Both the position numbers and the translations under genes were made by a program. Shown piece after piece: positions 1-64,000 of a stretch of DNA of 64,000 nucleotides. The notes beneath the pieces are model-generated. The model was given only the letters and a program-made list of their open reading frames with translations, ran no database searches and was not told the DNA's origin. Origin of the DNA: a virus. Location of the stretch: the IMG/VR virus record IMGVR_UViG_3300009314_000004, positions 1-64,000 of that record; one strand, written 5' to 3'. Positions within the stretch are counted from its first letter, which is position 1. Each line of letters begins with the position of its first letter.

Positions 1-21
1 CGCCCCCCGGGTGGTCTCTTT

Positions 22-65
22 AAAAAAACGGGGGTCCGGGGGGCAGAGCCCCCAACTCAACCCCC
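22..65 (-). terminator. candidate Rho-independent terminator on the minus strand
   Basis: Read on the minus strand, a GGGGGT arm (65-60) pairs with ACCCCC (35-30) and encloses a second stem, GGGGGC/GCCCCC (53-48 with 44-39). One base later there is a run of seven T (28-22). The shape is a terminator, but no minus-strand gene lies to its right until 21250, so it may end an antisense transcript or be one side of a bidirectional structure. Confidence 0.4.
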
Positions 66-68
66 TCT

Positions 69-101
69 GGGGGCTCTTCTAGGGATACTAGAAGAGCCCC
101 C
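69..101. repeat. perfect 14-bp inverted repeat with a 5-nt loop
   Basis: Positions 69-82 (GGGGGCTCTTCTAG) pair perfectly with 88-101 around the loop GGATA (83-87). A G/T-rich stretch follows rather than a clean T run, so on the plus strand it could be a weak terminator, an RNA-stability hairpin or a protein site. It lies about 100 nt upstream of the early promoter. Confidence 0.6.
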
Positions 102-197
102 GTTGGGGTTTAGTTGTAGTTGTTGTTATGTATATTGCGCAGGCGCGGGCGCGGGTGCACGTGCGTACGATACCCTCGTCGAGAGAGTCAGCGAAGC

Positions 198-226
198 TTG
201 ATGGTTTCCCACAAGTCTGGTAGAAT
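198..226 (+). promoter_or_regulatory. sigma-70-like promoter for the early operon
   Basis: TTGATG (198-203), a 17-nt spacer and TAGAAT (221-226) closely match bacterial sigma-70 -35 and -10 boxes. The site lies just upstream of the ribosome binding site of the first gene of a continuous rightward operon, so it probably drives the replication block with host RNA polymerase. Confidence 0.5.
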
Positions 227-258
227 AACCCCTCGAATCAAGGGGGAGGCATGCCAAG

Positions 259-516
259 ATGATCAAGGAAATAATCGAGCCGGTCGTAAAGGCCCTCGTT
301 GACCACCCGGAAGAGGTAGATATAGTAGAACATACCATTCTCGAAGGAAAGAAGGTGTCAGTAGTGGTAACGGTGCACCCGGAAGACCTCGGCAAGGTCG
401 TAGGGCGCAGAGGGGGTAATGCCAACGCCCTCCGTGTCTTGCTGTCTTCCCTGGCGGGGAAACACGCGTGCACATACACCCTCGACTTTGGGGGGAAGCA
501 TGGAGGTGACGCATGA
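259..516 (+). CDS. KhpA-like KH-domain RNA-binding protein (85 aa)
   Basis: An 85-residue single KH-domain protein close to the usual KhpA length (about 75-85 aa). The N-terminus (MIKEIIEPVVKALVDHPEEV) follows the KhpA family pattern, and residues about 48-58 carry the GxxG loop in VVGRRGGNANAL, which contacts single-stranded RNA. In bacteria KhpA, often paired with KhpB, is an RNA chaperone; a phage copy at the head of the early operon could modulate host or phage transcripts, which is inference. The start is supported by GGGGGAGG nine bases upstream. The stop overlaps the next start by ATGA. Confidence 0.85.
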   Translation: MIKEIIEPVVKALVDHPEEVDIVEHTILEGKKVSVVVTVHPEDLGKVVGRRGGNANALRVLLSSLAGKHACTYTLDFGGKHGGDA

Positions 517-1169
517 ACTTGGCAGCAATCGTCTTGCTTGTGCACACCCTTGGGTTCAATCCGGAACTGCGGGAAGTGGATGATGTGCAGAGCCACTTCG
601 GCATCACCGACCAGGGCGTCTATTCCTGCCTGGCGTTGACCTTGCTCACGGACATGAATTTCGACGTCTGTGCCCGGGTCGTCAAACAGGAGAGCTACGG
701 CGGTGTCCGGGGGGCTATGAGGCTGTGCCACAAGTGGGTCAAAAGCAATGGTGAATGGAAGTGCGTGGGGGGCTACACCAAGGTGATGAACGGATGGGAC
801 CTACCCAACCGGGTCATCCGGAAGAAGGCGGCAGAAGTCAGCGAATGGCAGCTGCGGCACTCCCCCTCCTGGAGTTGGATTCGGGCGCACAACAAGGAAC
901 ACGGGACTGAGTACACAGTGCTGGATATGCGGCACTTCGAGCGGTCCCTGGACGTGATGATGACAGCGTACGACCAGTTGAAGAAACGGGTGGATAGAAA
1001 TGGACCCCGTTGCCTGGCCACCGATGAGAACAACCGGTGTACCAGAAGGTGCCGGGTCATCCCCGGCTCGGAAGAAATGGTGTGGCTCCAGTACTGGAAC
1101 GGTTGTGGGAGCTACCGCCGGCACGCCAAAGCAGTCCTCAGCTACCGGGAACAGGTAGCGGCACAATAG
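513..1169 (+). CDS. hypothetical protein (218 aa)
   Basis: Not recognised. Translation is coupled to the KH gene (ATGA overlap) with GGAGG six bases before the ATG. It is soluble, with tryptophans and scattered cysteines (seven, including a CTRRC pair near residue 180) but no clear zinc ribbon or catalytic signature. The first 15 residues are hydrophobic but lack the charge pattern of a signal peptide. Its place between a KH protein and a helicase suggests an early function; no specific role can be assigned. Confidence 0.75.
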   Translation: MNLAAIVLLVHTLGFNPELREVDDVQSHFGITDQGVYSCLALTLLTDMNFDVCARVVKQESYGGVRGAMRLCHKWVKSNGEWKCVGGYTKVMNGWDLPNRVIRKKAAEVSEWQLRHSPSWSWIRAHNKEHGTEYTVLDMRHFERSLDVMMTAYDQLKKRVDRNGPRCLATDENNRCTRRCRVIPGSEEMVWLQYWNGCGSYRRHAKAVLSYREQVAAQ

Positions 1170-3935
1170 ATGAACATCATAGACCTACGGGAGATGCCCT
1201 CGTTCAAGTCAGGCCTGCTCTTCCTGCGGAAGGCAGAGGTCGACCTTGCCGAAGTCCGGGAGCGGTTGACCTTCCACAACACCGACTTGGACGGTATCGA
1301 GCATGCCCGTATCGGCTATCACGAATCGGACACCCACATAGCAATCCCCCGGGAGTTCCCCATGGACGTGGAGGTCCTGGACTTGACCCCTCCCGGTCGG
1401 GACTTTTCCCGCATGGAGGATCGAGTAACCTCCTTCCTGGATGCCGAACAGGAGAAGGCCTGGGAGGCATTGAGGCACGCCGACGGCGGCCTTTTTTCCA
1501 TTCCGGGGGGTCGCGGGAAGTGCGTAGGGTTGGGAACTTGGTTGTACACTGACCAAGGAATTTTCAGGGCCGAGGACGCCCACTTAGCAATAACAAGTGG
1601 GGAGGCTTTATTCCTAGATTCCCGTAATGGCCCACAACAAGCAACTAGGGCGTACCGCTTCCCAGTCTCTGTCTGCCGTTCTATAGAGACGCAATTAGGA
1701 TATCAGGAAGCAGGCACATTGGAGCACCCACTTGTTACATTAGACCCGGATACAGCTACCCTGAATTGGACCATGGTGGGGGAGTTGAAGGAGGGGGACT
1801 ACGTCGCTTTGGCTACTTCCATGTCTTGGGGAGCGGCTAAGGCGAAGAAGTTCAAGTATGCCCGGAAGGACCCCGACTACTCGTCAACGGACATTAACCT
1901 AACCGGGCAGCTATCCCGGACAGACGCTATTGTTCTGGGGCTCCTTGTTGGAGACGGGGGGCTTACCGTTAGGAATCGGACAAGGATATCAACTGTCGAC
2001 CCTGACGTGTTGCGAGTCATGCGGGCTCACGCTAAGGCAGCAGGAGTGAAGTTGCGTAAAGGCACCGGGTCCAACTGCGACTACGAAATATGTTCCTGCC
2101 AGTACAAGGCGTGGCTGGAACACCATGGACTTCTCTCGGTTAAGTCGGAGAACAAAACGATACCTGTGGCGGTTCTGCGGCAAGGGAGCGACGTACTACG
2201 TTGGTTCCTCCAAGGGTACTTTACCGCAGATGGGGGGGTAATCCCCAAAGACGGCGTAACCTCGTCGTCTGCTAGCGAACGGCTTTCTAGGGAGATTCAG
2301 CAAGCTCTCCTTGCATTGGGCATACTGGCCAAAGTGCGGAAAAAGAAAACAACCCACTTAGATGCCTGGGAGGTAGGAATCCGTGGAGGCGACGTTATCA
2401 AGTTCGCCGAGAAAATTGGGTTTTGCTCTGGGAGCAAAGGTGCCTCCCTGGCGACTTTGCGTAGACACCTGGAAAGGAGGCCCCGAAACTCAAATATTGA
2501 TGTCGTCCCAGTCAGTAGGCTGGTGTACGAGTGCGCCAAAGAGTACGGGCAAGAGGTGTACGCTGCGTACAAGGATGCCCGAACCGTCGGCATCAGCCGC
2601 CCTCGTTTGCGTGAGTTCCTACGCATTGTACGAGACAAAGAAGGGAAAAAGGGTAACCACATCCGAAGGGTTCTGGAAAGCCTCTTGAGGGAAATAGACC
2701 GCTACGGTCTCCGCTTCCTGAAAGTAACCAAGCTCCAGAATACCGTTGAGGACGTAGTGGACTTCACCGTACCCAACGGGCACGAGTATTACGGTAATGG
2801 CTTCATCAACCATAACACTGTCCTGGCCGTCAAGAAGATCGTGCAGCGGGGCAAGGCGACCATCGTCATCCTCCCCACGCTGTCCATCATCAGCGGCTGG
2901 AAGCGGGAGCTGGCGGACAAGGCCGGAATTGCTGAGGAGGACATCGGCGTCTTCAATGGGGCCAAGTACTCCGAGCTGGAGAAGCCCATTGTCATCGCCT
3001 CGCTGCGATCGCTGGCCTTGAAGGCTGGGATCTACCCGGTCGAGTTACGGGACAAGTTCGGAACAGTGGTGTTTGACGAAGTCCATAATCTTGGGTCCCC
3101 TACCGGGCTGAAAGTCGCCTCCATGTTCCGGGGAGCCAGGTTCGGTTTCACGGCTACCCCCGAAAGGGCGGACGGCACCCTACCGCTGTACCTCTACCAC
3201 CTGGGGCCGGTGATATACCGGTCGACCTACCACTCGATGAAGCCCCTGGTGGCCTTCGTTGAAGTTCCCATCAAGACTACAGAGCACGACAAAGATGTGA
3301 TAGATCGCGGAGGGAAGTTCAACTTTCCTCTGTTTTGGAAAAAAATCGCCAAAGAGCGAGGGTTCAACCGCCGCATCTTTGCGGACGTCAGGGGGTTTGT
3401 CGAACAAGGGAGAATACCTATGGTATTCACCCATGTTCGAAAACACGCCCATTGGCTGCATGACTTGTTCGAGGAGAAGCTCCAACCTACTGGAATCATT
3501 ACCGGGAAGGTGAAATGGGAGAAGCGGGAAAAAGAGCTCTTGACAAACGATTTGATTGTCGGAACAATGGGAGCTGCGAGAGAGGGTCTGAATCGGCTGG
3601 ACCTCGATTTAGTCCTCATCACAATGCCCGTCGGGAAGGATTCGGAAGGGCGGTTTTTGCAAGCCATCTGGCGGTCCTTACGGGATGTTGAGAGTAAGAA
3701 CCAGCCCTGGGTGATCGTTTACGTGCCCAAGGCTAAGCCGTGCTATGCCATGGCTCAAATGATGAGGAAGTATGCCCAAAACATCGGCTACCGCATTGGG
3801 ACGTTTGAAAACGGAGTGGTCAGCGTGCACGAAGTGTCGACTGCACGAGGACAGGAACCACACCGTGTTCGGGGCGGGCAGCCTATCCCCAAAGGTAGTA
3901 TTCATCGGGGAGGCCCCGGGGGAAGTAGAGGATGA
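1170..3935 (+). CDS. SF2 DNA helicase (UvsW/RadD-like) interrupted by an intein
   Basis: A 921-aa precursor. Extein residues 1-117 and 550-921 form a 489-aa superfamily 2 helicase. Joining them restores the P-loop GGRGKT. After it come a DEVH box (VVFDEVHNLG), an FTATPERADG motif III region, and a helicase C-terminal domain with VFTHVRKHAHWLHDLF and GTMGAAREGLN. Phage relatives such as T4 UvsW remodel branched DNA in replication and repair, likely the role here. Residues 118-549 are the intein. ATG directly follows the previous TAG; the ribosome binding site is weak, so translation may be coupled. The last 54 codons overlap the glycosylase gene and read like out-of-frame sequence; either the tail is real or a stop was lost. 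Confidence 0.88.
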   Translation: MNIIDLREMPSFKSGLLFLRKAEVDLAEVRERLTFHNTDLDGIEHARIGYHESDTHIAIPREFPMDVEVLDLTPPGRDFSRMEDRVTSFLDAEQEKAWEALRHADGGLFSIPGGRGKCVGLGTWLYTDQGIFRAEDAHLAITSGEALFLDSRNGPQQATRAYRFPVSVCRSIETQLGYQEAGTLEHPLVTLDPDTATLNWTMVGELKEGDYVALATSMSWGAAKAKKFKYARKDPDYSSTDINLTGQLSRTDAIVLGLLVGDGGLTVRNRTRISTVDPDVLRVMRAHAKAAGVKLRKGTGSNCDYEICSCQYKAWLEHHGLLSVKSENKTIPVAVLRQGSDVLRWFLQGYFTADGGVIPKDGVTSSSASERLSREIQQALLALGILAKVRKKKTTHLDAWEVGIRGGDVIKFAEKIGFCSGSKGASLATLRRHLERRPRNSNIDVVPVSRLVYECAKEYGQEVYAAYKDARTVGISRPRLREFLRIVRDKEGKKGNHIRRVLESLLREIDRYGLRFLKVTKLQNTVEDVVDFTVPNGHEYYGNGFINHNTVLAVKKIVQRGKATIVILPTLSIISGWKRELADKAGIAEEDIGVFNGAKYSELEKPIVIASLRSLALKAGIYPVELRDKFGTVVFDEVHNLGSPTGLKVASMFRGARFGFTATPERADGTLPLYLYHLGPVIYRSTYHSMKPLVAFVEVPIKTTEHDKDVIDRGGKFNFPLFWKKIAKERGFNRRIFADVRGFVEQGRIPMVFTHVRKHAHWLHDLFEEKLQPTGIITGKVKWEKREKELLTNDLIVGTMGAAREGLNRLDLDLVLITMPVGKDSEGRFLQAIWRSLRDVESKNQPWVIVYVPKAKPCYAMAQMMRKYAQNIGYRIGTFENGVVSVHEVSTARGQEPHRVRGGQPIPKGSIHRGGPGGSRG
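1521..2816 (+). mobile_element. intein with LAGLIDADG homing endonuclease, in the helicase Walker A motif
   Basis: The 432-residue insertion starts at Cys118 (nt 1521) and ends at Asn549 (nt 2814-2816), followed by Thr as the +1 extein residue. Splicing motifs are visible: block A from CVGLGTWLY, block B around GTLEHPLVTLD, and blocks F/G ending FINHN. Two endonuclease motifs, LGLLVGDGGL and FLQGYFTADGGV, form the LAGLIDADG pair with both acidic residues present, so the element may still be mobile. Insertion between the Lys and Thr of the P-loop makes helicase activity depend on splicing. Base composition looks somewhat less GC-rich than the flanks, consistent with separate ancestry. Confidence 0.92.
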
Positions 3936-4383
3936 TACCGGGAGGCCCTTCGTGGGGAAGTCCGGTCAGCGCCTTAAAGCAGCCCTCAAACAGGTAGGGT
4001 TCGACCCCAAGGACGCTTACTTGACCAACGTGGTCATGTGCCGCCCCTTGGACAACCGAGACCCCCGCAAAGACGAGTACGGGGTGTGCGCGCCCCGTTT
4101 GATGGAGCAACTGCGCCTACTGGACCCGTTCATGATTGTCGGCCTCGGCCGGATCAGCGGGCAGGCGCTGCTGCACACGACGCAAGGAATCACTGATTTA
4201 CGGGGGCGGATGTTCCGCCTGCCGATGGAACTGGGCGAGCTCACGTGGACTCTTCCAGTGTACATGGTCCATCACCCCGCCTTCATCGACCGGAAGCCGG
4301 AAAAGACGAGGGAATGGGAGGAGGACTTAGCTGGGGTACTCCGTATCTTGAGTACCCTGAAAGGAGTGTTGAAATGTCGATGA
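3772..4383 (+). CDS. family 4 [4Fe-4S] uracil-DNA glycosylase
   Basis: A 203-residue protein that removes uracil from DNA. Four cysteines suited to an Fe-S cluster are present (C19, C22, C90, C106). The active-site motif GEAPGEVEDD (46-55) is followed by GRPFVGKSGQRL, and a late HHPAF motif is present. Length is normal for family 4. The CTKC pair falls inside the overlap with the helicase ORF, so this frame is truly coding there. An in-frame TGA at 3763-3765 rules out a longer start, and GAGGA precedes the ATG closely. In a phage it could repair deaminated cytosines or keep uracil out of the genome. Confidence 0.92.
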   Translation: MPKTSATALGRLKTEWSACTKCRLHEDRNHTVFGAGSLSPKVVFIGEAPGEVEDDTGRPFVGKSGQRLKAALKQVGFDPKDAYLTNVVMCRPLDNRDPRKDEYGVCAPRLMEQLRLLDPFMIVGLGRISGQALLHTTQGITDLRGRMFRLPMELGELTWTLPVYMVHHPAFIDRKPEKTREWEEDLAGVLRILSTLKGVLKCR

Positions 4384-4823
4384 AGCAAACATTGGAGCAG
4401 GCCGCCCGCATTGTCGAGGAGTTGACGCGATTGCGGACAGCCAAGGCGGCATTTGTAGATGGCCACCGCAAAATCTTCGCCGAGCTGGAAAGCTTGGAGC
4501 AGGCAGAGAAAAAACTGATGATCCACCTTGTCGAGTTGGCAGGGGGGGCCAAGTTCCCGGACGGGGTCAACCTCATCCCTATCTGCTGCGACTTCTCGTT
4601 CACCAGGCGAGCCAACCCGTTGTACGCCCGGCCAGGCATCTTCAAATGGTGGAAGCAAATGCTCGAAGCAGGGATAATCAAGCCCCCCTCCGTATCCGGC
4701 GTGGAGAAGCTGCTGCGCAAGGGCAAGGATGCTGGCGGGCTGCCCTCGACGGCGAGGCGGTTCTTGCCTGGCGAAGACGGAAAGACGTACAAGTCCGGAG
4801 TTGGTAAGCCCAAGGGGTGGTAG
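4374..4823 (+). CDS. hypothetical protein (149 aa)
   Basis: Not recognised. The start at 4374 is chosen because AGGAG lies seven bases upstream (4362-4366); a second ATG is at 4380. It overlaps the end of the glycosylase gene by 10 nt. Residues about 5-55 are predicted helical with heptad-like leucines (EQAARIVEELTRLRTAKAAF onwards), so a coiled coil is likely. The C-terminal half is basic and Gly/Pro-rich. Such a small helical protein between a repair enzyme and helicase genes could be a binding partner or loader, but nothing proves it. Confidence 0.75.
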   Translation: MSMKQTLEQAARIVEELTRLRTAKAAFVDGHRKIFAELESLEQAEKKLMIHLVELAGGAKFPDGVNLIPICCDFSFTRRANPLYARPGIFKWWKQMLEAGIIKPPSVSGVEKLLRKGKDAGGLPSTARRFLPGEDGKTYKSGVGKPKGW

Positions 4824-4824
4824 T

Positions 4825-5532
4825 GTGCGAACGTGTAGCTGGGAAGGACTCATTGCTGCGTGCCGGGAACAGTTCGGGGGGCCAACTAAGGCCCGTTTTG
4901 AACGCACCGGGAAGCAGGTGAAGGTGACCGGCGCAACCCGTCCCAGCTACCGCCCTCCCACGAAGTGGGTGGGTGTCCCTCATTACCCGGTTGGTCACCA
5001 CGCCCTTGTGGGCAACCTTACTGAGGTAGCAATTGCCCTGGAGGGGCTGTGCCACATGCCGCAGGTGTACGTTGTGTTCAAGGGGCTCCCCCTTGCCCTG
5101 GTCTGTATGATGATTGGGGCCGACTACTGTAGCGGCGTGTACCTCCGGGCGGCTGATAACCTGCCTTTGTTTCTCGGGCATATCTTCCGCACCAAGGGCG
5201 TGTGGCACACGATGCCCCCCTTCCCTGTTACCCTGCGGCAGCTGAAGGACGAATACCCCATTATGGAACGGCCCCACTTGGAGTGGAAATGGGCCGTAGA
5301 GAAATTGCAGGCAGACCTGGCGGACAAATTGATGACTACCAGGACCCCTTATTTCTACCCTATCGACGAACTCCGGCGACGGGAACGGTCGGCGATGGCT
5401 TTGCAAGGCCTGCGCCTCGTCCAGGCCCGCTGCCTCGTCGGCACCCCCGGCCAGCACCTGAGTGAGTTGTCCAAGCTTACTCAGCTGACACAGGAGGAGC
5501 AATGGGCGCTAGCATTGAACTCCAGGCCGTAA
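4825..5532 (+). CDS. hypothetical protein upstream of the replicative helicase (235 aa)
   Basis: Not recognised. The GTG at 4825 is preferred because AAGGGGTGG lies just upstream and it directly follows the previous stop; the frame is open further upstream to 4729 but there overlaps coding sequence. The protein begins MRTCSWEGLIAACREQF and has a hydrophobic central stretch (MPQVYVVFKGLPLALVCMMIG) that is probably buried core rather than a membrane segment. The C-terminal third is helical and basic. It overlaps the DnaB-like gene by 31 nt. By position a helicase loader or accessory factor is possible; no loader motif is visible. Confidence 0.7.
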   Translation: MRTCSWEGLIAACREQFGGPTKARFERTGKQVKVTGATRPSYRPPTKWVGVPHYPVGHHALVGNLTEVAIALEGLCHMPQVYVVFKGLPLALVCMMIGADYCSGVYLRAADNLPLFLGHIFRTKGVWHTMPPFPVTLRQLKDEYPIMERPHLEWKWAVEKLQADLADKLMTTRTPYFYPIDELRRRERSAMALQGLRLVQARCLVGTPGQHLSELSKLTQLTQEEQWALALNSRP

Positions 5533-6767
5533 GAGCCCTGGTAAACGAAGGTTTCGGGGAGGGAGTAAAGGTAGGGCTGCGCCGAGACTTACTGGTCACA
5601 GTGGATGCCCTGGTCCTGTATGACTACCTGTTCAGTTGGTACCATGACAAGGACCGGTGGGGAACCACACCTACGGAAGATGTCCTGTTGGCCCGCTTTG
5701 CAGAAGTAGACTTGCCCAAGAGAACCACTTACACCCTCAACGTCCTGGTGTCCATGCTGGTCGAAGAGAAAATGCGCCGCCACATGGCGGTCCACCTCCC
5801 CGGCATCGAAAACATGTCCCAAGTAAATCCGAGCCAAGCATTGGAAATGATGCAGGAGCTCTGCTCCGACCTGGCGCCGGTGGTGGGCGCCACCTCACTC
5901 GATTTAGCGACCTCTGCTTACGACCATATCATTAAGGAGATGGAGCTGATTGGCACCAATGATGGAATCATCGGCATCCCTTGGCCCTGGAGCCCGATCA
6001 ACGAGGGGACGGGCGGCGCCTGCCCTGGGAAGTTCACGTTGGTTTCCGCCCCGCCAAAAACCGGAAAGACCATGTTCTGCTTGGAGGCTTGTGCTCACTT
6101 CTTCGGCTACCATCACGCCCGCGTGGCGGTAATTGTCGGTAAGGAGATGCAAGGGCCGGAAGTACTCACCATTCTGGCGTGCCAGTTGGCGCGCATTTCG
6201 TTGGAGAAGTACTGGCGGGGGCAGCTGCTCGACGACGAAAAAGCCCGGTTCTTGGACTTCTTGCAGAAACTACGCAGTGAAACCAATATGTCCGGGATGC
6301 GCTCCAAGCTCAGAATCTACGAGGACAACGGAGAAGGGTTGGCGGCGGTGCGGGAGGCAATCAACTCGTTTGGCCCGGACGTACTGTACTACGACGCCCT
6401 CTACGCCGCAGCGGACGACTTGGACTGGCGTAAACAGTCGAACCTCATCACTGAAGCGTGTGGGATTTCCAACCGCACCAAGGTTCACTTCCTGGCTTCG
6501 TGGCAGTCCCATATTCGGGAGGCCAAGACCAGCGGCATTGAGGACCAGTCCGATTACGCCTATTCACAAAACGTATACGCCAAACCTGACCTATCCATAA
6601 AATTGCGCCGGCCGGCCCGGGCTAGCTATATGTGGGTAGGCTTCCCGGCAGAGCGGAAGCTGCCAATCAAACCGTTCAAGATAAACTACTCCCCCGGCGA
6701 TGACATGGCGATGGCCGCCAATCAACAACAGGAGAAGGAGGAACGGGAGGATACGCCACTATGGTAG
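5502..6767 (+). CDS. DnaB-like replicative DNA helicase
   Basis: A 421-residue RecA-fold hexameric helicase of DnaB type that would unwind DNA at the fork. The N-terminal 130 residues form a helical region in place of the DnaB N-domain. The Walker A motif APPKTGKT is at 183-190. A Walker-B-like strand, DVLYYDALYAA, lies near residue 290, and SWQSHIRE further on fits the region after sensor Q/H. The length is near the low end for DnaB proteins (about 450). AGGAGG four bases before ATG supports the start. The primase gene follows with a 7-nt overlap, as expected for a helicase-primase pair. Confidence 0.85.
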   Translation: MGASIELQAVRALVNEGFGEGVKVGLRRDLLVTVDALVLYDYLFSWYHDKDRWGTTPTEDVLLARFAEVDLPKRTTYTLNVLVSMLVEEKMRRHMAVHLPGIENMSQVNPSQALEMMQELCSDLAPVVGATSLDLATSAYDHIIKEMELIGTNDGIIGIPWPWSPINEGTGGACPGKFTLVSAPPKTGKTMFCLEACAHFFGYHHARVAVIVGKEMQGPEVLTILACQLARISLEKYWRGQLLDDEKARFLDFLQKLRSETNMSGMRSKLRIYEDNGEGLAAVREAINSFGPDVLYYDALYAAADDLDWRKQSNLITEACGISNRTKVHFLASWQSHIREAKTSGIEDQSDYAYSQNVYAKPDLSIKLRRPARASYMWVGFPAERKLPIKPFKINYSPGDDMAMAANQQQEKEEREDTPLW

Positions 6768-7861
6768 GCAACAAGACACCTTTGATCGACTGGGTTGAGG
6801 GAGTCCTCGGCCCCTGCCGCAGGGGCGGGTCGGAGAACGTCATGTTCAAATGCCCGTTCCACTCGGGTGGGCGCCACCGTGGGTGGTCATTTACCATGCA
6901 CATACATACGGGCCTGTGCAACTGCAAGTCCTGCAATCGGGGGTGGACGCTGTACCAGCTGTTGGCCGAGCTGGAGATGGGGGAGACGTACAGGCAAATC
7001 AAGCAGGCGGGGCTGGTGTCCGACGCCCCCCGAATTCCCAAGATTGCCAAGAAGGGGCCAAGCACGCTGCCGGAGGAGGTCCTGTTCCTCTTCCCCGAAG
7101 CGTATGGGAAGCTCCCGTTCCCTGACCGCGTCATCGACCACTTCGACGTCAGGTACGATGCTGAGCGGGACCGGGTTGTGTATCCCATCCGGGATCACCG
7201 GAGGAGGCTACGAGCCTTGCACTACCGGGACTTGAAGGCCGTAGAGGACTGGCAGACCCGGTACCGATTTTACTCCCCCGAGGAGTTCTCCAGCATGGAC
7301 GTCGTCTACGATGAAACAGGGAAGGACGAGTGTTTCATCAATGGGCACGTGGTCCTCCCTGCCGTGTGGGAGAGCGAGTACGATACCATCATCCTGACGG
7401 AGGGGCCCAAGCAGTCCATGAGGGTGTTTGAGGCAGGCTTCCCCAACGTCCTGGGAGCCATGGGGGCGATGGGGGGAGAGCAAGTCCGGGTGTTGACCAA
7501 GTACGACGCCCGGGTACTGCTGTTCATGGACAACGACGAGGAGGGCCAACGGGCCGCTTGGAGCTACCGAGGCAAGCTACGGTGGCGGGGAGTGAAGGCC
7601 CACATTGTAGACTACGGCGAAGATTGTGAAGCCACCCAACCCGACGAGCTGTCGGTGAGGGAAGTTAGGAGTATACTTGAGCACAACATAGGAGGAGCTC
7701 ATGCGGGTAGACGACAAGTTGTTGAATCAGTACAGAGGGGACAAGCGGCGCAAGAAGAGGAGTCGCCAGTTCACCAGCACGAGGACCGATCCGAAGCTGA
7801 TTCTCCAAGACGGTCAGCGGGAGGTCATCCGGGCGTTCCCCGGGACGTACGGAGAGGATGA
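6761..7861 (+). CDS. DnaG-like primase with zinc-binding and Toprim domains
   Basis: A 366-residue primase. A CHC2-type zinc motif is formed by C31-P-F-H34 and C55-x2-C58. The catalytic Toprim domain shows the TEG motif (IILTEGPKQSM) and the metal-binding DND (LLFMDNDEEGQ). It would make RNA primers with the adjacent DnaB-like helicase. The Toprim fold ends near residue 310; the last 54 codons overlap the next gene, which has the stronger ribosome binding site. This basic and acidic tail (for example QVVESVQRGQAAQEEE) looks like out-of-frame reading, so the true C-terminus is uncertain. The start has GGGAGG about ten bases upstream. Confidence 0.87.
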   Translation: MVGNKTPLIDWVEGVLGPCRRGGSENVMFKCPFHSGGRHRGWSFTMHIHTGLCNCKSCNRGWTLYQLLAELEMGETYRQIKQAGLVSDAPRIPKIAKKGPSTLPEEVLFLFPEAYGKLPFPDRVIDHFDVRYDAERDRVVYPIRDHRRRLRALHYRDLKAVEDWQTRYRFYSPEEFSSMDVVYDETGKDECFINGHVVLPAVWESEYDTIILTEGPKQSMRVFEAGFPNVLGAMGAMGGEQVRVLTKYDARVLLFMDNDEEGQRAAWSYRGKLRWRGVKAHIVDYGEDCEATQPDELSVREVRSILEHNIGGAHAGRRQVVESVQRGQAAQEEESPVHQHEDRSEADSPRRSAGGHPGVPRDVRRG

Positions 7862-8759
7862 AAACGAGGCAGTGTTCGTGCATTACCGGGGCTGGGCCCC
7901 CGGGGTGCAGAACCCGTTCAACCCCCAGAAGATGGGGTGGTTCCTCACCTGCAATTGCCACGCCGGCAATCGGGACGAGGACTGCGTGCCTTGCTGGGAA
8001 GACGAGGAGTACTTCAAGGAAACTTCGAAGCACCACTTCTACGCCAACCCCTGGTACGCCGTGAACATCATCCAGTATGCAAAGCTGCACAAGGTACCGC
8101 TGGAGGGCAGTGAGGGCAAGGACCCGGACGACGAGGGGTTCCGCTTCCGCTACGCCCGCTGCACGGGGGAGGGCTGCGAGCACTGCAAAGCGGGGCACGT
8201 CACGGTCAATTGGCGGAAATGCCACTTGGACCTCGACGAGGCTGGTTGGGAGGCATTCTGCCAATGGTCCCGGGAGATCTCCCGGAAGTGCCGCTCCTGC
8301 GACGAGGGCGAGGTGCTCCCTGTCGAGGCGACTTGCCCCAAGTGCGGTAAGGCGATCCACGTGGGCCTTGACGCGCTACTCCTGATGGAAGTAGAGGAGG
8401 CCAAGTGCCCCCACTGCGGACATGAGGGCTACATGGAGCTGGAGCACGACTGCCAGGTTCGCAACCACCGTACCCAGGAAGTCTCGGAAGGGTGCGGGAG
8501 CCCCACCTTCTACGATATCTGGGATTGCGACTTGGAGATTGAGCAGGTGCCGAACCCCAAGGGGCGAGGGAAGGTGCTCAAGCTGCACAACCACTTCCCA
8601 ACGGCCGTTGAGGACGAGGGCATGCTGGAGGCCCGAAAGTACCCCTACCGGTTCAAGGCGTACGACCGCCAGTCCACAGACGACCAAGCAGCGCTGTTGG
8701 GGATACCCAACCCCTTCCGGGCGCAAGCCAGGTCCAAGACGGAGGGTGAGGCCGCCTGA
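7701..8759 (+). CDS. multi-zinc-finger protein, possible single-stranded DNA-binding or replication factor
   Basis: A 352-residue protein with a basic N-terminus and at least four cysteine clusters: TCNCHAG with DCVPC, RCTGEGCEHC, KCRSC paired with CPKCG, and KCPHCG. These resemble zinc ribbons. The start is firm, with GGAGG five bases before the ATG, although it lies 160 nt inside the primase reading frame. The stop overlaps the polymerase start by one base (TGATG). Its place between primase and polymerase suggests a replisome role such as ssDNA binding. An OB-fold cannot be confirmed by eye. Confidence 0.8.
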   Translation: MRVDDKLLNQYRGDKRRKKRSRQFTSTRTDPKLILQDGQREVIRAFPGTYGEDENEAVFVHYRGWAPGVQNPFNPQKMGWFLTCNCHAGNRDEDCVPCWEDEEYFKETSKHHFYANPWYAVNIIQYAKLHKVPLEGSEGKDPDDEGFRFRYARCTGEGCEHCKAGHVTVNWRKCHLDLDEAGWEAFCQWSREISRKCRSCDEGEVLPVEATCPKCGKAIHVGLDALLLMEVEEAKCPHCGHEGYMELEHDCQVRNHRTQEVSEGCGSPTFYDIWDCDLEIEQVPNPKGRGKVLKLHNHFPTAVEDEGMLEARKYPYRFKAYDRQSTDDQAALLGIPNPFRAQARSKTEGEAA

Positions 8760-10657
8760 TGATCAGGGAAATCCCCCCACCACAGTATTTGGAAACCAGC
8801 GAGGAGGTCCTCGCTAAGCTGCGCGAAGCCTCCACGGGGGGGTTCCTTGCCGTTGACACCGAGACCACAGGGTTGGACATCATTCGGGACCACATCGTGC
8901 TGTGGTCCTTTGCGAACACCGAAGCGAGGTACGCCACCAAGGCGTACACGCTGGATGCGCTGAAGCAATTCCTGGAAGAAGACTCGAGCACTATTCTAAT
9001 CTTCCACAATGCCGCCTATGACATCCACCTGCTGACCAATGCAGGATTCGACCCGATGAAGCTCTGGGCCCGCTGCTTCGACACCCAAATGATGTCCAAC
9101 CTGTGGGACCCGGACGGGTTCCACGACTTGAAGGGGCTCTCCTGGAAGATACTCGGGGTGCCCCCGAAGAAGTTCCGGCAGTATAACTTCTCCAAGATGA
9201 AATTGGAGGACGTCACCGGCGAAGACTTTGTGCAACTGGTCGACTACGCGGCCAAGGATGCGTGGTTGACCATCATGATCTTCCACGTGATATTCAAGGA
9301 CCTGTATGAGGCCGAGGCGTACACTACGGGCAAGAAGTGCACCCTATGGGACTACTACATCACCATGGAGCGTCCGCTGGCTCCCATTCTGTGGAGGATG
9401 GAGCGCCGAGGGATGCGGTTGGACCGGGAGTACTTGGAAGGGTTGCTGGCGCCCATGCAGGAGCGCCTCCGGAAGATCACGGAGCAGTTCTCCCGCTACG
9501 CTGGGCGGGTGGTCAACATGAAGTCCCACCCGCAGCTGCGCTATGCGCTGTTCGAGGTGTTGGGCTACTCAGTAGTGGGGAAGACCGACACCGGCTTGCC
9601 CTCTACCGATGCGGAGTCCCTGTCCACCTTGCTGGACCAGGAGCAGAACTTGAACGACCCAGTCCTGGAGCTCATCCAGGAGTACCGGGGGGTGGACAAG
9701 TTCCGAGGCACTTACGTCAAGGGCCCCCTGGAGCGGATGATAGAGGACGTCATCCATACCCACTTCAACCAGCATGTAACTGCGACGGGGCGCTTGTCAA
9801 GTTCAGATCCTAATCTGCAAAATATCCCCCGTTCGGACAAAGACAAGCACGGCTTCCACATCCGCCGGGCGTTCGTTGCCAGGGAGGGCTACAAGCTCAT
9901 CGCGGCCGACTACGCCCAGATCGAAATGCGGGTGTTGGCGCACCTGGCGCAGGCCAAGACCCTACTTGAGCCCATCTTGCAAGGCATGGACATGCACTCG
10001 CTGACGGCGTCCCGCATGTTCAACGTCCCGTACGAGGACATCGTCGCAGCCAAGAAAAAGCCCAAAGGGGACGTCACGGAACGAGACGAGCAGCTCCTGA
10101 AGTACCGCTCCGTGGCCAAAACCATCAACTTTGGAGTTCTCTACGGGTTGACCGCCTACGGGCTCGTCAAAAACCTGAAGAAGGACGCTGGCATGATCGT
10201 GTCCAAACGGGAAGCCCAGAAGTACCTGGACGCGTACTGGGACGTCCACTACGACGTCCGGGAATTCTTCGACGACTGTGTCGACTTCTCAAAGGAGCAG
10301 GGGTTCATCCCGACGTACTTTGGAAGGAAGCGCTATGTTTACTGGCCCAAGAGCCGGAAGCAGTGGAGCGCTATTGCAGAGGCCCAGCGCAGAACGTATA
10401 ACACCCCCATTCAGGGGACGGCGGCCGAAATCATGAAGCTGGCCATGGTGAAGATGGACGCCGACGAGGAACTCCGGAAGTTAGGAGCCGAGATGCTCTT
10501 GCAGGTGCACGATGAAATCATTATCGAAGTACCTGCGGAACATGCTGCCCGGGCCCTCGAGCTCGTCCGGGCGGATATGGAGCACCCCGGGATTGAACTG
10601 GATGTCCCCCTCACTGTAGACGCAGCAGTGGCGGACAACTGGGAAGAGGGAAAATGA
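8759..10657 (+). CDS. family A DNA polymerase with 3'-5' exonuclease domain
   Basis: A 632-residue PolA-type replicative polymerase without the 5'-nuclease domain, typical of phages. The proofreading domain has ExoI DTETTGLD, ExoII FHNAAYDIHLL and ExoIII DYAAKDAW. Polymerase motifs are intact: motif A AADYAQIEMRVLAHL, motif B RSVAKTINFGVLYGLTAYG and motif C LLQVHDEIIIEVP, including the two catalytic aspartates. It follows the zinc protein with a one-base overlap and ends in an ATGA overlap with the next gene, so the replication genes form one operon. Confidence 0.97.
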   Translation: MIREIPPPQYLETSEEVLAKLREASTGGFLAVDTETTGLDIIRDHIVLWSFANTEARYATKAYTLDALKQFLEEDSSTILIFHNAAYDIHLLTNAGFDPMKLWARCFDTQMMSNLWDPDGFHDLKGLSWKILGVPPKKFRQYNFSKMKLEDVTGEDFVQLVDYAAKDAWLTIMIFHVIFKDLYEAEAYTTGKKCTLWDYYITMERPLAPILWRMERRGMRLDREYLEGLLAPMQERLRKITEQFSRYAGRVVNMKSHPQLRYALFEVLGYSVVGKTDTGLPSTDAESLSTLLDQEQNLNDPVLELIQEYRGVDKFRGTYVKGPLERMIEDVIHTHFNQHVTATGRLSSSDPNLQNIPRSDKDKHGFHIRRAFVAREGYKLIAADYAQIEMRVLAHLAQAKTLLEPILQGMDMHSLTASRMFNVPYEDIVAAKKKPKGDVTERDEQLLKYRSVAKTINFGVLYGLTAYGLVKNLKKDAGMIVSKREAQKYLDAYWDVHYDVREFFDDCVDFSKEQGFIPTYFGRKRYVYWPKSRKQWSAIAEAQRRTYNTPIQGTAAEIMKLAMVKMDADEELRKLGAEMLLQVHDEIIIEVPAEHAARALELVRADMEHPGIELDVPLTVDAAVADNWEEGK

Positions 10658-11034
10658 AAGCGCAACGACGGAGGTTTTGCCACCCCATCTTTGAGGAGAC
10701 AGACGACCTGGACGGGTTCGTGCAGACATTGGTGCGGGTGTTTCGGAGGTATGACAAGGCTGGTACGCTTCCGTCGGGGCTCACTGTCTCCCAAAACGAA
10801 CGGGGGCGTTTCTGGCTGGTAAGCGCCGACGCCCCCCAACGCATTGGGAGTTGGGTAGCCCTGGACCTGGACGAGTTGGGGCCGCCACCCAACTGCCTGT
10901 GGATCGGCTACAGCCGGGAGAAGAGGGAGTACGCCGTAGTAGCAGCGGTTTCGCAGGAAGGGAAGCCCGGAATCGTACTTCAGTACACTCAGTCGCTCGG
11001 GGGAATCTGCTATAAGAACGGTGGAGTGAATTAG
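10654..11034 (+). CDS. hypothetical protein (126 aa)
   Basis: Not recognised. The ATGA overlap with the polymerase indicates coupled translation. The sequence has alternating hydrophobic stretches (RFWLVSADAPQRIGSWVALD; EYAVVAAVSQEGKPGIVLQY) that suggest a small beta-rich domain. There are no metal-binding or catalytic signatures. It may be a polymerase accessory protein by position only. It is followed by a 70-nt gap containing a small CTCAGG/CCTGAG inverted repeat and the next AGGAGG site. Confidence 0.7.
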   Translation: MKAQRRRFCHPIFEETDDLDGFVQTLVRVFRRYDKAGTLPSGLTVSQNERGRFWLVSADAPQRIGSWVALDLDELGPPPNCLWIGYSREKREYAVVAAVSQEGKPGIVLQYTQSLGGICYKNGGVN

Positions 11035-11104
11035 TCCGGGGAAACCCCTACTCCGGGCTCAGGAACTTGTTCCGCCTGAGGGGAGGTGGAAGGAGGCCAT
11101 TGAT

Positions 11105-11569
11105 ATGGCGAAAAAGAAACTTGGTCGGGCCAAGGCATCTTGGCGGTCCGGCCGCCCCGGCTTCATCGGCTGGGGTAAACACTACCGAGAGGGAGAGTTC
11201 AACGAAGCTCTCGAAGAGAAGAACCTGGTGGGAGACGGTTTCATTGCAGCCCGCACCAAGGGCGGCCGGCGTAATGGCTGGGTCGTCCTCTCCCGGGACG
11301 TGCGCAAAGGGTACCGGCCGCTCATCATCGCCGGCACTCAGTGCGTCATCGTGAAGGGTGACGGGGAGCTGGTGAAGCAGCGGTACGACTGCTTCCGGTC
11401 CACCGTGACCGGTCTGCGGCTGTTCCGCCCCAGCCAGGGCGAGCCCTACGTCGGCTACGTCAAGGTGGTCGAAGAAGGAGTTCAGGTCGTCGCCAAGTGG
11501 AGCCCGGGGTGCATCCCGGAGAAGTTCACTCGGTTCCAGGGAGCAGAAGCTGAGTTGCTGGCGTCCTGA
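11105..11569 (+). CDS. hypothetical basic beta-rich protein (154 aa)
   Basis: Not recognised. An AGGAGG-type site lies about eight bases before ATG. The N-terminal 15 residues are strongly basic (MAKKKLGRAKASWRSGRPG), and the rest alternates hydrophobic and charged residues with many glycines, consistent with a small beta-barrel that might bind nucleic acid. The preceding 70-nt gap separates it from the polymerase genes, so it may begin a sub-operon containing the recombination genes. Confidence 0.72.
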   Translation: MAKKKLGRAKASWRSGRPGFIGWGKHYREGEFNEALEEKNLVGDGFIAARTKGGRRNGWVVLSRDVRKGYRPLIIAGTQCVIVKGDGELVKQRYDCFRSTVTGLRLFRPSQGEPYVGYVKVVEEGVQVVAKWSPGCIPEKFTRFQGAEAELLAS

Positions 11570-11594
11570 GACGGCCTAGTGTTTGGAAGGAACT

Positions 11595-11618
11595 GGGGGG
11601 TCCGGAAACGGGCCCCCC
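11595..11618 (+). other. RNA hairpin with GAAA tetraloop in an mRNA leader
   Basis: GGGGGGTCCG (11595-11604) pairs with CGGGCCCCCC (11609-11618) around GAAA (11605-11608), with one G-U pair. GAAA is a stable GNRA loop. There is no T run after it; AGGAG follows within a few bases and the next ATG is at 11631. It is more likely an mRNA-stability, processing or translation-control element than a terminator. Confidence 0.6.
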
Positions 11619-11630
11619 ACAGGAGATTCG

Positions 11631-11981
11631 ATGACCAAGAAACCAGGGAAGTTAGTGTTCTCCTTTAGCGGCGCTCTGGTGGCCGAGGCCTCCACCGAAG
11701 GCGGGTGGGAGCGGCACACGGAGCTGCGGCTATACCGCACAAAGGTAGGTTACCTGCTCCAAATTGTTGGGGGGTCACCTATCCCGGGAGAAGAGGAGAG
11801 ACACCGCTACATACAGGCAAAGAGCCCACACGAGGTGGTCAAGGTCCTCCGCATGCAGAAGTCCGAGCCACACTCAAACGTCGCCAGGGAGCTCCTTAGG
11901 CTCGCCAAGAAAAGCGACGACAACTTCAAACGTGATTGGGAGGAGCGTCATGGTTCTAGAAAAACTGGCAGTGCAAACTGA
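11631..11981 (+). CDS. hypothetical protein (116 aa)
   Basis: Not recognised. The start at 11631 is chosen from AGGAG a few bases upstream, just after the GAAA-loop hairpin; the frame is open earlier but has no site. The N-terminal part looks beta-rich (KLVFSFSGALVAEA; ELRLYRTKVGYLLQIVGG), and the C-terminal 45 residues are charged and helical. It overlaps the start of the small zinc-ribbon gene by 32 nt. Confidence 0.68.
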   Translation: MTKKPGKLVFSFSGALVAEASTEGGWERHTELRLYRTKVGYLLQIVGGSPIPGEEERHRYIQAKSPHEVVKVLRMQKSEPHSNVARELLRLAKKSDDNFKRDWEERHGSRKTGSAN

Positions 11982-12105
11982 AGGTCCAAAGGACGGGAAG
12001 TGCCCCAAGTGCGGGAGCAAAGTAGAGAAGCGGGGGGGCGCTCACTGGTGCCCGAAGTGCGGAACTGAGCCGTTCGAGGTGAGACGTGGCAAAGAAGGGG
12101 AGTAA
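11950..12105 (+). CDS. small zinc-ribbon protein (51 aa)
   Basis: A 51-residue protein with two CPKCG motifs 14 residues apart, the classic rubredoxin-like zinc ribbon. GGAGG lies a few bases upstream of the ATG at 11950. The first nine residues (MVLEKLAVQ) are followed directly by the ribbon. It overlaps the preceding gene by 32 nt and the RecA-like gene by 20 nt, so it belongs to the same transcript. It could bind nucleic acid or another protein; function unknown. Confidence 0.72.
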   Translation: MVLEKLAVQTEGPKDGKCPKCGSKVEKRGGAHWCPKCGTEPFEVRRGKEGE

Positions 12106-13270
12106 GAAAGCAGAGAAAAAAGGAACGAAGAAGGGCCCGAAGAAGGAGAAGAAGGGGAGCCTTACGCCGGCCGAACAAGCCGAAGCGATTAGGGCAGCCC
12201 TCGCCAAGAAAGGGGTGCACCTGGTTAGAGCCGCCGACTTGATTACCAACCAGAGCATCCGCCGCCCCTTCGGCGTCCCCTCCCTTGACGTCGAAATTGC
12301 CGGCGGAGCCGGGTCCGGAGCCGCCACCATCCTGTACGGCCCGTACGGGGCAGGCAAGACCCTTCTGACCATGTGGAACTTGCGGGAGGCGCAGCGGACG
12401 TACGGCAAGGACTTCAAGGGCCTGTTCCTGTCTTTGGGACTGCCGTTGGACCGCCCCTACGCTCGCATACACCGGTTGAAGATCCCGTTCAACAAGGAAG
12501 AGAAAGAAGAGTTCATCGCGCTGTACCAGGGATACCATGGGCAACCCCCCACGCCCCAGGAGATCAAAGAAGCAGGAGCGACCATGGGGCAGCTGGACTT
12601 CCTCTTCGCCGACTACAGCAGCCCCCGGGCCCTGGAGCGGGTACTGGAGGGGTTCCTGACTCTGGTGAGCACCCGGACGTACCAGCTTGCGGTGGTGGAT
12701 GACTTAGGCGCTCTGCCGCCCAGGGAAATCGCCGAGAAGAAGCTGGGGGACGACCCCCGCCGGGGGGCTTTCGCCCGCCTGTTCGGGGAGTTCACGCAGA
12801 AGCTCAACCTGTTCCTCCAGTACCACCAGGGGAAGTTCAACCCCACTTCAGTGCTGGTGACCTCCCAGGCTCGCAAGTCGATGATGCCCGGGGACAACTT
12901 CACCCTCCCGTTCGGGGAGGCGCTGAAGCACAACACCGCCGCCGTCATCCGAGTGCGGAAGGACGTTGACAAGGAAGGCGGGCAGAAAATCGTCTGGAAA
13001 ATTGCCCGGGGCAAGTACGGGCACGGCGACGGAGCTCGAGGAGTGCTGCTGTTCAACCCTTACTCCGGCATCGACCGGACCATGGACCTGGTGACTACGG
13101 CCGTCATGTACGAGGTCATTCACAGGGCTGGGACTTCCCACTTCTCATATGGAGAGTTCGGGGGTATTGGCTACGACCCCCTCTGCAACTACGTGGAGGA
13201 GCACGGGCTGTACGACGAGATCTGGGAAAAGGTCCTGCGGAAGAAGGGTATCCTCATGAGGACGTCTTGA
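12086..13270 (+). CDS. RecA/UvsX-like recombinase ATPase
   Basis: A 394-residue RecA-fold ATPase starting at GTG 12086. A lysine-rich tail (residues 1-25) precedes the core. RecA-like features are the GVPSLDVEIAGG stretch, the Walker A motif GPYGAGKT (85-92) and Walker B LAVVDD (201-206) followed by LGALPP. An insertion after the first strand (about 120-170) is unusual for bacterial RecA. It probably forms filaments on single-stranded DNA and drives strand exchange, as UvsX does in T4. The downstream resolvase-like and Cas4-like nucleases support a recombination module. A DnaB/Sak4-type ATPase is the alternative. Confidence 0.82.
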   Translation: MAKKGSKKAEKKGTKKGPKKEKKGSLTPAEQAEAIRAALAKKGVHLVRAADLITNQSIRRPFGVPSLDVEIAGGAGSGAATILYGPYGAGKTLLTMWNLREAQRTYGKDFKGLFLSLGLPLDRPYARIHRLKIPFNKEEKEEFIALYQGYHGQPPTPQEIKEAGATMGQLDFLFADYSSPRALERVLEGFLTLVSTRTYQLAVVDDLGALPPREIAEKKLGDDPRRGAFARLFGEFTQKLNLFLQYHQGKFNPTSVLVTSQARKSMMPGDNFTLPFGEALKHNTAAVIRVRKDVDKEGGQKIVWKIARGKYGHGDGARGVLLFNPYSGIDRTMDLVTTAVMYEVIHRAGTSHFSYGEFGGIGYDPLCNYVEEHGLYDEIWEKVLRKKGILMRTS

Positions 13271-13325
13271 CAACTCCCCTAACTACTACCAAAGTAGCGG
13301 CTGGGGGCACGCGTACCAAGCCCAC

Positions 13326-13347
13326 CAGGCAGTTCCTCAACTGCCTG
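13326..13347 (+). other. 9-bp perfect hairpin in the gap after the RecA-like gene
   Basis: CAGGCAGTT (13326-13334) pairs with AACTGCCTG (13339-13347) around CCTC. It lies in the 130-nt noncoding gap between the recombinase and the resolvase-like gene. No T run follows, so it may stabilise or process the transcript. Confidence 0.5.
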
Positions 13348-13403
13348 AAGGCGAAGGTGTCCGCTGCCAACGAAAGCACATCTAATATGGAGGCATGGCG
13401 GAC

Positions 13404-13772
13404 ATGACTTGGCAGGAAGCAGAAGCAGCGGTTGCCCGCCTGTACGAGGGGGAGCTTCAGAAAGGATCGGGGTGCTCCCGCAACCCAGCCCGGAAACAAG
13501 ACGTAATCTCGGCCACTCACTTGGTGGAAGTGAAGCACACCTGCGCCACGGGGCACCGGGTCAACAAGGACCTCCTATTGGCCATCCGCCAACGGGCGGC
13601 TCGCCTGGGGCTGGCGCCGGCGTTTGCCGTCGTCTTCGACCATCGGCAGTATGCGGTAGTTGTGCACGCCGACGTCGACGCCGTCCTGGAGGAGCATAAG
13701 GACGACGGTCGCAAAACCGTCACTATCTACCCTGGCGGCATGAAGCCACTTTGGAAAACGGAGTACATATGA
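13404..13772 (+). CDS. PD-(D/E)XK nuclease resembling a Holliday junction resolvase
   Basis: About 122 residues. The core is KQDVISATHLVEVKHT: the aspartate, then E-V-K, form a PD-(D/E)XK metal site like those of Hjc-type resolvases and phage endonucleases; an upstream GSG with basic residues fits the same fold. Length fits small resolvases. The ATG at 13404 is preferred because GGAGG lies ten bases upstream; the ATG at 13395 sits only one base after GGAGG. With the RecA-like protein and Cas4-like nuclease it forms a recombination set. Cleavage of branched intermediates is the expected role. Confidence 0.75.
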   Translation: MTWQEAEAAVARLYEGELQKGSGCSRNPARKQDVISATHLVEVKHTCATGHRVNKDLLLAIRQRAARLGLAPAFAVVFDHRQYAVVVHADVDAVLEEHKDDGRKTVTIYPGGMKPLWKTEYI

Positions 13773-14515
13773 TTGAAGCGCGCCACGAGCAGGCGGTCGA
13801 GCAGCTGAACGGCATCCTGCAAGAACTGCGGATCGACCCGCCGGAAGTGAAGAACCAGACCTTGACCCCGTCGCAGGCCGACCTTGGTTGGTGCCCTCGG
13901 AAACTGTATTTCAAGTTGACCGGTGAAACGGCGAAGCGCCGAACTACGCTCCAGGCTCAGCTGAGGATGGAGATGGGGAACTGCATTCACGAAGTTATCC
14001 AAACCTGGATAAAACGCAAGCTCCCGGAGACACTGATTGAGTTCGTAGTGCCGGACACTGAGATGTTGGGGATTACCTCCCGGGCCCGGGTCGATCTGAT
14101 CATTGCTGAGTTGCTCAAGGGAGAGTACGACTTCCTGGGGGAGATCAAGTCTTGTGGGGATGCCTACTTCAAGAAATACGTGAAGAACACCCCCCAGTCA
14201 CACTATTTCCAAATGCTGATGACGGCGGCGCTGCTGAAGCTGTGGCAGCCCGGTATCCTAATCCTTGTCAATCGGAACACAGGGACGCCCCACGCCAAAT
14301 TGGTGGACCTCACCGAGGAAGCATGGGCAAAAGAACTGGCCGAGTTGGCCAAGTTCAAGGAGACCTATGTTGACTCCGGGATCTTACCGCCTTTGCCGGT
14401 AGGGAAAAGTTCTTTTCTTTGCAGCACTTGTGACTACTACCATAAGTGCTTTGGCCGCAGACAGCCCAAGACCGGGGCACTCGCCCGCAGTAAGGTATTC
14501 AAAAGGAGGAGTTGA
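13769..14515 (+). CDS. Cas4-like [4Fe-4S] PD-(D/E)XK exonuclease
   Basis: A 248-residue RecB-family nuclease. Cysteine C42 (WCPRKLYFKLTG) and C218, C221 and C227 near the C-terminus match the four Cas4/AddB Fe-S ligands. H74, D109, E125 and K127 (VDLII and EIKS) form the nuclease site. The start at ATG 13769 overlaps the previous stop by four bases and has an ACGGAG site; an upstream TTG at 13751 lies inside coding sequence. There is no CRISPR array or other cas gene in the window, so this is a phage recombination or repair exonuclease. Confidence 0.88.
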   Translation: MIEARHEQAVEQLNGILQELRIDPPEVKNQTLTPSQADLGWCPRKLYFKLTGETAKRRTTLQAQLRMEMGNCIHEVIQTWIKRKLPETLIEFVVPDTEMLGITSRARVDLIIAELLKGEYDFLGEIKSCGDAYFKKYVKNTPQSHYFQMLMTAALLKLWQPGILILVNRNTGTPHAKLVDLTEEAWAKELAELAKFKETYVDSGILPPLPVGKSSFLCSTCDYYHKCFGRRQPKTGALARSKVFKRRS

Positions 14516-15078
14516 TGGCAATAGGGTTCAAGTCAACCGAAGAGCTACGAGCTATCCGGGAACGCAAGAAGGCTGCAGTGGACAGGGCCTTCGGCGACTG
14601 GGAGGCCCGGAAGTTACCGCTATTCCAGTTGCCTGAAAGGGAGTATCCCCAAATCCCGGAGAACATCACTGATTGGCCCAACCCTGAATTAGAGCAACTC
14701 ATGGCGATAATGAGGATTTGGGACGCCTACATTGCGGAGCGGATGGTGGAGGCGAAGACGATCAAGAACACATGGGAGGCCACTAAGAGAGCGGTTGAGT
14801 CCCGGGTCATTCACGAGCTCAGGTTGGCCTACGGAGAGTCCCTGGAGAAGCGACGAGTAGCGGTGAGAGCCAACGTCGACTATATGGAAGCGGACGAGCG
14901 GTACGAAAGTGCTTGTCACGCCTTCAGCATGCTGGAGATGCGGCACAAGCAAATCTCCCGGGACCTGGCGGTGGTGTCTCGCATTGTGGAGTTGCGAAAG
15001 TTGGAGCAGCGAGGTAGGGGGTCCGGGGAGGACTACCCTTCCGACATTAACGAAGGCGACCGGTATGCGGAGGACTGA
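14515..15078 (+). CDS. hypothetical alpha-helical protein (187 aa)
   Basis: Not recognised. AGGAGG five bases before ATG 14515 (overlapping the previous TGA) fixes the start. The protein is almost entirely helical and highly charged, with probable coiled coils over residues about 60-165, and a short acidic C-terminus. The position next to the recombination nucleases recalls recombination mediators such as T4 UvsY, but no diagnostic motif is visible, so this is only a suggestion. Confidence 0.75.
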   Translation: MAIGFKSTEELRAIRERKKAAVDRAFGDWEARKLPLFQLPEREYPQIPENITDWPNPELEQLMAIMRIWDAYIAERMVEAKTIKNTWEATKRAVESRVIHELRLAYGESLEKRRVAVRANVDYMEADERYESACHAFSMLEMRHKQISRDLAVVSRIVELRKLEQRGRGSGEDYPSDINEGDRYAED

Positions 15079-16169
15079 TGAGACGCGTAACCACTCACTC
15101 TGAACTGGTGTGTGTTGCCCGTGCTCGGGGGTACTGTGTCGATTTGGATATGAGCCCCTTCGACTTAACGGAGCTCATTGAGGGCACTGGCGCCGACCCG
15201 CCCATGTCGGTTCTTGACCAACGAAGGATGCGCATTTTCCGGGTCATTCGGACCTTCAAGGACCGGGTAGAGCTCGACTGCCCCGGCGATTGCTATCGTT
15301 GTCCAGCGGCGCAACTGGTGCGGTGTTGGATTTTGAGTAGGGAGACAGTAGAGACGTTTGAAAGCCATTTAACGACGGAGGAATGGGAGATGGCAGAACA
15401 CCAGCTGTATACGCGAAAAGAACTGGAAGCACTGGAGCAGGGGGATCTCTACCGCATCGGCGCCGTGGAGGCGAAGATCCCCCGGTTCGACGTCTACTCC
15501 ATGCCCAAGGAGGAGATCATCCTGAAAATTCTGGAGGCGCGGGGCGCCCCCGGTGAAGTCGACAAGGCCCCTGAAGAGCCCAAAGGCAAAAAGGGCGGCC
15601 CCAAGAAGAAAGCTCCGCCCAAGAAGAAGAAGGGGGGGGAGCCCGCAGCTACGGGGGAGCCAGCAGACGCAGAGGAGTCGGCCGGAGCGCCCAAGAAGGC
15701 AACACGGAAACAGAAGTCTGCGGGCAAGAAGGCCCCGCCCAAGAAGAAAGCTCCCCCCTCAGCGCCCCCCACTGCCGAAGGCACGGAGGGGGGAGAGCAG
15801 CCGGAGAGCGAAGCGCCTACGCCGAAGTACGACAAGGGCGATCCTCTGCATGCCTTTGAGGACGCTGAGCCCGCTGCGCTGATTCACGCAGCCTTGCTCA
15901 AGATGGTGGCCAAAATGGGCGGCACCGCTGGGGCAGCCGAAGAAGTAGCCTTCCTGCGGGAGCAGGTCATGCAGCTCGTCGCCCGGGTACAGGCCTTGGA
16001 GGAAGCTGAAAGGAAGGCAGTCGCAGCGATCGACTTGTTGGTCGACAAGGTGATGGCGGGCTTTGTCGATGTCCAGACCATCCTAGAGAATTACCTGGAC
16101 TTGGACGACGTCGAGGGGGAGGGCCCTTTCGCCCGCCTGAAGGACGTCGCCGACCGGTACCGGGAGTAA
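15078..16169 (+). CDS. multidomain protein with Cys cluster, SAP-like helix pair and Lys/Pro-rich linker (363 aa)
   Basis: The architecture is clear, the function is not. Residues 1-100 contain a cysteine group (CPGDCYRCPAAQLVRC) likely to bind metal. Residues about 110-155 (LYTRKELEALEQGDLYRIGA to MPKEEIILKILEARG) resemble a SAP/Rho-N type DNA-binding helix pair. Residues about 165-240 are a low-complexity linker built from PKKKAPPKKKK-like units resembling histone H1 or AlgP tails. The C-terminus (about 255-350) has a coiled coil (FLREQVMQLVARVQALEEAE). It could be a DNA-organising or tethering protein. TGATG couples it to the previous gene. Confidence 0.78.
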   Translation: MRRVTTHSELVCVARARGYCVDLDMSPFDLTELIEGTGADPPMSVLDQRRMRIFRVIRTFKDRVELDCPGDCYRCPAAQLVRCWILSRETVETFESHLTTEEWEMAEHQLYTRKELEALEQGDLYRIGAVEAKIPRFDVYSMPKEEIILKILEARGAPGEVDKAPEEPKGKKGGPKKKAPPKKKKGGEPAATGEPADAEESAGAPKKATRKQKSAGKKAPPKKKAPPSAPPTAEGTEGGEQPESEAPTPKYDKGDPLHAFEDAEPAALIHAALLKMVAKMGGTAGAAEEVAFLREQVMQLVARVQALEEAERKAVAAIDLLVDKVMAGFVDVQTILENYLDLDDVEGEGPFARLKDVADRYRE

Positions 16170-16177
16170 CTCCCACG

Positions 16178-16294
16178 GTACTTATCGAAGAGCCGGAAGA
16201 CATCATCGCCCACATGCGGGAGTTGGGGTTTTCCGGCTCTCCTACTGACTTGATCGAGATTGCCGCTGAGCTGTCAATTACGGAGGACGAATGA
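16178..16294 (+). other. cryptic coding-like stretch without a normal start codon
   Basis: Between the multidomain protein and the AAA ATPase, one frame reads about 38 codons of protein-like sequence (VLIEEPEDIIAHMRELGFSG, then a further acidic helical run) and ends in TGA overlapping the AAA start as ATGA. The only ATG is internal at 16214 and lacks a good ribosome binding site. The frame is -1 relative to the upstream gene and stays open from a CCCTTTC heptamer at 16124-16130. It could be a frameshifted C-terminal extension, a small gene with a rare start, or a sequence indel. Confidence 0.35.
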
Positions 16295-17718
16295 GTTACC
16301 CGTTTGACTTGAAACTTGAGGACTACATCAGGGCATCCTACCCCATTATTGTGGTTGAGACATTCGACCCTCTGTATACAGAGGACCGAATTACCCGAAT
16401 TGCTGACAGGTTGGGGAAGGGGGCCACCGTGGAAGTGCAGGACTTGATAGGCCTCAAGGGCCAGGTGGTGAAGTACGTGGATACACTTCCGGACACGAAA
16501 GGGAAGTGGAGCATTATTGTTCTGCGGAATATGCACTTCTTCCTCCAGGACAAGTCGTTCCTGCAAGCGCTCCACAACTTCGTCCGGAAAGTGCGTGAGA
16601 AGGACAAGCCCTGCATTCTCATTGGGACTTGCCCTACCATTGAGGAATTGCCGGCGGAGATCGGCCGTGAAGCTGTCGTCGTCCGGGACAGACTCCCCGA
16701 AGAGGAGGACCTTTTGGGCTTTGCCGGGGCCCTGGCCCTCGAGTACGGAGGCAAGGTGGAGATCCCCCAGTCGGCGCTGCCCGAAGTGGCCAAGGTTGGC
16801 CGAGGTATGACCTTCAGCGAGTTCAAGCGGGCATTCAAGCTCTCCCTGGTCAAGACCAAGGGGCTGGACCCAGCTTTGTTTGCCGAGGTCAAGAAGCAGA
16901 TCCTCCGGCAGTCTGCAGCGTTGTCTTTGTACCAACCGTTGCCGACGGACAAAATGGATGACCTGGCCGGCATGGAGAGTCTGAAGTTCTTCATGGTCAG
17001 AACGGAAGGGAAGATCCGGGGCGTGCTGATTATGGGGCCTCCAGGTACCGGCAAGACGCACTTCGCCAAATCCCTGGCTCGAAAGTTGGGCATTCCACTC
17101 ATCATCCTGGACGTGGGCAGCCTGTTCCACGGAATTGTCGGGTCCTCCGAGGCCCGAATGCGCCGCATGGTGGCCATTGTGGAGGCCTTTGGGCGCTGTT
17201 TGCTGTTGGTAGACGAAATCGAGAAGGGTTTCTCCGGCCTCGGTGGAAGTGGCTCTACTGATGGGGGTACCACGCAGAGGACCTTGTCCAAGTTCCTCAC
17301 CTGGTTGTCCGACCGGAGGAGCCTGGACGCATGCGTGATTGCTACGTGCAACGCCATGAGTTTACCCCCCGAGTACATTCGGGCCGGCAGGTTCTCCACC
17401 ATCTTCTACCTGGGCTTGCCCAACCAGAAGGTGAGGGACAAGGCGTGGGAGATTCACAAGCGCAACTTCGGTATCGAGGAGGAGGGGCACCCGCCTGATG
17501 AGGGGTGGAGTGGTGCAGAAATCTTTCAATGCTGTGAGAATGCCAAGGCCATGAATGTGTCTTTGGCCGAAGCAGCAGGCTACACAGTGAGGGTTTCCCG
17601 AGTCTCCAAGGCACAGCTTGAAGAGCTCAGGCGCTTCGCTGACGAGGCAGGACTGGTCCCGGCCGACGACCCGGACGAGGATGACGAGGACACCTCCTCC
17701 ATAGTGGTGGACGCATGA
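16291..17718 (+). CDS. Ycf46-like AAA ATPase
   Basis: A 475-residue AAA+ protein. The N-terminal 230 residues (LEDYIRASYPIIVVETFDP onwards) resemble the Ycf46 N-domain. The AAA module has Walker A GPPGTGKT (249-256), Walker B LLLVDEI (304-310), a sensor stretch VIATCN and a likely arginine finger in EYIRAGRFSTIF. GGAGG lies five bases before ATG. It is followed, with ATGA overlaps, by DUF1257 and DUF2997 genes, a combination known from cyanobacteria, plastids (ycf46/ycf35) and scattered phages. The AAA protein probably remodels a protein partner; the substrate is unknown. Confidence 0.88.
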   Translation: MSYPFDLKLEDYIRASYPIIVVETFDPLYTEDRITRIADRLGKGATVEVQDLIGLKGQVVKYVDTLPDTKGKWSIIVLRNMHFFLQDKSFLQALHNFVRKVREKDKPCILIGTCPTIEELPAEIGREAVVVRDRLPEEEDLLGFAGALALEYGGKVEIPQSALPEVAKVGRGMTFSEFKRAFKLSLVKTKGLDPALFAEVKKQILRQSAALSLYQPLPTDKMDDLAGMESLKFFMVRTEGKIRGVLIMGPPGTGKTHFAKSLARKLGIPLIILDVGSLFHGIVGSSEARMRRMVAIVEAFGRCLLLVDEIEKGFSGLGGSGSTDGGTTQRTLSKFLTWLSDRRSLDACVIATCNAMSLPPEYIRAGRFSTIFYLGLPNQKVRDKAWEIHKRNFGIEEEGHPPDEGWSGAEIFQCCENAKAMNVSLAEAAGYTVRVSRVSKAQLEELRRFADEAGLVPADDPDEDDEDTSSIVVDA

Positions 17719-18098
17719 GCCACGCCGTGGAGATGGAGTTCAAACCGGAAAGCCTCGAGTTGCTGGAGAGGGCTTGCCAGAAGGTAGGGTTCACATACTG
17801 CCAAGGCAAGTCTACCATCCGCACGCTGCACAACGACACTGCCGCCGAGCGGGGCTTCAAGCATGACCAGGTGGCAGTCATCGAAGTCCCCGGTGTCCCT
17901 TGGGACATAGGCGTCCAAGAAGTGGAGGGGAAGCATCGACTCGTCGGTGATGAGTACATGACCAAGTGGGTCAATCAAGTCGCCGACCAGTACCACGTGG
18001 AGGCCGCCCTGGTGTACGCTGAGGAGATGGGGTATGAGGCAACAATCGAAACCCAACCCGACGGCGCCATCGAGGTGGTCATGGTGCAGTACGAATGA
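17715..18098 (+). CDS. DUF1257 (Ycf35-like) protein
   Basis: A 127-residue protein beginning MSHAVEMEFKPESLELLERA, matching DUF1257/Ycf35 in start, length and the internal pattern around FTYCQGKSTIRT. The C-terminal half (WVNQVADQYHVEAALVYAEEMGY) fits the conserved tail of the family. Biochemical function is unknown in all hosts. Both its start and stop overlap neighbours by four bases (ATGA), so the three cluster proteins are translationally coupled and probably made in fixed ratio. Confidence 0.85.
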   Translation: MSHAVEMEFKPESLELLERACQKVGFTYCQGKSTIRTLHNDTAAERGFKHDQVAVIEVPGVPWDIGVQEVEGKHRLVGDEYMTKWVNQVADQYHVEAALVYAEEMGYEATIETQPDGAIEVVMVQYE

Positions 18099-18289
18099 AA
18101 ACCATCAAGATGAGGATCAAGAATGGGCGATGCCACATTGAAACTGACGGTTTCACCAGGGGCGAGTGCCTCGAAGCGACGGCCCCGCTCAAGCAGCTCA
18201 TCGGCGAAGAAGCCGAGGAGCCCAAACTCAAAGATGAGTACTTCCAGGAAGAGGTTACTGAGGACGCTCTCGAATACGAGGAGTTCTGA
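18095..18289 (+). CDS. DUF2997 family small protein
   Basis: A 64-residue acidic protein. The N-terminal half (KTIKMRIKNGRCHIETDGF then GECLEATAPLKQLIG) fits DUF2997: a short beta hairpin followed by the conserved CLEAT helix. The acidic tail EEPKLKDEYFQEEVTED agrees with family members that end in a DEYY-type tail. It is coupled by ATGA to DUF1257. Function unknown; constant association with the AAA ATPase suggests it is a partner or substrate. Confidence 0.82.
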   Translation: MKTIKMRIKNGRCHIETDGFTRGECLEATAPLKQLIGEEAEEPKLKDEYFQEEVTEDALEYEEF

Positions 18290-18317
18290 CTTTCGCTTCA
18301 CCCTCCGAGGCGGCAGG

Positions 18318-18413
18318 GTGGTATCCTCATGGTGGACCCCCGGGCTAGACAGGTTTTTGGCCTACCTGGGGGTCCCCGAAGGGGACGTCAACCGCAACCC
18401 TTGGTGCGGGTAA
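18318..18413 (+). CDS. possible small protein (31 aa, GTG start)
   Basis: In the 136-nt gap after DUF2997, the frame ending at TAA 18411-18413 reads MVSSWWTPGLDRFLAYLGVP followed by EGDVNRNPWCG, which looks like real protein. GTG at 18318 has GAGG seven bases upstream. The frame remains open further upstream without an ATG, so a longer form or a frameshifted DUF2997 extension cannot be excluded. The next gene's GGAGG site follows directly, as expected for a packed operon. Function unknown. Confidence 0.4.
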   Translation: MVSSWWTPGLDRFLAYLGVPEGDVNRNPWCG

Positions 18414-18425
18414 CGGAGGTAAGAG

Positions 18426-19283
18426 ATGGAACCAGCAACAAGATTCAACGTCGAGGCGTTGTTCTCAAGCGCCACACTTGTGTGGCTCAGGATCAGCGTA
18501 TGGACAGCAAAAAAGGATCTCCCGAAAGGAGGAGACAAACGACGCGGGAAGCACGTCTTCCTGGTCGACAAGAAATGGCTCAAGGGGATAACCCGCGTGG
18601 AGCGGGCGGCCCGGGACTTCCTGCAAGAGAAAGGGGGACGGTCCCCCACCGGGTCCGGGTACCTCATAGATAACGAGATCCTTCCGGAGGTGATGCAGCG
18701 ACTGGAGGACTTCCAAGAGGAGTTCTTGGACGCTGTCGACGACTTTGTCGAGGAGGAATTCGACAGCGCCCTGGTGGAATCCCGAGAGGAGCTGACAGCC
18801 GAAGAGCTCGAGCTCATGCCGGCTAAGACAGCCCTCCCTCGAAAATTCGGGTTCCGTTACGGGCGTATCATCTTCGCTCTCCCCTCCATGGGTGCTGCCG
18901 AAACGCAGGCCAGTATCGACAATATGGAGGAGTGGGCAACCAACAACACCAATGGGCTCCTGTTGAGGGGGTACGAGCGACTGCGCCACGCCGAGAGCAT
19001 TTTCGGCAACACCAAACGGAGGCTTTATGCTTCCGTGATTGGTCAAGTTCTGGCCTGGTGCGAGGAGTACGCAACGAAGCGGAGTATCCTGTGGGGAATT
19101 CCCCCGGGCTTGTTGTCCATTGTAAACGACACTGACCAGAAGTTCCGGGGCCTCAATTTGGCGGCCCTACGGAAAGACGAGGGAAAGCGTCTCGACGCTT
19201 CTCAGCTCGTCAAATCTCTGGCCGACAGATTGGAGCCCCTGTTGCCCTCCGGCGACGACGTGGCTCTCGAGGAGGAACGGTGA
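18426..19283 (+). CDS. hypothetical protein, possibly DUF3150-like (285 aa)
   Basis: A 285-residue protein with GGAGG about six bases before the ATG. A beta-rich start (LVWLRISVWTAKKD) is followed by VERAARDFLQEKGGRSPTGSGY and a long acidic helical region (LEDFQEEFLDAVDDFVEEEF). This order of elements recalls DUF3150 proteins, which in other phages and plasmids sit beside AAA ATPases, but the match is from memory of the pattern and is tentative. It lies just downstream of the Ycf46-type cluster and overlaps the next start by GTGA, so it is probably co-expressed with it. Confidence 0.72.
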   Translation: MEPATRFNVEALFSSATLVWLRISVWTAKKDLPKGGDKRRGKHVFLVDKKWLKGITRVERAARDFLQEKGGRSPTGSGYLIDNEILPEVMQRLEDFQEEFLDAVDDFVEEEFDSALVESREELTAEELELMPAKTALPRKFGFRYGRIIFALPSMGAAETQASIDNMEEWATNNTNGLLLRGYERLRHAESIFGNTKRRLYASVIGQVLAWCEEYATKRSILWGIPPGLLSIVNDTDQKFRGLNLAALRKDEGKRLDASQLVKSLADRLEPLLPSGDDVALEEER

Positions 19284-19789
19284 GCGCATTGAAACCTGAA
19301 GAACTGAAACAGATCCGTGAGGAGGTATTGCAGATCACGGTGACTGCTATGGCGGGGCTCCTCGGAGTACCCCGGGCTACCTACCGGAAGTACGAAAAGG
19401 GGGACTTCCCCATCCCTGACGACTTGGCGGAGCGCATCGACCAGATCGTAGCCGAGGAGAAGGCGGGCGGGGGGCTTGACTCCCCCACCGACTCACCCCC
19501 CCGGAAGCCCGCTCCCAAGAGGAAGAAGGCGAAGACGCCTTCACCGCCCGAACCGCAGGCGCCGGAACCGGAAAAGGAAGAGGAAGCGCCTGCCAAGTCG
19601 GCGGAGTCCCCCCGGAAAAAGCCGGAACCCGCTCCCGTGAGTGAGGAGCCGTCCCTGCTGGTAAAGGAATCTGCCCTGAGCATCCGGGAGCTCATACAAA
19701 CAACGGAGACACAAACAGGGCTGGCCCAGCTCGTGCGGCTGCTTTCTTCGGGGAAGAAGGTCCGCATTGAAATCTCCCTGGTGGATTGA
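19280..19789 (+). CDS. XRE-type helix-turn-helix protein with Pro/Lys-rich linker
   Basis: A 169-residue protein starting at GTG 19280. Residues about 5-55 fit a Cro/CI-type HTH (ITVTAMAGLLGVPRATYRKY, then DLAERIDQIV), with recognition helix near PRATYRKY. A disordered stretch rich in Pro, Lys and Glu follows (about 65-120), then a short C-terminal domain ending LLSSGKKVRIEISLVD. It may be a transcription regulator of the early block or a DNA-tethered partner of the neighbouring proteins. Confidence 0.75.
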   Translation: MSALKPEELKQIREEVLQITVTAMAGLLGVPRATYRKYEKGDFPIPDDLAERIDQIVAEEKAGGGLDSPTDSPPRKPAPKRKKAKTPSPPEPQAPEPEKEEEAPAKSAESPRKKPEPAPVSEEPSLLVKESALSIRELIQTTETQTGLAQLVRLLSSGKKVRIEISLVD

Positions 19790-20172
19790 TGGGAGTCACC
19801 GTCGTCGACATCTGCTTTGACCAAGTGGACATCTACTCAATTCAGAAAGGGACCACCCGAAAAGCGGAGCTCCCGGCAAGGTTCGACTCCCCGGAGCGGG
19901 CGGTGGACTTCGCTGAGGCGGTGGGGCAAGCCATGGAGGCGGCTATAGAGCACGTTGGGGACACCGGGCTGATCGCAATCGACGTGACCCACCCGTGGAA
20001 CCGCGGAGCGATCTGCGCTGCCGTAGCTGCCGCCCCCAGCCTCTGGTCAGAGGTCGGCTACCTGTACTACAACGCCCGGGAGGACCCGGACAAAGTGACG
20101 GAGGAAGGAGATGAACGCGGGAAAAGACTCCACGACCACTACCTCAGGACCCTTGCTGAGCAAAACGGCTGA
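19789..20172 (+). CDS. hypothetical protein (127 aa)
   Basis: Not recognised. ATG 19789 overlaps the previous TGA; a TTG three bases upstream is an alternative. The N-terminal part alternates strands and helices (VTVVDICFDQVDIYSI; GLIAIDVTHPWNRGAICAAV) like a small alpha/beta domain. The C-terminal end is charged and helical, and 62 nt of it overlap the next gene. Confidence 0.68.
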   Translation: MGVTVVDICFDQVDIYSIQKGTTRKAELPARFDSPERAVDFAEAVGQAMEAAIEHVGDTGLIAIDVTHPWNRGAICAAVAAAPSLWSEVGYLYYNAREDPDKVTEEGDERGKRLHDHYLRTLAEQNG

Positions 20173-21166
20173 GGTTTTGGCGGAAATGCTGAAGGAGGAT
20201 ACGGGGACACCCTTCTTGGACTCCGGAGGCACCCAGCAACCCGACGGGACATTCCTGCACGGCTATGGCCGCCATTGGCAACGCAACCAGGGGCGGGACT
20301 TCGAGCAGGAGCGGTGGGCGGGGGTCCACTTCAGGTATGGTGAAGTCAACTTCACCTACTCCATCTACCACTGGCTTAAGGAGCGGCTCGTGTTCAATGA
20401 GGAACTGGACGCAAACTTCCACGCCTTCTGCGAGCTCAGGGAGAACCAGCACCACGTCCCGAGCGGGGGTTTCCGACAGCAGCCGGTGACCTGGTTGGAG
20501 TGCATGAGGAGGTACATGCCCCACCTTGCCGAGTCCCGCCCGGAGGACCCCCCGCAGGGCATCTACGGGGACGGGGAGCCCATGCTCATCTACACCTACA
20601 ACCATGAGAACCTCCTCTCCCAGGACATCCAGTTCATGTACTGGGAGGACGATGATGGGGGGCACGTTCTACTGCAAGTGCACGGAGGGTGTGACGCTAG
20701 AGGGGGCTTGACCAAGCCCCGGGCGTTCGACATCACCCTGTGCGACGCAGTGAGCTTCCTCGACTACGCCGACGCCCGCATCGGGTGTAGCCACGACTGG
20801 AACCACCACTGGTACTCAGAGAGTGGGTACTACTGGACCGGGGACGATGTCTTCGACCTCAGCGGGTACGGGCGGGACGACGAAGATGTCCCCATTGTCA
20901 ACATCGAGGAGCTCTTGGAGGGCGAGCACGGATGGGCGAAATTCGCCGGTGACCACCCCCTGAAGAGTTCCGCAGAGGCGCTGTTCGGTATCTACCGTGA
21001 ACGGGCGGTCCCTCCCGAAGGCGCCTGCAGGGACGGGCAAGCCTTCATGGCTGCTTTCCTGGGGCTGGTGGAGGTCTTGTTGGTCATCCAACCGAAAACC
21101 ATCTACACAACTGCCGAAGGCATGGGCGCCTGCCCGGTTTGCGGCAAAGGAATCCTCACTCCCTGA
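20111..21166 (+). CDS. conserved phage-type hypothetical protein with C-terminal zinc motif (351 aa)
   Basis: A 351-residue protein. Near the N-terminus are LLSKTAEVLAEMLKEDTGTP, then LDSGG and YGRHWQRNQGRDFE, a pattern I associate with conserved phage and plasmid hypothetical proteins of unknown function. The middle is rich in aromatic and acidic residues. The C-terminus carries one CPVCG half zinc site. The start is supported by GGAGG six bases before ATG, although it lies 62 nt inside the previous gene. It is the last gene of the rightward block and is followed by a strong terminator. Confidence 0.75.
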   Translation: MNAGKDSTTTTSGPLLSKTAEVLAEMLKEDTGTPFLDSGGTQQPDGTFLHGYGRHWQRNQGRDFEQERWAGVHFRYGEVNFTYSIYHWLKERLVFNEELDANFHAFCELRENQHHVPSGGFRQQPVTWLECMRRYMPHLAESRPEDPPQGIYGDGEPMLIYTYNHENLLSQDIQFMYWEDDDGGHVLLQVHGGCDARGGLTKPRAFDITLCDAVSFLDYADARIGCSHDWNHHWYSESGYYWTGDDVFDLSGYGRDDEDVPIVNIEELLEGEHGWAKFAGDHPLKSSAEALFGIYRERAVPPEGACRDGQAFMAAFLGLVEVLLVIQPKTIYTTAEGMGACPVCGKGILTP

Positions 21167-21198
21167 CTCGCTATTGCTCAGGGTGGGTTTGAGGACCC

Positions 21199-21242
21199 GG
21201 GAGGGGGGGTTTTGGCATGGCCCCCCTCCCCTTTTCCTTTAG
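21199..21242 (+). terminator. Rho-independent terminator ending the early operon
   Basis: GGGAGGGGGG (21199-21208) pairs perfectly with CCCCCCTCCC (21221-21230) around a 12-nt loop, followed by a T-rich stretch (21232-21240). It lies in the 83-nt gap between the converging rightward and leftward blocks. The minus-strand side lacks a T run, so it mainly stops rightward transcription. Confidence 0.8.
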
Positions 21243-21249
21243 CTTCGAC

Positions 21250-24200
21250 TTACGGGAAGTCTACATCTTCTTCATGGTACCAGTCTGCGTAGGACGTCGT
21301 CAGGGGGATCGGGAGGGAGAACCGCTGAGAGACTTCGATAGCTTCGTACTCGGCGTGGTGGAGCCACACAATCATATCCGGTGAGACCACCCCGCAGTAC
21401 GACTCCAGCCAGATCTTGAGGCGGGTGCTCCCCAGGAGGGCTGGGACGGCAGCGCTCACGACCCCCACTGCGGGTATGACGCCGTTGGGGTCAAACACTA
21501 CAACAGCGCTATTACCCGCTCCTGGGTAGGTGGCTTTGGCTTCCCCCAAAATGGGGAACGTTCCTAATTTTCTGTCCCCTGTGCCGATTTCGTCGTACCA
21601 CACGTACAGGAAGTCTCCCTTCGGGATCTGTGATCGGCGCAGAGAAAGAAGTGGATAGGTCCCACCAAGGGGGACGTTACCCCACACGGCGAAAGGATTG
21701 GCAATGACCCCCAAGGAAGTAAGGGTCGGATCAAAGGCCAAGTTGAACACGACGACCCTCGCTCCCTCGTAGTTGTTCCAAAAGGCGTCTATATGGTCCC
21801 CTACTGCACGAATAGTAGTGGAGGGGAACCACACAGGGTACGAAGGACCAGCGTCACGGCCCAACCGGCTGTGGGGGAGGGTGAGGCCGGCCAGGCAATC
21901 CCGACCACCTGGGTTGTTGACGTCAGTCACCGCCCACGTTGCCTCAGCCGCAGTCAGGAGACTTCCCGAAGCTGCGTCGTACAAGTTGTACATCCAGGGC
22001 AACGCTGGGTCTTCCGGGTTCACCCCCGCCCAATCGTCCGGGTAGTGGCACACTAAAGTTTTTTCGGTCTTCAGGTCGTCATACCCTGACCGTTTCGTGA
22101 GCCCTCGGGCCACCCCGAACACGCCAATGTGCCGCATAGGGGAGGTCTCGACAAAGCCCTCCCGTTCAATGAATACTCGAAAAGTGGCTGAGGTCAGGTT
22201 CTCAGTGGGTGGGGGGACTACATTTACCGGGTCGTCTCTGGCGGAAAACTCCCACCACACGTTCTGCAATAAGGAACCCGGCACCGGGCGCTCGAAGGGC
22301 AAACGGATTACGCTTGTTCCCGTCGACGTATGAGTGTAAGACCACACTTCCTTTGTAGCCATCATGAAGAGGGCGGCCCCATCGGAAGTAGCGGGCTGCA
22401 AAGTGAACTGACCGAACCCATGCCCGGCAAAGTTGGGTTGATTGGCGAAGTACACCAGGGGTTTGACGTAAGACGTCCTGCGAGCACCGTCCGGCGCTGC
22501 TCGGTTGTCCTCCTCGTACGAACCTGGGAGGTTGGCTTTGAGGTCACCGGTAGTCCAAGGCCACACCAAAGTGTTCTCCGCCCCTGCCGCCAACAGGCCA
22601 AGCTCGATTGGGTGCGATCCCGCAATAGTGCCGTCCCAAAAGTCTGGGTGGCCGTACCCCACTACGGAAAAGCTGTCGCTGAAACCTACATCGGCATGGT
22701 GGACGTGGTTGGTATACAGCCTCAGGAAGAAGTCGCCCCGGTCTGTAGGCACGTAGGGGGAGCCTCCTGCCGAGAAGAGCCCCATGTACGCAGCGGGCCA
22801 CAGGATTGCTTCTTCCATAGCCTTAGTCAGGTCGATGCTGCCGGCTGGGAAGTCCCGGGCGAAGTGCAAGTCCGTCACCCCGTCCATGACTTTGGCCCAG
22901 TCTCGGGTTACCGGGACGTAGACAACCCAACCATAGGCACCGAGCAGAGCTCCCAGCAAGTCGTAACCCCCCCGGATGTCCAAAGCTGCGTTGCCGTAGT
23001 AGTAGGAAGCGTGGGCATTGTTGTCCGGCGTAGTGAGCGAAGACAGAAAAGACAGGAAGTACCGGTGCGCTCCGTCCTGCCCCCGAAGGGGGGTGTCCAG
23101 CCAGTGCTCCGCCGCCATGTTGAAAATGAGGGGGGAGGAGATCGTCAAGTGGGGGACACCCGCAGCGTTTTCCTCCCACTCGAACCAAGCCCCTGCGACA
23201 GTGTCGGTGATTGTCAGCATAGGTATGACAGCGCCGCCGGCGACGGGAGTGTGCAAAATATAGCCCAAACCGGCGCCGGCAGCCAACTCCATGTTCATCC
23301 AGTTGACCTGCCCCGAAAGGGCAGCGATGTGCACGGAGAAGTAGCGATCATCCGGAGGCGCTGAAGCGCTGTAGGTGTACGCTGTGCTGATGTCCTTCCC
23401 GATCACTGACCAGTGGTACAAGGACCCCAGTTCCACTCCCAGCGACTCATACCCGGCGATAGGAACACCCTCGGTAAGGTCGGCTATGATGGTGCGGACT
23501 TGCCCAGAGGCCATCACATCGGCAGTGCGGATATACTCTCCTCCTCGCCGTAGCTGAGTAGCGTCCTGGACGTAGTTCCAATGGATGACATACATCTCAT
23601 CGCCCGTCGCCTGCGCCCCAACGATGTTCTCAAAGTTGATCGTGATCGTCCCTGCAACTACAGCCACCGAAGTGACCATGGAGTACATGTTCCGAGTGTT
23701 GTTGAAGAACATCCACTCCGTAGGGGTGGCCATCAAGCGAATCAGGTCGTCGTAGTCACCGCTTTGGGTGAACGACACCGACATTGGCCCTACGACGGTC
23801 ACTCTCTGCAACGGGAAGCGAATCAAGGGGGACGGGATATTTTGGACTTCGCTGCGCTTGTGGTACCCCGTCATGGCCAGGTTGGGGATGAGCCCATCAT
23901 TCATGATGGTGTGCGTCCACAGATAGCCTTTGGCCTCGTCCCCGGGGGTGAAAGACTCAGATAGGGTAGTACCGCGAGAGATCGTAATCGCCCCAGTTGC
24001 CGGGACGATGTTGTCGACGTGGTACGTTCCTATTTTGTCCACATCGGTGCATTGGGTAATGGTCAGTAGGACGCACCCATTGTGCCGTTCGAACTCCCCT
24101 TCCCGGAAGACGGTGAGCTCCGGCGCAGTCAAGTTGGTAATGAGGAGCACCCCCCCACCTCCCGCCGTCATCTCCAGGGCAACTCCGGAAGAGAAGAGGC

Positions 24201-26811
24201 CGGCGTCGTCGTATAGCGGGTACCCGGAGGCGGCCGTGTAGAACAACGGGTCGGGAACAGCAGCGGCCAGGGAGGCCTTCATGTCCGACACTGCCGAGTC
24301 CCAGGTAACCAAGCGTCCATGCCGCCCACCAAGGAAGGCACCGTGGAACAGGTCCCCGGGAGTCGTGTCGTCCTCGTAGAAGGGCAGCCCCAACATGAGA
24401 GTGTCCGACTCTCCTCGAGTGTCGTCGTGGACGCTGTCGGCGTAGTGCCGTAACGTCATCACCGGCGCCAAGGCGTAGCTCCACCACCCGGTGAAGCTCT
24501 GCCAGGGGCGAATGGTGACGTCAGCGTAGTCCTTGTTATCCTCCTGGAAGATGAGGTTGTCCTGCTCCTGCCCGAAGTCCGCCCCCTCCCAACTGATCCG
24601 GGCGATGCGGGTGAAGTCGTCAGCAGTGGGCCCAGTGGGTGGGCTGGCCGGGTCGTAGATGCGGGCGTGGAGGAAGTCGACAATTGGCGTCCCCACCCCT
24701 GCAGTATGCCCACTCCACCCCAAGAAGGCTGCTGCAGCATTGTCCGGGTGGTACTGCACACCCCCGGAATTGGCGTCCAGCGGCGGCGCGGAGAAAGTAT
24801 GGTAGGCCTGGTGGCCATAGTTACCGGCCGTTATCAATTCCGCCGGAGGAGTCCCCACTGTGTATAGAGGCTGGAAGACAACCAGGGTGTACCCGGTGTC
24901 CCAGTCCTGCACGTCCGTCTGGAAGTAGACGTCCAAAGACTCAGCAGCGCCGCCCGGTCCCCAATCACGGAGCTGCACGTAACCAATCTGGTAGTCGTCG
25001 GAGCCGGTCCGTTTCATCAACACGACGGAACCTCGACCATCGTGAGCGTTGTCCCTGAGCGCCAGGGGGAACAATTCCCCCGCAAGACCTCGGCTCAACA
25101 GCGCCCGTCGAGCGGCCATTACGGTCATATCCAAGCTGGACGTGACCTCGCCCACAAAGATGGCTGACAAGTAGGTAAGCGGGGCGTACCCGGTTGCCGG
25201 CGCCAGAGAGTAGCCGAGGGGGGTGTTCTCTTGCAGCAGCTCGCCCAGGTTGGGGACGTTACCGTCACCCGTGTCCCGGGCGTAGATGCGAAGCATGGTC
25301 CGGTTGACGTCGCCGGTATCTTCGGCTGCCCCCTCTTCCGTGTACAGTTCTACTGCGCCCCCGTCGATGTGGATAACCCGCCCCTTCCCGGGCGTACCGG
25401 TAGTAGGCTGCTCGTACGAAGCGCCAAAGGGATAATCCCGTTCCGGGTCCATACGGTAGATCCCGTCAAGGTCGGCAGTGTTGAGGCGTCGGTGAATACT
25501 CTCGATGCTGTCCGAAGGCGGGTACCTCCAATCGTACTCCTGGAGGTCTGCCACCCCCCACCCAGTGGTGAAGCCCTTGAGCTCCTTGATATGGCGCACA
25601 ACTTGGGAGTCGGTGAGCACGGTGAGTTGGTCAGCGCCGAACAGAGTGATGGACTTGTCCAGTAGGCGGGTCAGGTCCATCACCCGCACCCCTGCGCCGA
25701 TGATTTGACCGTTGGTCACTGGGTTGACTGGGAAGTTGTCAGTCAAGGTGACCATGGGGTTGACGGCGCACTTCCCCAGGGTGCGGAATTGGATGGTCCC
25801 CAAGTTGGTGTCGTTCTCCACCATGACCGTGGGGGCCGCCTCCTTCCAAGCGTTTTCGATGGACCACTCAGGTAAACTCCCAGCCAGGTACAGGTCAGTG
25901 GACATGAGGGCGAGAACAACGTCATTGTCGGCAACTTCCACTACCAGGTAGGTGCCGTTGTTGTTGTCTGACCCTGAAATGGTAGCGAAGATACCTGGCA
26001 TGACGTGGTTGGGGCCTTGAACTTCATAGTCATCCAAGTTGCCGCAGGTCTCGCCCCCAATCATCCCACCGGCAAAGGTGAGCTGGTTAGCGATCACCCC
26101 CGTTACGATGCCGTAGTCGTCGGTTCGCTTGTTCCATACCACCCAACCGGCGACGACTGCGTCGGCGACAAAGTCGGCGGTGGCGTCCACCAAGGTAGTG
26201 GCGCTCCCCCCCGAAGCCGTCCCGGTGACCCGCTCTTCCACTGAAGAGGGGACGGACACCCCCCACTTGAACACACCGGTGATAGCGAAGGAGTTGATGA
26301 CGTAGTCTTCAACATCTCCCCCGCCGTCGTACGCGGCAGTACCGTCCAAATGCTCAAGGTCGGAGATGAAGCAACGCACCCCCACGAACTCTCCCACTTC
26401 GGGAATGACGATCTCCGCCCCGTCCTGGTCAAGCAAGTCCATGGTCGTTTCCAGTCCTGCCTGGGTGCCGGGGATGGCGATGGGCCGATTGCTATACAGA
26501 GGCAACTCCGTAACGCCGATCCCCGCCACCACCAAGTGAGCGGCGTCGAACATGACCGTCCGCATGTAGAGGGCGGGCTCCTCCATTTGCAGGAGGATAC
26601 GCTCCGTCTGGGCGCACATGGCCACAGCAAGGCGGTTCACTACGTCTGACGTTATATCCTCCCCATCGGCGACAAGGCGAGTGCCCACCGGCTGCGCTTC
26701 GGAGGGAATCCACTTATTTCGTTCGGAATCGACATTGGCCAATACAACCGAAGGGACCGTGTTCCCGATCAGCATGGACAGGCGGACAAATTCAGCGAGG
26801 GGATCGAACAT
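21250..26811 (-). CDS. very large virion structural protein, tail fibre or baseplate candidate (1853 aa)
   Basis: The last gene of the leftward virion block. It is rich in Gly, Thr, Val and aromatic residues, with repeated beta-strand patterns and no transmembrane segment. Near residue 195-265 is a module (TTLVDATADFVADAVVAGWV, then DYGIVTGVIANQLTF) like one in the 1401-aa protein. Two similar stretches around HYADSVHDDTRGESDTLMLG and GWWSYALAP suggest ordered ectodomains. Such size, composition and terminal position fit a host-contacting fibre or baseplate-associated protein, by inference. GGAGG five bases upstream supports the start; it overlaps the previous stop by one base. Confidence 0.78.
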   Translation of the reverse strand: MFDPLAEFVRLSMLIGNTVPSVVLANVDSERNKWIPSEAQPVGTRLVADGEDITSDVVNRLAVAMCAQTERILLQMEEPALYMRTVMFDAAHLVVAGIGVTELPLYSNRPIAIPGTQAGLETTMDLLDQDGAEIVIPEVGEFVGVRCFISDLEHLDGTAAYDGGGDVEDYVINSFAITGVFKWGVSVPSSVEERVTGTASGGSATTLVDATADFVADAVVAGWVVWNKRTDDYGIVTGVIANQLTFAGGMIGGETCGNLDDYEVQGPNHVMPGIFATISGSDNNNGTYLVVEVADNDVVLALMSTDLYLAGSLPEWSIENAWKEAAPTVMVENDTNLGTIQFRTLGKCAVNPMVTLTDNFPVNPVTNGQIIGAGVRVMDLTRLLDKSITLFGADQLTVLTDSQVVRHIKELKGFTTGWGVADLQEYDWRYPPSDSIESIHRRLNTADLDGIYRMDPERDYPFGASYEQPTTGTPGKGRVIHIDGGAVELYTEEGAAEDTGDVNRTMLRIYARDTGDGNVPNLGELLQENTPLGYSLAPATGYAPLTYLSAIFVGEVTSSLDMTVMAARRALLSRGLAGELFPLALRDNAHDGRGSVVLMKRTGSDDYQIGYVQLRDWGPGGAAESLDVYFQTDVQDWDTGYTLVVFQPLYTVGTPPAELITAGNYGHQAYHTFSAPPLDANSGGVQYHPDNAAAAFLGWSGHTAGVGTPIVDFLHARIYDPASPPTGPTADDFTRIARISWEGADFGQEQDNLIFQEDNKDYADVTIRPWQSFTGWWSYALAPVMTLRHYADSVHDDTRGESDTLMLGLPFYEDDTTPGDLFHGAFLGGRHGRLVTWDSAVSDMKASLAAAVPDPLFYTAASGYPLYDDAGLFSSGVALEMTAGGGGVLLITNLTAPELTVFREGEFERHNGCVLLTITQCTDVDKIGTYHVDNIVPATGAITISRGTTLSESFTPGDEAKGYLWTHTIMNDGLIPNLAMTGYHKRSEVQNIPSPLIRFPLQRVTVVGPMSVSFTQSGDYDDLIRLMATPTEWMFFNNTRNMYSMVTSVAVVAGTITINFENIVGAQATGDEMYVIHWNYVQDATQLRRGGEYIRTADVMASGQVRTIIADLTEGVPIAGYESLGVELGSLYHWSVIGKDISTAYTYSASAPPDDRYFSVHIAALSGQVNWMNMELAAGAGLGYILHTPVAGGAVIPMLTITDTVAGAWFEWEENAAGVPHLTISSPLIFNMAAEHWLDTPLRGQDGAHRYFLSFLSSLTTPDNNAHASYYYGNAALDIRGGYDLLGALLGAYGWVVYVPVTRDWAKVMDGVTDLHFARDFPAGSIDLTKAMEEAILWPAAYMGLFSAGGSPYVPTDRGDFFLRLYTNHVHHADVGFSDSFSVVGYGHPDFWDGTIAGSHPIELGLLAAGAENTLVWPWTTGDLKANLPGSYEEDNRAAPDGARRTSYVKPLVYFANQPNFAGHGFGQFTLQPATSDGAALFMMATKEVWSYTHTSTGTSVIRLPFERPVPGSLLQNVWWEFSARDDPVNVVPPPTENLTSATFRVFIEREGFVETSPMRHIGVFGVARGLTKRSGYDDLKTEKTLVCHYPDDWAGVNPEDPALPWMYNLYDAASGSLLTAAEATWAVTDVNNPGGRDCLAGLTLPHSRLGRDAGPSYPVWFPSTTIRAVGDHIDAFWNNYEGARVVVFNLAFDPTLTSLGVIANPFAVWGNVPLGGTYPLLSLRRSQIPKGDFLYVWYDEIGTGDRKLGTFPILGEAKATYPGAGNSAVVVFDPNGVIPAVGVVSAAVPALLGSTRLKIWLESYCGVVSPDMIVWLHHAEYEAIEVSQRFSLPIPLTTSYADWYHEEDVDFP

Positions 26812-27479
26812 TAGTGCCTCCAGTACCAGAGGACCTCGAAGATGTGGTCGATGCCCTTCGGGAACGGCTCGAGGATGTTGTAGGCGATGCCTCCCGGCAC
26901 GGACAGCCCGGAGTACTCGTCAACCGATGGCGGCCGGTAGGGATTGGCCAGAGAAGTCAAAGCCAGGATCTCACTGACCTCTACTGCCCCGGTGAGGCTC
27001 AACTCCGCCTTCTGCACCACGAAACGCAAGCAGAGCTCGGTAGCGGAAGGGAAGATGTACGGGTCGCTGGCGTCCGGTTGTGGGAGGGCCTGGGTCACGT
27101 ACCTGTGGGTATACCCAGGTACGGCCGTAGCTGCTACGGGAAGGGGGGATTCCAAACCCCCTACGTTCTGATGCTCAGTATAGGCCCCGCCGTTGAGTAA
27201 TCCCCCGCTGCCGAAGGCACAGTAGCGCAGCACGTGGGGGTCCAAGGCGTCATCAATCGACCACGACCCGTCCCCCGGGTACTCAGCAAAGGGGTTGCTG
27301 CCGGTTCCCGCCACTGTAGGAATGGCCGGGTAAGAGGCAGCCCCCAAGCGGTTACGGAGGTAGGTTCTGCCCGGGAGGGTGACGATGTTGTGGCTCTCCC
27401 GTCTGGCGATGATCTTACCCCGTTCCCGGATGATTATCTTGACGTTCGATTCAACCTGTACTTCTTCTACGATTCGCAT
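26811..27479 (-). CDS. virion protein, likely tail or baseplate-associated (222 aa)
   Basis: A 222-residue protein with a basic beta-rich N-terminus (KIIIRERGKIIARRESHNIV) leading into TLPGRTYLRNRLGA, a pattern seen in small baseplate or fibre-linking proteins that attach large distal proteins. The C-terminal half is mixed beta with many aromatic residues. It lies between two giant structural genes, after a 46-nt gap with a GAGG ribosome binding site. No enzymatic motif is present; linker function is inference. Confidence 0.72.
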   Translation of the reverse strand: MRIVEEVQVESNVKIIIRERGKIIARRESHNIVTLPGRTYLRNRLGAASYPAIPTVAGTGSNPFAEYPGDGSWSIDDALDPHVLRYCAFGSGGLLNGGAYTEHQNVGGLESPLPVAATAVPGYTHRYVTQALPQPDASDPYIFPSATELCLRFVVQKAELSLTGAVEVSEILALTSLANPYRPPSVDEYSGLSVPGGIAYNILEPFPKGIDHIFEVLWYWRH

Positions 27480-27496
27480 TAGAACCTCGCTTCCTT

Positions 27497-27525
27497 AGGC
27501 TAGCGCAACAACCCCTACCAGTCAA
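27497..27525 (-). promoter_or_regulatory. weak candidate promoter in the 46-nt gap
   Basis: On the minus strand TTGACT (27525-27520), a 17-nt spacer and TAGCCT (27502-27497) give a good -35 box and a poor -10 box. It would drive the last two large structural genes. The gap is one of few in the virion block, which is the main reason to note it. Confidence 0.25.
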
Positions 27526-30500
27526 CTATACAGAAAACGCCGCCGGCCAAGTAAAGCCGTTTCCGGCGCCGTCCTCCACCCGTACGTCAACCTCCCCCGT
27601 AAGTCCGGGAGGAAGTTGGGCGGTCGCCTCCGACAACGAAACCACTACGACCAGGGGGGAGGGCGTACCATTGAAAGTCACCACCAACCCAGCCAGGTAG
27701 AAGTACCCCCACAAGGTACACACCCCCGCTGCCACGGTCGGCCGCAGGGAGATGGTTGGCCTTGGGTCTTCCAGGGAGTAAGGGTGCACCGGGTAGTTCG
27801 GGGGGATCACTGACGCCGGGTTCACAAACTGGGCATGGGCCTGCGCTGCCGCTACAACCAAGAAGCCGCCTGGAACCTCCTCCGACACTCGGTAGTCGGC
27901 GTGAACCATCGGCCCCAGGTACTTTATGTCGTCAGCGTGATGTCCCGGCATCCCCGAGGGGGGATAGAGTTGGAACTCGTCGCCCGCCGCGTTGGGAGCA
28001 AACGCCGCCGGCGGCACCGGCTCCATGTTTGCCGTAAAGACAAGGATGTCCCCAACCAAGCTCGCTACCAACCCCCAGGAGTCCTTGGTCAAGTTGTGGA
28101 CTCGCCAACCTACACCAACGTGTAGTCTGAGCAACTCTGCGGCGTCCCACACCAACCTGTCCGGGCCCCCGCCGGTAGCTGTATGCGTCATCAACTGGTC
28201 GAAGGGGAAGTCGAAGATGCTCCCGTACCCGGGAATGAAGTAGACTTCGTCCTCGTCGGCAGGGGTGCCTCCCCCGTGCATGCCGTAGGCGAAGGTTACC
28301 CCCGTACCGTCCACTGCTGTTATCCAAGCGTAGTCACCCAAGGTGATGTCCACCATGACCCACCCTTTGTGCACCCCTGCCGCCTCTACGTCCACGGAGA
28401 GGGTGGCGGCAGTAGCCGCCCCGGCCCCGACAACGCCGGCGTCCACCTGCTCCCCCACCAACCAGTGGGAGGGGTCATCGAACATGAAGGCCGTGCCCAG
28501 AATCACCGGGTGGTCGGGGTCCTCAAACGAAGTGGGCACATCCGCCACCAACTGCTGTGTGCGGAACTCAGGCCATTCAGTAGGGAGGACGTCGTCGCTC
28601 ACTTCCAGCTGGGAAACCAACACGGCGTCTTGCCAGGCGGGTTTCATTCGCCTGAGTATGGCCGCCGCCATATCTTGAGACCCCACTTCGATGGCCTTCA
28701 ACGTAGCCATGAAGGCGTGGTACTTGTCGAGATTGCCCACCAGCCCTGAGTAGGTCATCAAGAAGATAGCGTCGTCCCCGTCCAAATAGTCGCACAGCTC
28801 CGTCGTGGTCTGGAGGAGGTGATGCCTCTCGTACACGTCCCCTACCGCAAAGTCGTCAGGAGTAGACGTCTCTACGGCGTGGGTCCTGCCCCAGATGTCC
28901 AGCAAAGAGAGGAAGTCCCCGGACTTCTCCATGATTACCGAAGTTTCCACAGCGAAGGGGGAGCCGGCAATGACCCCAAGGCTACGCTCCAAGACGTCCT
29001 TCACCGGCCCGGTAACGGCACCGCTGATCAAAGCCTTGACGATGGGCACCAACGACAGCTGACTCGGGTGCTCGTCCAGGTTGGGCAGTCCTACAAAGGG
29101 CCCGTAGAGGCGGGCGGCTTCGTAATTGTAGAGCAGGGCATGCTCCGCCCACAAGTTCTTGGTCGGCAAGTTGGTGAGGCTGAACGGGGTCTGGAATACA
29201 ATGCTGGTCCCAGAGATCGTGTAGTCCTCGTTGAGGACGTAGCACAACTCCGTGAACAACAATGAGCGGCGCAGAACTGGGACTTCGAACACCCGCTCCG
29301 GCAGCGGCACCTGAGACGTCCGGTAGGCCCCAACACATTTCACTGTGGCCCCATTGAAGTACCAGGTCACGGGCGGGTAGAAGGCAAACAGGTCGCCCAC
29401 TTCCGAAACCACGCCGAGGTCGTCCTTCAACACTGCTATGTCATCGACGTAGAGGGGGCCGCTATCATCGGTGTACTGCACCCTGGCGAAGTCGCTGTTC
29501 CTGGTGACGTTGCGCACTACCCAGTCCTCAGTCACTTGGTACAAAGTGTTCAGGTTCTTGTTGGCGAAAGTGATGGCCGGCCCGTCCACTGCCGTGGCTG
29601 TTTCCGTGCCTACTACCAGGGACGTCAAGGCGTCGTAGATGGAGAAGTAGAACCACCCCCCCTCCTTGGCGAAGATACGGGACAGGGCTGTCCCCCGAGA
29701 CACCGCCGACGTCACCGGGTCGGTATAGGTCAAGTCCAACTCGAGGATGTCCCCGATAGCGAAGTCACTAAGGGAAGTGCCCAGGTTGACGTAGGAGAGG
29801 GCGTGCCACTCCAAAGGGGCGGTGACGTCCCGAAGTACCTTCCAGGGTGCTGCGTACGGCGCCGCCAGGGCGTCGCCGAGCACCAAGCTGTTAGTACTGG
29901 GGGTATCGACCTCCTTATACAGCCCCAGGGCATAGAGGTAATCCCCTGCCTCGATTTGGGCGCTGAACTGGGCGTACTTCGTAAGGAAAGCAGTGGAGGA
30001 CTCCCCCTTCTCAGTGTACCCATAGAGCCCTTCGTCTATCAAAGTCTTGGCAACGAGGGCGTCATCGCAAGTGATGGTGCCCTCGTCCACTTTGGCGATA
30101 GTTGCGATGAAGTTCGGGCTCATCACGCCGATTTTCACCCCGGCGTAGTTGGCGGGGACAGCGCAAGTCGCTCGTGGAGTGGTGACGTCGCCGTCGTTGT
30201 CGTCCAACGGGGTGAGGTCGCCCACGATAACCCCCATGGGCACGACCCACTCGGCCTCAATGGGGGTGTCCAACTCCTCGTACATTTTGAACTGCATCCA
30301 TTTGTGACGCAGGTACGTGGGCGCCCTATCCATGTGGATGTTCATGCGGTGCTGCACCGCCTGGAGCAGTTCGTTCGAGGTAAGGTGCGCCAATGCCCGC
30401 CAGGAGGCCTCCACAATGTCGCTGTTCGTCATCATGTTGAAGAAGGGCTGCGCTACCTGCTTCCTGATTGGGGAAACGTCTGGCTCAGCTCCGTACACGA

Positions 30501-31731
30501 GAGTGGCCTGGCCGACCCCCACGCCGTGGGACACGGACTCGCTCTCCATGCCCTCGGCGGAGACTATCAAGGCCGCTGAGTAGTACCCAGGCACGTCCGG
30601 AACGAAGATAGGGGACGCCTGTGTGGAGTCCACACCCCCGGATAAGTACGTCAACGCCAAGGCGTCGGGGGCGTCGTCGCCGGCGCCGCTGGGGGTCACC
30701 AGAGCAACCAGGGCGGCACTATAGTCGGCATTCAGGGAATCGGTCAAGATCCCCACCAACTCGCTGATCGTCGTGTACGTCCCGCCCCCGTCGTGGGCCA
30801 GTTGGATTTGAATGTCGCTGTCTGCGACGCTGACGACCAGGTCGGCAACCCCCACCGGCTTCGTGATGCCTACTCTGATGAGGTTCCCGCCCAATCCGGA
30901 GTCCACCGCTGTGAAAACGAGGGCGCCGTGGGTCAACGACGCCCGCGCCGACCCGGAGAGTACCGATAAGGACCCCTGCGGCGGGGAGAACGTCCAGGCG
31001 TAGGTCAAGTCCGCATCTGTAGGGTTCAAACTGCCCGAGCCGTCCAGTCGCACCAGCTCCTTCACCCGGGCACTGGTAGCCCCGGAGATAACGGCGGTGG
31101 GGGGGATGCTGGTCTCTACGGCAACGCCCATCCGCAGAGAGGAGAACCCAGACAGCAGCGGCTCTTCCTTGGTCCCGTACACGTCGAGGTACACGAAGTC
31201 CTCGGTATCCCCAATGCTGTAAGGGAACCAGGAAGCAACTTCTTCGAAGCCCCCACCAGTTTGGCGAATATAGACCTTGACCAGCTCCGCCGAGAACACT
31301 ATCCGCATAGTGAAGTTGGCGGCCATGATGGAGTCGGTAGCGGGGACCTTCTCGAAGGAGACCACCCCCTCGTTGCCCGCTGTGATCAACCCCAGCCCCT
31401 CCTGAGCCAAAAGCACCCCTCCGGACGGGCCAGAGACGTTGTAGAGCATGATGCCGACGTAGTTGGCTTTGGAGAGCACGGCCGGCAGCGCTGCCGGCAC
31501 CACCGCCATTTCCAGGGTGGCCTGGTTCCCTACGGTAATGGGAATGGTCAAGGCCGCCCGTGAACCGGCACTGGACATGAGCCAGCGACTGTTGGTATTA
31601 TCATAGTAAATCTGGGTGGGGCCGACCACTATGATCGGGTCGGAGAAGCTGTCCACGAGGGAGTTCAAAGTGTCAGGGGGACCCAATGACCAATCAAAAA
31701 GATCAAAGTTCACCGAAGTCGGATACGCCAT
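27526..31731 (-). CDS. large baseplate/tail protein with PKD-like domain (1401 aa)
   Basis: A 1401-residue structural protein. Residues about 1-205 look like a concanavalin/LamG-type beta sandwich. At about 210-260 PPTAVISGATSARVKELVRL, then DGSGSLNP and LTYAWTFSPP, form a PKD domain. Next comes a beta module (GGNLIRVGITKPVG to ALTYLSGGVDS) that also occurs in the tail sheath. Two late modules resemble the TTLVD-type unit of the 1853-aa protein. The middle is helical (NELLQAVQHRMNIHMDRAPT). The polypeptide probably sits at the baseplate periphery, perhaps binding sugars. The ribosome binding site is weak. Confidence 0.8.
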   Translation of the reverse strand: MAYPTSVNFDLFDWSLGPPDTLNSLVDSFSDPIIVVGPTQIYYDNTNSRWLMSSAGSRAALTIPITVGNQATLEMAVVPAALPAVLSKANYVGIMLYNVSGPSGGVLLAQEGLGLITAGNEGVVSFEKVPATDSIMAANFTMRIVFSAELVKVYIRQTGGGFEEVASWFPYSIGDTEDFVYLDVYGTKEEPLLSGFSSLRMGVAVETSIPPTAVISGATSARVKELVRLDGSGSLNPTDADLTYAWTFSPPQGSLSVLSGSARASLTHGALVFTAVDSGLGGNLIRVGITKPVGVADLVVSVADSDIQIQLAHDGGGTYTTISELVGILTDSLNADYSAALVALVTPSGAGDDAPDALALTYLSGGVDSTQASPIFVPDVPGYYSAALIVSAEGMESESVSHGVGVGQATLVYGAEPDVSPIRKQVAQPFFNMMTNSDIVEASWRALAHLTSNELLQAVQHRMNIHMDRAPTYLRHKWMQFKMYEELDTPIEAEWVVPMGVIVGDLTPLDDNDGDVTTPRATCAVPANYAGVKIGVMSPNFIATIAKVDEGTITCDDALVAKTLIDEGLYGYTEKGESSTAFLTKYAQFSAQIEAGDYLYALGLYKEVDTPSTNSLVLGDALAAPYAAPWKVLRDVTAPLEWHALSYVNLGTSLSDFAIGDILELDLTYTDPVTSAVSRGTALSRIFAKEGGWFYFSIYDALTSLVVGTETATAVDGPAITFANKNLNTLYQVTEDWVVRNVTRNSDFARVQYTDDSGPLYVDDIAVLKDDLGVVSEVGDLFAFYPPVTWYFNGATVKCVGAYRTSQVPLPERVFEVPVLRRSLLFTELCYVLNEDYTISGTSIVFQTPFSLTNLPTKNLWAEHALLYNYEAARLYGPFVGLPNLDEHPSQLSLVPIVKALISGAVTGPVKDVLERSLGVIAGSPFAVETSVIMEKSGDFLSLLDIWGRTHAVETSTPDDFAVGDVYERHHLLQTTTELCDYLDGDDAIFLMTYSGLVGNLDKYHAFMATLKAIEVGSQDMAAAILRRMKPAWQDAVLVSQLEVSDDVLPTEWPEFRTQQLVADVPTSFEDPDHPVILGTAFMFDDPSHWLVGEQVDAGVVGAGAATAATLSVDVEAAGVHKGWVMVDITLGDYAWITAVDGTGVTFAYGMHGGGTPADEDEVYFIPGYGSIFDFPFDQLMTHTATGGGPDRLVWDAAELLRLHVGVGWRVHNLTKDSWGLVASLVGDILVFTANMEPVPPAAFAPNAAGDEFQLYPPSGMPGHHADDIKYLGPMVHADYRVSEEVPGGFLVVAAAQAHAQFVNPASVIPPNYPVHPYSLEDPRPTISLRPTVAAGVCTLWGYFYLAGLVVTFNGTPSPLVVVVSLSEATAQLPPGLTGEVDVRVEDGAGNGFTWPAAFSV

Positions 31732-31949
31732 TGGTCACCATGCCAACATCAATAAAAGAGGAGCTCCTCGAGGGCGTCCCCAACTTGCTCACTGACGCCC
31801 CCCATATCCACACCCGCTGCTCAAAATGCGGGCGTACGGACTCCACCTACCGGTTCTCCGCCGGGGAGGTAGGTGAGCTCCTTGAAGTTGAGGTATGCCT
31901 CCACTGCGGAAACGAGAAGGGGGCTGCCCCTATGATCCCGCAAAGATAA
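31686..31949 (+). CDS. possible zinc-ribbon protein encoded opposite the virion block (87 aa)
   Basis: The only open frame filling the 198-nt gap between two leftward baseplate genes runs on the opposite strand. It encodes CSKCG and, about 27 residues later, CLHCGNEKG, a complete four-cysteine zinc ribbon, with plausible residues between. GGGGG lies about five bases before ATG 31686; ATG 31740 would give a 69-aa form. It overlaps the start of the 1401-aa gene and the end of the BaseplateJ-like gene. It would need its own promoter, which I cannot see clearly. Chance on the antisense strand is possible. Confidence 0.5.
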   Translation: MTNQKDQSSPKSDTPLVTMPTSIKEELLEGVPNLLTDAPHIHTRCSKCGRTDSTYRFSAGEVGELLEVEVCLHCGNEKGAAPMIPQR

Positions 31950-34900
31950 TCATCGAGGAGGGCACCTCTACCCGCCAAGTACGGTCCACCGTCAGCTCAT
32001 CGCCAAACCGCAAGTGGCGGTTCCTCTCAAGGTCCTCATAGTACCAGAAAATCATCGTATCGGCATCGTAGTCGATACCCAACGGCGTGAGCACCCCCAG
32101 GATGTCTGAGAGCCGCACCGGCCGCCCGCTAGTTACCAGTTCAATAACCCGCTCCCTGATCCTCGCCTGCGCCGACGGGATCACGGCGTCGGTGTCCCCC
32201 GTGTAGATGACCGGGCCCACCCCTACTTGCAGCAGCGGCTTTTGCTTCCCCATCATGTTGTCGGCCGTGGCTCGCACGGAGGAGGAGGACAGGACCGCCT
32301 GTACGCTCTCAACGACCGGCGCCTCATAATAGTGGATGTCGAAGGCGTAGCGAGCCACAATGATGTCGTTCCCGTTCTCGTCTACCACGTAGGGGGACAG
32401 GTACATGTGTGGGTCCTCGTTGGCCCCAAACGAGTACTCCTTGTCGGTGGAGAGGCTGAAACCCGCCATGTAGTAGAAGTCCTGAATGCCGAGGTATGTG
32501 TTCCCCGCCAGAAAGGAGGAGGGGGCGTCCTGCATGGATTGCACCTCCACGTCCATGTAGTAGAACCCGTACTCCGTGTTGAGGGCCATCTCTGCCGGCG
32601 TCAGTGACACCACCCCGGTCCGTATGAAGACGCCGACCATCGCTTGGTCACCGGTGGCCCCACTGGAGAATACTGTGTCCACCGTGAACGAGGTCTCGTC
32701 TATGCTGATGATGGTGTGGTTCCCTTTGAGTTCCTCATTGAGGGTGTCGTTGGTCATGTTGGCCAACAGCCCCAAGTCGGTGACGGCGGTGCCCCCGGTT
32801 ACGGTCACCTTCTGCGTGGAGACCAGGTACATACGGAACAGGTCCCCTTGGGCCCGCACGATGACGTCGATGCCGAACCCGTCCTCAATTTGCCCGGAGA
32901 TGCCGTCGGCGTCATCCAACGTGAGTGGGTCAGTGCCTACGAAGTAGATAGTCTTGGCGTTCCCGCCCACTGCCAACGTCAGCGACTTCCCGGCTACGTC
33001 ACAAGTCGAAGCGAGGGAGGAGCTGATGATAGCTGAGTACTTCAGCAGCACTATGTCCCCCGGCTTCAGGCGCAGCTCCCCAAAGTCAAGGGTAGCGGAG
33101 TTGGTACTGATGGTGCTGGTCGCCCCCCCACTGACGTCGATGACGAGCTCCGTATGCGCGTCCTCCAGGGTGTACAGCTCCTTGTGATCCATGTGGGGGC
33201 TGTAGGTGTAGGCCCCCAAGTAGAAGATTGTTGTCAGGGCGGGTGTGAACCACCCGACCATGGCCTCCAGCGGGTGCTCAAAGTAGAGTCGGACGGTGGC
33301 CACTTGCGCAGCGTGGATCTCGAAGGGGACGTCGTCCTCGTCCACTGTGGCGTACCCGTAGGGGGAGTACAGGATGTACGACTGCTCGTCGTCTACGCTG
33401 TACTCCGCCAGGAGGATGCGGGCGGAGTAGTTGTTGCCGGCCCCGTGGAGGATGAGTACGTCCCCCTCCTTGACCCCCATTTCCTCGACGTCTCCCGACC
33501 AGGCGAATAACCCCAAGCTATTACTGAACGCCCCGGCCGGCGGAGGCACCAGGTGAGCAACGCTGCCCAGGTAGTCCCCCAATGACCCCTCCTCTTCATC
33601 CGGCGGGATGATGACATTGGGGCCGTCGGTGACACTGTCGCCCATTACTCGGCAGGCTAGGGGGTCCCGGTAGTACAGGTTGATAGCGGTAGTCCCGGTG
33701 GCCGCCCGTAACTCGACGTGGTCGATACGGGAGATAGGAGCGTTCACCCCCGCGTCAGTGGAATAAATCTCGTACTCTACGTCCGTGTCGAACCCGCTCA
33801 CAGTAGTGGTCAATAGGACGATGAGCCCTCCGCTGTGGAGGGACTGAATTTCGTAGGCCCCCTTCCCTATGTCCGACAAGATTTCGAGGGTGTCCCCCGG
33901 TACCGTAGACGCGGGGGCAGCCGTCCCCAGGATGACGTACTTGGAGAACCCCACGGTCCCGTCCGTCCCCGCCTTCTTCAAGTTCTTGACGGAGAGCAAG
34001 TCCACTTCGTGGTTGACGTACAAGGTGACCGGCTGGTTGGTGCCGGAGTCCCCCATGTCCTCACTCAGGCGGGCCCCGGTTTCGGACAGCGCCAGCACCC
34101 GGTACACCTGGCGGGGGTCACGATCGTCGATCTCCAACGTAATGATGCTGGGGATCATCGCTGAGTAGTCTTCAGTGGGGTCCGGGTAGCCCGCTGCCAG
34201 GTCCGAATTGAAAACGACGGATGCCAACGTCATCGTGTCGTTCCCTGAGGTCCACGTGGCCAACGCTGTGGCGTAGGGAACCAAGTCGTACACTCCGTCG
34301 AAGGCGCCCACCGAGGCTTCCTCTGTCGTGTGCATGTAGACATCTGTGCAGCCGCCCAAATGGAGGGTGCCGCTCTCCGTGGACTGTGCAGTCCCATCCG
34401 GGAGCATGGCAGTGATGAGGAAGTCGTTGGCGGTGGCCACTCGTCGAGCTTGCCAGTACCCTGTGGTGCCCCCTGCCAAGCTCAGCAAATTGGAGGGGTC
34501 GACCAGAATAACCCAATCCAAGTTGTCCTGAGGGGTGAGGTCGTCATCGTACTCCCCGTCGGCTCGACGGTAGACTACCCAGTCGGTGAACAGGAGGGCG
34601 TTCCCCGGGCCGTAGATGGTGTAGTCATTCCCGGCGGCAAACAGCCCGCTCCACTCGGCGCTTTCCAGAATAAGAGCGGACACCGTGAAGGTATCCACTG
34701 TGGCGAATCGGTCAACGTCAGCGTCGAAATAAAGGTCCCCTTGCTGCACCCCATTCGCTACGAAGTTCCCATCGGCGTCTGTGATTGCGTAAGATGCGGG
34801 GGTAACCGTGTCCGCTACTCCTGAACAACGCACTGTCGGAGAAGCCGGTGCCGACGCTGGGTCGACCTTAGTCAAGTAGAGGCGGCCGGAGGATACGTAG

Positions 34901-36414
34901 GATACATTGAACTCCACGGGAAGCCCCGCCACCATCCCCACCAGGCGGTCCCCTACCTGTACGGGTTTTGTGGCAGTGAAGTCGATTTGGTTCGCTCCAA
35001 TGGCGGCAGTAAACTCAATGGCCCCGCCCCTATGCAGAGCTAAGTAATTAGTCTCCGACGGGTCCGCATTGGTAGGGCTCATCTTGATGATTTCGATGGG
35101 GCCCTTTATCACCGCCATGTAATTCCCGCCAATGATGGGGACGTCGAGGATAGTATGCTCGTCGTAGGTCACCCCATTGTAGATAAGAAGGAGATCCCCC
35201 GCTTCAACCAGGGACATATTCTCCCCAGCTTCCATCAGCCCCACGTAGTGGGGGATGACGCAGCCGTTAGGGGCCGTGTACTCCACCGAGGTGGAGCCTG
35301 CTTCCCCCCAGGGACAGTCGGCGGGGGTGTAGCTATCGAAGTCCGCCGACCCGGCGCCCAACGTAGTTATGGTGTACTCGAACCCGTTGATGACTATCTT
35401 GGTAGGAGCGTAGCCTTCACTGATGTTGGGCGGCATAACGGCGGAGAAGTCCCCCGTGATCTGGTAGGCGTAGGGGATGGTCGCCAGGGTCCCGCTGCCG
35501 GGGGCCCACGCCACCAATGTCCCCGTCCCGTTGCCTACTGGCAAGGTCGCCAAAGTCGTAGCCGTGTACGTCAGGATGTCCCGGTACATGAGGATGTCGC
35601 CGTTGCCCACCACGAAAATCTCGGAGATGGCCGGGAACAACTCCATAACTCGGGAGATGATGCCGGAAGAGGTAATAGGGGCATGCTCTGACACCCAATC
35701 CGTGAGGCGGTCCACGTACTCGTCAATGGTCTCCCGGTTGGTGCCGGGCGTCGCCGAGGAGGGGTTCGACGCCCACACGGCGCCTACCACGCCGCTGACT
35801 CCGATGATCTGAGTCGGGCCGATATTGTAGGCCTCCCCCTCTTCCACGGCTTCGAACGTGGCTTCGACGTAGTAGTAGTTCCTATCCCGGTTCTGCGCCA
35901 CCTGCTCGGGGGTGAACTTGTAGAACTCAATGGGCATATAGCTGAGCCCCCCCGCAGTGTAGGCGGAGGCGCCGAAGTTCACCTCGATGACCCGGGGGGC
36001 GCGGGCATACAGACGGACAGTAACCCGAGCTTTTGAGCCCTGCTGCCGCATGACTTGGAAGACGCTGGCCAGCCCCTCTATCTCCTCCTCCGTGAGGTAG
36101 TCCTTGTAGTAGAGGCTCTGCGCCATTTTCAACCGGAGGATCTCCCGGCGCAGGGGGTCGATGATCACCTTGAAAGGGGTGACCACGATGTCGGAGTAGG
36201 CGCTGAGCTCCGTGAAGTCCATCTCCGGGAACTCCGACTGGAGCAAGTCCACTACAAAGTCCTTGACGTCGGGAGTGTATGGATCGTCCCCGAACCGTTC
36301 CACCAGGGGGGCGATGACCTTGGTGTAAACGGCCGACCCCTCGGCGGTGGGGATGGACTCGTCGTACTCTGTGTAGAGCTCCTGTACGAATTGTATGAGT
36401 TTGTCCCTCTCCAT
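31930..36414 (-). CDS. BaseplateJ/gp6-like baseplate protein (1494 aa)
   Basis: A very large relative of the BaseplateJ family (usually 300-700 aa). The N-terminal part has the family hallmarks: EGEAYNIGPTQIIGV (the A-x-G-x-x-YN region), then WASNPSSATPGTNRETIDEY with the NP-x-x-x-x-GT-x-x-E signature and a following helix EYVDRLTDWV. The C-terminus, RERVIELVTSGRPVRLSDIL, matches the end of BaseplateJ proteins. Between them, about 1000 residues of beta-rich modules are inserted. It would form the baseplate wedge or ring. GGAGG eight bases upstream supports the start. Confidence 0.82.
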   Translation of the reverse strand: MERDKLIQFVQELYTEYDESIPTAEGSAVYTKVIAPLVERFGDDPYTPDVKDFVVDLLQSEFPEMDFTELSAYSDIVVTPFKVIIDPLRREILRLKMAQSLYYKDYLTEEEIEGLASVFQVMRQQGSKARVTVRLYARAPRVIEVNFGASAYTAGGLSYMPIEFYKFTPEQVAQNRDRNYYYVEATFEAVEEGEAYNIGPTQIIGVSGVVGAVWASNPSSATPGTNRETIDEYVDRLTDWVSEHAPITSSGIISRVMELFPAISEIFVVGNGDILMYRDILTYTATTLATLPVGNGTGTLVAWAPGSGTLATIPYAYQITGDFSAVMPPNISEGYAPTKIVINGFEYTITTLGAGSADFDSYTPADCPWGEAGSTSVEYTAPNGCVIPHYVGLMEAGENMSLVEAGDLLLIYNGVTYDEHTILDVPIIGGNYMAVIKGPIEIIKMSPTNADPSETNYLALHRGGAIEFTAAIGANQIDFTATKPVQVGDRLVGMVAGLPVEFNVSYVSSGRLYLTKVDPASAPASPTVRCSGVADTVTPASYAITDADGNFVANGVQQGDLYFDADVDRFATVDTFTVSALILESAEWSGLFAAGNDYTIYGPGNALLFTDWVVYRRADGEYDDDLTPQDNLDWVILVDPSNLLSLAGGTTGYWQARRVATANDFLITAMLPDGTAQSTESGTLHLGGCTDVYMHTTEEASVGAFDGVYDLVPYATALATWTSGNDTMTLASVVFNSDLAAGYPDPTEDYSAMIPSIITLEIDDRDPRQVYRVLALSETGARLSEDMGDSGTNQPVTLYVNHEVDLLSVKNLKKAGTDGTVGFSKYVILGTAAPASTVPGDTLEILSDIGKGAYEIQSLHSGGLIVLLTTTVSGFDTDVEYEIYSTDAGVNAPISRIDHVELRAATGTTAINLYYRDPLACRVMGDSVTDGPNVIIPPDEEEGSLGDYLGSVAHLVPPPAGAFSNSLGLFAWSGDVEEMGVKEGDVLILHGAGNNYSARILLAEYSVDDEQSYILYSPYGYATVDEDDVPFEIHAAQVATVRLYFEHPLEAMVGWFTPALTTIFYLGAYTYSPHMDHKELYTLEDAHTELVIDVSGGATSTISTNSATLDFGELRLKPGDIVLLKYSAIISSSLASTCDVAGKSLTLAVGGNAKTIYFVGTDPLTLDDADGISGQIEDGFGIDVIVRAQGDLFRMYLVSTQKVTVTGGTAVTDLGLLANMTNDTLNEELKGNHTIISIDETSFTVDTVFSSGATGDQAMVGVFIRTGVVSLTPAEMALNTEYGFYYMDVEVQSMQDAPSSFLAGNTYLGIQDFYYMAGFSLSTDKEYSFGANEDPHMYLSPYVVDENGNDIIVARYAFDIHYYEAPVVESVQAVLSSSSVRATADNMMGKQKPLLQVGVGPVIYTGDTDAVIPSAQARIRERVIELVTSGRPVRLSDILGVLTPLGIDYDADTMIFWYYEDLERNRHLRFGDELTVDRTWRVEVPSSMIIFAGS

Positions 36415-36417
36415 CCC

Positions 36418-37047
36418 TTATACCTCCGTCGAAAGGTGCACCAGCAAGCTCCCGGCTCGAGTAATAGCCCGCATGTACACGGCGACGGACAACGTCCCCG
36501 GCAAAGTGAGAAGTGTCAACACCTCCAAGGACTCGAGGGTTTCATTGTTCATGAGGTTTTCCTGGCCCCGCTGAGTGGTCAAGATGGTTTCTTCCATCCT
36601 TTTTACCCGCTCCGTAATGAGGTAAGGGAGGCCCTCCAGCCCCACTTCGTTCATGTCCGTCTGCGTTACCAGTATCCCCACCCCGCTATGGTCCATAATG
36701 GAGCCAACTTCCGTCAACCACAAGCGGCAGATCAGCTGCAACAGTCGGTCCGGCCCAGCGAGGAACTGGCTGGGCTCCAGGGTAACCTGCACCCCTGCCG
36801 AATGTAAGGAGTAAGGCTCTACGTACACGGAGATGCGTCCGAAGTCGGGGACTGGGGGGAGGGCCCGAATCTTATTGGGACCCATCAGTACCCAAGTGGT
36901 GACGGAAATACCATCCAGGTAGATGGCAGTGACGTCCTTGATCTCATCCCGAACGTATATGTCCAATGAAGGCGGGGTCATGCTGACCCACTGCAACTTC
37001 AAAATGGTGGCTTTCGCTACTGGCCGAGTGGCTCGCAGGTCATGCAC
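36418..37047 (-). CDS. baseplate-associated protein (209 aa)
   Basis: Just upstream of the BaseplateJ-like gene. The N-terminal half is beta-rich (MTPPSLDIYVRDEIKDVTAI). In the C-terminal half, RLLQLICRLWLTEVGSIMDH followed by SGVGILV loosely recalls the gp25-like baseplate wedge pattern (L-x-T-x-x-GE), but the key glutamate context is changed, so family assignment is uncertain. Position directly before gp6-like supports a wedge component. It starts after GAGG and overlaps the small gene upstream by eight bases. Confidence 0.7.
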   Translation of the reverse strand: MHDLRATRPVAKATILKLQWVSMTPPSLDIYVRDEIKDVTAIYLDGISVTTWVLMGPNKIRALPPVPDFGRISVYVEPYSLHSAGVQVTLEPSQFLAGPDRLLQLICRLWLTEVGSIMDHSGVGILVTQTDMNEVGLEGLPYLITERVKRMEETILTTQRGQENLMNNETLESLEVLTLLTLPGTLSVAVYMRAITRAGSLLVHLSTEV

Positions 37048-37234
37048 CGAGCACCTCGTCGCACACCTGAATGATCATCACCAGCTCCTCCTCCGCCCGC
37101 AGGAGGTCCTGATACCTCCGCAGGGCGGCTTGGAAGGGAGACTGCCGCACAGTAGCCGCCCGACTGCGCAAAGAAGGAGCTAAGCTCAAGATGAGCTGAA
37201 CTTTCCCCGCAAGGTCGTCCGCAACTGCCGTCAT
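37040..37234 (-). CDS. small helical protein (64 aa)
   Basis: A 64-residue all-helical protein (AVADDLAGKVQLILSLAPSL; ALRRYQDLLRAEEELVMIIQ) linked to neighbours by overlaps on both sides, ATGA with the 885-aa gene. GGAG eight bases before ATG supports it. It may be a small baseplate assembly factor; unrecognised. Confidence 0.65.
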   Translation of the reverse strand: MTAVADDLAGKVQLILSLAPSLRSRAATVRQSPFQAALRRYQDLLRAEEELVMIIQVCDEVLGA

Positions 37235-39888
37235 TTCACGTACTCCGTCTCATCTTCCAAGGAATACTCTACACCATCTGCGTTAGGATTCAACCTTTGC
37301 GTGGTCGCATCGTCCGGATCGTCCCCTTCATATCCGAAAAGCTGCTCAAAAGAGCCCCCCGGCATGGGGGATGCCGCAACTATCTCCGCATCCCCCTCAT
37401 TGGCAATGAAGAACCGGTCGAACCACGCCCGGTCCAGGGCGCCTCCCAGCACCTTTTTGCTCTGGTCCTCCAGGTACTCTCTAACTCCGGTAGCGGCCCC
37501 CACGGGGGCGTAGAGGAAGTCGTTGTCTACGAATTGGTCGAGCAAAGCTATGTAGGCCATAAGGGCCGCAGCCAAAGCAGCCTGCGCCATTGCTGGGGAG
37601 GGCGTCGTCGCGCCAAAAGGGGCAGAGGTGCGGTAGGCGTCCAGGTCCTGAAGGTAGGGGATGCCTTGCGCAGCGAAGCCGCCATAAGCCTGGTACGTTC
37701 CCGGCGTTGCCAACAGGTCGAACATGGCAAGGGGAACGTCGTCAGCCATCTCCATGAAGGTGTCAGTGAGGGCCGCCACGTAGGTCAACACAGGCCAAGT
37801 CGCCCCCAACGTGAACAGGTACTGCACATCCTCGTATTTGGGCGGGGTACTGCCAGTTGGGTCCCACCCACTGGGGAACTCAGCCGTAGCGGGAATGGTG
37901 AACGCTTCGTAGTAAGGCTGGGGGTACACTGAGGGTGTGAACGCTTCCTCCCCAGGTAACGGGAGAGGAACGTTCAGCAGCCAGTCCCCCTTCCTCACGG
38001 AGGACTTCCCCAGCACTGTCGTAACCAGGGAGAACCGGCGGGTGGTGGCGTAGGCATACCCCCCGTCGAACCCGTAAACATCCGCCCCGGAACCCCCCCA
38101 CTCCATGTACAGGACATTGGGGAGATCGTCGGTGATCAGGCGAACCTTAACCCGGTCTCGGCGGGCCTTGACTTCAAAGGTTCCCGGGCCGCCCCCGACG
38201 GTGGGGTCACGGAGCAAAGTGACGCTGGTGTCCCCTACTGAAAGTATCGGGTAAGCCCGCCATTGCTTCTCTCCGAGCTCCCTCAGGAGAACTACCCAGT
38301 CCAGGGCGATGCTGGTGAAAGCATAGGGGACTATGGCGCTGTTCAGGGTGAGCGTCTGCATAGCAGACTCGGTCGACTGGTCCGAACGGATGAAATCCAG
38401 AATGGGGGTGTCCTCCAAGTAAATGGACTCTCCCCAAGCTACTTCAGGCAAGTCAAAGGGATTAGAGGACACGCGCAGGAAGGCCCAATCTCCATAGTCG
38501 TCGACATAGGCATGGAGGTTGCTCCCGAGCACCTCCCCATGGAAGGGCGCCCCCAACGCCTCAATGGCCGCCGCTAGCTGCGTCGGGGTGTACGTCCCCG
38601 GGACCAACGACAGGTCTGCGCTTGACGTATACGTAGTAAACGTGGTGACCTGGTTATCATCCGTCCCGTACTGAATGGCCTCCTCCGGGTCGATATTCAA
38701 GTAGTCGTAACTACGGGGGTACCCATTGACCGTCCCATACCAGGACAGGTAGTCTTCGGAGGATTCTCCCAACGTAGTCACCGTCACTACCGTCCCCGCT
38801 GAGGTCACCACTACTCCGTCGTCGCCGGCGGCCGGCAGAAAGCCCTGCAACGCCGCCACGATGTTTGCCACCGTCACTGCTGCCCCCAAAGGAGTGGTGC
38901 CGGAGTAGGTGCTCCCATTGATGATCATGGAGAAGTCGGAACCGAAGTGGATTGTCCCCAGGATGGCCCCAACGAACGTCATGGTTGGGCAGTAGATGAA
39001 CGCCTCCCCCACTGATTCGACCAGGTGCCATTGGTCGCCCGGGGGGAGGGCGGGGACATTGAGCCAATCCCCCGCCGAGATACTTGCGGCATCAGCTACT
39101 TGCACGAAGCCGCCAGCTACAGCGTTCATCGCCACCGGGCCGTACCGAATGGTGTTGACGGGGTCTGCAAGCACGTCGAACGAAAGGATTGCCGCCCCCG
39201 CTTCGGTGATGGTGACATCGCTACTGGTCCCGAACATAGCCGGGGGGGATGCTGTCGGCATTGCCCAAGTCGTCAGTGTCCCCCAGTTCACCGCTACCGA
39301 GAACTGGTCCCCCGGCGCCGACGGGAAGGGGCCGGTACGCCCGACGATCTCCCCTTTGGTGATGGGCCCAAGGGGAACCAGCGCCCCGGTGTACTTGGGT
39401 TGCAAATACGAGTCGTTCCAGGACAGCCCCAGCAGGTTCCTGTAAACGTTGAAGTGCTCCTCGAGCCCCTCCTCTTTGCAGTACTCAAGCAGGGGAGCCA
39501 GAGTGATAGCGTCCGCCCCATTCAGGATGCCCGAAGTTTGAAAGATAGTGCCCCAATTGCTCAACTTCTGATGGTTGCGGTTGAACTCGTCCCAAACGAT
39601 GGCCTTGTACCTTGTGCTCTCCTCCAAGGTAGCGGCGGCCTGGTTCAGGGCGCTCTCCAGGTCTTCGGCGGTCACTTCCGCTGTGTAATGAACGTAAGTG
39701 GGGGAGTTCAGAACGTCCAGGAGCGACTCGGCTGCAATCTTCTGGTCGGCGGCTACCCGGCAAGCCCAGGAGAAGGATTGCGCTTGAACATGGAGGATAC
39801 TGTCAGGGTCAAGGAGAAAATTGACCAGCAATGAGCACCTGGCGGCCGCCACCGGGCCGAACTTGTCTAATTGTTCCGGGCGGATCAC
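37231..39888 (-). CDS. virion structural protein, baseplate region (885 aa)
   Basis: An 885-residue protein starting with GTG (GGAGG four bases upstream, GTGA overlap with the previous gene). Residues 1-165 are helical (AESLLDVLNSPTYVHYTAEV; LNQAAATLEESTRYKAIVWD). The middle is beta-rich, including DFSMIINGSTYSGTTPLGAA then VTVANIVAALQGFLPA, a unit resembling ones in the sheath and 1401-aa protein. The C-terminal 200 residues are helical again. It lies among baseplate genes and probably belongs to the baseplate. No enzyme motif is seen. Confidence 0.75.
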   Translation of the reverse strand: MIRPEQLDKFGPVAAARCSLLVNFLLDPDSILHVQAQSFSWACRVAADQKIAAESLLDVLNSPTYVHYTAEVTAEDLESALNQAAATLEESTRYKAIVWDEFNRNHQKLSNWGTIFQTSGILNGADAITLAPLLEYCKEEGLEEHFNVYRNLLGLSWNDSYLQPKYTGALVPLGPITKGEIVGRTGPFPSAPGDQFSVAVNWGTLTTWAMPTASPPAMFGTSSDVTITEAGAAILSFDVLADPVNTIRYGPVAMNAVAGGFVQVADAASISAGDWLNVPALPPGDQWHLVESVGEAFIYCPTMTFVGAILGTIHFGSDFSMIINGSTYSGTTPLGAAVTVANIVAALQGFLPAAGDDGVVVTSAGTVVTVTTLGESSEDYLSWYGTVNGYPRSYDYLNIDPEEAIQYGTDDNQVTTFTTYTSSADLSLVPGTYTPTQLAAAIEALGAPFHGEVLGSNLHAYVDDYGDWAFLRVSSNPFDLPEVAWGESIYLEDTPILDFIRSDQSTESAMQTLTLNSAIVPYAFTSIALDWVVLLRELGEKQWRAYPILSVGDTSVTLLRDPTVGGGPGTFEVKARRDRVKVRLITDDLPNVLYMEWGGSGADVYGFDGGYAYATTRRFSLVTTVLGKSSVRKGDWLLNVPLPLPGEEAFTPSVYPQPYYEAFTIPATAEFPSGWDPTGSTPPKYEDVQYLFTLGATWPVLTYVAALTDTFMEMADDVPLAMFDLLATPGTYQAYGGFAAQGIPYLQDLDAYRTSAPFGATTPSPAMAQAALAAALMAYIALLDQFVDNDFLYAPVGAATGVREYLEDQSKKVLGGALDRAWFDRFFIANEGDAEIVAASPMPGGSFEQLFGYEGDDPDDATTQRLNPNADGVEYSLEDETEYVK

Positions 39889-40784
39889 GTGACCTCCACG
39901 GTTACCAAGGAGGCTACTTCGTCAATGGCGCCTTCCACCCCGAACAGCTGGGCGATGTTGGCGGAGATGACCGCCGTCCCCGCCCCCACCCCCTTGATGG
40001 TGATTATCCCGGCCCCCTTGGTCACGGTAGCCACCGAGTCGTCGCTGCTGACAAACTCCACACCTATGGTTTCCGCCGCTTCCGACAGTACCTGGTCAAT
40101 CAAGGAGGAGTCCTCCGCTGGGTCGAGGACCAACCCACTCAAGTAGCGCTCCGTGTAGGCTACCTCTTCTTCATCCCCCACCTCCAGGGACAACGTCGAC
40201 GAGGCCATCAGGAGGGTATCCAATAACGGGAACAGGACGTCCTGCAAGGCTGCAGAGGCGGCGTCCGGAACTATGATTTCCCAGGAGGGGAGGCGATGCA
40301 CGACCACCCGGTAACGCACCCCCCGAGGCAACTCCGCTATGGTTGGGACCGACGACTCGCAGCGAAGGACGGTGGAGACCGGGAAGTGAATGTCGGTCAA
40401 GCTCGACTCCCGAAACCCGAACTCGTCGCCCTGCTGAAGCTCGAACACCATCTGGTCGCTGGACTGGTAAGTGACGTACCCCCCGCAGAGGCACAGGTGA
40501 GGGTTGCTCACGGCGGGGAACACCACCTTGGTCACCGTTATCTCAAAATCATTGACGTCGGCGCCCACAGTCATAGCGTAGGGGGTGCTGGCTTCGTAGG
40601 CCCCGGTAGTAAGGAGGATACGTACGACGTAGTCCCCCTCCTCCAGCAGGAAGTCCGCCACGCCCAAGGCATCGGTGTCCTGGAAGGTGACCAATGCCCC
40701 ACCTTGGAACACCGCCACTCGGGCAATCAACGCTATGAGGGCATCAAATTGGTCTTTTACGGTTACGGTTACGGCTTTGCTCAT
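39885..40784 (-). CDS. virion protein with C-terminal BIG2-like Ig domain (299 aa)
   Basis: The N-terminal 80 residues resemble a carboxypeptidase-regulatory-like beta sandwich (DALGVADFLLEEGDYVVRIL). The C-terminal domain has the BIG2 pattern: VEFVSSDDSVATVTKG, then GIITIKGVGAGTAVISAN. Ig-like domains on tail and baseplate proteins commonly mediate weak surface binding. The gene is coupled to the 301-aa gene by a TGA overlap. An accessory baseplate or fibre role is inferred from domains and position. Confidence 0.75.
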   Translation of the reverse strand: MSKAVTVTVKDQFDALIALIARVAVFQGGALVTFQDTDALGVADFLLEEGDYVVRILLTTGAYEASTPYAMTVGADVNDFEITVTKVVFPAVSNPHLCLCGGYVTYQSSDQMVFELQQGDEFGFRESSLTDIHFPVSTVLRCESSVPTIAELPRGVRYRVVVHRLPSWEIIVPDAASAALQDVLFPLLDTLLMASSTLSLEVGDEEEVAYTERYLSGLVLDPAEDSSLIDQVLSEAAETIGVEFVSSDDSVATVTKGAGIITIKGVGAGTAVISANIAQLFGVEGAIDEVASLVTVEVT

Positions 40785-41686
40785 GAAGTCCTCTCTGCGT
40801 CTGGGTAGACAGTGTCCTGGACGTCGAAGTAGTCGTTCTCCCCCAGGTAGTCGGAGAGGTTGAAATCCTCCGCTGGAACAGTGAACCGACGCACGATGGA
40901 AGTGTTCTCCACCGAGACCTCCACTTCAATCCCAGGGACCAAGGCGATGGACGCCTCCCCTGTGGCCGACGTCTTGATCACCGTCCGCCCCTCCAAAGCG
41001 ATAAATTGCGCTGCCTCCACATGCTCAATGGGGGTCAAACAAGTGATGGCAATGTTCCGGAAAGCCACCGGGTCACCCCCCATGTCAACCAGGAAGGCGG
41101 ACAGGGTAACCAAGCTCACCGGGGGGATGTAGCCTATGTTCGGGACCTCGATGTACGACCCGGTCACCTCGGACAGGTACTCATCCTGGGTGCCGTCAAT
41201 GTCAAGCTCGTGGTTGTTGGTGTCGAAAGTGGCGCCGCTCTTGTACAAGCTGAATCGGTACTGCCCGTCCTCCAACTGGAAGGTGACCTGCCCATCAGCG
41301 TTGGTAACGGCGTACGTGATCAACTCCCGCCCCCCGTCCACCCATTGGGAAATGATGACTGTAATGTCGGCCATCTCAAGCCCGTCCTCGTCGACCACTG
41401 AAATGATGACGTCGTGGAGATAATCCGCCGACTCGTAAATGTAGATCGACTGGGTGTCCGTAGCCACCGTCTCCCCACCCAGTTGCACGTTCCAGGTGGC
41501 TGCGTAGCTGCCGGCTTCATCGAGGATGAGGGACCGCAAATATACCCCTTGCAACGTTGGGTGTTCGGTGCACGCATACTCCACCCCATCGACTGTCACC
41601 GTAACGGCCAACCCCGTGCGGTACTCGGGGTCCACGTAGGTCAAGGAGAGGGCTTTACCCATAATGCCTATTGTGGGAGCCAGCAT
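40781..41686 (-). CDS. virion protein with carboxypeptidase-regulatory-like beta domains (301 aa)
   Basis: A 301-residue protein built of beta-sandwich repeats: VIISVVDEDGLEMADITVII then TNADGQVTFQLEDGQYRFSL is a typical carboxypeptidase-regulatory-like unit, and a second lies near LVTLSAFLVDMGGDPVAFRN. The C-terminus ends YLGENDYFDVQDTVYPDAER. GGAGG five bases before ATG. It pairs with the following 299-aa gene and shares the same style of domain, suggesting related decoration or linker proteins of the baseplate. Confidence 0.74.
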   Translation of the reverse strand: MLAPTIGIMGKALSLTYVDPEYRTGLAVTVTVDGVEYACTEHPTLQGVYLRSLILDEAGSYAATWNVQLGGETVATDTQSIYIYESADYLHDVIISVVDEDGLEMADITVIISQWVDGGRELITYAVTNADGQVTFQLEDGQYRFSLYKSGATFDTNNHELDIDGTQDEYLSEVTGSYIEVPNIGYIPPVSLVTLSAFLVDMGGDPVAFRNIAITCLTPIEHVEAAQFIALEGRTVIKTSATGEASIALVPGIEVEVSVENTSIVRRFTVPAEDFNLSDYLGENDYFDVQDTVYPDAERTS

Positions 41687-41860
41687 CTACTCCTCCGCTG
41701 TCTGCGCCTGGTCAATGAGGCCCTGCACTTCATCGTACTTATCCTCCCGGGCCAAAATGTGGTCAAGGGCGTCCTTCTCCGCCCGGACCCGTTCGAGCTC
41801 CAGCTCGGCCCACTCTTTCACCGCTGTAGCTACCGCTTTGGCCTCCTCAAGGCTTGGCAT
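41687..41860 (-). CDS. small acidic coiled-coil protein (57 aa)
   Basis: A 57-residue reading frame exactly fills the gap between the 301-aa gene and the sigma factor gene. It begins MPSLEEAKAVATAVKEWAEL and is one long charged helix, probably coiled coil. On the minus strand AGGAGG and GAGG precede the ATG, its start overlaps the sigma-factor stop by 14 nt, and its TAG adjoins the next ATG. It is easily missed by length cut-offs. Because it is cotranslated with the sigma factor, a binding partner (for example anti-sigma) is possible, without direct evidence. Confidence 0.72.
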   Translation of the reverse strand: MPSLEEAKAVATAVKEWAELELERVRAEKDALDHILAREDKYDEVQGLIDQAQTAEE

Positions 41861-42800
41861 GTGCCTCTACCCTCCTGCGCAGCTTCTGCCGGTACCGGGA
41901 GACCTGGGAAGACGAAATCCCCAACCGCTGCGCTATGGCCGTGTTCTTGGCGTTTGGGTTTTTGTCCAGAAAGCGGTACACTGCCAGTTCGGTCCCTGTC
42001 AATTCCGGGGGCAGGAGGGACCAAACCTCCTTGACTCGGCTAGCCCGAGTCCCGTGTGGTACCTCTTCCTTGGTCTGCATATGGACAGGCTTCACCTCCT
42101 TTTGGAGGAGGACCACATCCGTCTCCTTCACACGAGCTTGGCTGGCTATTTCTGCCGTTGTCGGCGCCCGCCCCAACCGATTCTCAAGCACCCGCTCGGC
42201 TCTCCGAACTTTGCCTACTTGCTGGAGGCGTTGCTCCGGGACCCGCACCGGGGTAGCTCGCCGCAGCAGGGGGCGATGCGCTCCCTTGAGGGAGCCAACC
42301 ACGAAAGTGGAAGCCCGCACTCCCCGACTGGGGTCGTACTTACGCAACGCTTTCAGTCCTGCCTTCATGAACTCGGCCTGGGGGATAACGGGCCCCCCTC
42401 TACTGGCGAAGTCCTGCGCCCTGCCGGCGACGACCTTACGCAGCTCGGCAATTACCGGGGGGAGGTAGCGCTTGTTGTGCTTCTTCTGTTGCCAGTTTGT
42501 GGTAGCCACAGTCAAAGGGTCCAAGGCCGCCGCCACCTTCTCCAAGGAGTCCTGAAAGCCAATCAGGACCGGGTCCACTAATTGGCCGCGTTCGCCGTCC
42601 CCGGCGATGACGAAGAGGGGTGTTTCCTGGTGCAGTGCCTGGAACCTGGCCAACTTCTGGAGTTCCTCACCCGCAACTGCGCAAGGAACTTCCCCCACTA
42701 CTCTACCGTACCGGGTGTGCGCTACCATCAGGGTGGGGGAATCGCTCTCCTCGTCCCGTACACGGACTATGAACACTTGGCGCTTCTTCCTAACTCCCAT
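41847..42800 (-). CDS. phage sigma-70-family RNA polymerase sigma factor
   Basis: A 317-residue protein. Residues 145-185 (MKAGLKALRKYDPSRGVRAS and following) match sigma region 2.3-2.4, with the family G-L-x-x-A-L-x-x-Y-D-P-x-x-G-V core. Residues 196-235 (RRAERVLENRLGRAPTTAEI) match region 3. Residues 258-310 end in a region-4 HTH (LLPPELTGTELAVYRFLDKN, then AIAQRLGISSSQVSRYRQKL). The N-terminal 130 residues are not standard region 1 and carry a small beta-rich domain. It probably redirects host RNA polymerase to late phage promoters. AGGAGG five bases before ATG. Confidence 0.85.
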   Translation of the reverse strand: MGVRKKRQVFIVRVRDEESDSPTLMVAHTRYGRVVGEVPCAVAGEELQKLARFQALHQETPLFVIAGDGERGQLVDPVLIGFQDSLEKVAAALDPLTVATTNWQQKKHNKRYLPPVIAELRKVVAGRAQDFASRGGPVIPQAEFMKAGLKALRKYDPSRGVRASTFVVGSLKGAHRPLLRRATPVRVPEQRLQQVGKVRRAERVLENRLGRAPTTAEIASQARVKETDVVLLQKEVKPVHMQTKEEVPHGTRASRVKEVWSLLPPELTGTELAVYRFLDKNPNAKNTAIAQRLGISSSQVSRYRQKLRRRVEAHAKP

Positions 42801-42809
42801 GGCTTCCTC

Positions 42810-45800
42810 CTATCCGGTCAGGGCGCCTGTGTCGTCGCCCGTAGCGTGCAGGTCCTCTGCATCCACAGCAAACAAGTAGTTGTAGTGCTCCCTGGCGTGC
42901 GGTACATTCTCCACCATCCGCTTGATCGCTGTGAAGACCCGTGCCGCCCGAGGACCGCGGGGGTCAATGTCGCTGGTGTTGATCGTAGTCACCCCTTCAG
43001 GAATGAACACCTCCTCCTCCAATTGAAGCACACCGCCCAGCGCCGTCTCGTTAAGAGCAGCGTTGACCGCCGCTGCTACGGCGCTCTTCTTGAACTTCCC
43101 GGTTATCCAGGAGTCCTCCTCAAGGGGGGAGTGTAGCACGTATGCGCTTGGGACGAAATTCACTTGCTCCGGGGGCTTGATTATCGCCCGACGTTCCAAA
43201 GTAGGATTACGTAAGGCTTCGTCTTGCGCCATGAAGAAGGTCAAGATAATATCCATCTGTGAGTAGTCGGCCACGGCTTCGGCGCCCAGCCTCCTCGCTA
43301 CTACATCGTACATGCTGTCCACGCCCCACAGGGGCTGGTACACCCTCTCCCCGATGGAGTCGTTGTTGTACATCGGGTCCAACCAAGGCGGCCGGCACAG
43401 CTGGTCCAGGGACATCTGGTGCTCACTCTGGGACACAGGAGAACCCGTGGGGGTGTCCATCAACGCCACCACTTCCTCAACATTCGTCCTGAACAGGGCT
43501 GTTTGGGTCTCGTAAATGCGCTTCCTAAGGTCGGCGGCCCGTTCCAGCGACGAAGCGGCAGCAGCTTGCTCACGGGCGCCTTCTTCCGCACTGGTGCCGA
43601 AAATATCTATGCTGTACTTCTTCTTTATTTGGCTCAGCGGCCCCCCCTCAGGGTCGCCCCCCGTCCCAGCAACGCTGATCTCAGTCAGGGCTTCTTGCGC
43701 CCGGACCGTGGCTGTCCCAGCTACTTGCGCCTGGTGCGCTTTGTTCCCCAAGGCAACCAATCGATCTTTCTTTTTTCTGTCCGTCTCTACCGCAGCTTTG
43801 GCTGTGGCCTCAGCATAAATGTCCTGAAGGACCGACAACGTCTCTTGCTGCGTATCGGGAGCCAACACCGTTCCTTTCTCAATGGACGCCACCAGCTTGT
43901 TACGACTCCCCCGCCACTTCGCCGCAGCAGAGGCGTACGGGTCCCGCTTGTACATCCTCAGGTAGACCCCGATGTCCCGCCACTCCTCGTATGAGCGTAC
44001 GTGTGTCACGTGCGTGGTCATCCCTATTGTCTTGGGGGTGATTGCCAAGTCAATCTGCCTAATCTGCCCCACTACCAAGGAGTTGGTGACCTTGTCGTCG
44101 CTGACTGTGTTGCGGATTTCAATAGCCACCGGCAGTCCAGCAATGAAGCGGGGATAGAAGTCCCCCACCAAGGAAGCAGTGCGGATGCCGAAGTACTGAG
44201 TCATGAACGAGGCATGGGCCACTCGTTGGAGGAAGGGGAAGCCTCGAGAGAGGGGGGACTTATCCAACAACTCCTGCAAATCCGGGGGGGCACCCAATCC
44301 GATACCTTCATACTTATCGTTCGTCGAAGTTCCGCTGCTGGCTTCGAACTCAGCCAACCCCAACGCCTGGGTAATGGGCAAAGCCACCGGCTGCGGGCCC
44401 ATGAAAATCTCATGGGGGAGTAAAGTGTACTTCCCCTTCAAGGTATCCTCGAGAATTCTCTTGCCCTGGTTGCCTTGAAGGTTGGGAGCCACCACCATGG
44501 TTTTCCCCTGGGAGCGGATGTACACTCCTTCAAACCCCACCTTCGGGCCGATGAGGAGCAACCGGGTAGGCTCGGCAGAGTAGTTCCTCCCGGAGGTAAA
44601 CGAGGTGTACATGGACTCCATGAACAGATTGCACGCCGGAGGGATTCCGAACCACAAGTCGGGGAGGAGGATCTCCTCGTGGTACCTGTCAACGAGCTCC
44701 ACTGTCCTTTTGAACGTCCCGGAGGGGGCGCCATGCCCAATGAACGACAGCCACTTCTTGAGGTCGGCAATGGCCTTCTTGACCCGCCCCAGGGTTAAGT
44801 TCCATGCCGCTCGGTTGTCCTTTGCGAAAAGCACCTTGTCCGTACCCGAATAAGGCAGGGACTCATTCCACCTATGCAGGTCAGTAACGACGTGGGACAA
44901 GCTGCTCCTGACTTCCGCCGTCAGCGAGTGCAACCGGTCTGTTTGGGACTTCCGTTGGGCCTTCAACTTGGCGTCGTAGGTCTCCCCCGCCGGCGTCGTG
45001 GGATTTAACGCTACCATCCCGGAGAGGTACTGAGCAGTCAAGGTGTGGAGGGCGGTGTAAAGGAACACCTGTATGTCTGAAACTGTGGACATCTTCCCGC
45101 TGAGGTCCCACGCCAGGAAGATGTCGTGGGCCCTCTGCTTGATCATTTCCTTGCGTAAGGCCTCAAGGAAAGCCACGAAGTCCTGGTACTTCTGGAGGCC
45201 CTTCAGTCCTTTGTAGGCAGTTACGGTCTTTTGGACCTCACGAGCGGGGGTATACTTTGAGGCGCAGGAGACCACTGATTGGTAATGGAGCCGCCGCAAC
45301 AACGCCTGCTTGAGGGCGGCGTACGACAACGGCTGCTCCCCCCGAAACCCTTTCAGAAGTTTCTTCAAGAACTTCTTGGTGGACGGTAGGCGCATCAGCC
45401 TCTCTATTGTAGTGTCTCCTTCCGGAGCCACAATGCGCTGAAGTAAGTTCAACCGGTACTCAGCCATGCCGATGAAGTTGTCCATAGGTCGCAGGCGCTT
45501 TTTCCCCTTCTGGATGCCGGTGAACAACTCCATCAAGTGGATGAGGCCGCCCAACACCCCGTCCAAGTTTTGCGTAATCGGCCGGGTGAACAGCGCCTGC
45601 TGCACCGTCTCGTACTCGGGGATGGTGATGCCTCCGGAGAACGAGGCATACTTCTCCCCGACCTTGGTAGCAGTTTGTTTGAGCTCTGTGTCGTTCTCCT
45701 CCCGGTAGTCCCGGGACCGCTGAGAGAGGATATTCAGTAGCATCTTGGCCTGGTAGGACTGAGACGACGCACAACTGAGCACGGAAGAGCCTGCCCCCTG

Positions 45801-46058
45801 CGTGGCGTAGAACCGGTAGCCCATCATCTCCCCTTCGAAGGCCACAATGCCGTCCGGGTATTCCAGGGAGTCGTAGTAGTACAGCTGAATGTACGACCGG
45901 CCCAGGAAGCGGGGGTCTCCCCCAGTCACCAACTGGATCTGCATGGCCAAGGGGGCGCCAGTGGCGGTGGCGTATACCCCTCGGGCTGAGACCATGGGGA
46001 ACTCCACGCCCTCTACAAAACATTTGACTTCTTGCCGTTTTGCTGCATGCAGTGCCAT
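42810..46058 (-). CDS. large virion protein, tail hub candidate (1082 aa)
   Basis: The start is set at 46058 (MALHAAKRQEVKCFVEGVEF) because GGGG lies just upstream; the frame is open to 46241 but that part overlaps the preceding gene. The N-terminal 110 residues form a beta-rich domain (AMQIQLVTGGDPRFLGRSYI) reminiscent of hub proteins. A long helical region (about 150-500) and a beta region follow, then a helical C-terminus. Position, two genes below the tape measure and before baseplate genes, fits a baseplate hub or tail-tip protein. No lysozyme or peptidase motif is visible. Confidence 0.72.
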   Translation of the reverse strand: MALHAAKRQEVKCFVEGVEFPMVSARGVYATATGAPLAMQIQLVTGGDPRFLGRSYIQLYYYDSLEYPDGIVAFEGEMMGYRFYATQGAGSSVLSCASSQSYQAKMLLNILSQRSRDYREENDTELKQTATKVGEKYASFSGGITIPEYETVQQALFTRPITQNLDGVLGGLIHLMELFTGIQKGKKRLRPMDNFIGMAEYRLNLLQRIVAPEGDTTIERLMRLPSTKKFLKKLLKGFRGEQPLSYAALKQALLRRLHYQSVVSCASKYTPAREVQKTVTAYKGLKGLQKYQDFVAFLEALRKEMIKQRAHDIFLAWDLSGKMSTVSDIQVFLYTALHTLTAQYLSGMVALNPTTPAGETYDAKLKAQRKSQTDRLHSLTAEVRSSLSHVVTDLHRWNESLPYSGTDKVLFAKDNRAAWNLTLGRVKKAIADLKKWLSFIGHGAPSGTFKRTVELVDRYHEEILLPDLWFGIPPACNLFMESMYTSFTSGRNYSAEPTRLLLIGPKVGFEGVYIRSQGKTMVVAPNLQGNQGKRILEDTLKGKYTLLPHEIFMGPQPVALPITQALGLAEFEASSGTSTNDKYEGIGLGAPPDLQELLDKSPLSRGFPFLQRVAHASFMTQYFGIRTASLVGDFYPRFIAGLPVAIEIRNTVSDDKVTNSLVVGQIRQIDLAITPKTIGMTTHVTHVRSYEEWRDIGVYLRMYKRDPYASAAAKWRGSRNKLVASIEKGTVLAPDTQQETLSVLQDIYAEATAKAAVETDRKKKDRLVALGNKAHQAQVAGTATVRAQEALTEISVAGTGGDPEGGPLSQIKKKYSIDIFGTSAEEGAREQAAAASSLERAADLRKRIYETQTALFRTNVEEVVALMDTPTGSPVSQSEHQMSLDQLCRPPWLDPMYNNDSIGERVYQPLWGVDSMYDVVARRLGAEAVADYSQMDIILTFFMAQDEALRNPTLERRAIIKPPEQVNFVPSAYVLHSPLEEDSWITGKFKKSAVAAAVNAALNETALGGVLQLEEEVFIPEGVTTINTSDIDPRGPRAARVFTAIKRMVENVPHAREHYNYLFAVDAEDLHATGDDTGALTG

Positions 46059-46065
46059 CTTTCCC

Positions 46066-47532
46066 CTACGCAGGAGCTGACGGAGTGTTCTGAGTTGCTC
46101 CCCAAGCCGGGCCGGAAGCCCCACTGGTGCTCGCTTGGGTAGTGCTGGCCCCACTCCCCCACCCAGCGGCGGTCTTGTTTTTCCGCTTCGCCCCGTAGTA
46201 CTGCCGTTGGCTCCAGGCCCCCATGCCGATAGTGGCCCCACCCCATGACTTCACCGCCTTCCCTGACATCAACTTGTTGTCCAGTGTCACCGCAGAGGTA
46301 CTTTGAAGCACGTTCTGCGACATGCCCGTGAAGGTGTAAAGGGCAGTCCCCCAGTCCTCTCGGAACAAACTGGTCACCATTTTCTTGGCCATGCCGTTTT
46401 CCAGCATGGCATTCACCATGCCCGAAAAGGGCGTGCCCTGCGCCCCTGAGAGCAGCCCAGCCTCGAGCGCCCCGGACCCCAGATTGCCTAATGCCGAAGC
46501 GATGACTCCCCCGTCCCCACTGGCAAGGGCTTGCACGAGCACCATGGCTTTCTGTGGGTCCGCAACGTAGTCCTTGATGCCCTTCCAGAACTTCTTCAAG
46601 AAGGTCTCCTCTTCCGCCTTTTTCAAGTCCTTGTCGTCTTGAACCCACCCCACGTAGTTCCGCCAGTAAGCTCGGTATTCCGGTGGGAGATCCTTTTGCA
46701 CCTCCGCCGAGGTCAGGTACCTGGTTGTGAACTGGCGAAAGTCGGCGTCCACGTAGTAGGACTCGGTCAAGTTCAGCTGGCTGATGTTCTGCTCGTACAT
46801 CACTGCGGCATGGTAGAACTGCAAACACAGGAATTGGAACGTGAGTGAGGGGCCCCCCTCCATTTCTATGGTTTTCTGGATCGAGTCCGAGATGATGTAA
46901 CCCACGTAGATCAACCCGTCCACGCGAATCTCGAGAATTTTGCTGTTGGCTGCCAACCATCGGGGATTGAGGTACCGCCCGTTCCGGTAGTTGTTCCAAG
47001 CCTTCTCCCACTCGAAGTCCAAGGCATTGAGAATTTTGCAGGAGAAGGCCACCATGATGGGTGCTGAAGAACGGAAATTGGCGAAGACGTTGGCTGGGAA
47101 GGTTGAGTACACCTCGTGCAGGTCTGTTCGTTGGTACGCGATCCCCTGTACGGAGAAGTCCCGGGAGAGGAACTCTCGTTCGAACTTCCCGTCCGTGGCA
47201 AACATACTCCGTATGTAGATGGCCGCTATATCCTGCACGGGGCGGATACGGGTGCCGTACCGGGGTCGGATATACAGCGACGACTGTGAAAACGGGGAGG
47301 TGATCCCCATGTTCTTCCGGGAGGCCCCGTCGCCTCCATATTGAGAAATTGCGGCTGCTCCTTTGGCTTTAGCGGCGCCGGGCTTGGGAACTACATCCCC
47401 GGTGAGCTTGGCGCCCACCGGCCCTCGCCCCAACCCCCCGTACCGGGGACCCTGAAAAGAGGCAGCGTCCGCATCAGTCTGCACTGAGGACTCGTACATC
47501 GTTACGCCGTAGTCCAGCTTCTTCAGGGCCAT
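46066..47532 (-). CDS. tail/baseplate protein downstream of the tape measure (488 aa)
   Basis: A 488-residue protein. The first 90 residues are Gly/Ala-rich and probably disordered. Residues about 95-290 form a folded domain (SLYIRPRYGTRIRPVQDIAA; LEIRVDGLIYVGYIISDSIQ, with FQFLCLQFYHAAVMYEQ) resembling tail-end proteins that sit on the tube. The rest is helical and ends in a low-complexity Ser/Thr/Ala tail. GGAG about eight bases upstream supports the start. By position it should join tube to baseplate; unrecognised by family. Confidence 0.72.
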   Translation of the reverse strand: MALKKLDYGVTMYESSVQTDADAASFQGPRYGGLGRGPVGAKLTGDVVPKPGAAKAKGAAAISQYGGDGASRKNMGITSPFSQSSLYIRPRYGTRIRPVQDIAAIYIRSMFATDGKFEREFLSRDFSVQGIAYQRTDLHEVYSTFPANVFANFRSSAPIMVAFSCKILNALDFEWEKAWNNYRNGRYLNPRWLAANSKILEIRVDGLIYVGYIISDSIQKTIEMEGGPSLTFQFLCLQFYHAAVMYEQNISQLNLTESYYVDADFRQFTTRYLTSAEVQKDLPPEYRAYWRNYVGWVQDDKDLKKAEEETFLKKFWKGIKDYVADPQKAMVLVQALASGDGGVIASALGNLGSGALEAGLLSGAQGTPFSGMVNAMLENGMAKKMVTSLFREDWGTALYTFTGMSQNVLQSTSAVTLDNKLMSGKAVKSWGGATIGMGAWSQRQYYGAKRKNKTAAGWGSGASTTQASTSGASGPAWGATQNTPSAPA

Positions 47533-47534
47533 AT

Positions 47535-47741
47535 TCAGTACTCCATCATCACTTCCCAGGTTGCCTCTTCCAGTAGAGGATACCCGATTTCACCTGTTCT
47601 TCGCTCAAAGATGACAGCCTTCATCAGGAGGGTAAGAAAATCTTCCGGTTCCATGTAGGCCTTGTCGGTGAACGTCATCGTCACCCCGAAATTTTGCAGG
47701 GCGAAAGAGCTGGGAGCACCGGCTGTGTTCATCACCTGCAT
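47535..47741 (-). CDS. small protein between tape measure and tail-tip genes (68 aa)
   Basis: A 68-residue protein overlapping the tape-measure stop by one base (TGATG). An alternative ATG at 47732 would give 65 aa. It begins with a beta-like segment (SFALQNFGVTMTFTDKAYME) and ends with a helix and strand (EEATWEVMMEY). The tight linkage on both sides supports it as real. It is probably a tail assembly or tip component; unrecognised. Confidence 0.68.
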   Translation of the reverse strand: MQVMNTAGAPSSFALQNFGVTMTFTDKAYMEPEDFLTLLMKAVIFERRTGEIGYPLLEEATWEVMMEY

Positions 47742-50700
47742 CAGTGGCCGGCCCCCTCTGCGTCTTGGTTGTCTTTACTGGGAGCTCCCCCCAAAGAGAT
47801 GTGGAGACCCCCGCCTCTGCCCCCCGCCTTCAACGCTGCGGCCAACTCCTTCCCCAGCGATTCCATCCCCGCCTGGGACATGGTGAATTGAGCAGTCCCG
47901 TCCTTGAAGAGGTCGATGAGCTTCCCCTTCTCAGCTTCGGAGCTCTCCAACATAGCAATCAACTTGCCGAGGTCCCCCACTTCCCCCTGCTCTCCGGCCA
48001 CCCCCGCACCCATGGGGTGCCGAGTGAACTTGCGCAAGGCGGCCGCCACCGAACGAGCCTGCTTGCGCTGCTCATCGCTGGTCTTGGCCCCCATGGCCTT
48101 GATCATCATCCCGGCAATTTCGTGGGCCTTTGTAAGGCCCTCTCCGCGGGACCCCTCGAAGCGGTATGACTTCTGTAACTCCTCAGCGATCTTCGCCTGG
48201 ACCGTCCAAAGCCTCCCTCCGCCCTTCATGACGTCCCGTTCCCACTTCTTGAGGTCACCCCATACAGCCATACCGGCCATCCCCTCAAACCTCTCCAGCA
48301 CGGCCTTTGGTTTCCGTCGCCGAGTCCACCCGGTCTCAATGGCGAGCATCTGGTTGGTGTACCTCCCAAACTGAGCACTGAGCAGGGGGTCGGACGCGAA
48401 GATCCGGGAGAGCTCCTCCAACTCCGACGCTCCCGCTTGGTCAATTTGCGCCAGGACGTCCTGGGACAAGCTCTTCGTCAGGGCCTCTTTTCCCGCGCTG
48501 AGAGCAGCGGGGAACTCATCTATGTACTTCTCCAGGGCGCCCCGGATGTTCCCGGCCGGGAGGATGTATCGCAGCTGATCCCTCATCTTATTTTTCTTCC
48601 ACCTCTCCTTGATGGTCCCTGCCTGCTCATACCAGCGGTCTTCCACCTTGTAGTACTCAGCGACCTTCCCCAGTTCGGCCAGCCCGTGCAATCGCGAAGC
48701 TCTCAGGCCGGCAGTTCCCCGAACCATGCCCCCGTACTGGGGGTCCCCCTCGAACAGGGGGCTCATCACCCCCCGGGTGACCTCTTTAGTAGTGTACATC
48801 GCCATCTCTTTCATCATTGCCCGATAGGTGCGGTCGTCCACCGGCTTCCCAGCTACTTCGGCCCCCTTCATCCGCATGATCTCGTCACCCAGGGCCGACA
48901 GTTTACGCCGGAACCCGGAACGGGAGATAGCCAACGGGTCCCACGCCTTTTTGATTTGCTGCTCCAGGGCATGCTCGCCAACACTGCCTCGGCTCCCCCG
49001 ACGGGCTTTGCTGGGGTCGACAACGAGAGACATTTCCTGCAACATCCCCCGAGCGAGGGCCTCCCGGGTGAATCCCCGGGCACCCACTATCTCTTCAGCA
49101 GTTATCCCTTCCGGGGCTCCCAGCTTGCGCATCGTGGCGTGGTAGGTGTCGGCTTTGGTGGGGGGAGCGCCGGTCCCACGCCTGAAGCCCTGCCCGAACT
49201 GAGCGGCCGCATGTCCCTTAAGGCTCTGCGCCCATCTAGGCAAGTCCGGAATGTCCGTGAGGTCCTGGGCGGGGGCGTACCCCGAGGGGGCCTGTAGCTT
49301 GCCTCCGGAGAGGAGTTCCAGCTTCTCAAAAGCCTCCCAGTGCGCTGCTTTCCAGTCGGGGGTGCCTGCCAACGTCTGTGCTAACTTGATCATCTGAGGA
49401 GACCCTTCCAAGTACCCCTTCATTCGAGACATTGCGCCCGCATTGCCCGCTCGAGCGTCGACCAGGAACTGCTTGATGACGTCATGATCACTGCGAGACA
49501 TAGCGATGTCCTGGTACAGTATCACCTCAGCGGAAGAATGGTATACATCCACACCCAAATCTCGCGAAGTACGGGCCAGTTCTTGGTCGCTGACCCGTCG
49601 GTGAGATATGGCAACTTCCTGATCAACCGCTGCCGTTCTTGCTGCAACTCCGGCCTCCTTGGTGAATCCCCCCAACCACCACGGCGGCTTCCCCGCTGTA
49701 GCGGGGGGCGCTATGGTGCCCATTCCCCGCACTGCGTTCTTGACTTTCTGGAATGAGTCGTCGTCGTCAGAGAAAGCGTAGTAGGTTTCGCCTCCTACCG
49801 CGAACTTCTGCATTCCCTCCATCTCCCCCGGGCGTGCTATGTCCAAACCCTGCATAAGCGTTTCCCTGAAATCCTGCCCCCCTATCAACTCGCCGGGGGA
49901 CAACAACGCCGAGTAGGCAGCCATCTTGGCATAGTCGGTAAACCCGGCCCGCCGCAATCCCACCTTTCTCCCGGATAGGTTGAACTGGCCCAAGAAGCCC
50001 GAAACATCTTCGTCCGCCTGCCTGAGGTTATACCCAGTCCTTGACATTTGGGCGATGACCGCCTCCATTCCGGACCTGGAGCCGAGGGCCTCCTCAAATG
50101 CAGCGTGCCGCTGGTGGTAGGCGTACAGATCCGCAGCCGTCGTGAGCCCCACGGCGGCGACGCCTCCCCACTTGAGCAACCCCCGCCCAAGGGCCATAGC
50201 TCCGCCACCTACTCCCATCCCCGCCTTCCCCATGCCGAGGCCCATCTTCCCGACGTCCAATGCCGTACCCACTACGGGGAGCTTCCCCGCCCCCCTGAGC
50301 ACTGCCCTACCCCCTCGGTACGCCCCAGTCCCCTTTGCCCACTTCCCGACTTCTCCCATCCCACCACGAAGGCTGGCCCCGATACCGCCTCCTCCGTACC
50401 TGGAGCCTTGCAGGAAGGGGGCCAAAATTCCCCGCTCGCCCGCCAACCCTCGGAAGGCCCATTGCCCACCTTTAGCTGCCCGAGCGCCTCCGCCCATGAA
50501 CCGACCGCCTTTGAAGTAACGCATGGGCGTAAGCCCCCGACCGACAACTGCCCCTGCCCGCCCAAAGGCGCCCCGTACCGCCCTCCCGTACACAGGATGA
50601 GCCCCTAGTGCCCCCACTCGCCCCAACCCCGACCCGGCCCACTCTCCCACGTCCCCCCCGACCGCGCCCCCGGCAAAGCCCCCAATAGCCGCCCCAGCCT

Positions 50701-52921
50701 CAGTCATTCCTTCCCACAGCTTCCCCCCGAATGAGTACTGCGGTTCGGCCATGCCTCCCACGGCAGCGTACTCAGAGGGAGTAGCGGCAAATGCGAACAT
50801 GGGATCGACCGACGTAGCAAACTGCCCACCGGCAACCAGACCCCCTCCGCCGCCGCCCAGCCCAAACTCGCCCATGAGGGCCGTACTCATAGTAGACTGC
50901 GCTCCTGTCATCGTGGGGCCGCCGAAAGCTCCCGCTAAGGCATCCGGAGGGAGCAAGGACCCCATCAGACCGCCACTCCCGAACTCACCACTTAAAGAAG
51001 GCAGCCCCATCGGTGAGGCGAAAGCAGCAGCAGCGGCAGGGCTGCCGCTAATGGTTGCCTGCATCCCCCGCCAGAAGTTCCCAGTGGGTAAGCCCCGCAT
51101 GGCCCGATTCATGACGTCGTCGAAGGACTTAGAGACGTAGGACGTCTGAGTGTTGATCATCTGGTCGAGGTACTTGTTAATGTAACCCGTCACTCGCTGG
51201 TTGAGCTGTGCCCCGAAGTCCTGAAGTCTCTTTTCGAGGGGGCCCAGTAACTGCTTACGTATCCGCCCCACGATCATCCCCGGGCTCATCACCTGGCCGC
51301 GAACCTGCTCTTTGAGCTGCCCCATTTGGCGCACCAGGCCCTCCTGGAGGCTTGACCGTCCCAGCTCCCCAAGGTTGGTGGTGACCTGGCGCAGCATGGA
51401 TACTTCCTCTTGCCCGAGACCGGTGAGGGCACGCATCCCAGTGACCGGGTCGGTTCCTGCCTGCTGGGCGTACACACCCCCCATCCGCTGGACCAGCTCG
51501 GACGGGTCCATGGAGCCCATCATCTGCCCCATCAAGTTTGACTGGTTGGCAGCGAAGGAGGACAAGAAACCCTTTCGAGACAAGTTCTTTCGGGCCATTT
51601 TTCGGAGGTCTTTCCAGTTCAGCCCGCCGCTGCGAAACTGCGCCATGCGGGCAGTGTCCAGGCCCCCACTGCGATCCATCAAGGCAGCCATGACGGTCTG
51701 CCCCAGCTCGCTTTGCAGCGCCAAGGGGGCGGCCTGCATCATCCGCATGGCCAGGTTGGGGGCGCCCTGCGAGACGGACATGCCCGTGATTTCCTGAACT
51801 CGTTCCCCCGAGATCAGCCCGGAACGAGCTGCTTGGGCTATTCCGGTAGCTAACTGCGTCGCTTGCAGCGCCCCTGTCGCTCGGCGAGTACCGAACATGG
51901 AGGCCTGTTGGCTGCCGGCCAACCCCACCTGCATGAGAGTGGCCGAGTCTATCCCGGTCCCCGCCGCTCGAAAGTGAGTACCGGTGACATACGCCGCCTG
52001 GTCGCCGGTCTTGAAGAAGCCCATCCCCGCAGTTTGCTTCATCGTAGCGTAGGCATCGGCCAAACTGGTACGGAGTACGCCCGCTACGGTTTTTGTCTCG
52101 TCCAACAACTTCCGGAACTTAGCTGAGAATTCCTTAGCAGTCCCAGCGCCTCGATACTCCTGCCCGATCCCTGTGGCGTACAGGAGTTGAGAAGCGTCCC
52201 GGAACCTCCCGGACGTGTCCTGACCCCTGTGAGCATAGTCCATCATGACATTACGGACGCCGCCGAAGTCTTGCGCCCCGAACGAACCGCGCATGCCGAT
52301 ATGGGGGCGAATGGCCTGGATAATGTCTGCTGTGTGCCCGTACTGCCCGGCGCCCACGCCGATCTGCTGCCCGGCCCAGTTCACCCCGGCTAAGCCGGCA
52401 ATGGTCGGAGCGGCAAACGCTGCGGCACCTATAGCTCCGCCCAGGACCCCACGGGCGATGCCCATGGGGCCTCGACGAGCATACAGGCTGGGGAGGTCCC
52501 TGATCGTGTTCCAGAAACCGGCCTTGACCGGCATCCCGGCGCCCCGCATGACCCCCTGTAACCCCCTAGTCCAACCGTGCAGTCCCATAGTCAGGGGGTC
52601 GAAAACGCTGGCGGCGATCCTCGGCGCCGTCCCCATACGGTGCATCCCCATGGCCATGGAGGCCCACCCCAGCATCCCTACGCCGGCAGCACCGGCAGCT
52701 CCTGCCGCAACTCCTGCGGTGGTGCCTACATTGGCCGGGGTGGGAGCCAGCGGGTTGACCATCTCACCAGCAGGCATACCCCCCGGGTAGGACCCGGCGT
52801 AAGGGCCCATCTGCCCCCCATACCGGGCCTGGCCGGCCGCCATCATATTGAACTGGCGGGCCTGCATCATCGCTGCCCGTTGGGCCGCTATTACCTGTTG
52901 CTGAGTGAGGATGTCTACCAT
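47741..52921 (-). CDS. tape measure protein (1726 aa)
   Basis: By far the longest helical protein of the block. It has Ala/Gly/Met-rich, hydrophobic segments (TTAGVAAGAAGAAGVGMLGW; MGIARGVLGGAIGAAAFAAP; GGFAGGAVGGDVGEWAGSGL), stretches of repeated short helices and a basic Lys/Gly C-terminal end. This matches tape measure proteins, which set tail length inside the tube. Using about 1.5 angstrom per residue, the tail would be roughly 260 nm, which is an estimate. It follows the tail assembly chaperone genes, as in other long-tailed phages. No muralytic domain is evident. Confidence 0.9.
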   Translation of the reverse strand: MVDILTQQQVIAAQRAAMMQARQFNMMAAGQARYGGQMGPYAGSYPGGMPAGEMVNPLAPTPANVGTTAGVAAGAAGAAGVGMLGWASMAMGMHRMGTAPRIAASVFDPLTMGLHGWTRGLQGVMRGAGMPVKAGFWNTIRDLPSLYARRGPMGIARGVLGGAIGAAAFAAPTIAGLAGVNWAGQQIGVGAGQYGHTADIIQAIRPHIGMRGSFGAQDFGGVRNVMMDYAHRGQDTSGRFRDASQLLYATGIGQEYRGAGTAKEFSAKFRKLLDETKTVAGVLRTSLADAYATMKQTAGMGFFKTGDQAAYVTGTHFRAAGTGIDSATLMQVGLAGSQQASMFGTRRATGALQATQLATGIAQAARSGLISGERVQEITGMSVSQGAPNLAMRMMQAAPLALQSELGQTVMAALMDRSGGLDTARMAQFRSGGLNWKDLRKMARKNLSRKGFLSSFAANQSNLMGQMMGSMDPSELVQRMGGVYAQQAGTDPVTGMRALTGLGQEEVSMLRQVTTNLGELGRSSLQEGLVRQMGQLKEQVRGQVMSPGMIVGRIRKQLLGPLEKRLQDFGAQLNQRVTGYINKYLDQMINTQTSYVSKSFDDVMNRAMRGLPTGNFWRGMQATISGSPAAAAAFASPMGLPSLSGEFGSGGLMGSLLPPDALAGAFGGPTMTGAQSTMSTALMGEFGLGGGGGGLVAGGQFATSVDPMFAFAATPSEYAAVGGMAEPQYSFGGKLWEGMTEAGAAIGGFAGGAVGGDVGEWAGSGLGRVGALGAHPVYGRAVRGAFGRAGAVVGRGLTPMRYFKGGRFMGGGARAAKGGQWAFRGLAGERGILAPFLQGSRYGGGGIGASLRGGMGEVGKWAKGTGAYRGGRAVLRGAGKLPVVGTALDVGKMGLGMGKAGMGVGGGAMALGRGLLKWGGVAAVGLTTAADLYAYHQRHAAFEEALGSRSGMEAVIAQMSRTGYNLRQADEDVSGFLGQFNLSGRKVGLRRAGFTDYAKMAAYSALLSPGELIGGQDFRETLMQGLDIARPGEMEGMQKFAVGGETYYAFSDDDDSFQKVKNAVRGMGTIAPPATAGKPPWWLGGFTKEAGVAARTAAVDQEVAISHRRVSDQELARTSRDLGVDVYHSSAEVILYQDIAMSRSDHDVIKQFLVDARAGNAGAMSRMKGYLEGSPQMIKLAQTLAGTPDWKAAHWEAFEKLELLSGGKLQAPSGYAPAQDLTDIPDLPRWAQSLKGHAAAQFGQGFRRGTGAPPTKADTYHATMRKLGAPEGITAEEIVGARGFTREALARGMLQEMSLVVDPSKARRGSRGSVGEHALEQQIKKAWDPLAISRSGFRRKLSALGDEIMRMKGAEVAGKPVDDRTYRAMMKEMAMYTTKEVTRGVMSPLFEGDPQYGGMVRGTAGLRASRLHGLAELGKVAEYYKVEDRWYEQAGTIKERWKKNKMRDQLRYILPAGNIRGALEKYIDEFPAALSAGKEALTKSLSQDVLAQIDQAGASELEELSRIFASDPLLSAQFGRYTNQMLAIETGWTRRRKPKAVLERFEGMAGMAVWGDLKKWERDVMKGGGRLWTVQAKIAEELQKSYRFEGSRGEGLTKAHEIAGMMIKAMGAKTSDEQRKQARSVAAALRKFTRHPMGAGVAGEQGEVGDLGKLIAMLESSEAEKGKLIDLFKDGTAQFTMSQAGMESLGKELAAALKAGGRGGGLHISLGGAPSKDNQDAEGAGH

Positions 52922-52993
52922 GCCTTCTCCCCGGCGGGCGCACTCTTAGGCTAAGTGTAGCGGAAATAGGGAGGGGTGTCCATCTTCTTGGGC

Positions 52994-53308
52994 TTACTTC
53001 TTGGGGGGAGGTTTTCTGCCCCCTTCCGGAGGTTTCTTGGGGGGAGACTTCGCCGCCCTCCTACGGGGGGTTTTACGGCGAGGCTCGGACCCGGAAAGTG
53101 CCACCTCAGCGAGGAGCTCTTTGCGGTCCCGCAACTCCAGGATGACCTCTTGGATGACTTCCCGGCCAAGGAAGGAAGCCTCCGCCTCGGGCCCCCCCAT
53201 CCCATCAGACAGCTCCCCCAGGTAGTTGATCAGCAGCTGATACAGCTGAGCCTTCTCCTGAGCTTTCTGAACTTCGGCCAGCAAAGTCCGTAATTGGCGG
53301 CGATCCAC
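52994..53308 (-). CDS. tail assembly region protein with basic tail (104 aa)
   Basis: A 104-residue protein. Residues 1-70 are helical (RRQLRTLLAEVQKAQEKAQL); residues 75-104 are extremely Lys/Pro/Arg-rich (PRRKTPRRRAAKSPPKKPPE). It starts with GTG, overlapping the previous TAG by one base, after GGAG. It lies directly upstream of the tape measure (72-nt gap). It could bind nucleic acid or the acidic interior of the tail. Unrecognised. Confidence 0.65.
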   Translation of the reverse strand: MDRRQLRTLLAEVQKAQEKAQLYQLLINYLGELSDGMGGPEAEASFLGREVIQEVILELRDRKELLAEVALSGSEPRRKTPRRRAAKSPPKKPPEGGRKPPPKK

Positions 53309-53820
53309 TAAAGCTCCAAGAACATTTCGAACAGAGAAGAAAGGGACCGCCCCTGCAAGTCCCGCTCGATCTGGTCCGCTTCGTACACCCGATATGACCC
53401 CATCTCCATGAGCTCGTCCGGGTGCCGGCGGGCCGCCTCCATCATCTCCTCTTCTTCCCTGACGTTGAACGGCAAGTACATAGAGGAGACGTCGGACGCC
53501 CTTCCGGTCTTTTCAGCGATGGTCTCCCAGATGCGGGCGAGCTCGGAGGCTACATACCGCTTGCCCCCGGTAATCAACAACCCCTCCCACGCCTCTTCTT
53601 CATCCGTCGCCGGGTGGAAGGTCTCGTAGCAGCATACGCAAACGTAGTCAACCACGGCACCGTGGCACTTGGTGCACACCCCGTAGCTGCTGGTGGTAAG
53701 CTCCGTTTGCTGCATGACGTCGTGCCCGCTCCAAAAGGTCAAATCCACCAACGGGTAGGCCCGGTCCTCATCCCTCCCGAATACCAGCTGTATCATAACT
53801 CGAGGAATTGGCGAAACCAT
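53308..53820 (-). CDS. hypothetical protein with zinc-binding cysteines (170 aa)
   Basis: A 170-residue protein starting at ATG 53820 (GGAGG four bases upstream; GTG one codon earlier is an alternative). A compact Cys site, GVCTKCHGAVVDYVCVCC, lies near residue 50 and should bind zinc. Helical acidic residues follow (REEEEMMEAARRHPDELMEM). It overlaps both neighbours by a base or so. Located just upstream of the tape-measure region, it may act in tail assembly. Unrecognised. Confidence 0.68.
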   Translation of the reverse strand: MVSPIPRVMIQLVFGRDEDRAYPLVDLTFWSGHDVMQQTELTTSSYGVCTKCHGAVVDYVCVCCYETFHPATDEEEAWEGLLITGGKRYVASELARIWETIAEKTGRASDVSSMYLPFNVREEEEMMEAARRHPDELMEMGSYRVYEADQIERDLQGRSLSSLFEMFLEL

Positions 53821-54230
53821 CACACCTCCCCTTCTTTGATGGGCACGGTGCCGGCCACTCGGGTGGCTCCGTCGGCAGTCAAGTAGTCCAGGGTAAAGCA
53901 GCCTTCGACTTCGACGCCGACTGTCCTCAGCTCAACAAACTCGCCCAGGACGAAGCGGCCCCCACCCATGTCGATTCGGCGGGTGCGGTACTTCCCGGGG
54001 GGGCGGGCCGTCCCTTGGATAGCCAGGTCCAACCGGTCAAAGGGGATGACAATCATCAGCTTTTTCCCTTTTCGGGACATGGTGCCGGCCATTACCACGC
54101 CGCCGGGTATCCGGTCGATCCGGTCCATTTCCAACTTGACAATTCTGCGCTTCTCATTGTAGAGCACCCGCAAACCGCTCACGTTGAGCTTCTTCAGCGC
54201 TCTACGCAATGTTGCCACTTTATCCCTCAT
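53820..54230 (-). CDS. hypothetical protein (136 aa)
   Basis: A 136-residue basic beta-rich protein (KLMIVIPFDRLDLAIQG; GGRFVLGEFVELRTVGVEVE). GGGGGAG four bases upstream of ATG. It sits in the tail-assembly gene group. Stop and start overlaps on both sides mark it as part of the same operon. No family signature seen. Confidence 0.68.
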   Translation of the reverse strand: MRDKVATLRRALKKLNVSGLRVLYNEKRRIVKLEMDRIDRIPGGVVMAGTMSRKGKKLMIVIPFDRLDLAIQGTARPPGKYRTRRIDMGGGRFVLGEFVELRTVGVEVEGCFTLDYLTADGATRVAGTVPIKEGEV

Positions 54231-54684
54231 AGTACTCCCCCTTCAATAGGAAATTCACCGTACTGAGCGGGCCGTACGGGACCTTGGACAAAGCGAAAAC
54301 GATGCTCCCCCTTTCCAACTGGTCAGAGGGGGCAACGGGAACACCCATCAAGGTAGCCGCCGGGCGGAGCCCCGCCCATTGGAACAAGCTGGGCACATTG
54401 CGCACATAGATCCGGACGAGGAAGTAGCCGCGGTCGGCGCAAAAGGCAAATACTCCCTGTAGGTCCTCGACCGCCTCCTTGGTGAGGCGGACGGCGGTGA
54501 TCTCCCGCAGCCCCAAGAGGTCCTCCAAGGAACGCACAGTGTCCTTCGCAGGCGTTGCTCTCAACTCAAGTTGAAACTTATCCGGCAGGACATGGATTTC
54601 GGTAGCGCCCCAAGCAAAAGCAGCGGCGACTACCCCCAGAACCTCATGGATTCCCCGCCCCCGCCTCTTTTTGTCGACGCGCAT
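54220..54684 (-). CDS. hypothetical protein (154 aa)
   Basis: A 154-residue alpha/beta protein: a basic N-terminus (MRVDKKRRGRGIHEVLGVV) then alternating helices and strands, ending in TVNFLLKGEYYEG. GGAG is nine bases upstream of ATG. It overlaps the following gene by 11 nt and the RHH gene by 41 nt. Small tail-completion or connector proteins are often found here, but no motif settles it. Confidence 0.66.
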   Translation of the reverse strand: MRVDKKRRGRGIHEVLGVVAAAFAWGATEIHVLPDKFQLELRATPAKDTVRSLEDLLGLREITAVRLTKEAVEDLQGVFAFCADRGYFLVRIYVRNVPSLFQWAGLRPAATLMGVPVAPSDQLERGSIVFALSKVPYGPLSTVNFLLKGEYYEG

Positions 54685-54868
54685 GGGCTCTCCGCAGCAG
54701 TACTCCCATCACTCCCTTGATCAACCCTCGGATAGCACCCGACTTGGATGTACCTGCCCGAGTGGCGATCTCTTTGAGGAACCTGTCGGTGTCCGCCGTA
54801 ACGCGCAGCCCGACAAAGACGGCCTTTTTACACTTCCTCGTCGCCTTCTTCGGAGAGGGCTTCGACAT
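54644..54868 (-). CDS. ribbon-helix-helix DNA-binding protein (74 aa)
   Basis: A 74-residue basic protein. FVGLRVTADTDRFLKEIATR, followed by AGTSKSGAIRGLIKGVMGVL, fits the Arc/CopG ribbon-helix-helix fold: one strand then two helices, with the conserved G-x-S/T-K/R turn. Both tails are very basic. Proteins of this type dimerise and bind operators. It is cotranscribed with tail assembly genes, an unusual place for a repressor, and might regulate the late operon or the divergent chaperonin promoter. GGAG lies about nine bases upstream. Confidence 0.72.
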   Translation of the reverse strand: MSKPSPKKATRKCKKAVFVGLRVTADTDRFLKEIATRAGTSKSGAIRGLIKGVMGVLLRRAHARRQKEAGAGNP

Positions 54869-55076
54869 GGGCCTTCACTCCTTCAACGATGAATTCAGGG
54901 GTGGCGCGGCGGTCGATAACCAACTGATCATCCTTGAACTTCGCCACTTCGCCGTCAATAACGGCCACCGGCATCACCTGCATCTTCCCAACGCCGTCAA
55001 CATAGCTCGCGGAGTAAATACGGACCTCCGTGACGCTGACTACGTTAAATCCGTCTCTCTCGGTGCGATCAACCAT
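54828..55076 (-). CDS. hypothetical protein (82 aa)
   Basis: An 82-residue beta-rich acidic protein (FNVVSVTEVRIYSASYVDGV) with a helical end. AGGAGGAG precedes ATG. It overlaps both neighbours. Part of the tail-assembly operon; unrecognised. Confidence 0.68.
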   Translation of the reverse strand: MVDRTERDGFNVVSVTEVRIYSASYVDGVGKMQVMPVAVIDGEVAKFKDDQLVIDRRATPEFIVEGVKAHVEALSEEGDEEV

Positions 55077-55395
55077 CTTTCTCCTCCTCGGAAATTATCC
55101 ACTCCTCGCCATCTTCCCGCCCTTCGTCTTCCTGGGCCAAAGAACCCAAATCAGGGATGGACAGGTCGGAGCCGGGTAGTTCTCCTACTTCCGGTTTAGC
55201 TGGGCGTTGGCGGTCGTTGGCTGGATTGGATATATTGCCCATCCCTTCCCGGAACGTAACCATTACGTGCTCAAAGACATCATCTGCAACAGGAACGTCC
55301 ACCTCTGTCTCCCCGTCGGAAATAACCAAAATGTTCAGGTACCTCCCAGTCTCAAGCTCCAGCTCATTCCTGATTCTGCTAACGAAAAGTCTCAT
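55069..55395 (-). CDS. hypothetical acidic protein (108 aa)
   Basis: A 108-residue protein with an N-terminal beta-rich part (LFVSRIRNELELETGRYLNI) and an acidic disordered tail (SLAQEDEGREDGEEWIISEE). GGAGGGGAT precedes ATG, and the start overlaps the frameshift product's stop as ATGA. Unrecognised tail-assembly gene. Confidence 0.68.
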   Translation of the reverse strand: MRLFVSRIRNELELETGRYLNILVISDGETEVDVPVADDVFEHVMVTFREGMGNISNPANDRQRPAKPEVGELPGSDLSIPDLGSLAQEDEGREDGEEWIISEEEKDG

Positions 55396-55817
55396 ATCCC
55401 CTCCGGGAGCATTGAGTCCTTTAATCCCTTAAGTTTGCCGCCGTAGCGACTTCGTTGAGCCCGTTCCCGTTGACGAGCTGCCCGCATTAGTTCATCCAAT
55501 GTCGGCAACTTATGTACTTCAAATGGGTCTTGTTCGGTCCAAGCACCGAAAAGTTTCCGTTGCTGCCTCAACTTAGCTCCAATCTCCTTTTCGTCCACAA
55601 GGTGGAGGACCTCATCAATGTGGTCCCCCAACCCACGAGCTCTATCCTTCCCTCCTAGCAGCGAGGCAAACATGAACAACAACCTGCGGTAGATGTTGTT
55701 CCGCTCCATCACGTACAGGAGCATGGGTAGTTCCGCCTCACTCCCATGGGCAGGCAACGACGTCTTCTCAAAGAAGAGTTGGAGCCTGGCCCATCCCATG
55801 GGAGTGTTTACCCATTT
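55392..55817 (-). CDS. tail assembly chaperone extension made by -1 frameshift (GT-like)
   Basis: The -1 frame continues from the slippery site as KWVNTPMGWARLQLFFEKTS and runs 141 codons to the stop at 55392-55394. If ribosomes slip, the fusion is about 339 aa (198 from the upstream frame plus 141). The segment is helical and basic with LMRAARQRERAQRSRYGGKL near its end, suited to bind the tape measure, as lambda gpGT does. An in-frame ATG at 55799 has no ribosome binding site, so independent translation is unlikely. Confidence 0.75.
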   Translation of the reverse strand, partial: KWVNTPMGWARLQLFFEKTSLPAHGSEAELPMLLYVMERNNIYRRLLFMFASLLGGKDRARGLGDHIDEVLHLVDEKEIGAKLRQQRKLFGAWTEQDPFEVHKLPTLDELMRAARQRERAQRSRYGGKLKGLKDSMLPEGI

Positions 55818-56410
55818 TTTAAAGCCTCCAAAGTCAATGTCTCCTGCACACGAACTTCGAACCAGGTGAAGTTGAACCACACCAGCCAGAAGACCGGGTC
55901 CGGCAAGGACAAAATAGCCTTGATGTTTCCGTCCAGAACGTTCTTGCTGAACTGCTGCTTGAGCTTGTCCGGCAATGGGTCGGGGAGTTCCCCCTCCGCA
56001 ATTGCAGCCAAGCCACAACAGAGGCGGAAGATTTGCTGGTGGAATGCTCCCTCCGGAGACATAACACCGGCATGCCCGAACTTCTCCTGCATGGCGGTCA
56101 CGATGGCCCCTCGATGCCCGGTAGAAGACATTCGGTAGGTGACGTCCAACTTGCCGGGAACGATAGCGACTACCTGAGTGGCCGCCCCGGTCAGGACGTC
56201 GCCGAAGTCTAGGGGCTCCAACCGGGACTCCACTGCCTGCTTCAACCCGCCCAACTCCCGCCAATTGAAACCAGTCTCCGCCTGCAAGGAGAACCCGGAG
56301 ATTGCCGCCTCCCCTTCAGCAAACGGCTCCTCCTCCTCTTCCTCGGCAGCCAACTGGTTCAATTGTTCCTGCTCGTCCGGCCCGGGGAAAATTCCTTGGT
56401 CGTCTGGCAT
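55808..56410 (-). CDS. tail assembly chaperone, short form (G-like, 200 aa)
   Basis: A 200-residue protein ending three codons after the slippery site. The N-terminus is acidic (LAAEEEEEEPFAEGEAAISG). The C-terminal half, including GAFHQQIFRLCCGLAAIAEG and FWLVWFNFTWFEVRVQETLT, is a compact helical core like chaperones of the G family. Together with the frameshifted form it should coat the tape measure protein during tail assembly and leave before completion. AAGGAG five bases upstream of ATG. Assigned by position, size and frameshift rather than clear sequence family. Confidence 0.75.
   Translation of the reverse strand: MPDDQGIFPGPDEQEQLNQLAAEEEEEEPFAEGEAAISGFSLQAETGFNWRELGGLKQAVESRLEPLDFGDVLTGAATQVVAIVPGKLDVTYRMSSTGHRGAIVTAMQEKFGHAGVMSPEGAFHQQIFRLCCGLAAIAEGELPDPLPDKLKQQFSKNVLDGNIKAILSLPDPVFWLVWFNFTWFEVRVQETLTLEALKNG
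55817..55823 (-). other. programmed -1 ribosomal frameshift site (T TTA AAA)
   Basis: On the minus strand the zero-frame codons GCT TTA AAA AAT GGG TAA contain the heptamer T TTA AAA at 55823-55817, a canonical X XXY YYZ slippery site, three codons before the stop. Slipping back one base joins the frame that continues as AAA TGG GTA. Position between tail tube and tape measure is where tail assembly chaperone frameshifts occur in most long-tailed phages. Confidence 0.8.
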
Positions 56411-56412
56411 GG

Positions 56413-56934
56413 TTACTCCTTCTTTTCCTTTGGTTCCTCAGGCACCTCAGGCGCTTTCTGCGGCGGAGGCTTGGGGATCTTGGACTCGTCAATGATGTCC
56501 TTACGAGTGAAGGTCAACGTCACCCGCTCAGCGGTCCTCCCGACAACTTCGACAAGGTAGTACATCCCCGTCCGCCCGGGCACGTCCAGAAGAGGCAATG
56601 GGAGGAATGTCTCAAGTACCGACCAGGGAATGTTCGTCTGCTGGTTGAGCCCCTCCTCCGCCGGCGTCGCTTGGAGGAGGCCCATCACCGCCAACGGGTT
56701 GGTGTCTACCGGCAGGAAGTACAGGGGCTTGCCCTCAAACTCCCGAGCCAAGTTACGCAGCGCCAGCATCTTCAGCGTGCGCGCTTCCCGCGATTCCTGC
56801 ACAGGTGCTCCCGGAGGGCCTCCAGGGGGCCCTGCCCTCCCTCCCGGGAGCACCCTCATCTTGGTGGGATCGACGCTGGGGGTTTTTCTCTTCTTCCTTT
56901 TCGGCTTCTTCGGTACTTTGTGTTTTTCAGCCAT
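56413..56934 (-). CDS. hypothetical protein, first gene of the tail-assembly operon (173 aa)
   Basis: A 173-residue protein with a very basic N-terminus (AEKHKVPKKPKRKKRKTPSV), a Gly/Pro stretch, a folded centre (LYFLPVDTNPLAVMGLLQAT to VEVVGRTAERVTLTFTRKDI) and a Pro/Lys/Glu-rich tail. AGGAGG precedes ATG, and a strong divergent promoter lies upstream. Adjacent to tail tube and chaperone genes it may be a tail terminator or connector, but the sequence does not settle it. Confidence 0.7.
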   Translation of the reverse strand: MAEKHKVPKKPKRKKRKTPSVDPTKMRVLPGGRAGPPGGPPGAPVQESREARTLKMLALRNLAREFEGKPLYFLPVDTNPLAVMGLLQATPAEEGLNQQTNIPWSVLETFLPLPLLDVPGRTGMYYLVEVVGRTAERVTLTFTRKDIIDESKIPKPPPQKAPEVPEEPKEKKE

Positions 56935-56967
56935 TTACGCCTCCTCCTTAAGGTCTGTCACGGGGGT

Positions 56968-56996
56968 AATATAGCTTGCTTGGAACTTCCTGTAAA
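56968..56996 (-). promoter_or_regulatory. sigma-70-like promoter for the tail-assembly genes
   Basis: On the minus strand TTTACA (56996-56991), a 17-nt spacer and TATATT (56973-56968) each match five of six consensus bases. It lies 34 nt before the ATG at 56934 and faces away from the chaperonin promoter. It would restart leftward transcription past the rightward GroES/GroEL operon. Confidence 0.6.
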
Positions 56997-57017
56997 GGGA
57001 AATGTTTAACAACTTTC

Positions 57018-57047
57018 TTGACATTCGTACGTGGCAGTTGTTATATG
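57018..57047 (+). promoter_or_regulatory. sigma-70-like promoter for the chaperonin operon
   Basis: A perfect TTGACA (57018-57023), an 18-nt spacer and TATATG (57042-57047); an alternative TTATAT gives a 17-nt spacer. The ribosome binding site GGGAGG is at 57057-57062, leaving only a very short leader. No CIRCE-type inverted repeat is evident, so heat-shock HrcA control is not suggested. Confidence 0.6.
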
Positions 57048-57066
57048 AGTGGACAAGGGAGGAAGG

Positions 57067-57372
57067 ATGCAAGCTCTCTACGATTGGGTCATTGTCGAAC
57101 GGTACATTCCTCAGGCTGGAATCACCCTGGAAATGCCGGATGAGACGAAGTTCATGGAGGCCCTTGCCGTCACCATGAGGGTGGTCTCCGCCGGCAAAAT
57201 CTTCGGGCCGGAGGGTTGGGAGGAGCTGCCGGTCTCCGCCGGAGATGTTGTGTTGGCCTCCCTGGTAGGAGGAATCCGCATCCGCAGCCGAGAAGGGGAG
57301 ACACGTTTCGCTATTCGCTACAGTTACTTGATTGCCAAACTCGAGGAGGTCGCAAGCACCCATGAAGATTGA
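57067..57372 (+). CDS. groES: GroES-like co-chaperonin (Cpn10)
   Basis: A 101-residue Cpn10 homologue, the lid of the GroEL chamber. Family features: the N-terminal strand with WVIVER, a mobile-loop region IPQAGITLEMPDE, then EALAVTMRVVSAGK (compare the EVLAVG stretch), VSAGDVVLASLVGG and a C-terminal strand RYSYLIAKLEE. Length is normal (95-100 aa). ATG 57067 is chosen from GGGAGG four bases upstream; the frame is open from GTG 57049. The mobile loop departs from the bacterial consensus, suggesting adaptation to the phage GroEL. The overlap with GroEL is 11 nt. Confidence 0.9.
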   Translation: MQALYDWVIVERYIPQAGITLEMPDETKFMEALAVTMRVVSAGKIFGPEGWEELPVSAGDVVLASLVGGIRIRSREGETRFAIRYSYLIAKLEEVASTHED

Positions 57373-58999
57373 AAAGCTTACCGATGTCGCTGTCGTTCTC
57401 GAACCGAAAGACCGCATGGTTGCAGGCCTGGACCTGCTGTCCCGCACGGTGCAAACCACACTCGGCCCCGCCGGTCAGTTTGTCGGTCTGCAAATGAAGC
57501 TTGGGCAACCCACCTACACCAAGGATGGTGTTAACGTAGCCCGCCATGTGTGGTCGGAAGACCCCGTCGAAAACTCGGCCATTCAAACCGTAGTCGGAGC
57601 GGCTATGGAAATGAACAACCTCATCGGGGATGGGACCACCACTACAGTCATCCTGGCAGTGGAGTTAGCTCGGCAGCTGCTCCAATTGACAGGGCGGGAC
57701 TACAGGGAAACTCTAGCGCACCTGCGTAGGTACTTTAATGTAGCCACGGACGCGGTGAAGGAGCGCATCGTCACTATCGAGAACAAACTGGGCACCCTGA
57801 AAGCGGTCGCGACTATCGCCTGCAACGGTGACGAGGTCCTCAGCACGCTTGTGGCCGAAGCGGTTCATGCCGTGGGGAGGGATGGTGTGGTAGCCTTCCA
57901 AGACTCCCCTTCCGGCGAGCCGTACTACGAAGTCACCCAAGGGATGATATTCGACCGGGGGTACGCCTCCTCGCATTTCCTGGTCCAGGATGACCAGGCC
58001 GGCAAGATTGACTTTGGGGGCCAACCAGATGAGGCGTGCCTGGTGTTTGTCAGCGCCGACACCCTGGCTGAAGCGGAGGAAGTCTTACCCATCCTGCAAA
58101 CCGTAGACCACATCGGCCAACCCCTATTGCTGATTGCGCCCGATATAGTCGGCAACGCCCTGGGGATGATGATCATTAACCGAAAGCAGGGCCGGGTCCA
58201 CTCCTGCGCCATCCGGGCGCCGGGGTCGGGAGAGCGCCGCTTGCGCATGCTGGAGGACATCGCCCTCGCCACCGGCGGGAGGCTGTTCGCCACCAATCAC
58301 GGCAAGGACATCCGGGAGTTTACCCCCAACGACGTCATGGAGCACCTGGGGAAAGCCGGACGGGTCCTCATCTCGGACAAACGCACGGTGCTCTTCGACG
58401 CTGGCGGAGAAGAGGAAGTAGTGGAGGCCCACATCGCCAGCCTCAAACAGGCGGCAGAAGACAACCCCCACGAGCGTAAGAGGTACCAAGAACGAATTGC
58501 GCAACTAGCGGGCGGCGTAGGGTCGGTATTCGTACCTGGGTACAACAACGCAGAGAAGGCAGCCCACCGCTTCTTGGTCGAGGATGGTATCTCCGCCTGC
58601 ATGGCGGCCCTACGGGGGGGCATCCTCCCCGGCGGGTGCTGCGCCTTCAAAGTCATGCTTCAGGCAGTCAGGGGCATCGAACCCAAAGGGCTGAACGACG
58701 TACGGGCCAAGGAAATCTTTTTGAAGACCGTAACCCGCCCAGTGGAGTTGCTCATCGCCAACGCCTTGGAAGGCGGGGAACCCGGACACGACACCTTTGA
58801 TATGATGGGGCGCTTCCTACGCGAAAAGCGGCCCAATTGGGGCGTCGACATCAGCACCATGCAGTTCGCGAACTTAGACAAAACGAAGATTTGGGAACCG
58901 GCCCTGGTCCCCCTGACGGCGCTGCGCATTGCGTTCAGTTGTGCCACCACTTTGGGCAACACTAAGGCCATGATTGTGCAACGTGGAAACAAAAAATGA
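57362..58999 (+). CDS. groEL: GroEL-like chaperonin (Cpn60)
   Basis: A 545-residue chaperonin of normal length. TLGPAG (33-38) and GDGTTTT (89-95) form the ATP site. FDRGYASSHF (197-206) matches the apical FDRGYLSPYF hallmark. VED at 406-408 supplies the catalytic aspartate (D398 of E. coli), followed by PGGC for the usual GGG. The C-terminus lacks the GGM repeat tail. With GroES it should fold phage proteins, plausibly the capsid or the giant tail proteins. Several core positions differ from bacterial GroEL, so it looks long diverged rather than recently captured. GGAGG lies 12 bases upstream. Confidence 0.95.
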   Translation: MKIEKLTDVAVVLEPKDRMVAGLDLLSRTVQTTLGPAGQFVGLQMKLGQPTYTKDGVNVARHVWSEDPVENSAIQTVVGAAMEMNNLIGDGTTTTVILAVELARQLLQLTGRDYRETLAHLRRYFNVATDAVKERIVTIENKLGTLKAVATIACNGDEVLSTLVAEAVHAVGRDGVVAFQDSPSGEPYYEVTQGMIFDRGYASSHFLVQDDQAGKIDFGGQPDEACLVFVSADTLAEAEEVLPILQTVDHIGQPLLLIAPDIVGNALGMMIINRKQGRVHSCAIRAPGSGERRLRMLEDIALATGGRLFATNHGKDIREFTPNDVMEHLGKAGRVLISDKRTVLFDAGGEEEVVEAHIASLKQAAEDNPHERKRYQERIAQLAGGVGSVFVPGYNNAEKAAHRFLVEDGISACMAALRGGILPGGCCAFKVMLQAVRGIEPKGLNDVRAKEIFLKTVTRPVELLIANALEGGEPGHDTFDMMGRFLREKRPNWGVDISTMQFANLDKTKIWEPALVPLTALRIAFSCATTLGNTKAMIVQRGNKK

Positions 59000-59520
59000 T
59001 CCCCCTGCTTCAAGCCCTCAAGTCCGGTACTTTACTGAAGTTCTACCAGGAAGACGACCATAACGTCGTCGCCCTTATATACTTCCTGGAGCACTGGGGG
59101 TTCGTCACTCTCACCATTGAAGACGGCTTGCTGACCGTGGAGATGCCGCCGGAGAAGCGGGAAGCCTTCTCCCCCCAGCGAGTATTGGCGCTATTCCAGA
59201 AGGAGAACGTTCATGCCAACACTGTGGTACTGAAGACCCCCTCCCGGTTCTCCTCCGAGGTATTTGAGGATGTGCCCCAACCTTCACTGGCTGCTATTCC
59301 CGGGGCTTTTTACGGGGCTGCTTTCGGGCTGCCTAAGGGGCTGACTTTTACCTGCCGAGGTAGGGACGTTGCAGTCACTGAGAAGGGAAGAAGAGGCGAC
59401 ACTACCCACTACCTGGCGGTAGGGCCGGAAGAGTTTATCATTTGGTTGGAGCACAAGGGGAGCGCTGTTGCCGCGATGTACGGAGTTCCTACTATTTCCT
59501 CAATGCTGCGGGGGCCCTAG
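58996..59520 (+). CDS. unknown third protein of the chaperonin operon (174 aa)
   Basis: Not recognised. Coupled to GroEL by an ATGA overlap, so co-produced. The first half has helices and strands (VVALIYFLEHWGFVTLTIED); the second half includes AFYGAAFGLPKGLTFTCRGR and ends ISSMLRGP. There are no cysteine or catalytic motifs beyond this. Its stop overlaps the oppositely directed tail-tube stop, leaving no room for a terminator. It might be a chaperonin substrate, regulator or adaptor. Confidence 0.72.
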   Translation: MIPLLQALKSGTLLKFYQEDDHNVVALIYFLEHWGFVTLTIEDGLLTVEMPPEKREAFSPQRVLALFQKENVHANTVVLKTPSRFSSEVFEDVPQPSLAAIPGAFYGAAFGLPKGLTFTCRGRDVAVTEKGRRGDTTHYLAVGPEEFIIWLEHKGSAVAAMYGVPTISSMLRGP

Positions 59521-60197
59521 TAGGGAGTGTCCAGGATACCCTGCATCAAGTCTTCGTAGTCAACTCCATCCACCGGCATCACCCGCTCATAGTCGATAGT
59601 CACCGACTCCTGAATGATGACGCCCTGGGCATTGAAACCCAAGTTGTAGGACGGTGTCACGGCCTCCTCGAAGTAGGACTTCACCAGCAGGTTCCCTAGG
59701 TTGTCATAGATTTGCATGAACAACCCGAAGCACCGATCGAAGAAGTCCGACTCGAGATTGTAGAGGTAGTTGTTGTACCCCGGGGCGATAGTCGGTAACC
59801 CGTACGCCGGATTCGGCTCCGCCGTCTGTGAAGTGGTGGTGAACAGTTGCTGACTGTCCTTATCTTGCCACACGGCGAACAGCTTCCTCATGATATTGGG
59901 TCCGGAGTAGTACACATCCGTGAGAGTCACCCCTCCGGCCGTGTGGCCGAAAACTACGTAGCTGCGCTTCGAGCCGATCTCGTAGAAGCGGGCCACCCCC
60001 TTCGTTTGCCCCCAGGAGAAGTCCTGCGCCAGCCCAATGGGGAACACGGAGTCGGCAATATTGCTGTTGTCCGTGATGTCCGCCAAGTGCGGTGGCCCGG
60101 AGCCCAGCAACGTGAACGTTGCCGAGGCGTGCTTGCCTTCTTTCATCCCGCCTTGCACCGTCTTGGTCAGCGGGTTCCAGCTATCCTGTCGCGCCAT
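59517..60197 (-). CDS. tail tube protein
   Basis: A 226-residue beta-rich protein directly downstream of the sheath, the usual order in contractile-tail phages. Features fit inner tube proteins of large myoviruses: FSWGQTKGVARFYEIGSKRS, YVVFGHTAGGVTLTDVYYSG and a closing sheet VIIQESVTIDYERVMPVDGV. GGGAGG seven bases before ATG. It polymerises around the tape measure to form the conduit for DNA. Its TAG overlaps the stop of the converging chaperonin-operon gene by two bases. Confidence 0.82.
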   Translation of the reverse strand: MARQDSWNPLTKTVQGGMKEGKHASATFTLLGSGPPHLADITDNSNIADSVFPIGLAQDFSWGQTKGVARFYEIGSKRSYVVFGHTAGGVTLTDVYYSGPNIMRKLFAVWQDKDSQQLFTTTSQTAEPNPAYGLPTIAPGYNNYLYNLESDFFDRCFGLFMQIYDNLGNLLVKSYFEEAVTPSYNLGFNAQGVIIQESVTIDYERVMPVDGVDYEDLMQGILDTPY

Positions 60198-60209
60198 GTT
60201 GTGTCCTCC

Positions 60210-63200
60210 CTATGCAATGATGTACACGAACACTCCGCCCAGCGGAATGAACACGTTCGCCTCTAGAATAATGTTGTGCACGTTGATGAGGGTGGCGTGG
60301 TTGCTCAAGTCCTCAATCCTCCCCGATACCCCCTCCCTGGCGGTCGCCCACGCTTCAATGGCCGCTGCGACCTCCGTATTCTGCGCACCCAGGGTAGCGT
60401 CCCCCGTGTTCTTCTTACGCCAGTTGCGCAGGGCGCTCCTGACCCGGAGGGCCAAAGAGTCCAACTGCGAAGTGACTGAGAACTCGGAGTTCTTCACCGC
60501 CGAAGTGTCCGTGGTGAACTGTCGACAGACCTCCACCGTCCCCTCTGCGTCCCCATTCATAAGGAAGAACAGCCCGGTAATGCGGTCCAGGTCGGGGAAC
60601 AGGTCGTCCGTCCCGTACGCGTGCAACAAGCCGGGGATGGTGTACCCCGAGAACGGGAACTCAACCTTGTGGGCCAATGCGTAGCCACCCACTGCGGCGG
60701 CGCCGTAGTAGTTGGCTACGTTGGTGGTCACCCCGTTGACATCCACGTCTACGGACTCGGAAGGCAAGAGGCAGATACGCCGACTGGCGAACGTTGCCGC
60801 TTCGGCCTGGAGCGCCTCCAACATGGCGTCCGTGTCGTCGGCGTCAATTGCATCCCCTCGTTGGTACAGAGAGACATCCGCACCGGAAACTACCGGCGGG
60901 GTCTCCGTGCTGTAGAACGCATCGGTGTTCTCCGTGGCCCCAAACACAAGGATGACCAGGGCCGTGTTGGCATCGGTGTCCACCGAACTGACCAGGTACT
61001 TGTGCAGCGCCTCCGCCGAGGAGGCCCCGCCCCCTGAAACCTGGAGGTACACCCCATCCGCCGTGGTCAGCGTCTCCGGGTCGATGCCGCCGGCCGTGAG
61101 GACCGCTGCCAAGGAGAAGAGGGACTGGTCGAAGATCAGGGTGGTCTCCGCCCCCAACTCGTTGTCCAGGCAGTTGGCCCCGCTCCCCAGCGTGGTCGAG
61201 TACTCCTCGTCCGGAATGTCCGACGTCAGCAAGGTCACGGCTTCACGCCGGCTCTCCGGCAGCGCCATGGTGCTGATGAAAGACCCAAGGACTTGATTGA
61301 TGACGCTGTCGTCCGTCAGCGGCACGATGATCCAGTCCGGGTACTTCTCCATGATGGGGACACAGGCCAAGTACCCCGCCACGTCGTCGGAGGGCACACC
61401 CAGCACGTAGAATTCGTACAGCCCGCCGGAGGCGAGCATGGCCATGTAGGCTGCCCAACCCAGGGGGTTCTCCAAGGGGGCAATCGGGTCGAGTTTGTCT
61501 AGCAAATCGGCCGCCCCCGAGATCTTGGTGCGGTCCCGGGCGTACGTCGGTGAGATGTCCAAGCGCAACGCTGAGTAGCTGGCGTAGAGGTTGTACGACG
61601 GGTTGACCGGGGATCGGCCGTAGCTGTCCACGATGACGTCGTTGTACAACGTGATGAGGTCCTCGGTGGAGTCGATGAGGATGCTCGGGAAGGGCTTGGT
61701 GGCCCCCGTTGAGTCCTCACAGCCCCGAGCTTCGAGGTACCAATACACGAAGGTGTCCGTCAACCCGAAGATGCTCCCCGTCTCCAGGGCAGCGAAGGTG
61801 AACGACTGCTGCGCCGCTACTACGTCCCCGACCGTGGTAATGGTGGTGTTGGAAGACAGCAGGACGCTTTGCACCGTGCCCTGCGCCCACAGGCGGTCGT
61901 CCACCTGTGCCATGTACGGGGCGCCGTGGTGACGATGGCCGGTGAAATTGGAAGCGGCCAACTGCGAAATGATGTCGATGTCGCGGTAGGTGATACCCTC
62001 CCCGATGATGGGCAGGAAGGAAGTGGTAGGTTGGTCCAGGTGGAGCACCAAGTCTGTGCCGTCCACCACTATCCTGAGAATGGTGGCAGTGGCAGTGCCG
62101 CCGTTCAAACGGACGGTGTCTCCTTCCACTACGCCGCCTGCATCAGCGGCGGCGACTACCAAGGTAGTGGCCGTAGTGCCCAACTTGGTGGCAACGGCCA
62201 GGATGGTGTCCTTGATGAACAACTTGTTCAAGCAGTTCGAGCCATAAATGACCAAGCTCGACTTGAACCCGAGCAGGTCCACTGCCGTGGTCGGGCCGGT
62301 CAGCACCAGGAAGTTCCCAGTCCCGTCCTTGGCGGCAATGGTGATGCCCGGGAAGGCGGCATTGATGGCCGTAATCACATCGTCGATGTCGTCTGCATCC
62401 TGGAAGGTTACCCGAGTGCGGATGCCTCCCTCTACGGCCAGGTCGATGTAATCGCCGGTGGCCATAGCAATAGGCGCAATGCTGTTGCTATGGTCCCCAA
62501 TGACCAGGAACTCACCACCGGGCTCGTTGGTGCCGTCCGCTCCAGCGAAGGAGAGGGGGTCTTCTCCACCTCCCAGGTAAAGCTCCACAGTGCCGTCCCA
62601 CAAGGTTACGGCGGTAGTCCCGGCAGCCCCAGTGAGGAGCTCCACGTAGACCATGTCGCTGGCCACGGCGTGCGCCTCGATGGCAGCAATGACGTCGGCC
62701 AGGGTCTGCGTCCCGGTGATGGTGATCGTAATCTGATTTCCAACTACCGCCACCACGGTGGCGTCCGGCCCGGCCCCTACAGTCACGACGAGGTTGACGT
62801 TGTTGCCCGCGGCGCCGTGGTAATCACCGATCTGACCGGTCAGGTAGCTCCCGTCCACAGCGTCCAGGACACCCTTGGCTTGCACCTTGAAGCCATTGAC
62901 GGCATCGACAGGAGTCGCCAGGACGTAGCCGATGGCGTCATCCCCCGGCCCCCAGAACTTGGTGACAAAGCCCCCCTCGGGGTCCCAGGGGCGCAGAGTG
63001 GTTGCAGACCACGAGTATGGGGAGTACCCACCCACCACCACTGCCACGGCGTTTTCGTCGAGCAGGCGCTTGGAGCTGGGGCGGTAGTACCCGTTGCGTT
63101 CGAAGGCGGTGTCCTCGTCGAAAGTGAACGTCGTCCCTGCCATATTGGCATAGACGGAGATGGACGACTCATCCAGTACGCATTGGTCCAGGATGCCCCT

Positions 63201-63716
63201 GGGGTCCGGCAAGGTGGTGAACGGGGCTTCTATGCGCTGTTCTGTGTAAGACCCGTACCCGTACGTCATCTCCCCCGCCGTGAGGCCGAAGTCGGCAGCA
63301 ATGCCCCCCGTCACCCGCAGGGAGGCCGAAGCCCCGGTCCGGGTGGTGCGGATGCCCAGGAAGGTCGTGTTGACGATGAACGCTGTAATGCCAGTGACAT
63401 CAGCGTTCAGTTTGGCCACCACCTGGCCGATAGACCAAGTTCCGGCAGCGAAGGAGACCTGTGTCTCCGCCCCATTCACAAAGATGCTGCCGGTATGCCC
63501 TCCCGGGTTCTCCATGGCCGTACTACCGATCAAGGTGGCCGGTCCGGACAACAAAGCGTCTACGTCGAAGGCCCCGTCACTGTCGAATGCCTCCACCACG
63601 TAGTAGGCTGGGCCTACCAGGAGGAGATTCTTCCTGGGGGCGGTAATCACGGGCGTCGCCGCCTGGATACCAAAAGTGATTTGTACGCCACCGTAAGTCA
63701 GTTTGTTCACAGCCAT
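60210..63716 (-). CDS. tail sheath protein with large insertions (1168 aa)
   Basis: A 1168-residue sheath, about twice the usual length. The N-terminus (KLTYGGVQITFGIQAATPVI, then NLLLVGPAYY) and C-terminus (NHATLINVHNIILEANVFIP then LGGVFVYIIA) match contractile sheath ends that interlock subunits. The core near residue 780-830 has YPDWIIVPLTDDSVINQVLG and the following helix. Inserted beta modules (about 280-600), including GAAGNNVNLVVTVGAGPDAT, would decorate the surface; one is shared with the 1401-aa protein. GGAGG eight bases before ATG. Confidence 0.88.
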   Translation of the reverse strand: MAVNKLTYGGVQITFGIQAATPVITAPRKNLLLVGPAYYVVEAFDSDGAFDVDALLSGPATLIGSTAMENPGGHTGSIFVNGAETQVSFAAGTWSIGQVVAKLNADVTGITAFIVNTTFLGIRTTRTGASASLRVTGGIAADFGLTAGEMTYGYGSYTEQRIEAPFTTLPDPRGILDQCVLDESSISVYANMAGTTFTFDEDTAFERNGYYRPSSKRLLDENAVAVVVGGYSPYSWSATTLRPWDPEGGFVTKFWGPGDDAIGYVLATPVDAVNGFKVQAKGVLDAVDGSYLTGQIGDYHGAAGNNVNLVVTVGAGPDATVVAVVGNQITITITGTQTLADVIAAIEAHAVASDMVYVELLTGAAGTTAVTLWDGTVELYLGGGEDPLSFAGADGTNEPGGEFLVIGDHSNSIAPIAMATGDYIDLAVEGGIRTRVTFQDADDIDDVITAINAAFPGITIAAKDGTGNFLVLTGPTTAVDLLGFKSSLVIYGSNCLNKLFIKDTILAVATKLGTTATTLVVAAADAGGVVEGDTVRLNGGTATATILRIVVDGTDLVLHLDQPTTSFLPIIGEGITYRDIDIISQLAASNFTGHRHHGAPYMAQVDDRLWAQGTVQSVLLSSNTTITTVGDVVAAQQSFTFAALETGSIFGLTDTFVYWYLEARGCEDSTGATKPFPSILIDSTEDLITLYNDVIVDSYGRSPVNPSYNLYASYSALRLDISPTYARDRTKISGAADLLDKLDPIAPLENPLGWAAYMAMLASGGLYEFYVLGVPSDDVAGYLACVPIMEKYPDWIIVPLTDDSVINQVLGSFISTMALPESRREAVTLLTSDIPDEEYSTTLGSGANCLDNELGAETTLIFDQSLFSLAAVLTAGGIDPETLTTADGVYLQVSGGGASSAEALHKYLVSSVDTDANTALVILVFGATENTDAFYSTETPPVVSGADVSLYQRGDAIDADDTDAMLEALQAEAATFASRRICLLPSESVDVDVNGVTTNVANYYGAAAVGGYALAHKVEFPFSGYTIPGLLHAYGTDDLFPDLDRITGLFFLMNGDAEGTVEVCRQFTTDTSAVKNSEFSVTSQLDSLALRVRSALRNWRKKNTGDATLGAQNTEVAAAIEAWATAREGVSGRIEDLSNHATLINVHNIILEANVFIPLGGVFVYIIA

Positions 63717-63719
63717 GGT

Positions 63720-63986
63720 TTATTCCTCCGTCAACTCGGTTTGCTGTTCCAAGCAACCCTCTTCGGCTTCCTCGTCCGCCAACGGGTCGTCTACAAGGAC
63801 ATTCCCCCGGTAGCGTCTCTGGTGGACCACAACATCAAGCATGTCTTTCGGGGTGTTGCCAAGGATGAAGCGGTTGGTTCTGCGGGTTTCGGGTTCGGGC
63901 AACGCCGCTGTAATCGTCATTGTAACATTCTTCAGCAGCGTGTCAAAGAGTGATCCCTTTTCTCGCGAAACATCTAGCCCTACCAT
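63720..63986 (-). CDS. hypothetical protein upstream of the sheath (88 aa, possibly partial)
   Basis: At least 88 residues from ATG 63986: MVGLDVSREKGSLFDTLLKN, then a beta/helix stretch and a very acidic end (DDPLADEEAEEGCLEQQTEL). No ribosome binding site is visible before this ATG and the frame remains open to the window edge, so the real start may lie outside. It adjoins the sheath gene by three bases. Perhaps a tail completion or connector protein; unrecognised. Confidence 0.6.
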   Translation of the reverse strand: MVGLDVSREKGSLFDTLLKNVTMTITAALPEPETRRTNRFILGNTPKDMLDVVVHQRRYRGNVLVDDPLADEEAEEGCLEQQTELTEE

Positions 63987-64000
63987 GACGGAGCAAGGCA

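Follow-up and report, generated by a model that had tools for sequence, protein, structure and literature searches.

DUF3150 belongs to an AAA-DUF1257-DUF2997 gene cassette of phages, plasmids and bacteria

DUF3150 belongs to the cassette formed by genes for an AAA ATPase, DUF1257 and DUF2997, a membership that is new here. Also new are a WCG-ending microprotein gene behind DUF2997, a probably dead first ATPase domain in the AAA protein, and the lack of any solved fold that matches DUF1257 or DUF3150. The cassette was analysed in a stretch of viral DNA of 64,000 nucleotides (the window), part of a replicon that is a virus record of 145,296 bases. We give an even chance to a model in which its products form a chaperone machine of the MoxR/VWA-like kind, acting on a complex that contains DUF3150 to mature or remodel it while large mobile elements are replicated or maintained.

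Results

Gene layout and family assignment

The ORFs of the window place a five-gene set on a single strand (16291-19283), with 4-base overlaps at most junctions (Table 1). An earlier sequence-only reading had the ORF places and the ATGA coupling of the first three genes right, with overlaps at 16291, 17715 and 18095. It had also called the region a phage early operon; genes for UDG, a DnaB-like helicase, a Toprim protein, PolA and a RecA-like protein lie upstream on the same strand, which fits this description in outline, while early expression is presumed. The HTH protein, whose middle is low-complexity Pro/Lys/Glu, had been listed along with the cluster. Its gene is coupled to the DUF3150 gene by a GTGA overlap at 19280, yet it does not recur as a neighbour across the compared cassette loci and is outside the cassette core.

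Table 1. Genes of the cassette and the adjoining HTH gene in the window
Feature	Position	Strand	Length	Evidence
AAA ATPase	16291..17718	+	475 aa	PF00004 E 1.1e-25 at residues 245-375; motifs
DUF1257-like protein	17715..18098	+	127 aa	Pfam 17.1 bits; bacterial-genome profile E 8.7e-12
DUF2997-like protein	18095..18289	+	64 aa	Pfam 22.4 bits; bacterial-genome profile E 1.7e-12
Microprotein ending ...SSWWTPGLDRFLAYLGVPEGDVNRNPWCG-stop	18318..18413	+	31 aa from GTG 18318	homologues behind DUF2997
DUF3150 protein	18426..19283	+	285 aa	PF11348 28.3 bits; bacterial-genome profile E 2.9e-11
Xre-like HTH protein	19280..19789	+		Xre-like-HTH E 4.5e-5, below cut-off

The protein listed earlier as possibly DUF3150-like passed the curated Pfam cut-off (PF11348, 28.3 against 24.9 bits). 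The two small proteins narrowly missed theirs (DUF2997, PF11211, 22.4 against 24.1 bits; DUF1257/Ycf35, PF06868, 17.1 against 22.2 bits) and are therefore labelled DUF2997-like and DUF1257-like. Profiles with all rows drawn from bacterial genomes only matched exactly three of the 540 window ORFs, those for DUF1257, DUF2997 and DUF3150, and reversed window ORFs gave zero matches, which takes the family placement far beyond chance. Relatives of the small proteins pass Pfam with 62.6 and 43.9 bits (DUF2997) and with 37.1, 25.2 and 23.1 bits (DUF1257). The original family calls for AAA, DUF1257 and DUF2997 thus hold by PF00004 and the bacterial-genome profiles, although HMM placement of the two small proteins succeeded with these profiles and fell short with Pfam.

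In the alignments, the N-terminal MSH of DUF1257 is invariant or nearly so, and the Cys in the GFxxxxC motif of DUF2997 occurs in 100% of 37 non-redundant sequences. AF2 models had a pLDDT of 88.7 for the DUF1257-like protein and 89.7 for the mostly helical DUF3150 protein, and neither found a PDB fold at E <= 0.001. The best viral structural match of the DUF3150 model was an annotated DUF3150 protein (E 3e-10, TM 0.74). A mycobacteriophage Dylan protein also resembles it weakly (E 2e-3, TM 0.31), and is noted as a lead. Alignments hinted that DUF2997 repeats the C-terminal half of DUF1257, but profile comparison was unsupportive (E 0.08). When the window AAA or DUF3150 was used singly to search viral contigs, only close copies or two distant AAAs came back, and tblastn against phages with the window DUF1257 and DUF3150 gave no match; relatives were needed as bridges.

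The AAA motor and its replication-gene context

The AAA protein is a classical AAA member (PF00004, above cut-off, with Walker A, Walker B and SRH arginines). Motifs read directly from its C-terminal domain comprise Walker A GPPGTGKT, Walker B LLVDEIE and a PPEYIRAGRF segment. Residues ~1-205 form a degenerate AAA-like domain that profile-aligns to the second domain (E 1.7e-4, probability 49%); judged by sequence, the first ATPase domain is probably dead and the second intact. PDB searches put the catalytic domain closest to Cdc48/p97, and it is this domain that resembles Cdc48/p97 and Vps4-type classical AAA proteins. The window protein differs from them in its degenerate first domain and the absence of their known N-domains. 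An aromatic pore-loop is typical of p97 D2, whereas the window AAA has HGIVG.

In JP1, SM1, RHph_I4, L338C and RcDurkin the cassette genes precede those for a DnaB-like helicase and DNA polymerase I, ERF, PD-(D/E)XK and UvrD genes occur near other copies, and the commonest identifiable neighbours are helicases; in the window, too, replication genes are directly upstream. This context is consistent with a dedicated DNA-replication or recombination factor, in which the ring would itself remodel a nucleoprotein, handling a helicase or clamp in the manner of a loader, and DUF3150 would be a subunit of the DNA complex. We consider this improbable. The motor belongs to the classical AAA clade, not to the loaders, and a search of the core proteins found no DNA-binding domain. 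Moreover, the cultured phages are probably related and so represent few independent cases.

Conservation of the cassette

Complete loci with AAA, DUF1257, DUF2997 and DUF3150 numbered 102, all on one strand, with a median span of 3.7 kb. Five gene orders occur, and along the AAA tree the order changed at least six times. A search of bacterial genomes seeded with DUF1257 alone recovered the other three core genes, and in five whole genomes 10/10 strong DUF3150 genes had a DUF2997 gene no more than about 3.5 kb away. Tight AAA-DUF1257-DUF2997 linkage was seen in phages, plasmids, Planctomycetota and delta-type proteobacteria, and a survey of neighbours at cassette loci found no further family comparably widespread. 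The same four genes, in an order identical to that of the window, stand on the Ca. Manganitrophus plasmids CP114559/CP114562, where they are annotated as AAA-DUF1257-DUF2997-DUF3150; their proteins are 24-32% identical to those of the window, and no WCG microprotein was found there. Recurrence of the set in unrelated phages, plasmids and bacteria argues for one working machine, and supports the earlier idea that phages maintain a mobile module for protein remodelling.

Distance matrices of the four core proteins correlate with r 0.83-0.90 (maximum 0.14 in 500 permutations), which may stem from shared descent, not contact. Shared descent alone could yield such correlations even under passive linkage, that is, four unrelated early genes co-inherited by happenstance. 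However, the set stays linked through its reorderings in viruses, plasmids and chromosomes, and a natural DUF1257-DUF2997 fusion exists (L073:9419-10060); this already disfavoured explanation is hardly credible.

The distribution is patchy and accessory, with the cassette in 13/79 planctomycete genomes and 2-5 copies in several genomes. Such a pattern, in combination with a phage early region, would suit host take-over or counter-defence, the motor extracting or inactivating a host protein, and the AAA is weakly similar to the defence ATPase IetA at the AAA level. That match is nevertheless confined to the shared AAA domain, the small partners had no match in PADLOC, and neither plasmid copies near PRTRC/ParB genes nor chromosomal copies suggest host killing, making this very unlikely.

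The cultured phages RHph_I4, SM1 and RcDurkin have AAA, DUF1257 and DUF2997 with DUF3150 undetectable, as does a planctomycete chromosomal form (L192/L193), suggesting that DUF3150 is not always the client. In the cultured phages a ~210-aa protein separates AAA from DUF1257; it was checked as a hidden DUF3150 and rejected.

The WCG microprotein and the cyanobacterial comparison

What had been proposed as a possible 31-aa gene is, on comparative sequence evidence, a real gene that now has a family. A model built without the window found the microprotein at E 1e-5 among 69,736 segments, with no reversed matches, and homologues with the ...WCG end lie directly behind DUF2997 in ~27 other loci. 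The conserved part extends upstream of GTG 18318 in a frame open from 18114, and the gene may start before this GTG. Of 147 loci, none combined the microprotein with a CG tail on DUF2997, a result not significant alone. The microprotein as a shortened DUF2997 was considered and is not claimed; only 13 columns align.

The three coupled genes had been matched to a gene combination of cyanobacteria and plastids, which was not supported for the set as a whole. In those organisms DUF1257 and DUF2997 do stand side by side, as in the window, and a Ycf46-type AAA is present (PMC4284462, PMC7496141, PMC5940233). However, the Synechocystis cluster is DUF2997-ycf35(DUF1257)-fed7 (PMC4284462), whereas ycf46 (slr0374) sits in a separate operon, slr0373-slr0374-slr0376 (PMC7496141). 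DUF2997-ycf35 there adjoins the ferredoxin gene fed7, with no DUF3150 or microprotein described, and the window AAA resembles Ycf46 at class level only.

These features bear on metallocofactor or redox maturation, in which the AAA, the Cys-bearing DUF2997 and the WCG microprotein would help to load or repair a metal enzyme, of the Fe-S or another type, much like MoxR/VWA chelatase-like pairs. Consistent with this are the invariant DUF2997 Cys, the nearly invariant DUF1257 MSH and a C-terminal ...WCG or ...LCG, which has a background of 0.5% and is carried by the microprotein or by 7 DUF2997 tails. Further support comes from the ferredoxin neighbour, the response of the slr0374 operon to stresses that include iron deficiency (PMC7496141), the tie of RavA-ViaA to Fe-S assembly (PMC3893208), and radical-SAM/4Fe-4S families in 3/115 sampled neighbour proteins and adjoining the AAA in L192. 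Against it, a metal enzyme is never constant as a neighbour, a metal-binding motif is not established, and the whole planctomycete and large-phage clade (64/102 loci) has no CG tail. Cofactor maturation therefore seems unlikely.

DUF3150 in MoxR-VWA cassettes

DUF3150 is also the middle gene of a MoxR-DUF3150-VWA cassette in Synechococcus phage MinM2; ATPase-DUF3150-VWA occurs in plasmids of Cupriavidus and Rhodovastum, and DUF3150-VWA in Simplicispira. The VWA-like DUF2201 was present in 4/4 MoxR-type records, 0/2 Manganitrophus plasmids and 1/24 AAA-type viral records, DUF2997 in 0/4 MoxR-type records, and a single record (G087) had both the AAA-DUF1257-DUF2997 set and MoxR-VWA. Since the partner sets are almost never on one replicon, motor and adaptors seem to have been exchanged around a constant DUF3150, which is new here.

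The window cassette shares with MoxR/VWA pairs (RavA-ViaA and the phage and plasmid MoxR-DUF3150-VWA sets) the pairing of an AAA+ motor and a dedicated partner gene, and with the latter sets DUF3150 as a common member and, on plasmids, PRTRC genes nearby, which were found by both cassette types. It differs in having a classical Cdc48-like AAA (PF00004) in place of MoxR, and DUF1257, DUF2997 and the microprotein where VWA would stand. No VWA-like DUF2201 was found in the whole 145-kb record, and the window cassette is not of the MoxR/VWA type.

Discussion

What was directly observed is the composition of the gene set and its conservation, along with the swap of gene content and the near mutual exclusion of partners; the physical complex, the roles of single parts and the client are proposed here. 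As judged from its classical AAA motifs, the AAA protein would form a ring, with the second domain burning ATP and the first serving as a dead, AAA-like docking domain. DUF1257, DUF2997 and, in this lineage, the WCG microprotein would be small adaptors, delivering the client or regulating it, and DUF3150 the fixed core on the client side, as the client itself or a scaffold presenting it. The machine would most likely mature or dismantle a complex that large mobile elements need for their replication or maintenance. The replication and recombination genes around the cassette fit such a role, but they are weak evidence on the client, since genes of this kind abound on mobile elements in any case. 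MoxR proteins have a chaperone role (PMC3893208), and RavA-ViaA-type MoxR/VWA logic is invoked because DUF3150 is central also in cassettes that have MoxR in place of the AAA and VWA in place of DUF1257/DUF2997.

More tentatively, we suggest a DUF3150-centred class of machines on mobile elements with an exchangeable motor, either Cdc48-like AAA with DUF1257/DUF2997 or MoxR with VWA, one branch of which possibly uses an exposed C-terminal Cys-Gly, on the microprotein or the DUF2997 tail, as an active handle for motor or client.

The literature searched yielded no mention of DUF3150 and few of DUF1257 or DUF2997. DUF1257 (ycf35), DUF2997 and DUF3150 are old families of unknown function, and their shared gene set and the MoxR-VWA link turn them into one testable machine. 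Samunavirus SM1, Rhizobium phage RHph_I4 and Rhodobacter phage RcDurkin, all in culture, suggest themselves for experiments, which could also inform the role of plastid Ycf35.

Assignment of the cassette genes

The viral record carrying the cassette comprises 145,296 bases. ATGA or GTGA overlaps join ORFs at 16291, 17715, 18095 and 19280, and the overlap with the AAA start is the end of a short upstream ORF. Genes upstream on the same strand encode a ResIII helicase, a uracil-DNA glycosylase, a DnaB-like helicase, a Toprim protein, a family-A DNA polymerase and a RecA-like protein.

Features of the cassette region in window coordinates
Feature	Position	Strand	Details
ResIII-type helicase	1170-3935		split by a LAGLIDADG-domain intein
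Short ORF	16214-16294		26 aa
Five-ORF run	16291-19789	+	AAA, 475 aa; then 127, 64, 285 and 169 aa
Microprotein ORF	18318-18413	+	31 aa
Predicted RNA hairpin	18335-18410		within the microprotein frame
Very long ORF	26811 to 21250	opposite	downstream of the cassette

Pfam models cleanly matched the AAA ORF (E 1.1e-25) and the DUF3150 ORF (28.3 bits; cut-off 24.9). The sequence-only reading had assigned two small proteins to DUF1257 and DUF2997; because it named failure of HMM searches to place them as its refutation, an independent profile test was made. The assignment did not stand at the Pfam cut-offs (DUF1257-like, 17.1 versus 22.2 bits; DUF2997-like, 22.4 versus 24.1), which relatives in the same families exceed, but it held with profiles whose final rows came from bacterial genome loci only, the window proteins included in the first seeds having no row. 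These DUF1257, DUF2997 and DUF3150 profiles matched the expected ORFs (E 8.7e-12, 1.7e-12 and 2.9e-11) and no further ORF significantly among 540 in the window; reversed ORFs gave zero matches.

Conservation of the cassette

Annotated Ca. Manganitrophus plasmids encode AAA-DUF1257-DUF2997-DUF3150 in the window's order. A viral scan anchored on AAA returned 80 loci, and among 96 sequences collected the partners were DUF1257 (82), DUF2997 (81) and DUF3150 (69). Anchored on DUF1257 alone, and so unbiased towards the other cassette genes, a genome scan yielded 78 bacterial loci, mainly from Planctomycetota and delta-type proteobacteria (Syntrophales, Desulfovibrio, Desulfamplus), with DUF2997 (74 matches), DUF3150 (53 matches) and AAA nearby. 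The genomic-neighbourhood survey proposed by the sequence-only reading bore out the association, with all four genes in 102 complete loci (duplicates removed), always on a single strand and with a median span of 3.7 kb. Five gene orders occurred (64, 32, 3, 2 and 1 loci). Linkage survives rearrangement, since, over a phylogeny of 61 AAA sequences, order changed at least 6 times (average 20 with shuffled labels). Pairwise distances among the four proteins correlated at 0.83-0.90, and one locus encodes DUF1257 and DUF2997 as a single fused ORF (L073). No other neighbouring family in the surveyed loci had comparable spread.

A conserved protein of ~80 aa (RASxVEP...DLSPVGGPxLGPF) lies immediately 3′ of DUF3150 in a planctomycete/large-phage clade and Manganitrophus (L014:8876-9127 and about 25 more loci, e.g. 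L107:4368-4610 and L077:10650-10898).

A microprotein family

The possible 31-aa gene proved to belong to a family: the window peptide SSWWTPGLDRFLAYLGVPEGDVNRNPWCG matches ORFs immediately 3′ of DUF2997 in about 27 other loci, and a leave-window-out model detects it at E 1e-5 (69,736 segments). The consensus is ExxFxEDGxAxTxWWTEExxxILSxLGPPAPGFEELNxNPWCG, with W/Y/F-C-G at the stop near-universal. Most relatives start at an ATG ~19-22 bases inside the DUF2997 end. The window copy lacks this ATG, and its 31 aa are counted from a provisional start, GTG 18318; similarity to the family continues further upstream, and no stop interrupts the frame back to 18114. Seven DUF2997 proteins that have no adjacent microprotein carry a terminal CG of their own, an ending shared by 0.5% of genes overall. 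In either form, the CG tail occurs in 27 of the 32 complete AAA-first loci and in 0 of 64 DUF1257-first loci.

The predicted hairpin (GGACCCCCGG...CCUGGGGGUCC) is strong; its 136-nt region has a folding z of -2.4, with 3 of 200 shuffles equally stable.

Structure of the cassette proteins

In the second AAA domain both Walker motifs (A and B) are retained, as is the arginine segment. Residues 1-205 align with it by profile comparison (E 1.7e-4, probability 49%) yet contain no Walker A, suggesting that this first domain is AAA-like but dead. AF2 models of DUF3150 (pLDDT 89.7, pTM 0.83) and DUF1257 (pLDDT 88.7, pTM 0.82) retrieved nothing from the PDB at E <= 0.001. The DUF3150 model resembled an annotated viral DUF3150 protein (TM 0.74). 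It bore a weak resemblance to a protein of 275 aa from Mycobacterium phage Dylan; this is most likely gp94, which has the same length and whose gene lies immediately behind the Dylan AAA.

DUF3150 with a second motor

Synechococcus phage MinM2 encodes MoxR-DUF3150-(small genes)-VWA, and Cupriavidus and Rhodovastum plasmids encode ATPase-DUF3150-VWA; in Simplicispira VWA adjoins DUF3150, with an ATP-binding protein several genes off. MoxR-type and cassette DUF3150 proteins are homologous by profile and whole-record search (E 1e-32 to 1e-47). The VWA-like DUF2201 was present in 4/4 MoxR-type records, 0/2 Manganitrophus plasmids and 1/24 AAA-type viral records, and DUF2997 was found in 0/4 MoxR-type records. 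The exception, viral record G087, has AAA-DUF1257-DUF2997 without detectable DUF3150, and a distant MoxR-VWA. PRTRC genes lie near both plasmid types. MoxR-type DUF3150 relatives occur in 42 plasmid records (H74-H103), mainly Burkholderiaceae, with three neighbourhoods read.

Judged from gene content, the natural reading is displacement, with DUF3150 constant and motor and adaptors swapped. MoxR/VWA pairs are thought to assist maturation of dedicated complexes (PMC3893208). If the motor is swapped around DUF3150, AAA, DUF1257 and DUF2997 should, by analogy, act on a DUF3150-containing complex as MoxR and VWA do. Neighbouring helicases, ParB, PD-(D/E)XK nuclease, ERF and UvrD suggest a connection with DNA metabolism in large mobile elements. 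A cofactor role for AAA-DUF1257-DUF2997 is a less likely alternative, hinted at by radical-SAM neighbours and the cyanobacterial ferredoxin link; DUF2997-ycf35-fed7 of cyanobacteria is the sole described combination in the literature searched (PMC4284462). That search, with subscription papers largely outside it, returned no paper on DUF3150 or on MoxR with PRTRC, and, judging from titles and abstracts, none of the three papers there that name both Ycf46 and phage deals with a cassette of this kind. We rate the window cassette among AAA+ remodelling cassettes.

Variant forms of the cassette

Cultured phages RHph_I4, L338C, HJ05, RcDurkin, SM1 and JP1 share the arrangement AAA-X-DUF1257-DUF2997, with an additional small or larger gene in between in JP1 and SM1. 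In most of them the set lies ahead of genes annotated as DnaB-like helicase and DNA polymerase I. Gene X, considered as DUF3150, was unrelated on testing. In mycobacteriophage Bora, a small Cys-bearing protein (MPCDTVLKKGQTVSERAAEV..., L006:8659-9000) encoded a few genes past AAA might substitute for DUF2997.

Two planctomycete chromosomes (L192, L193) carry a syntenic form without DUF3150, ordered radical SAM/4Fe-4S, AAA, DUF1257, DUF2997, zinc-ribbon protein, TPR and T2SSE/PilT-like ATPase. This chromosomal form may expose the cellular role.
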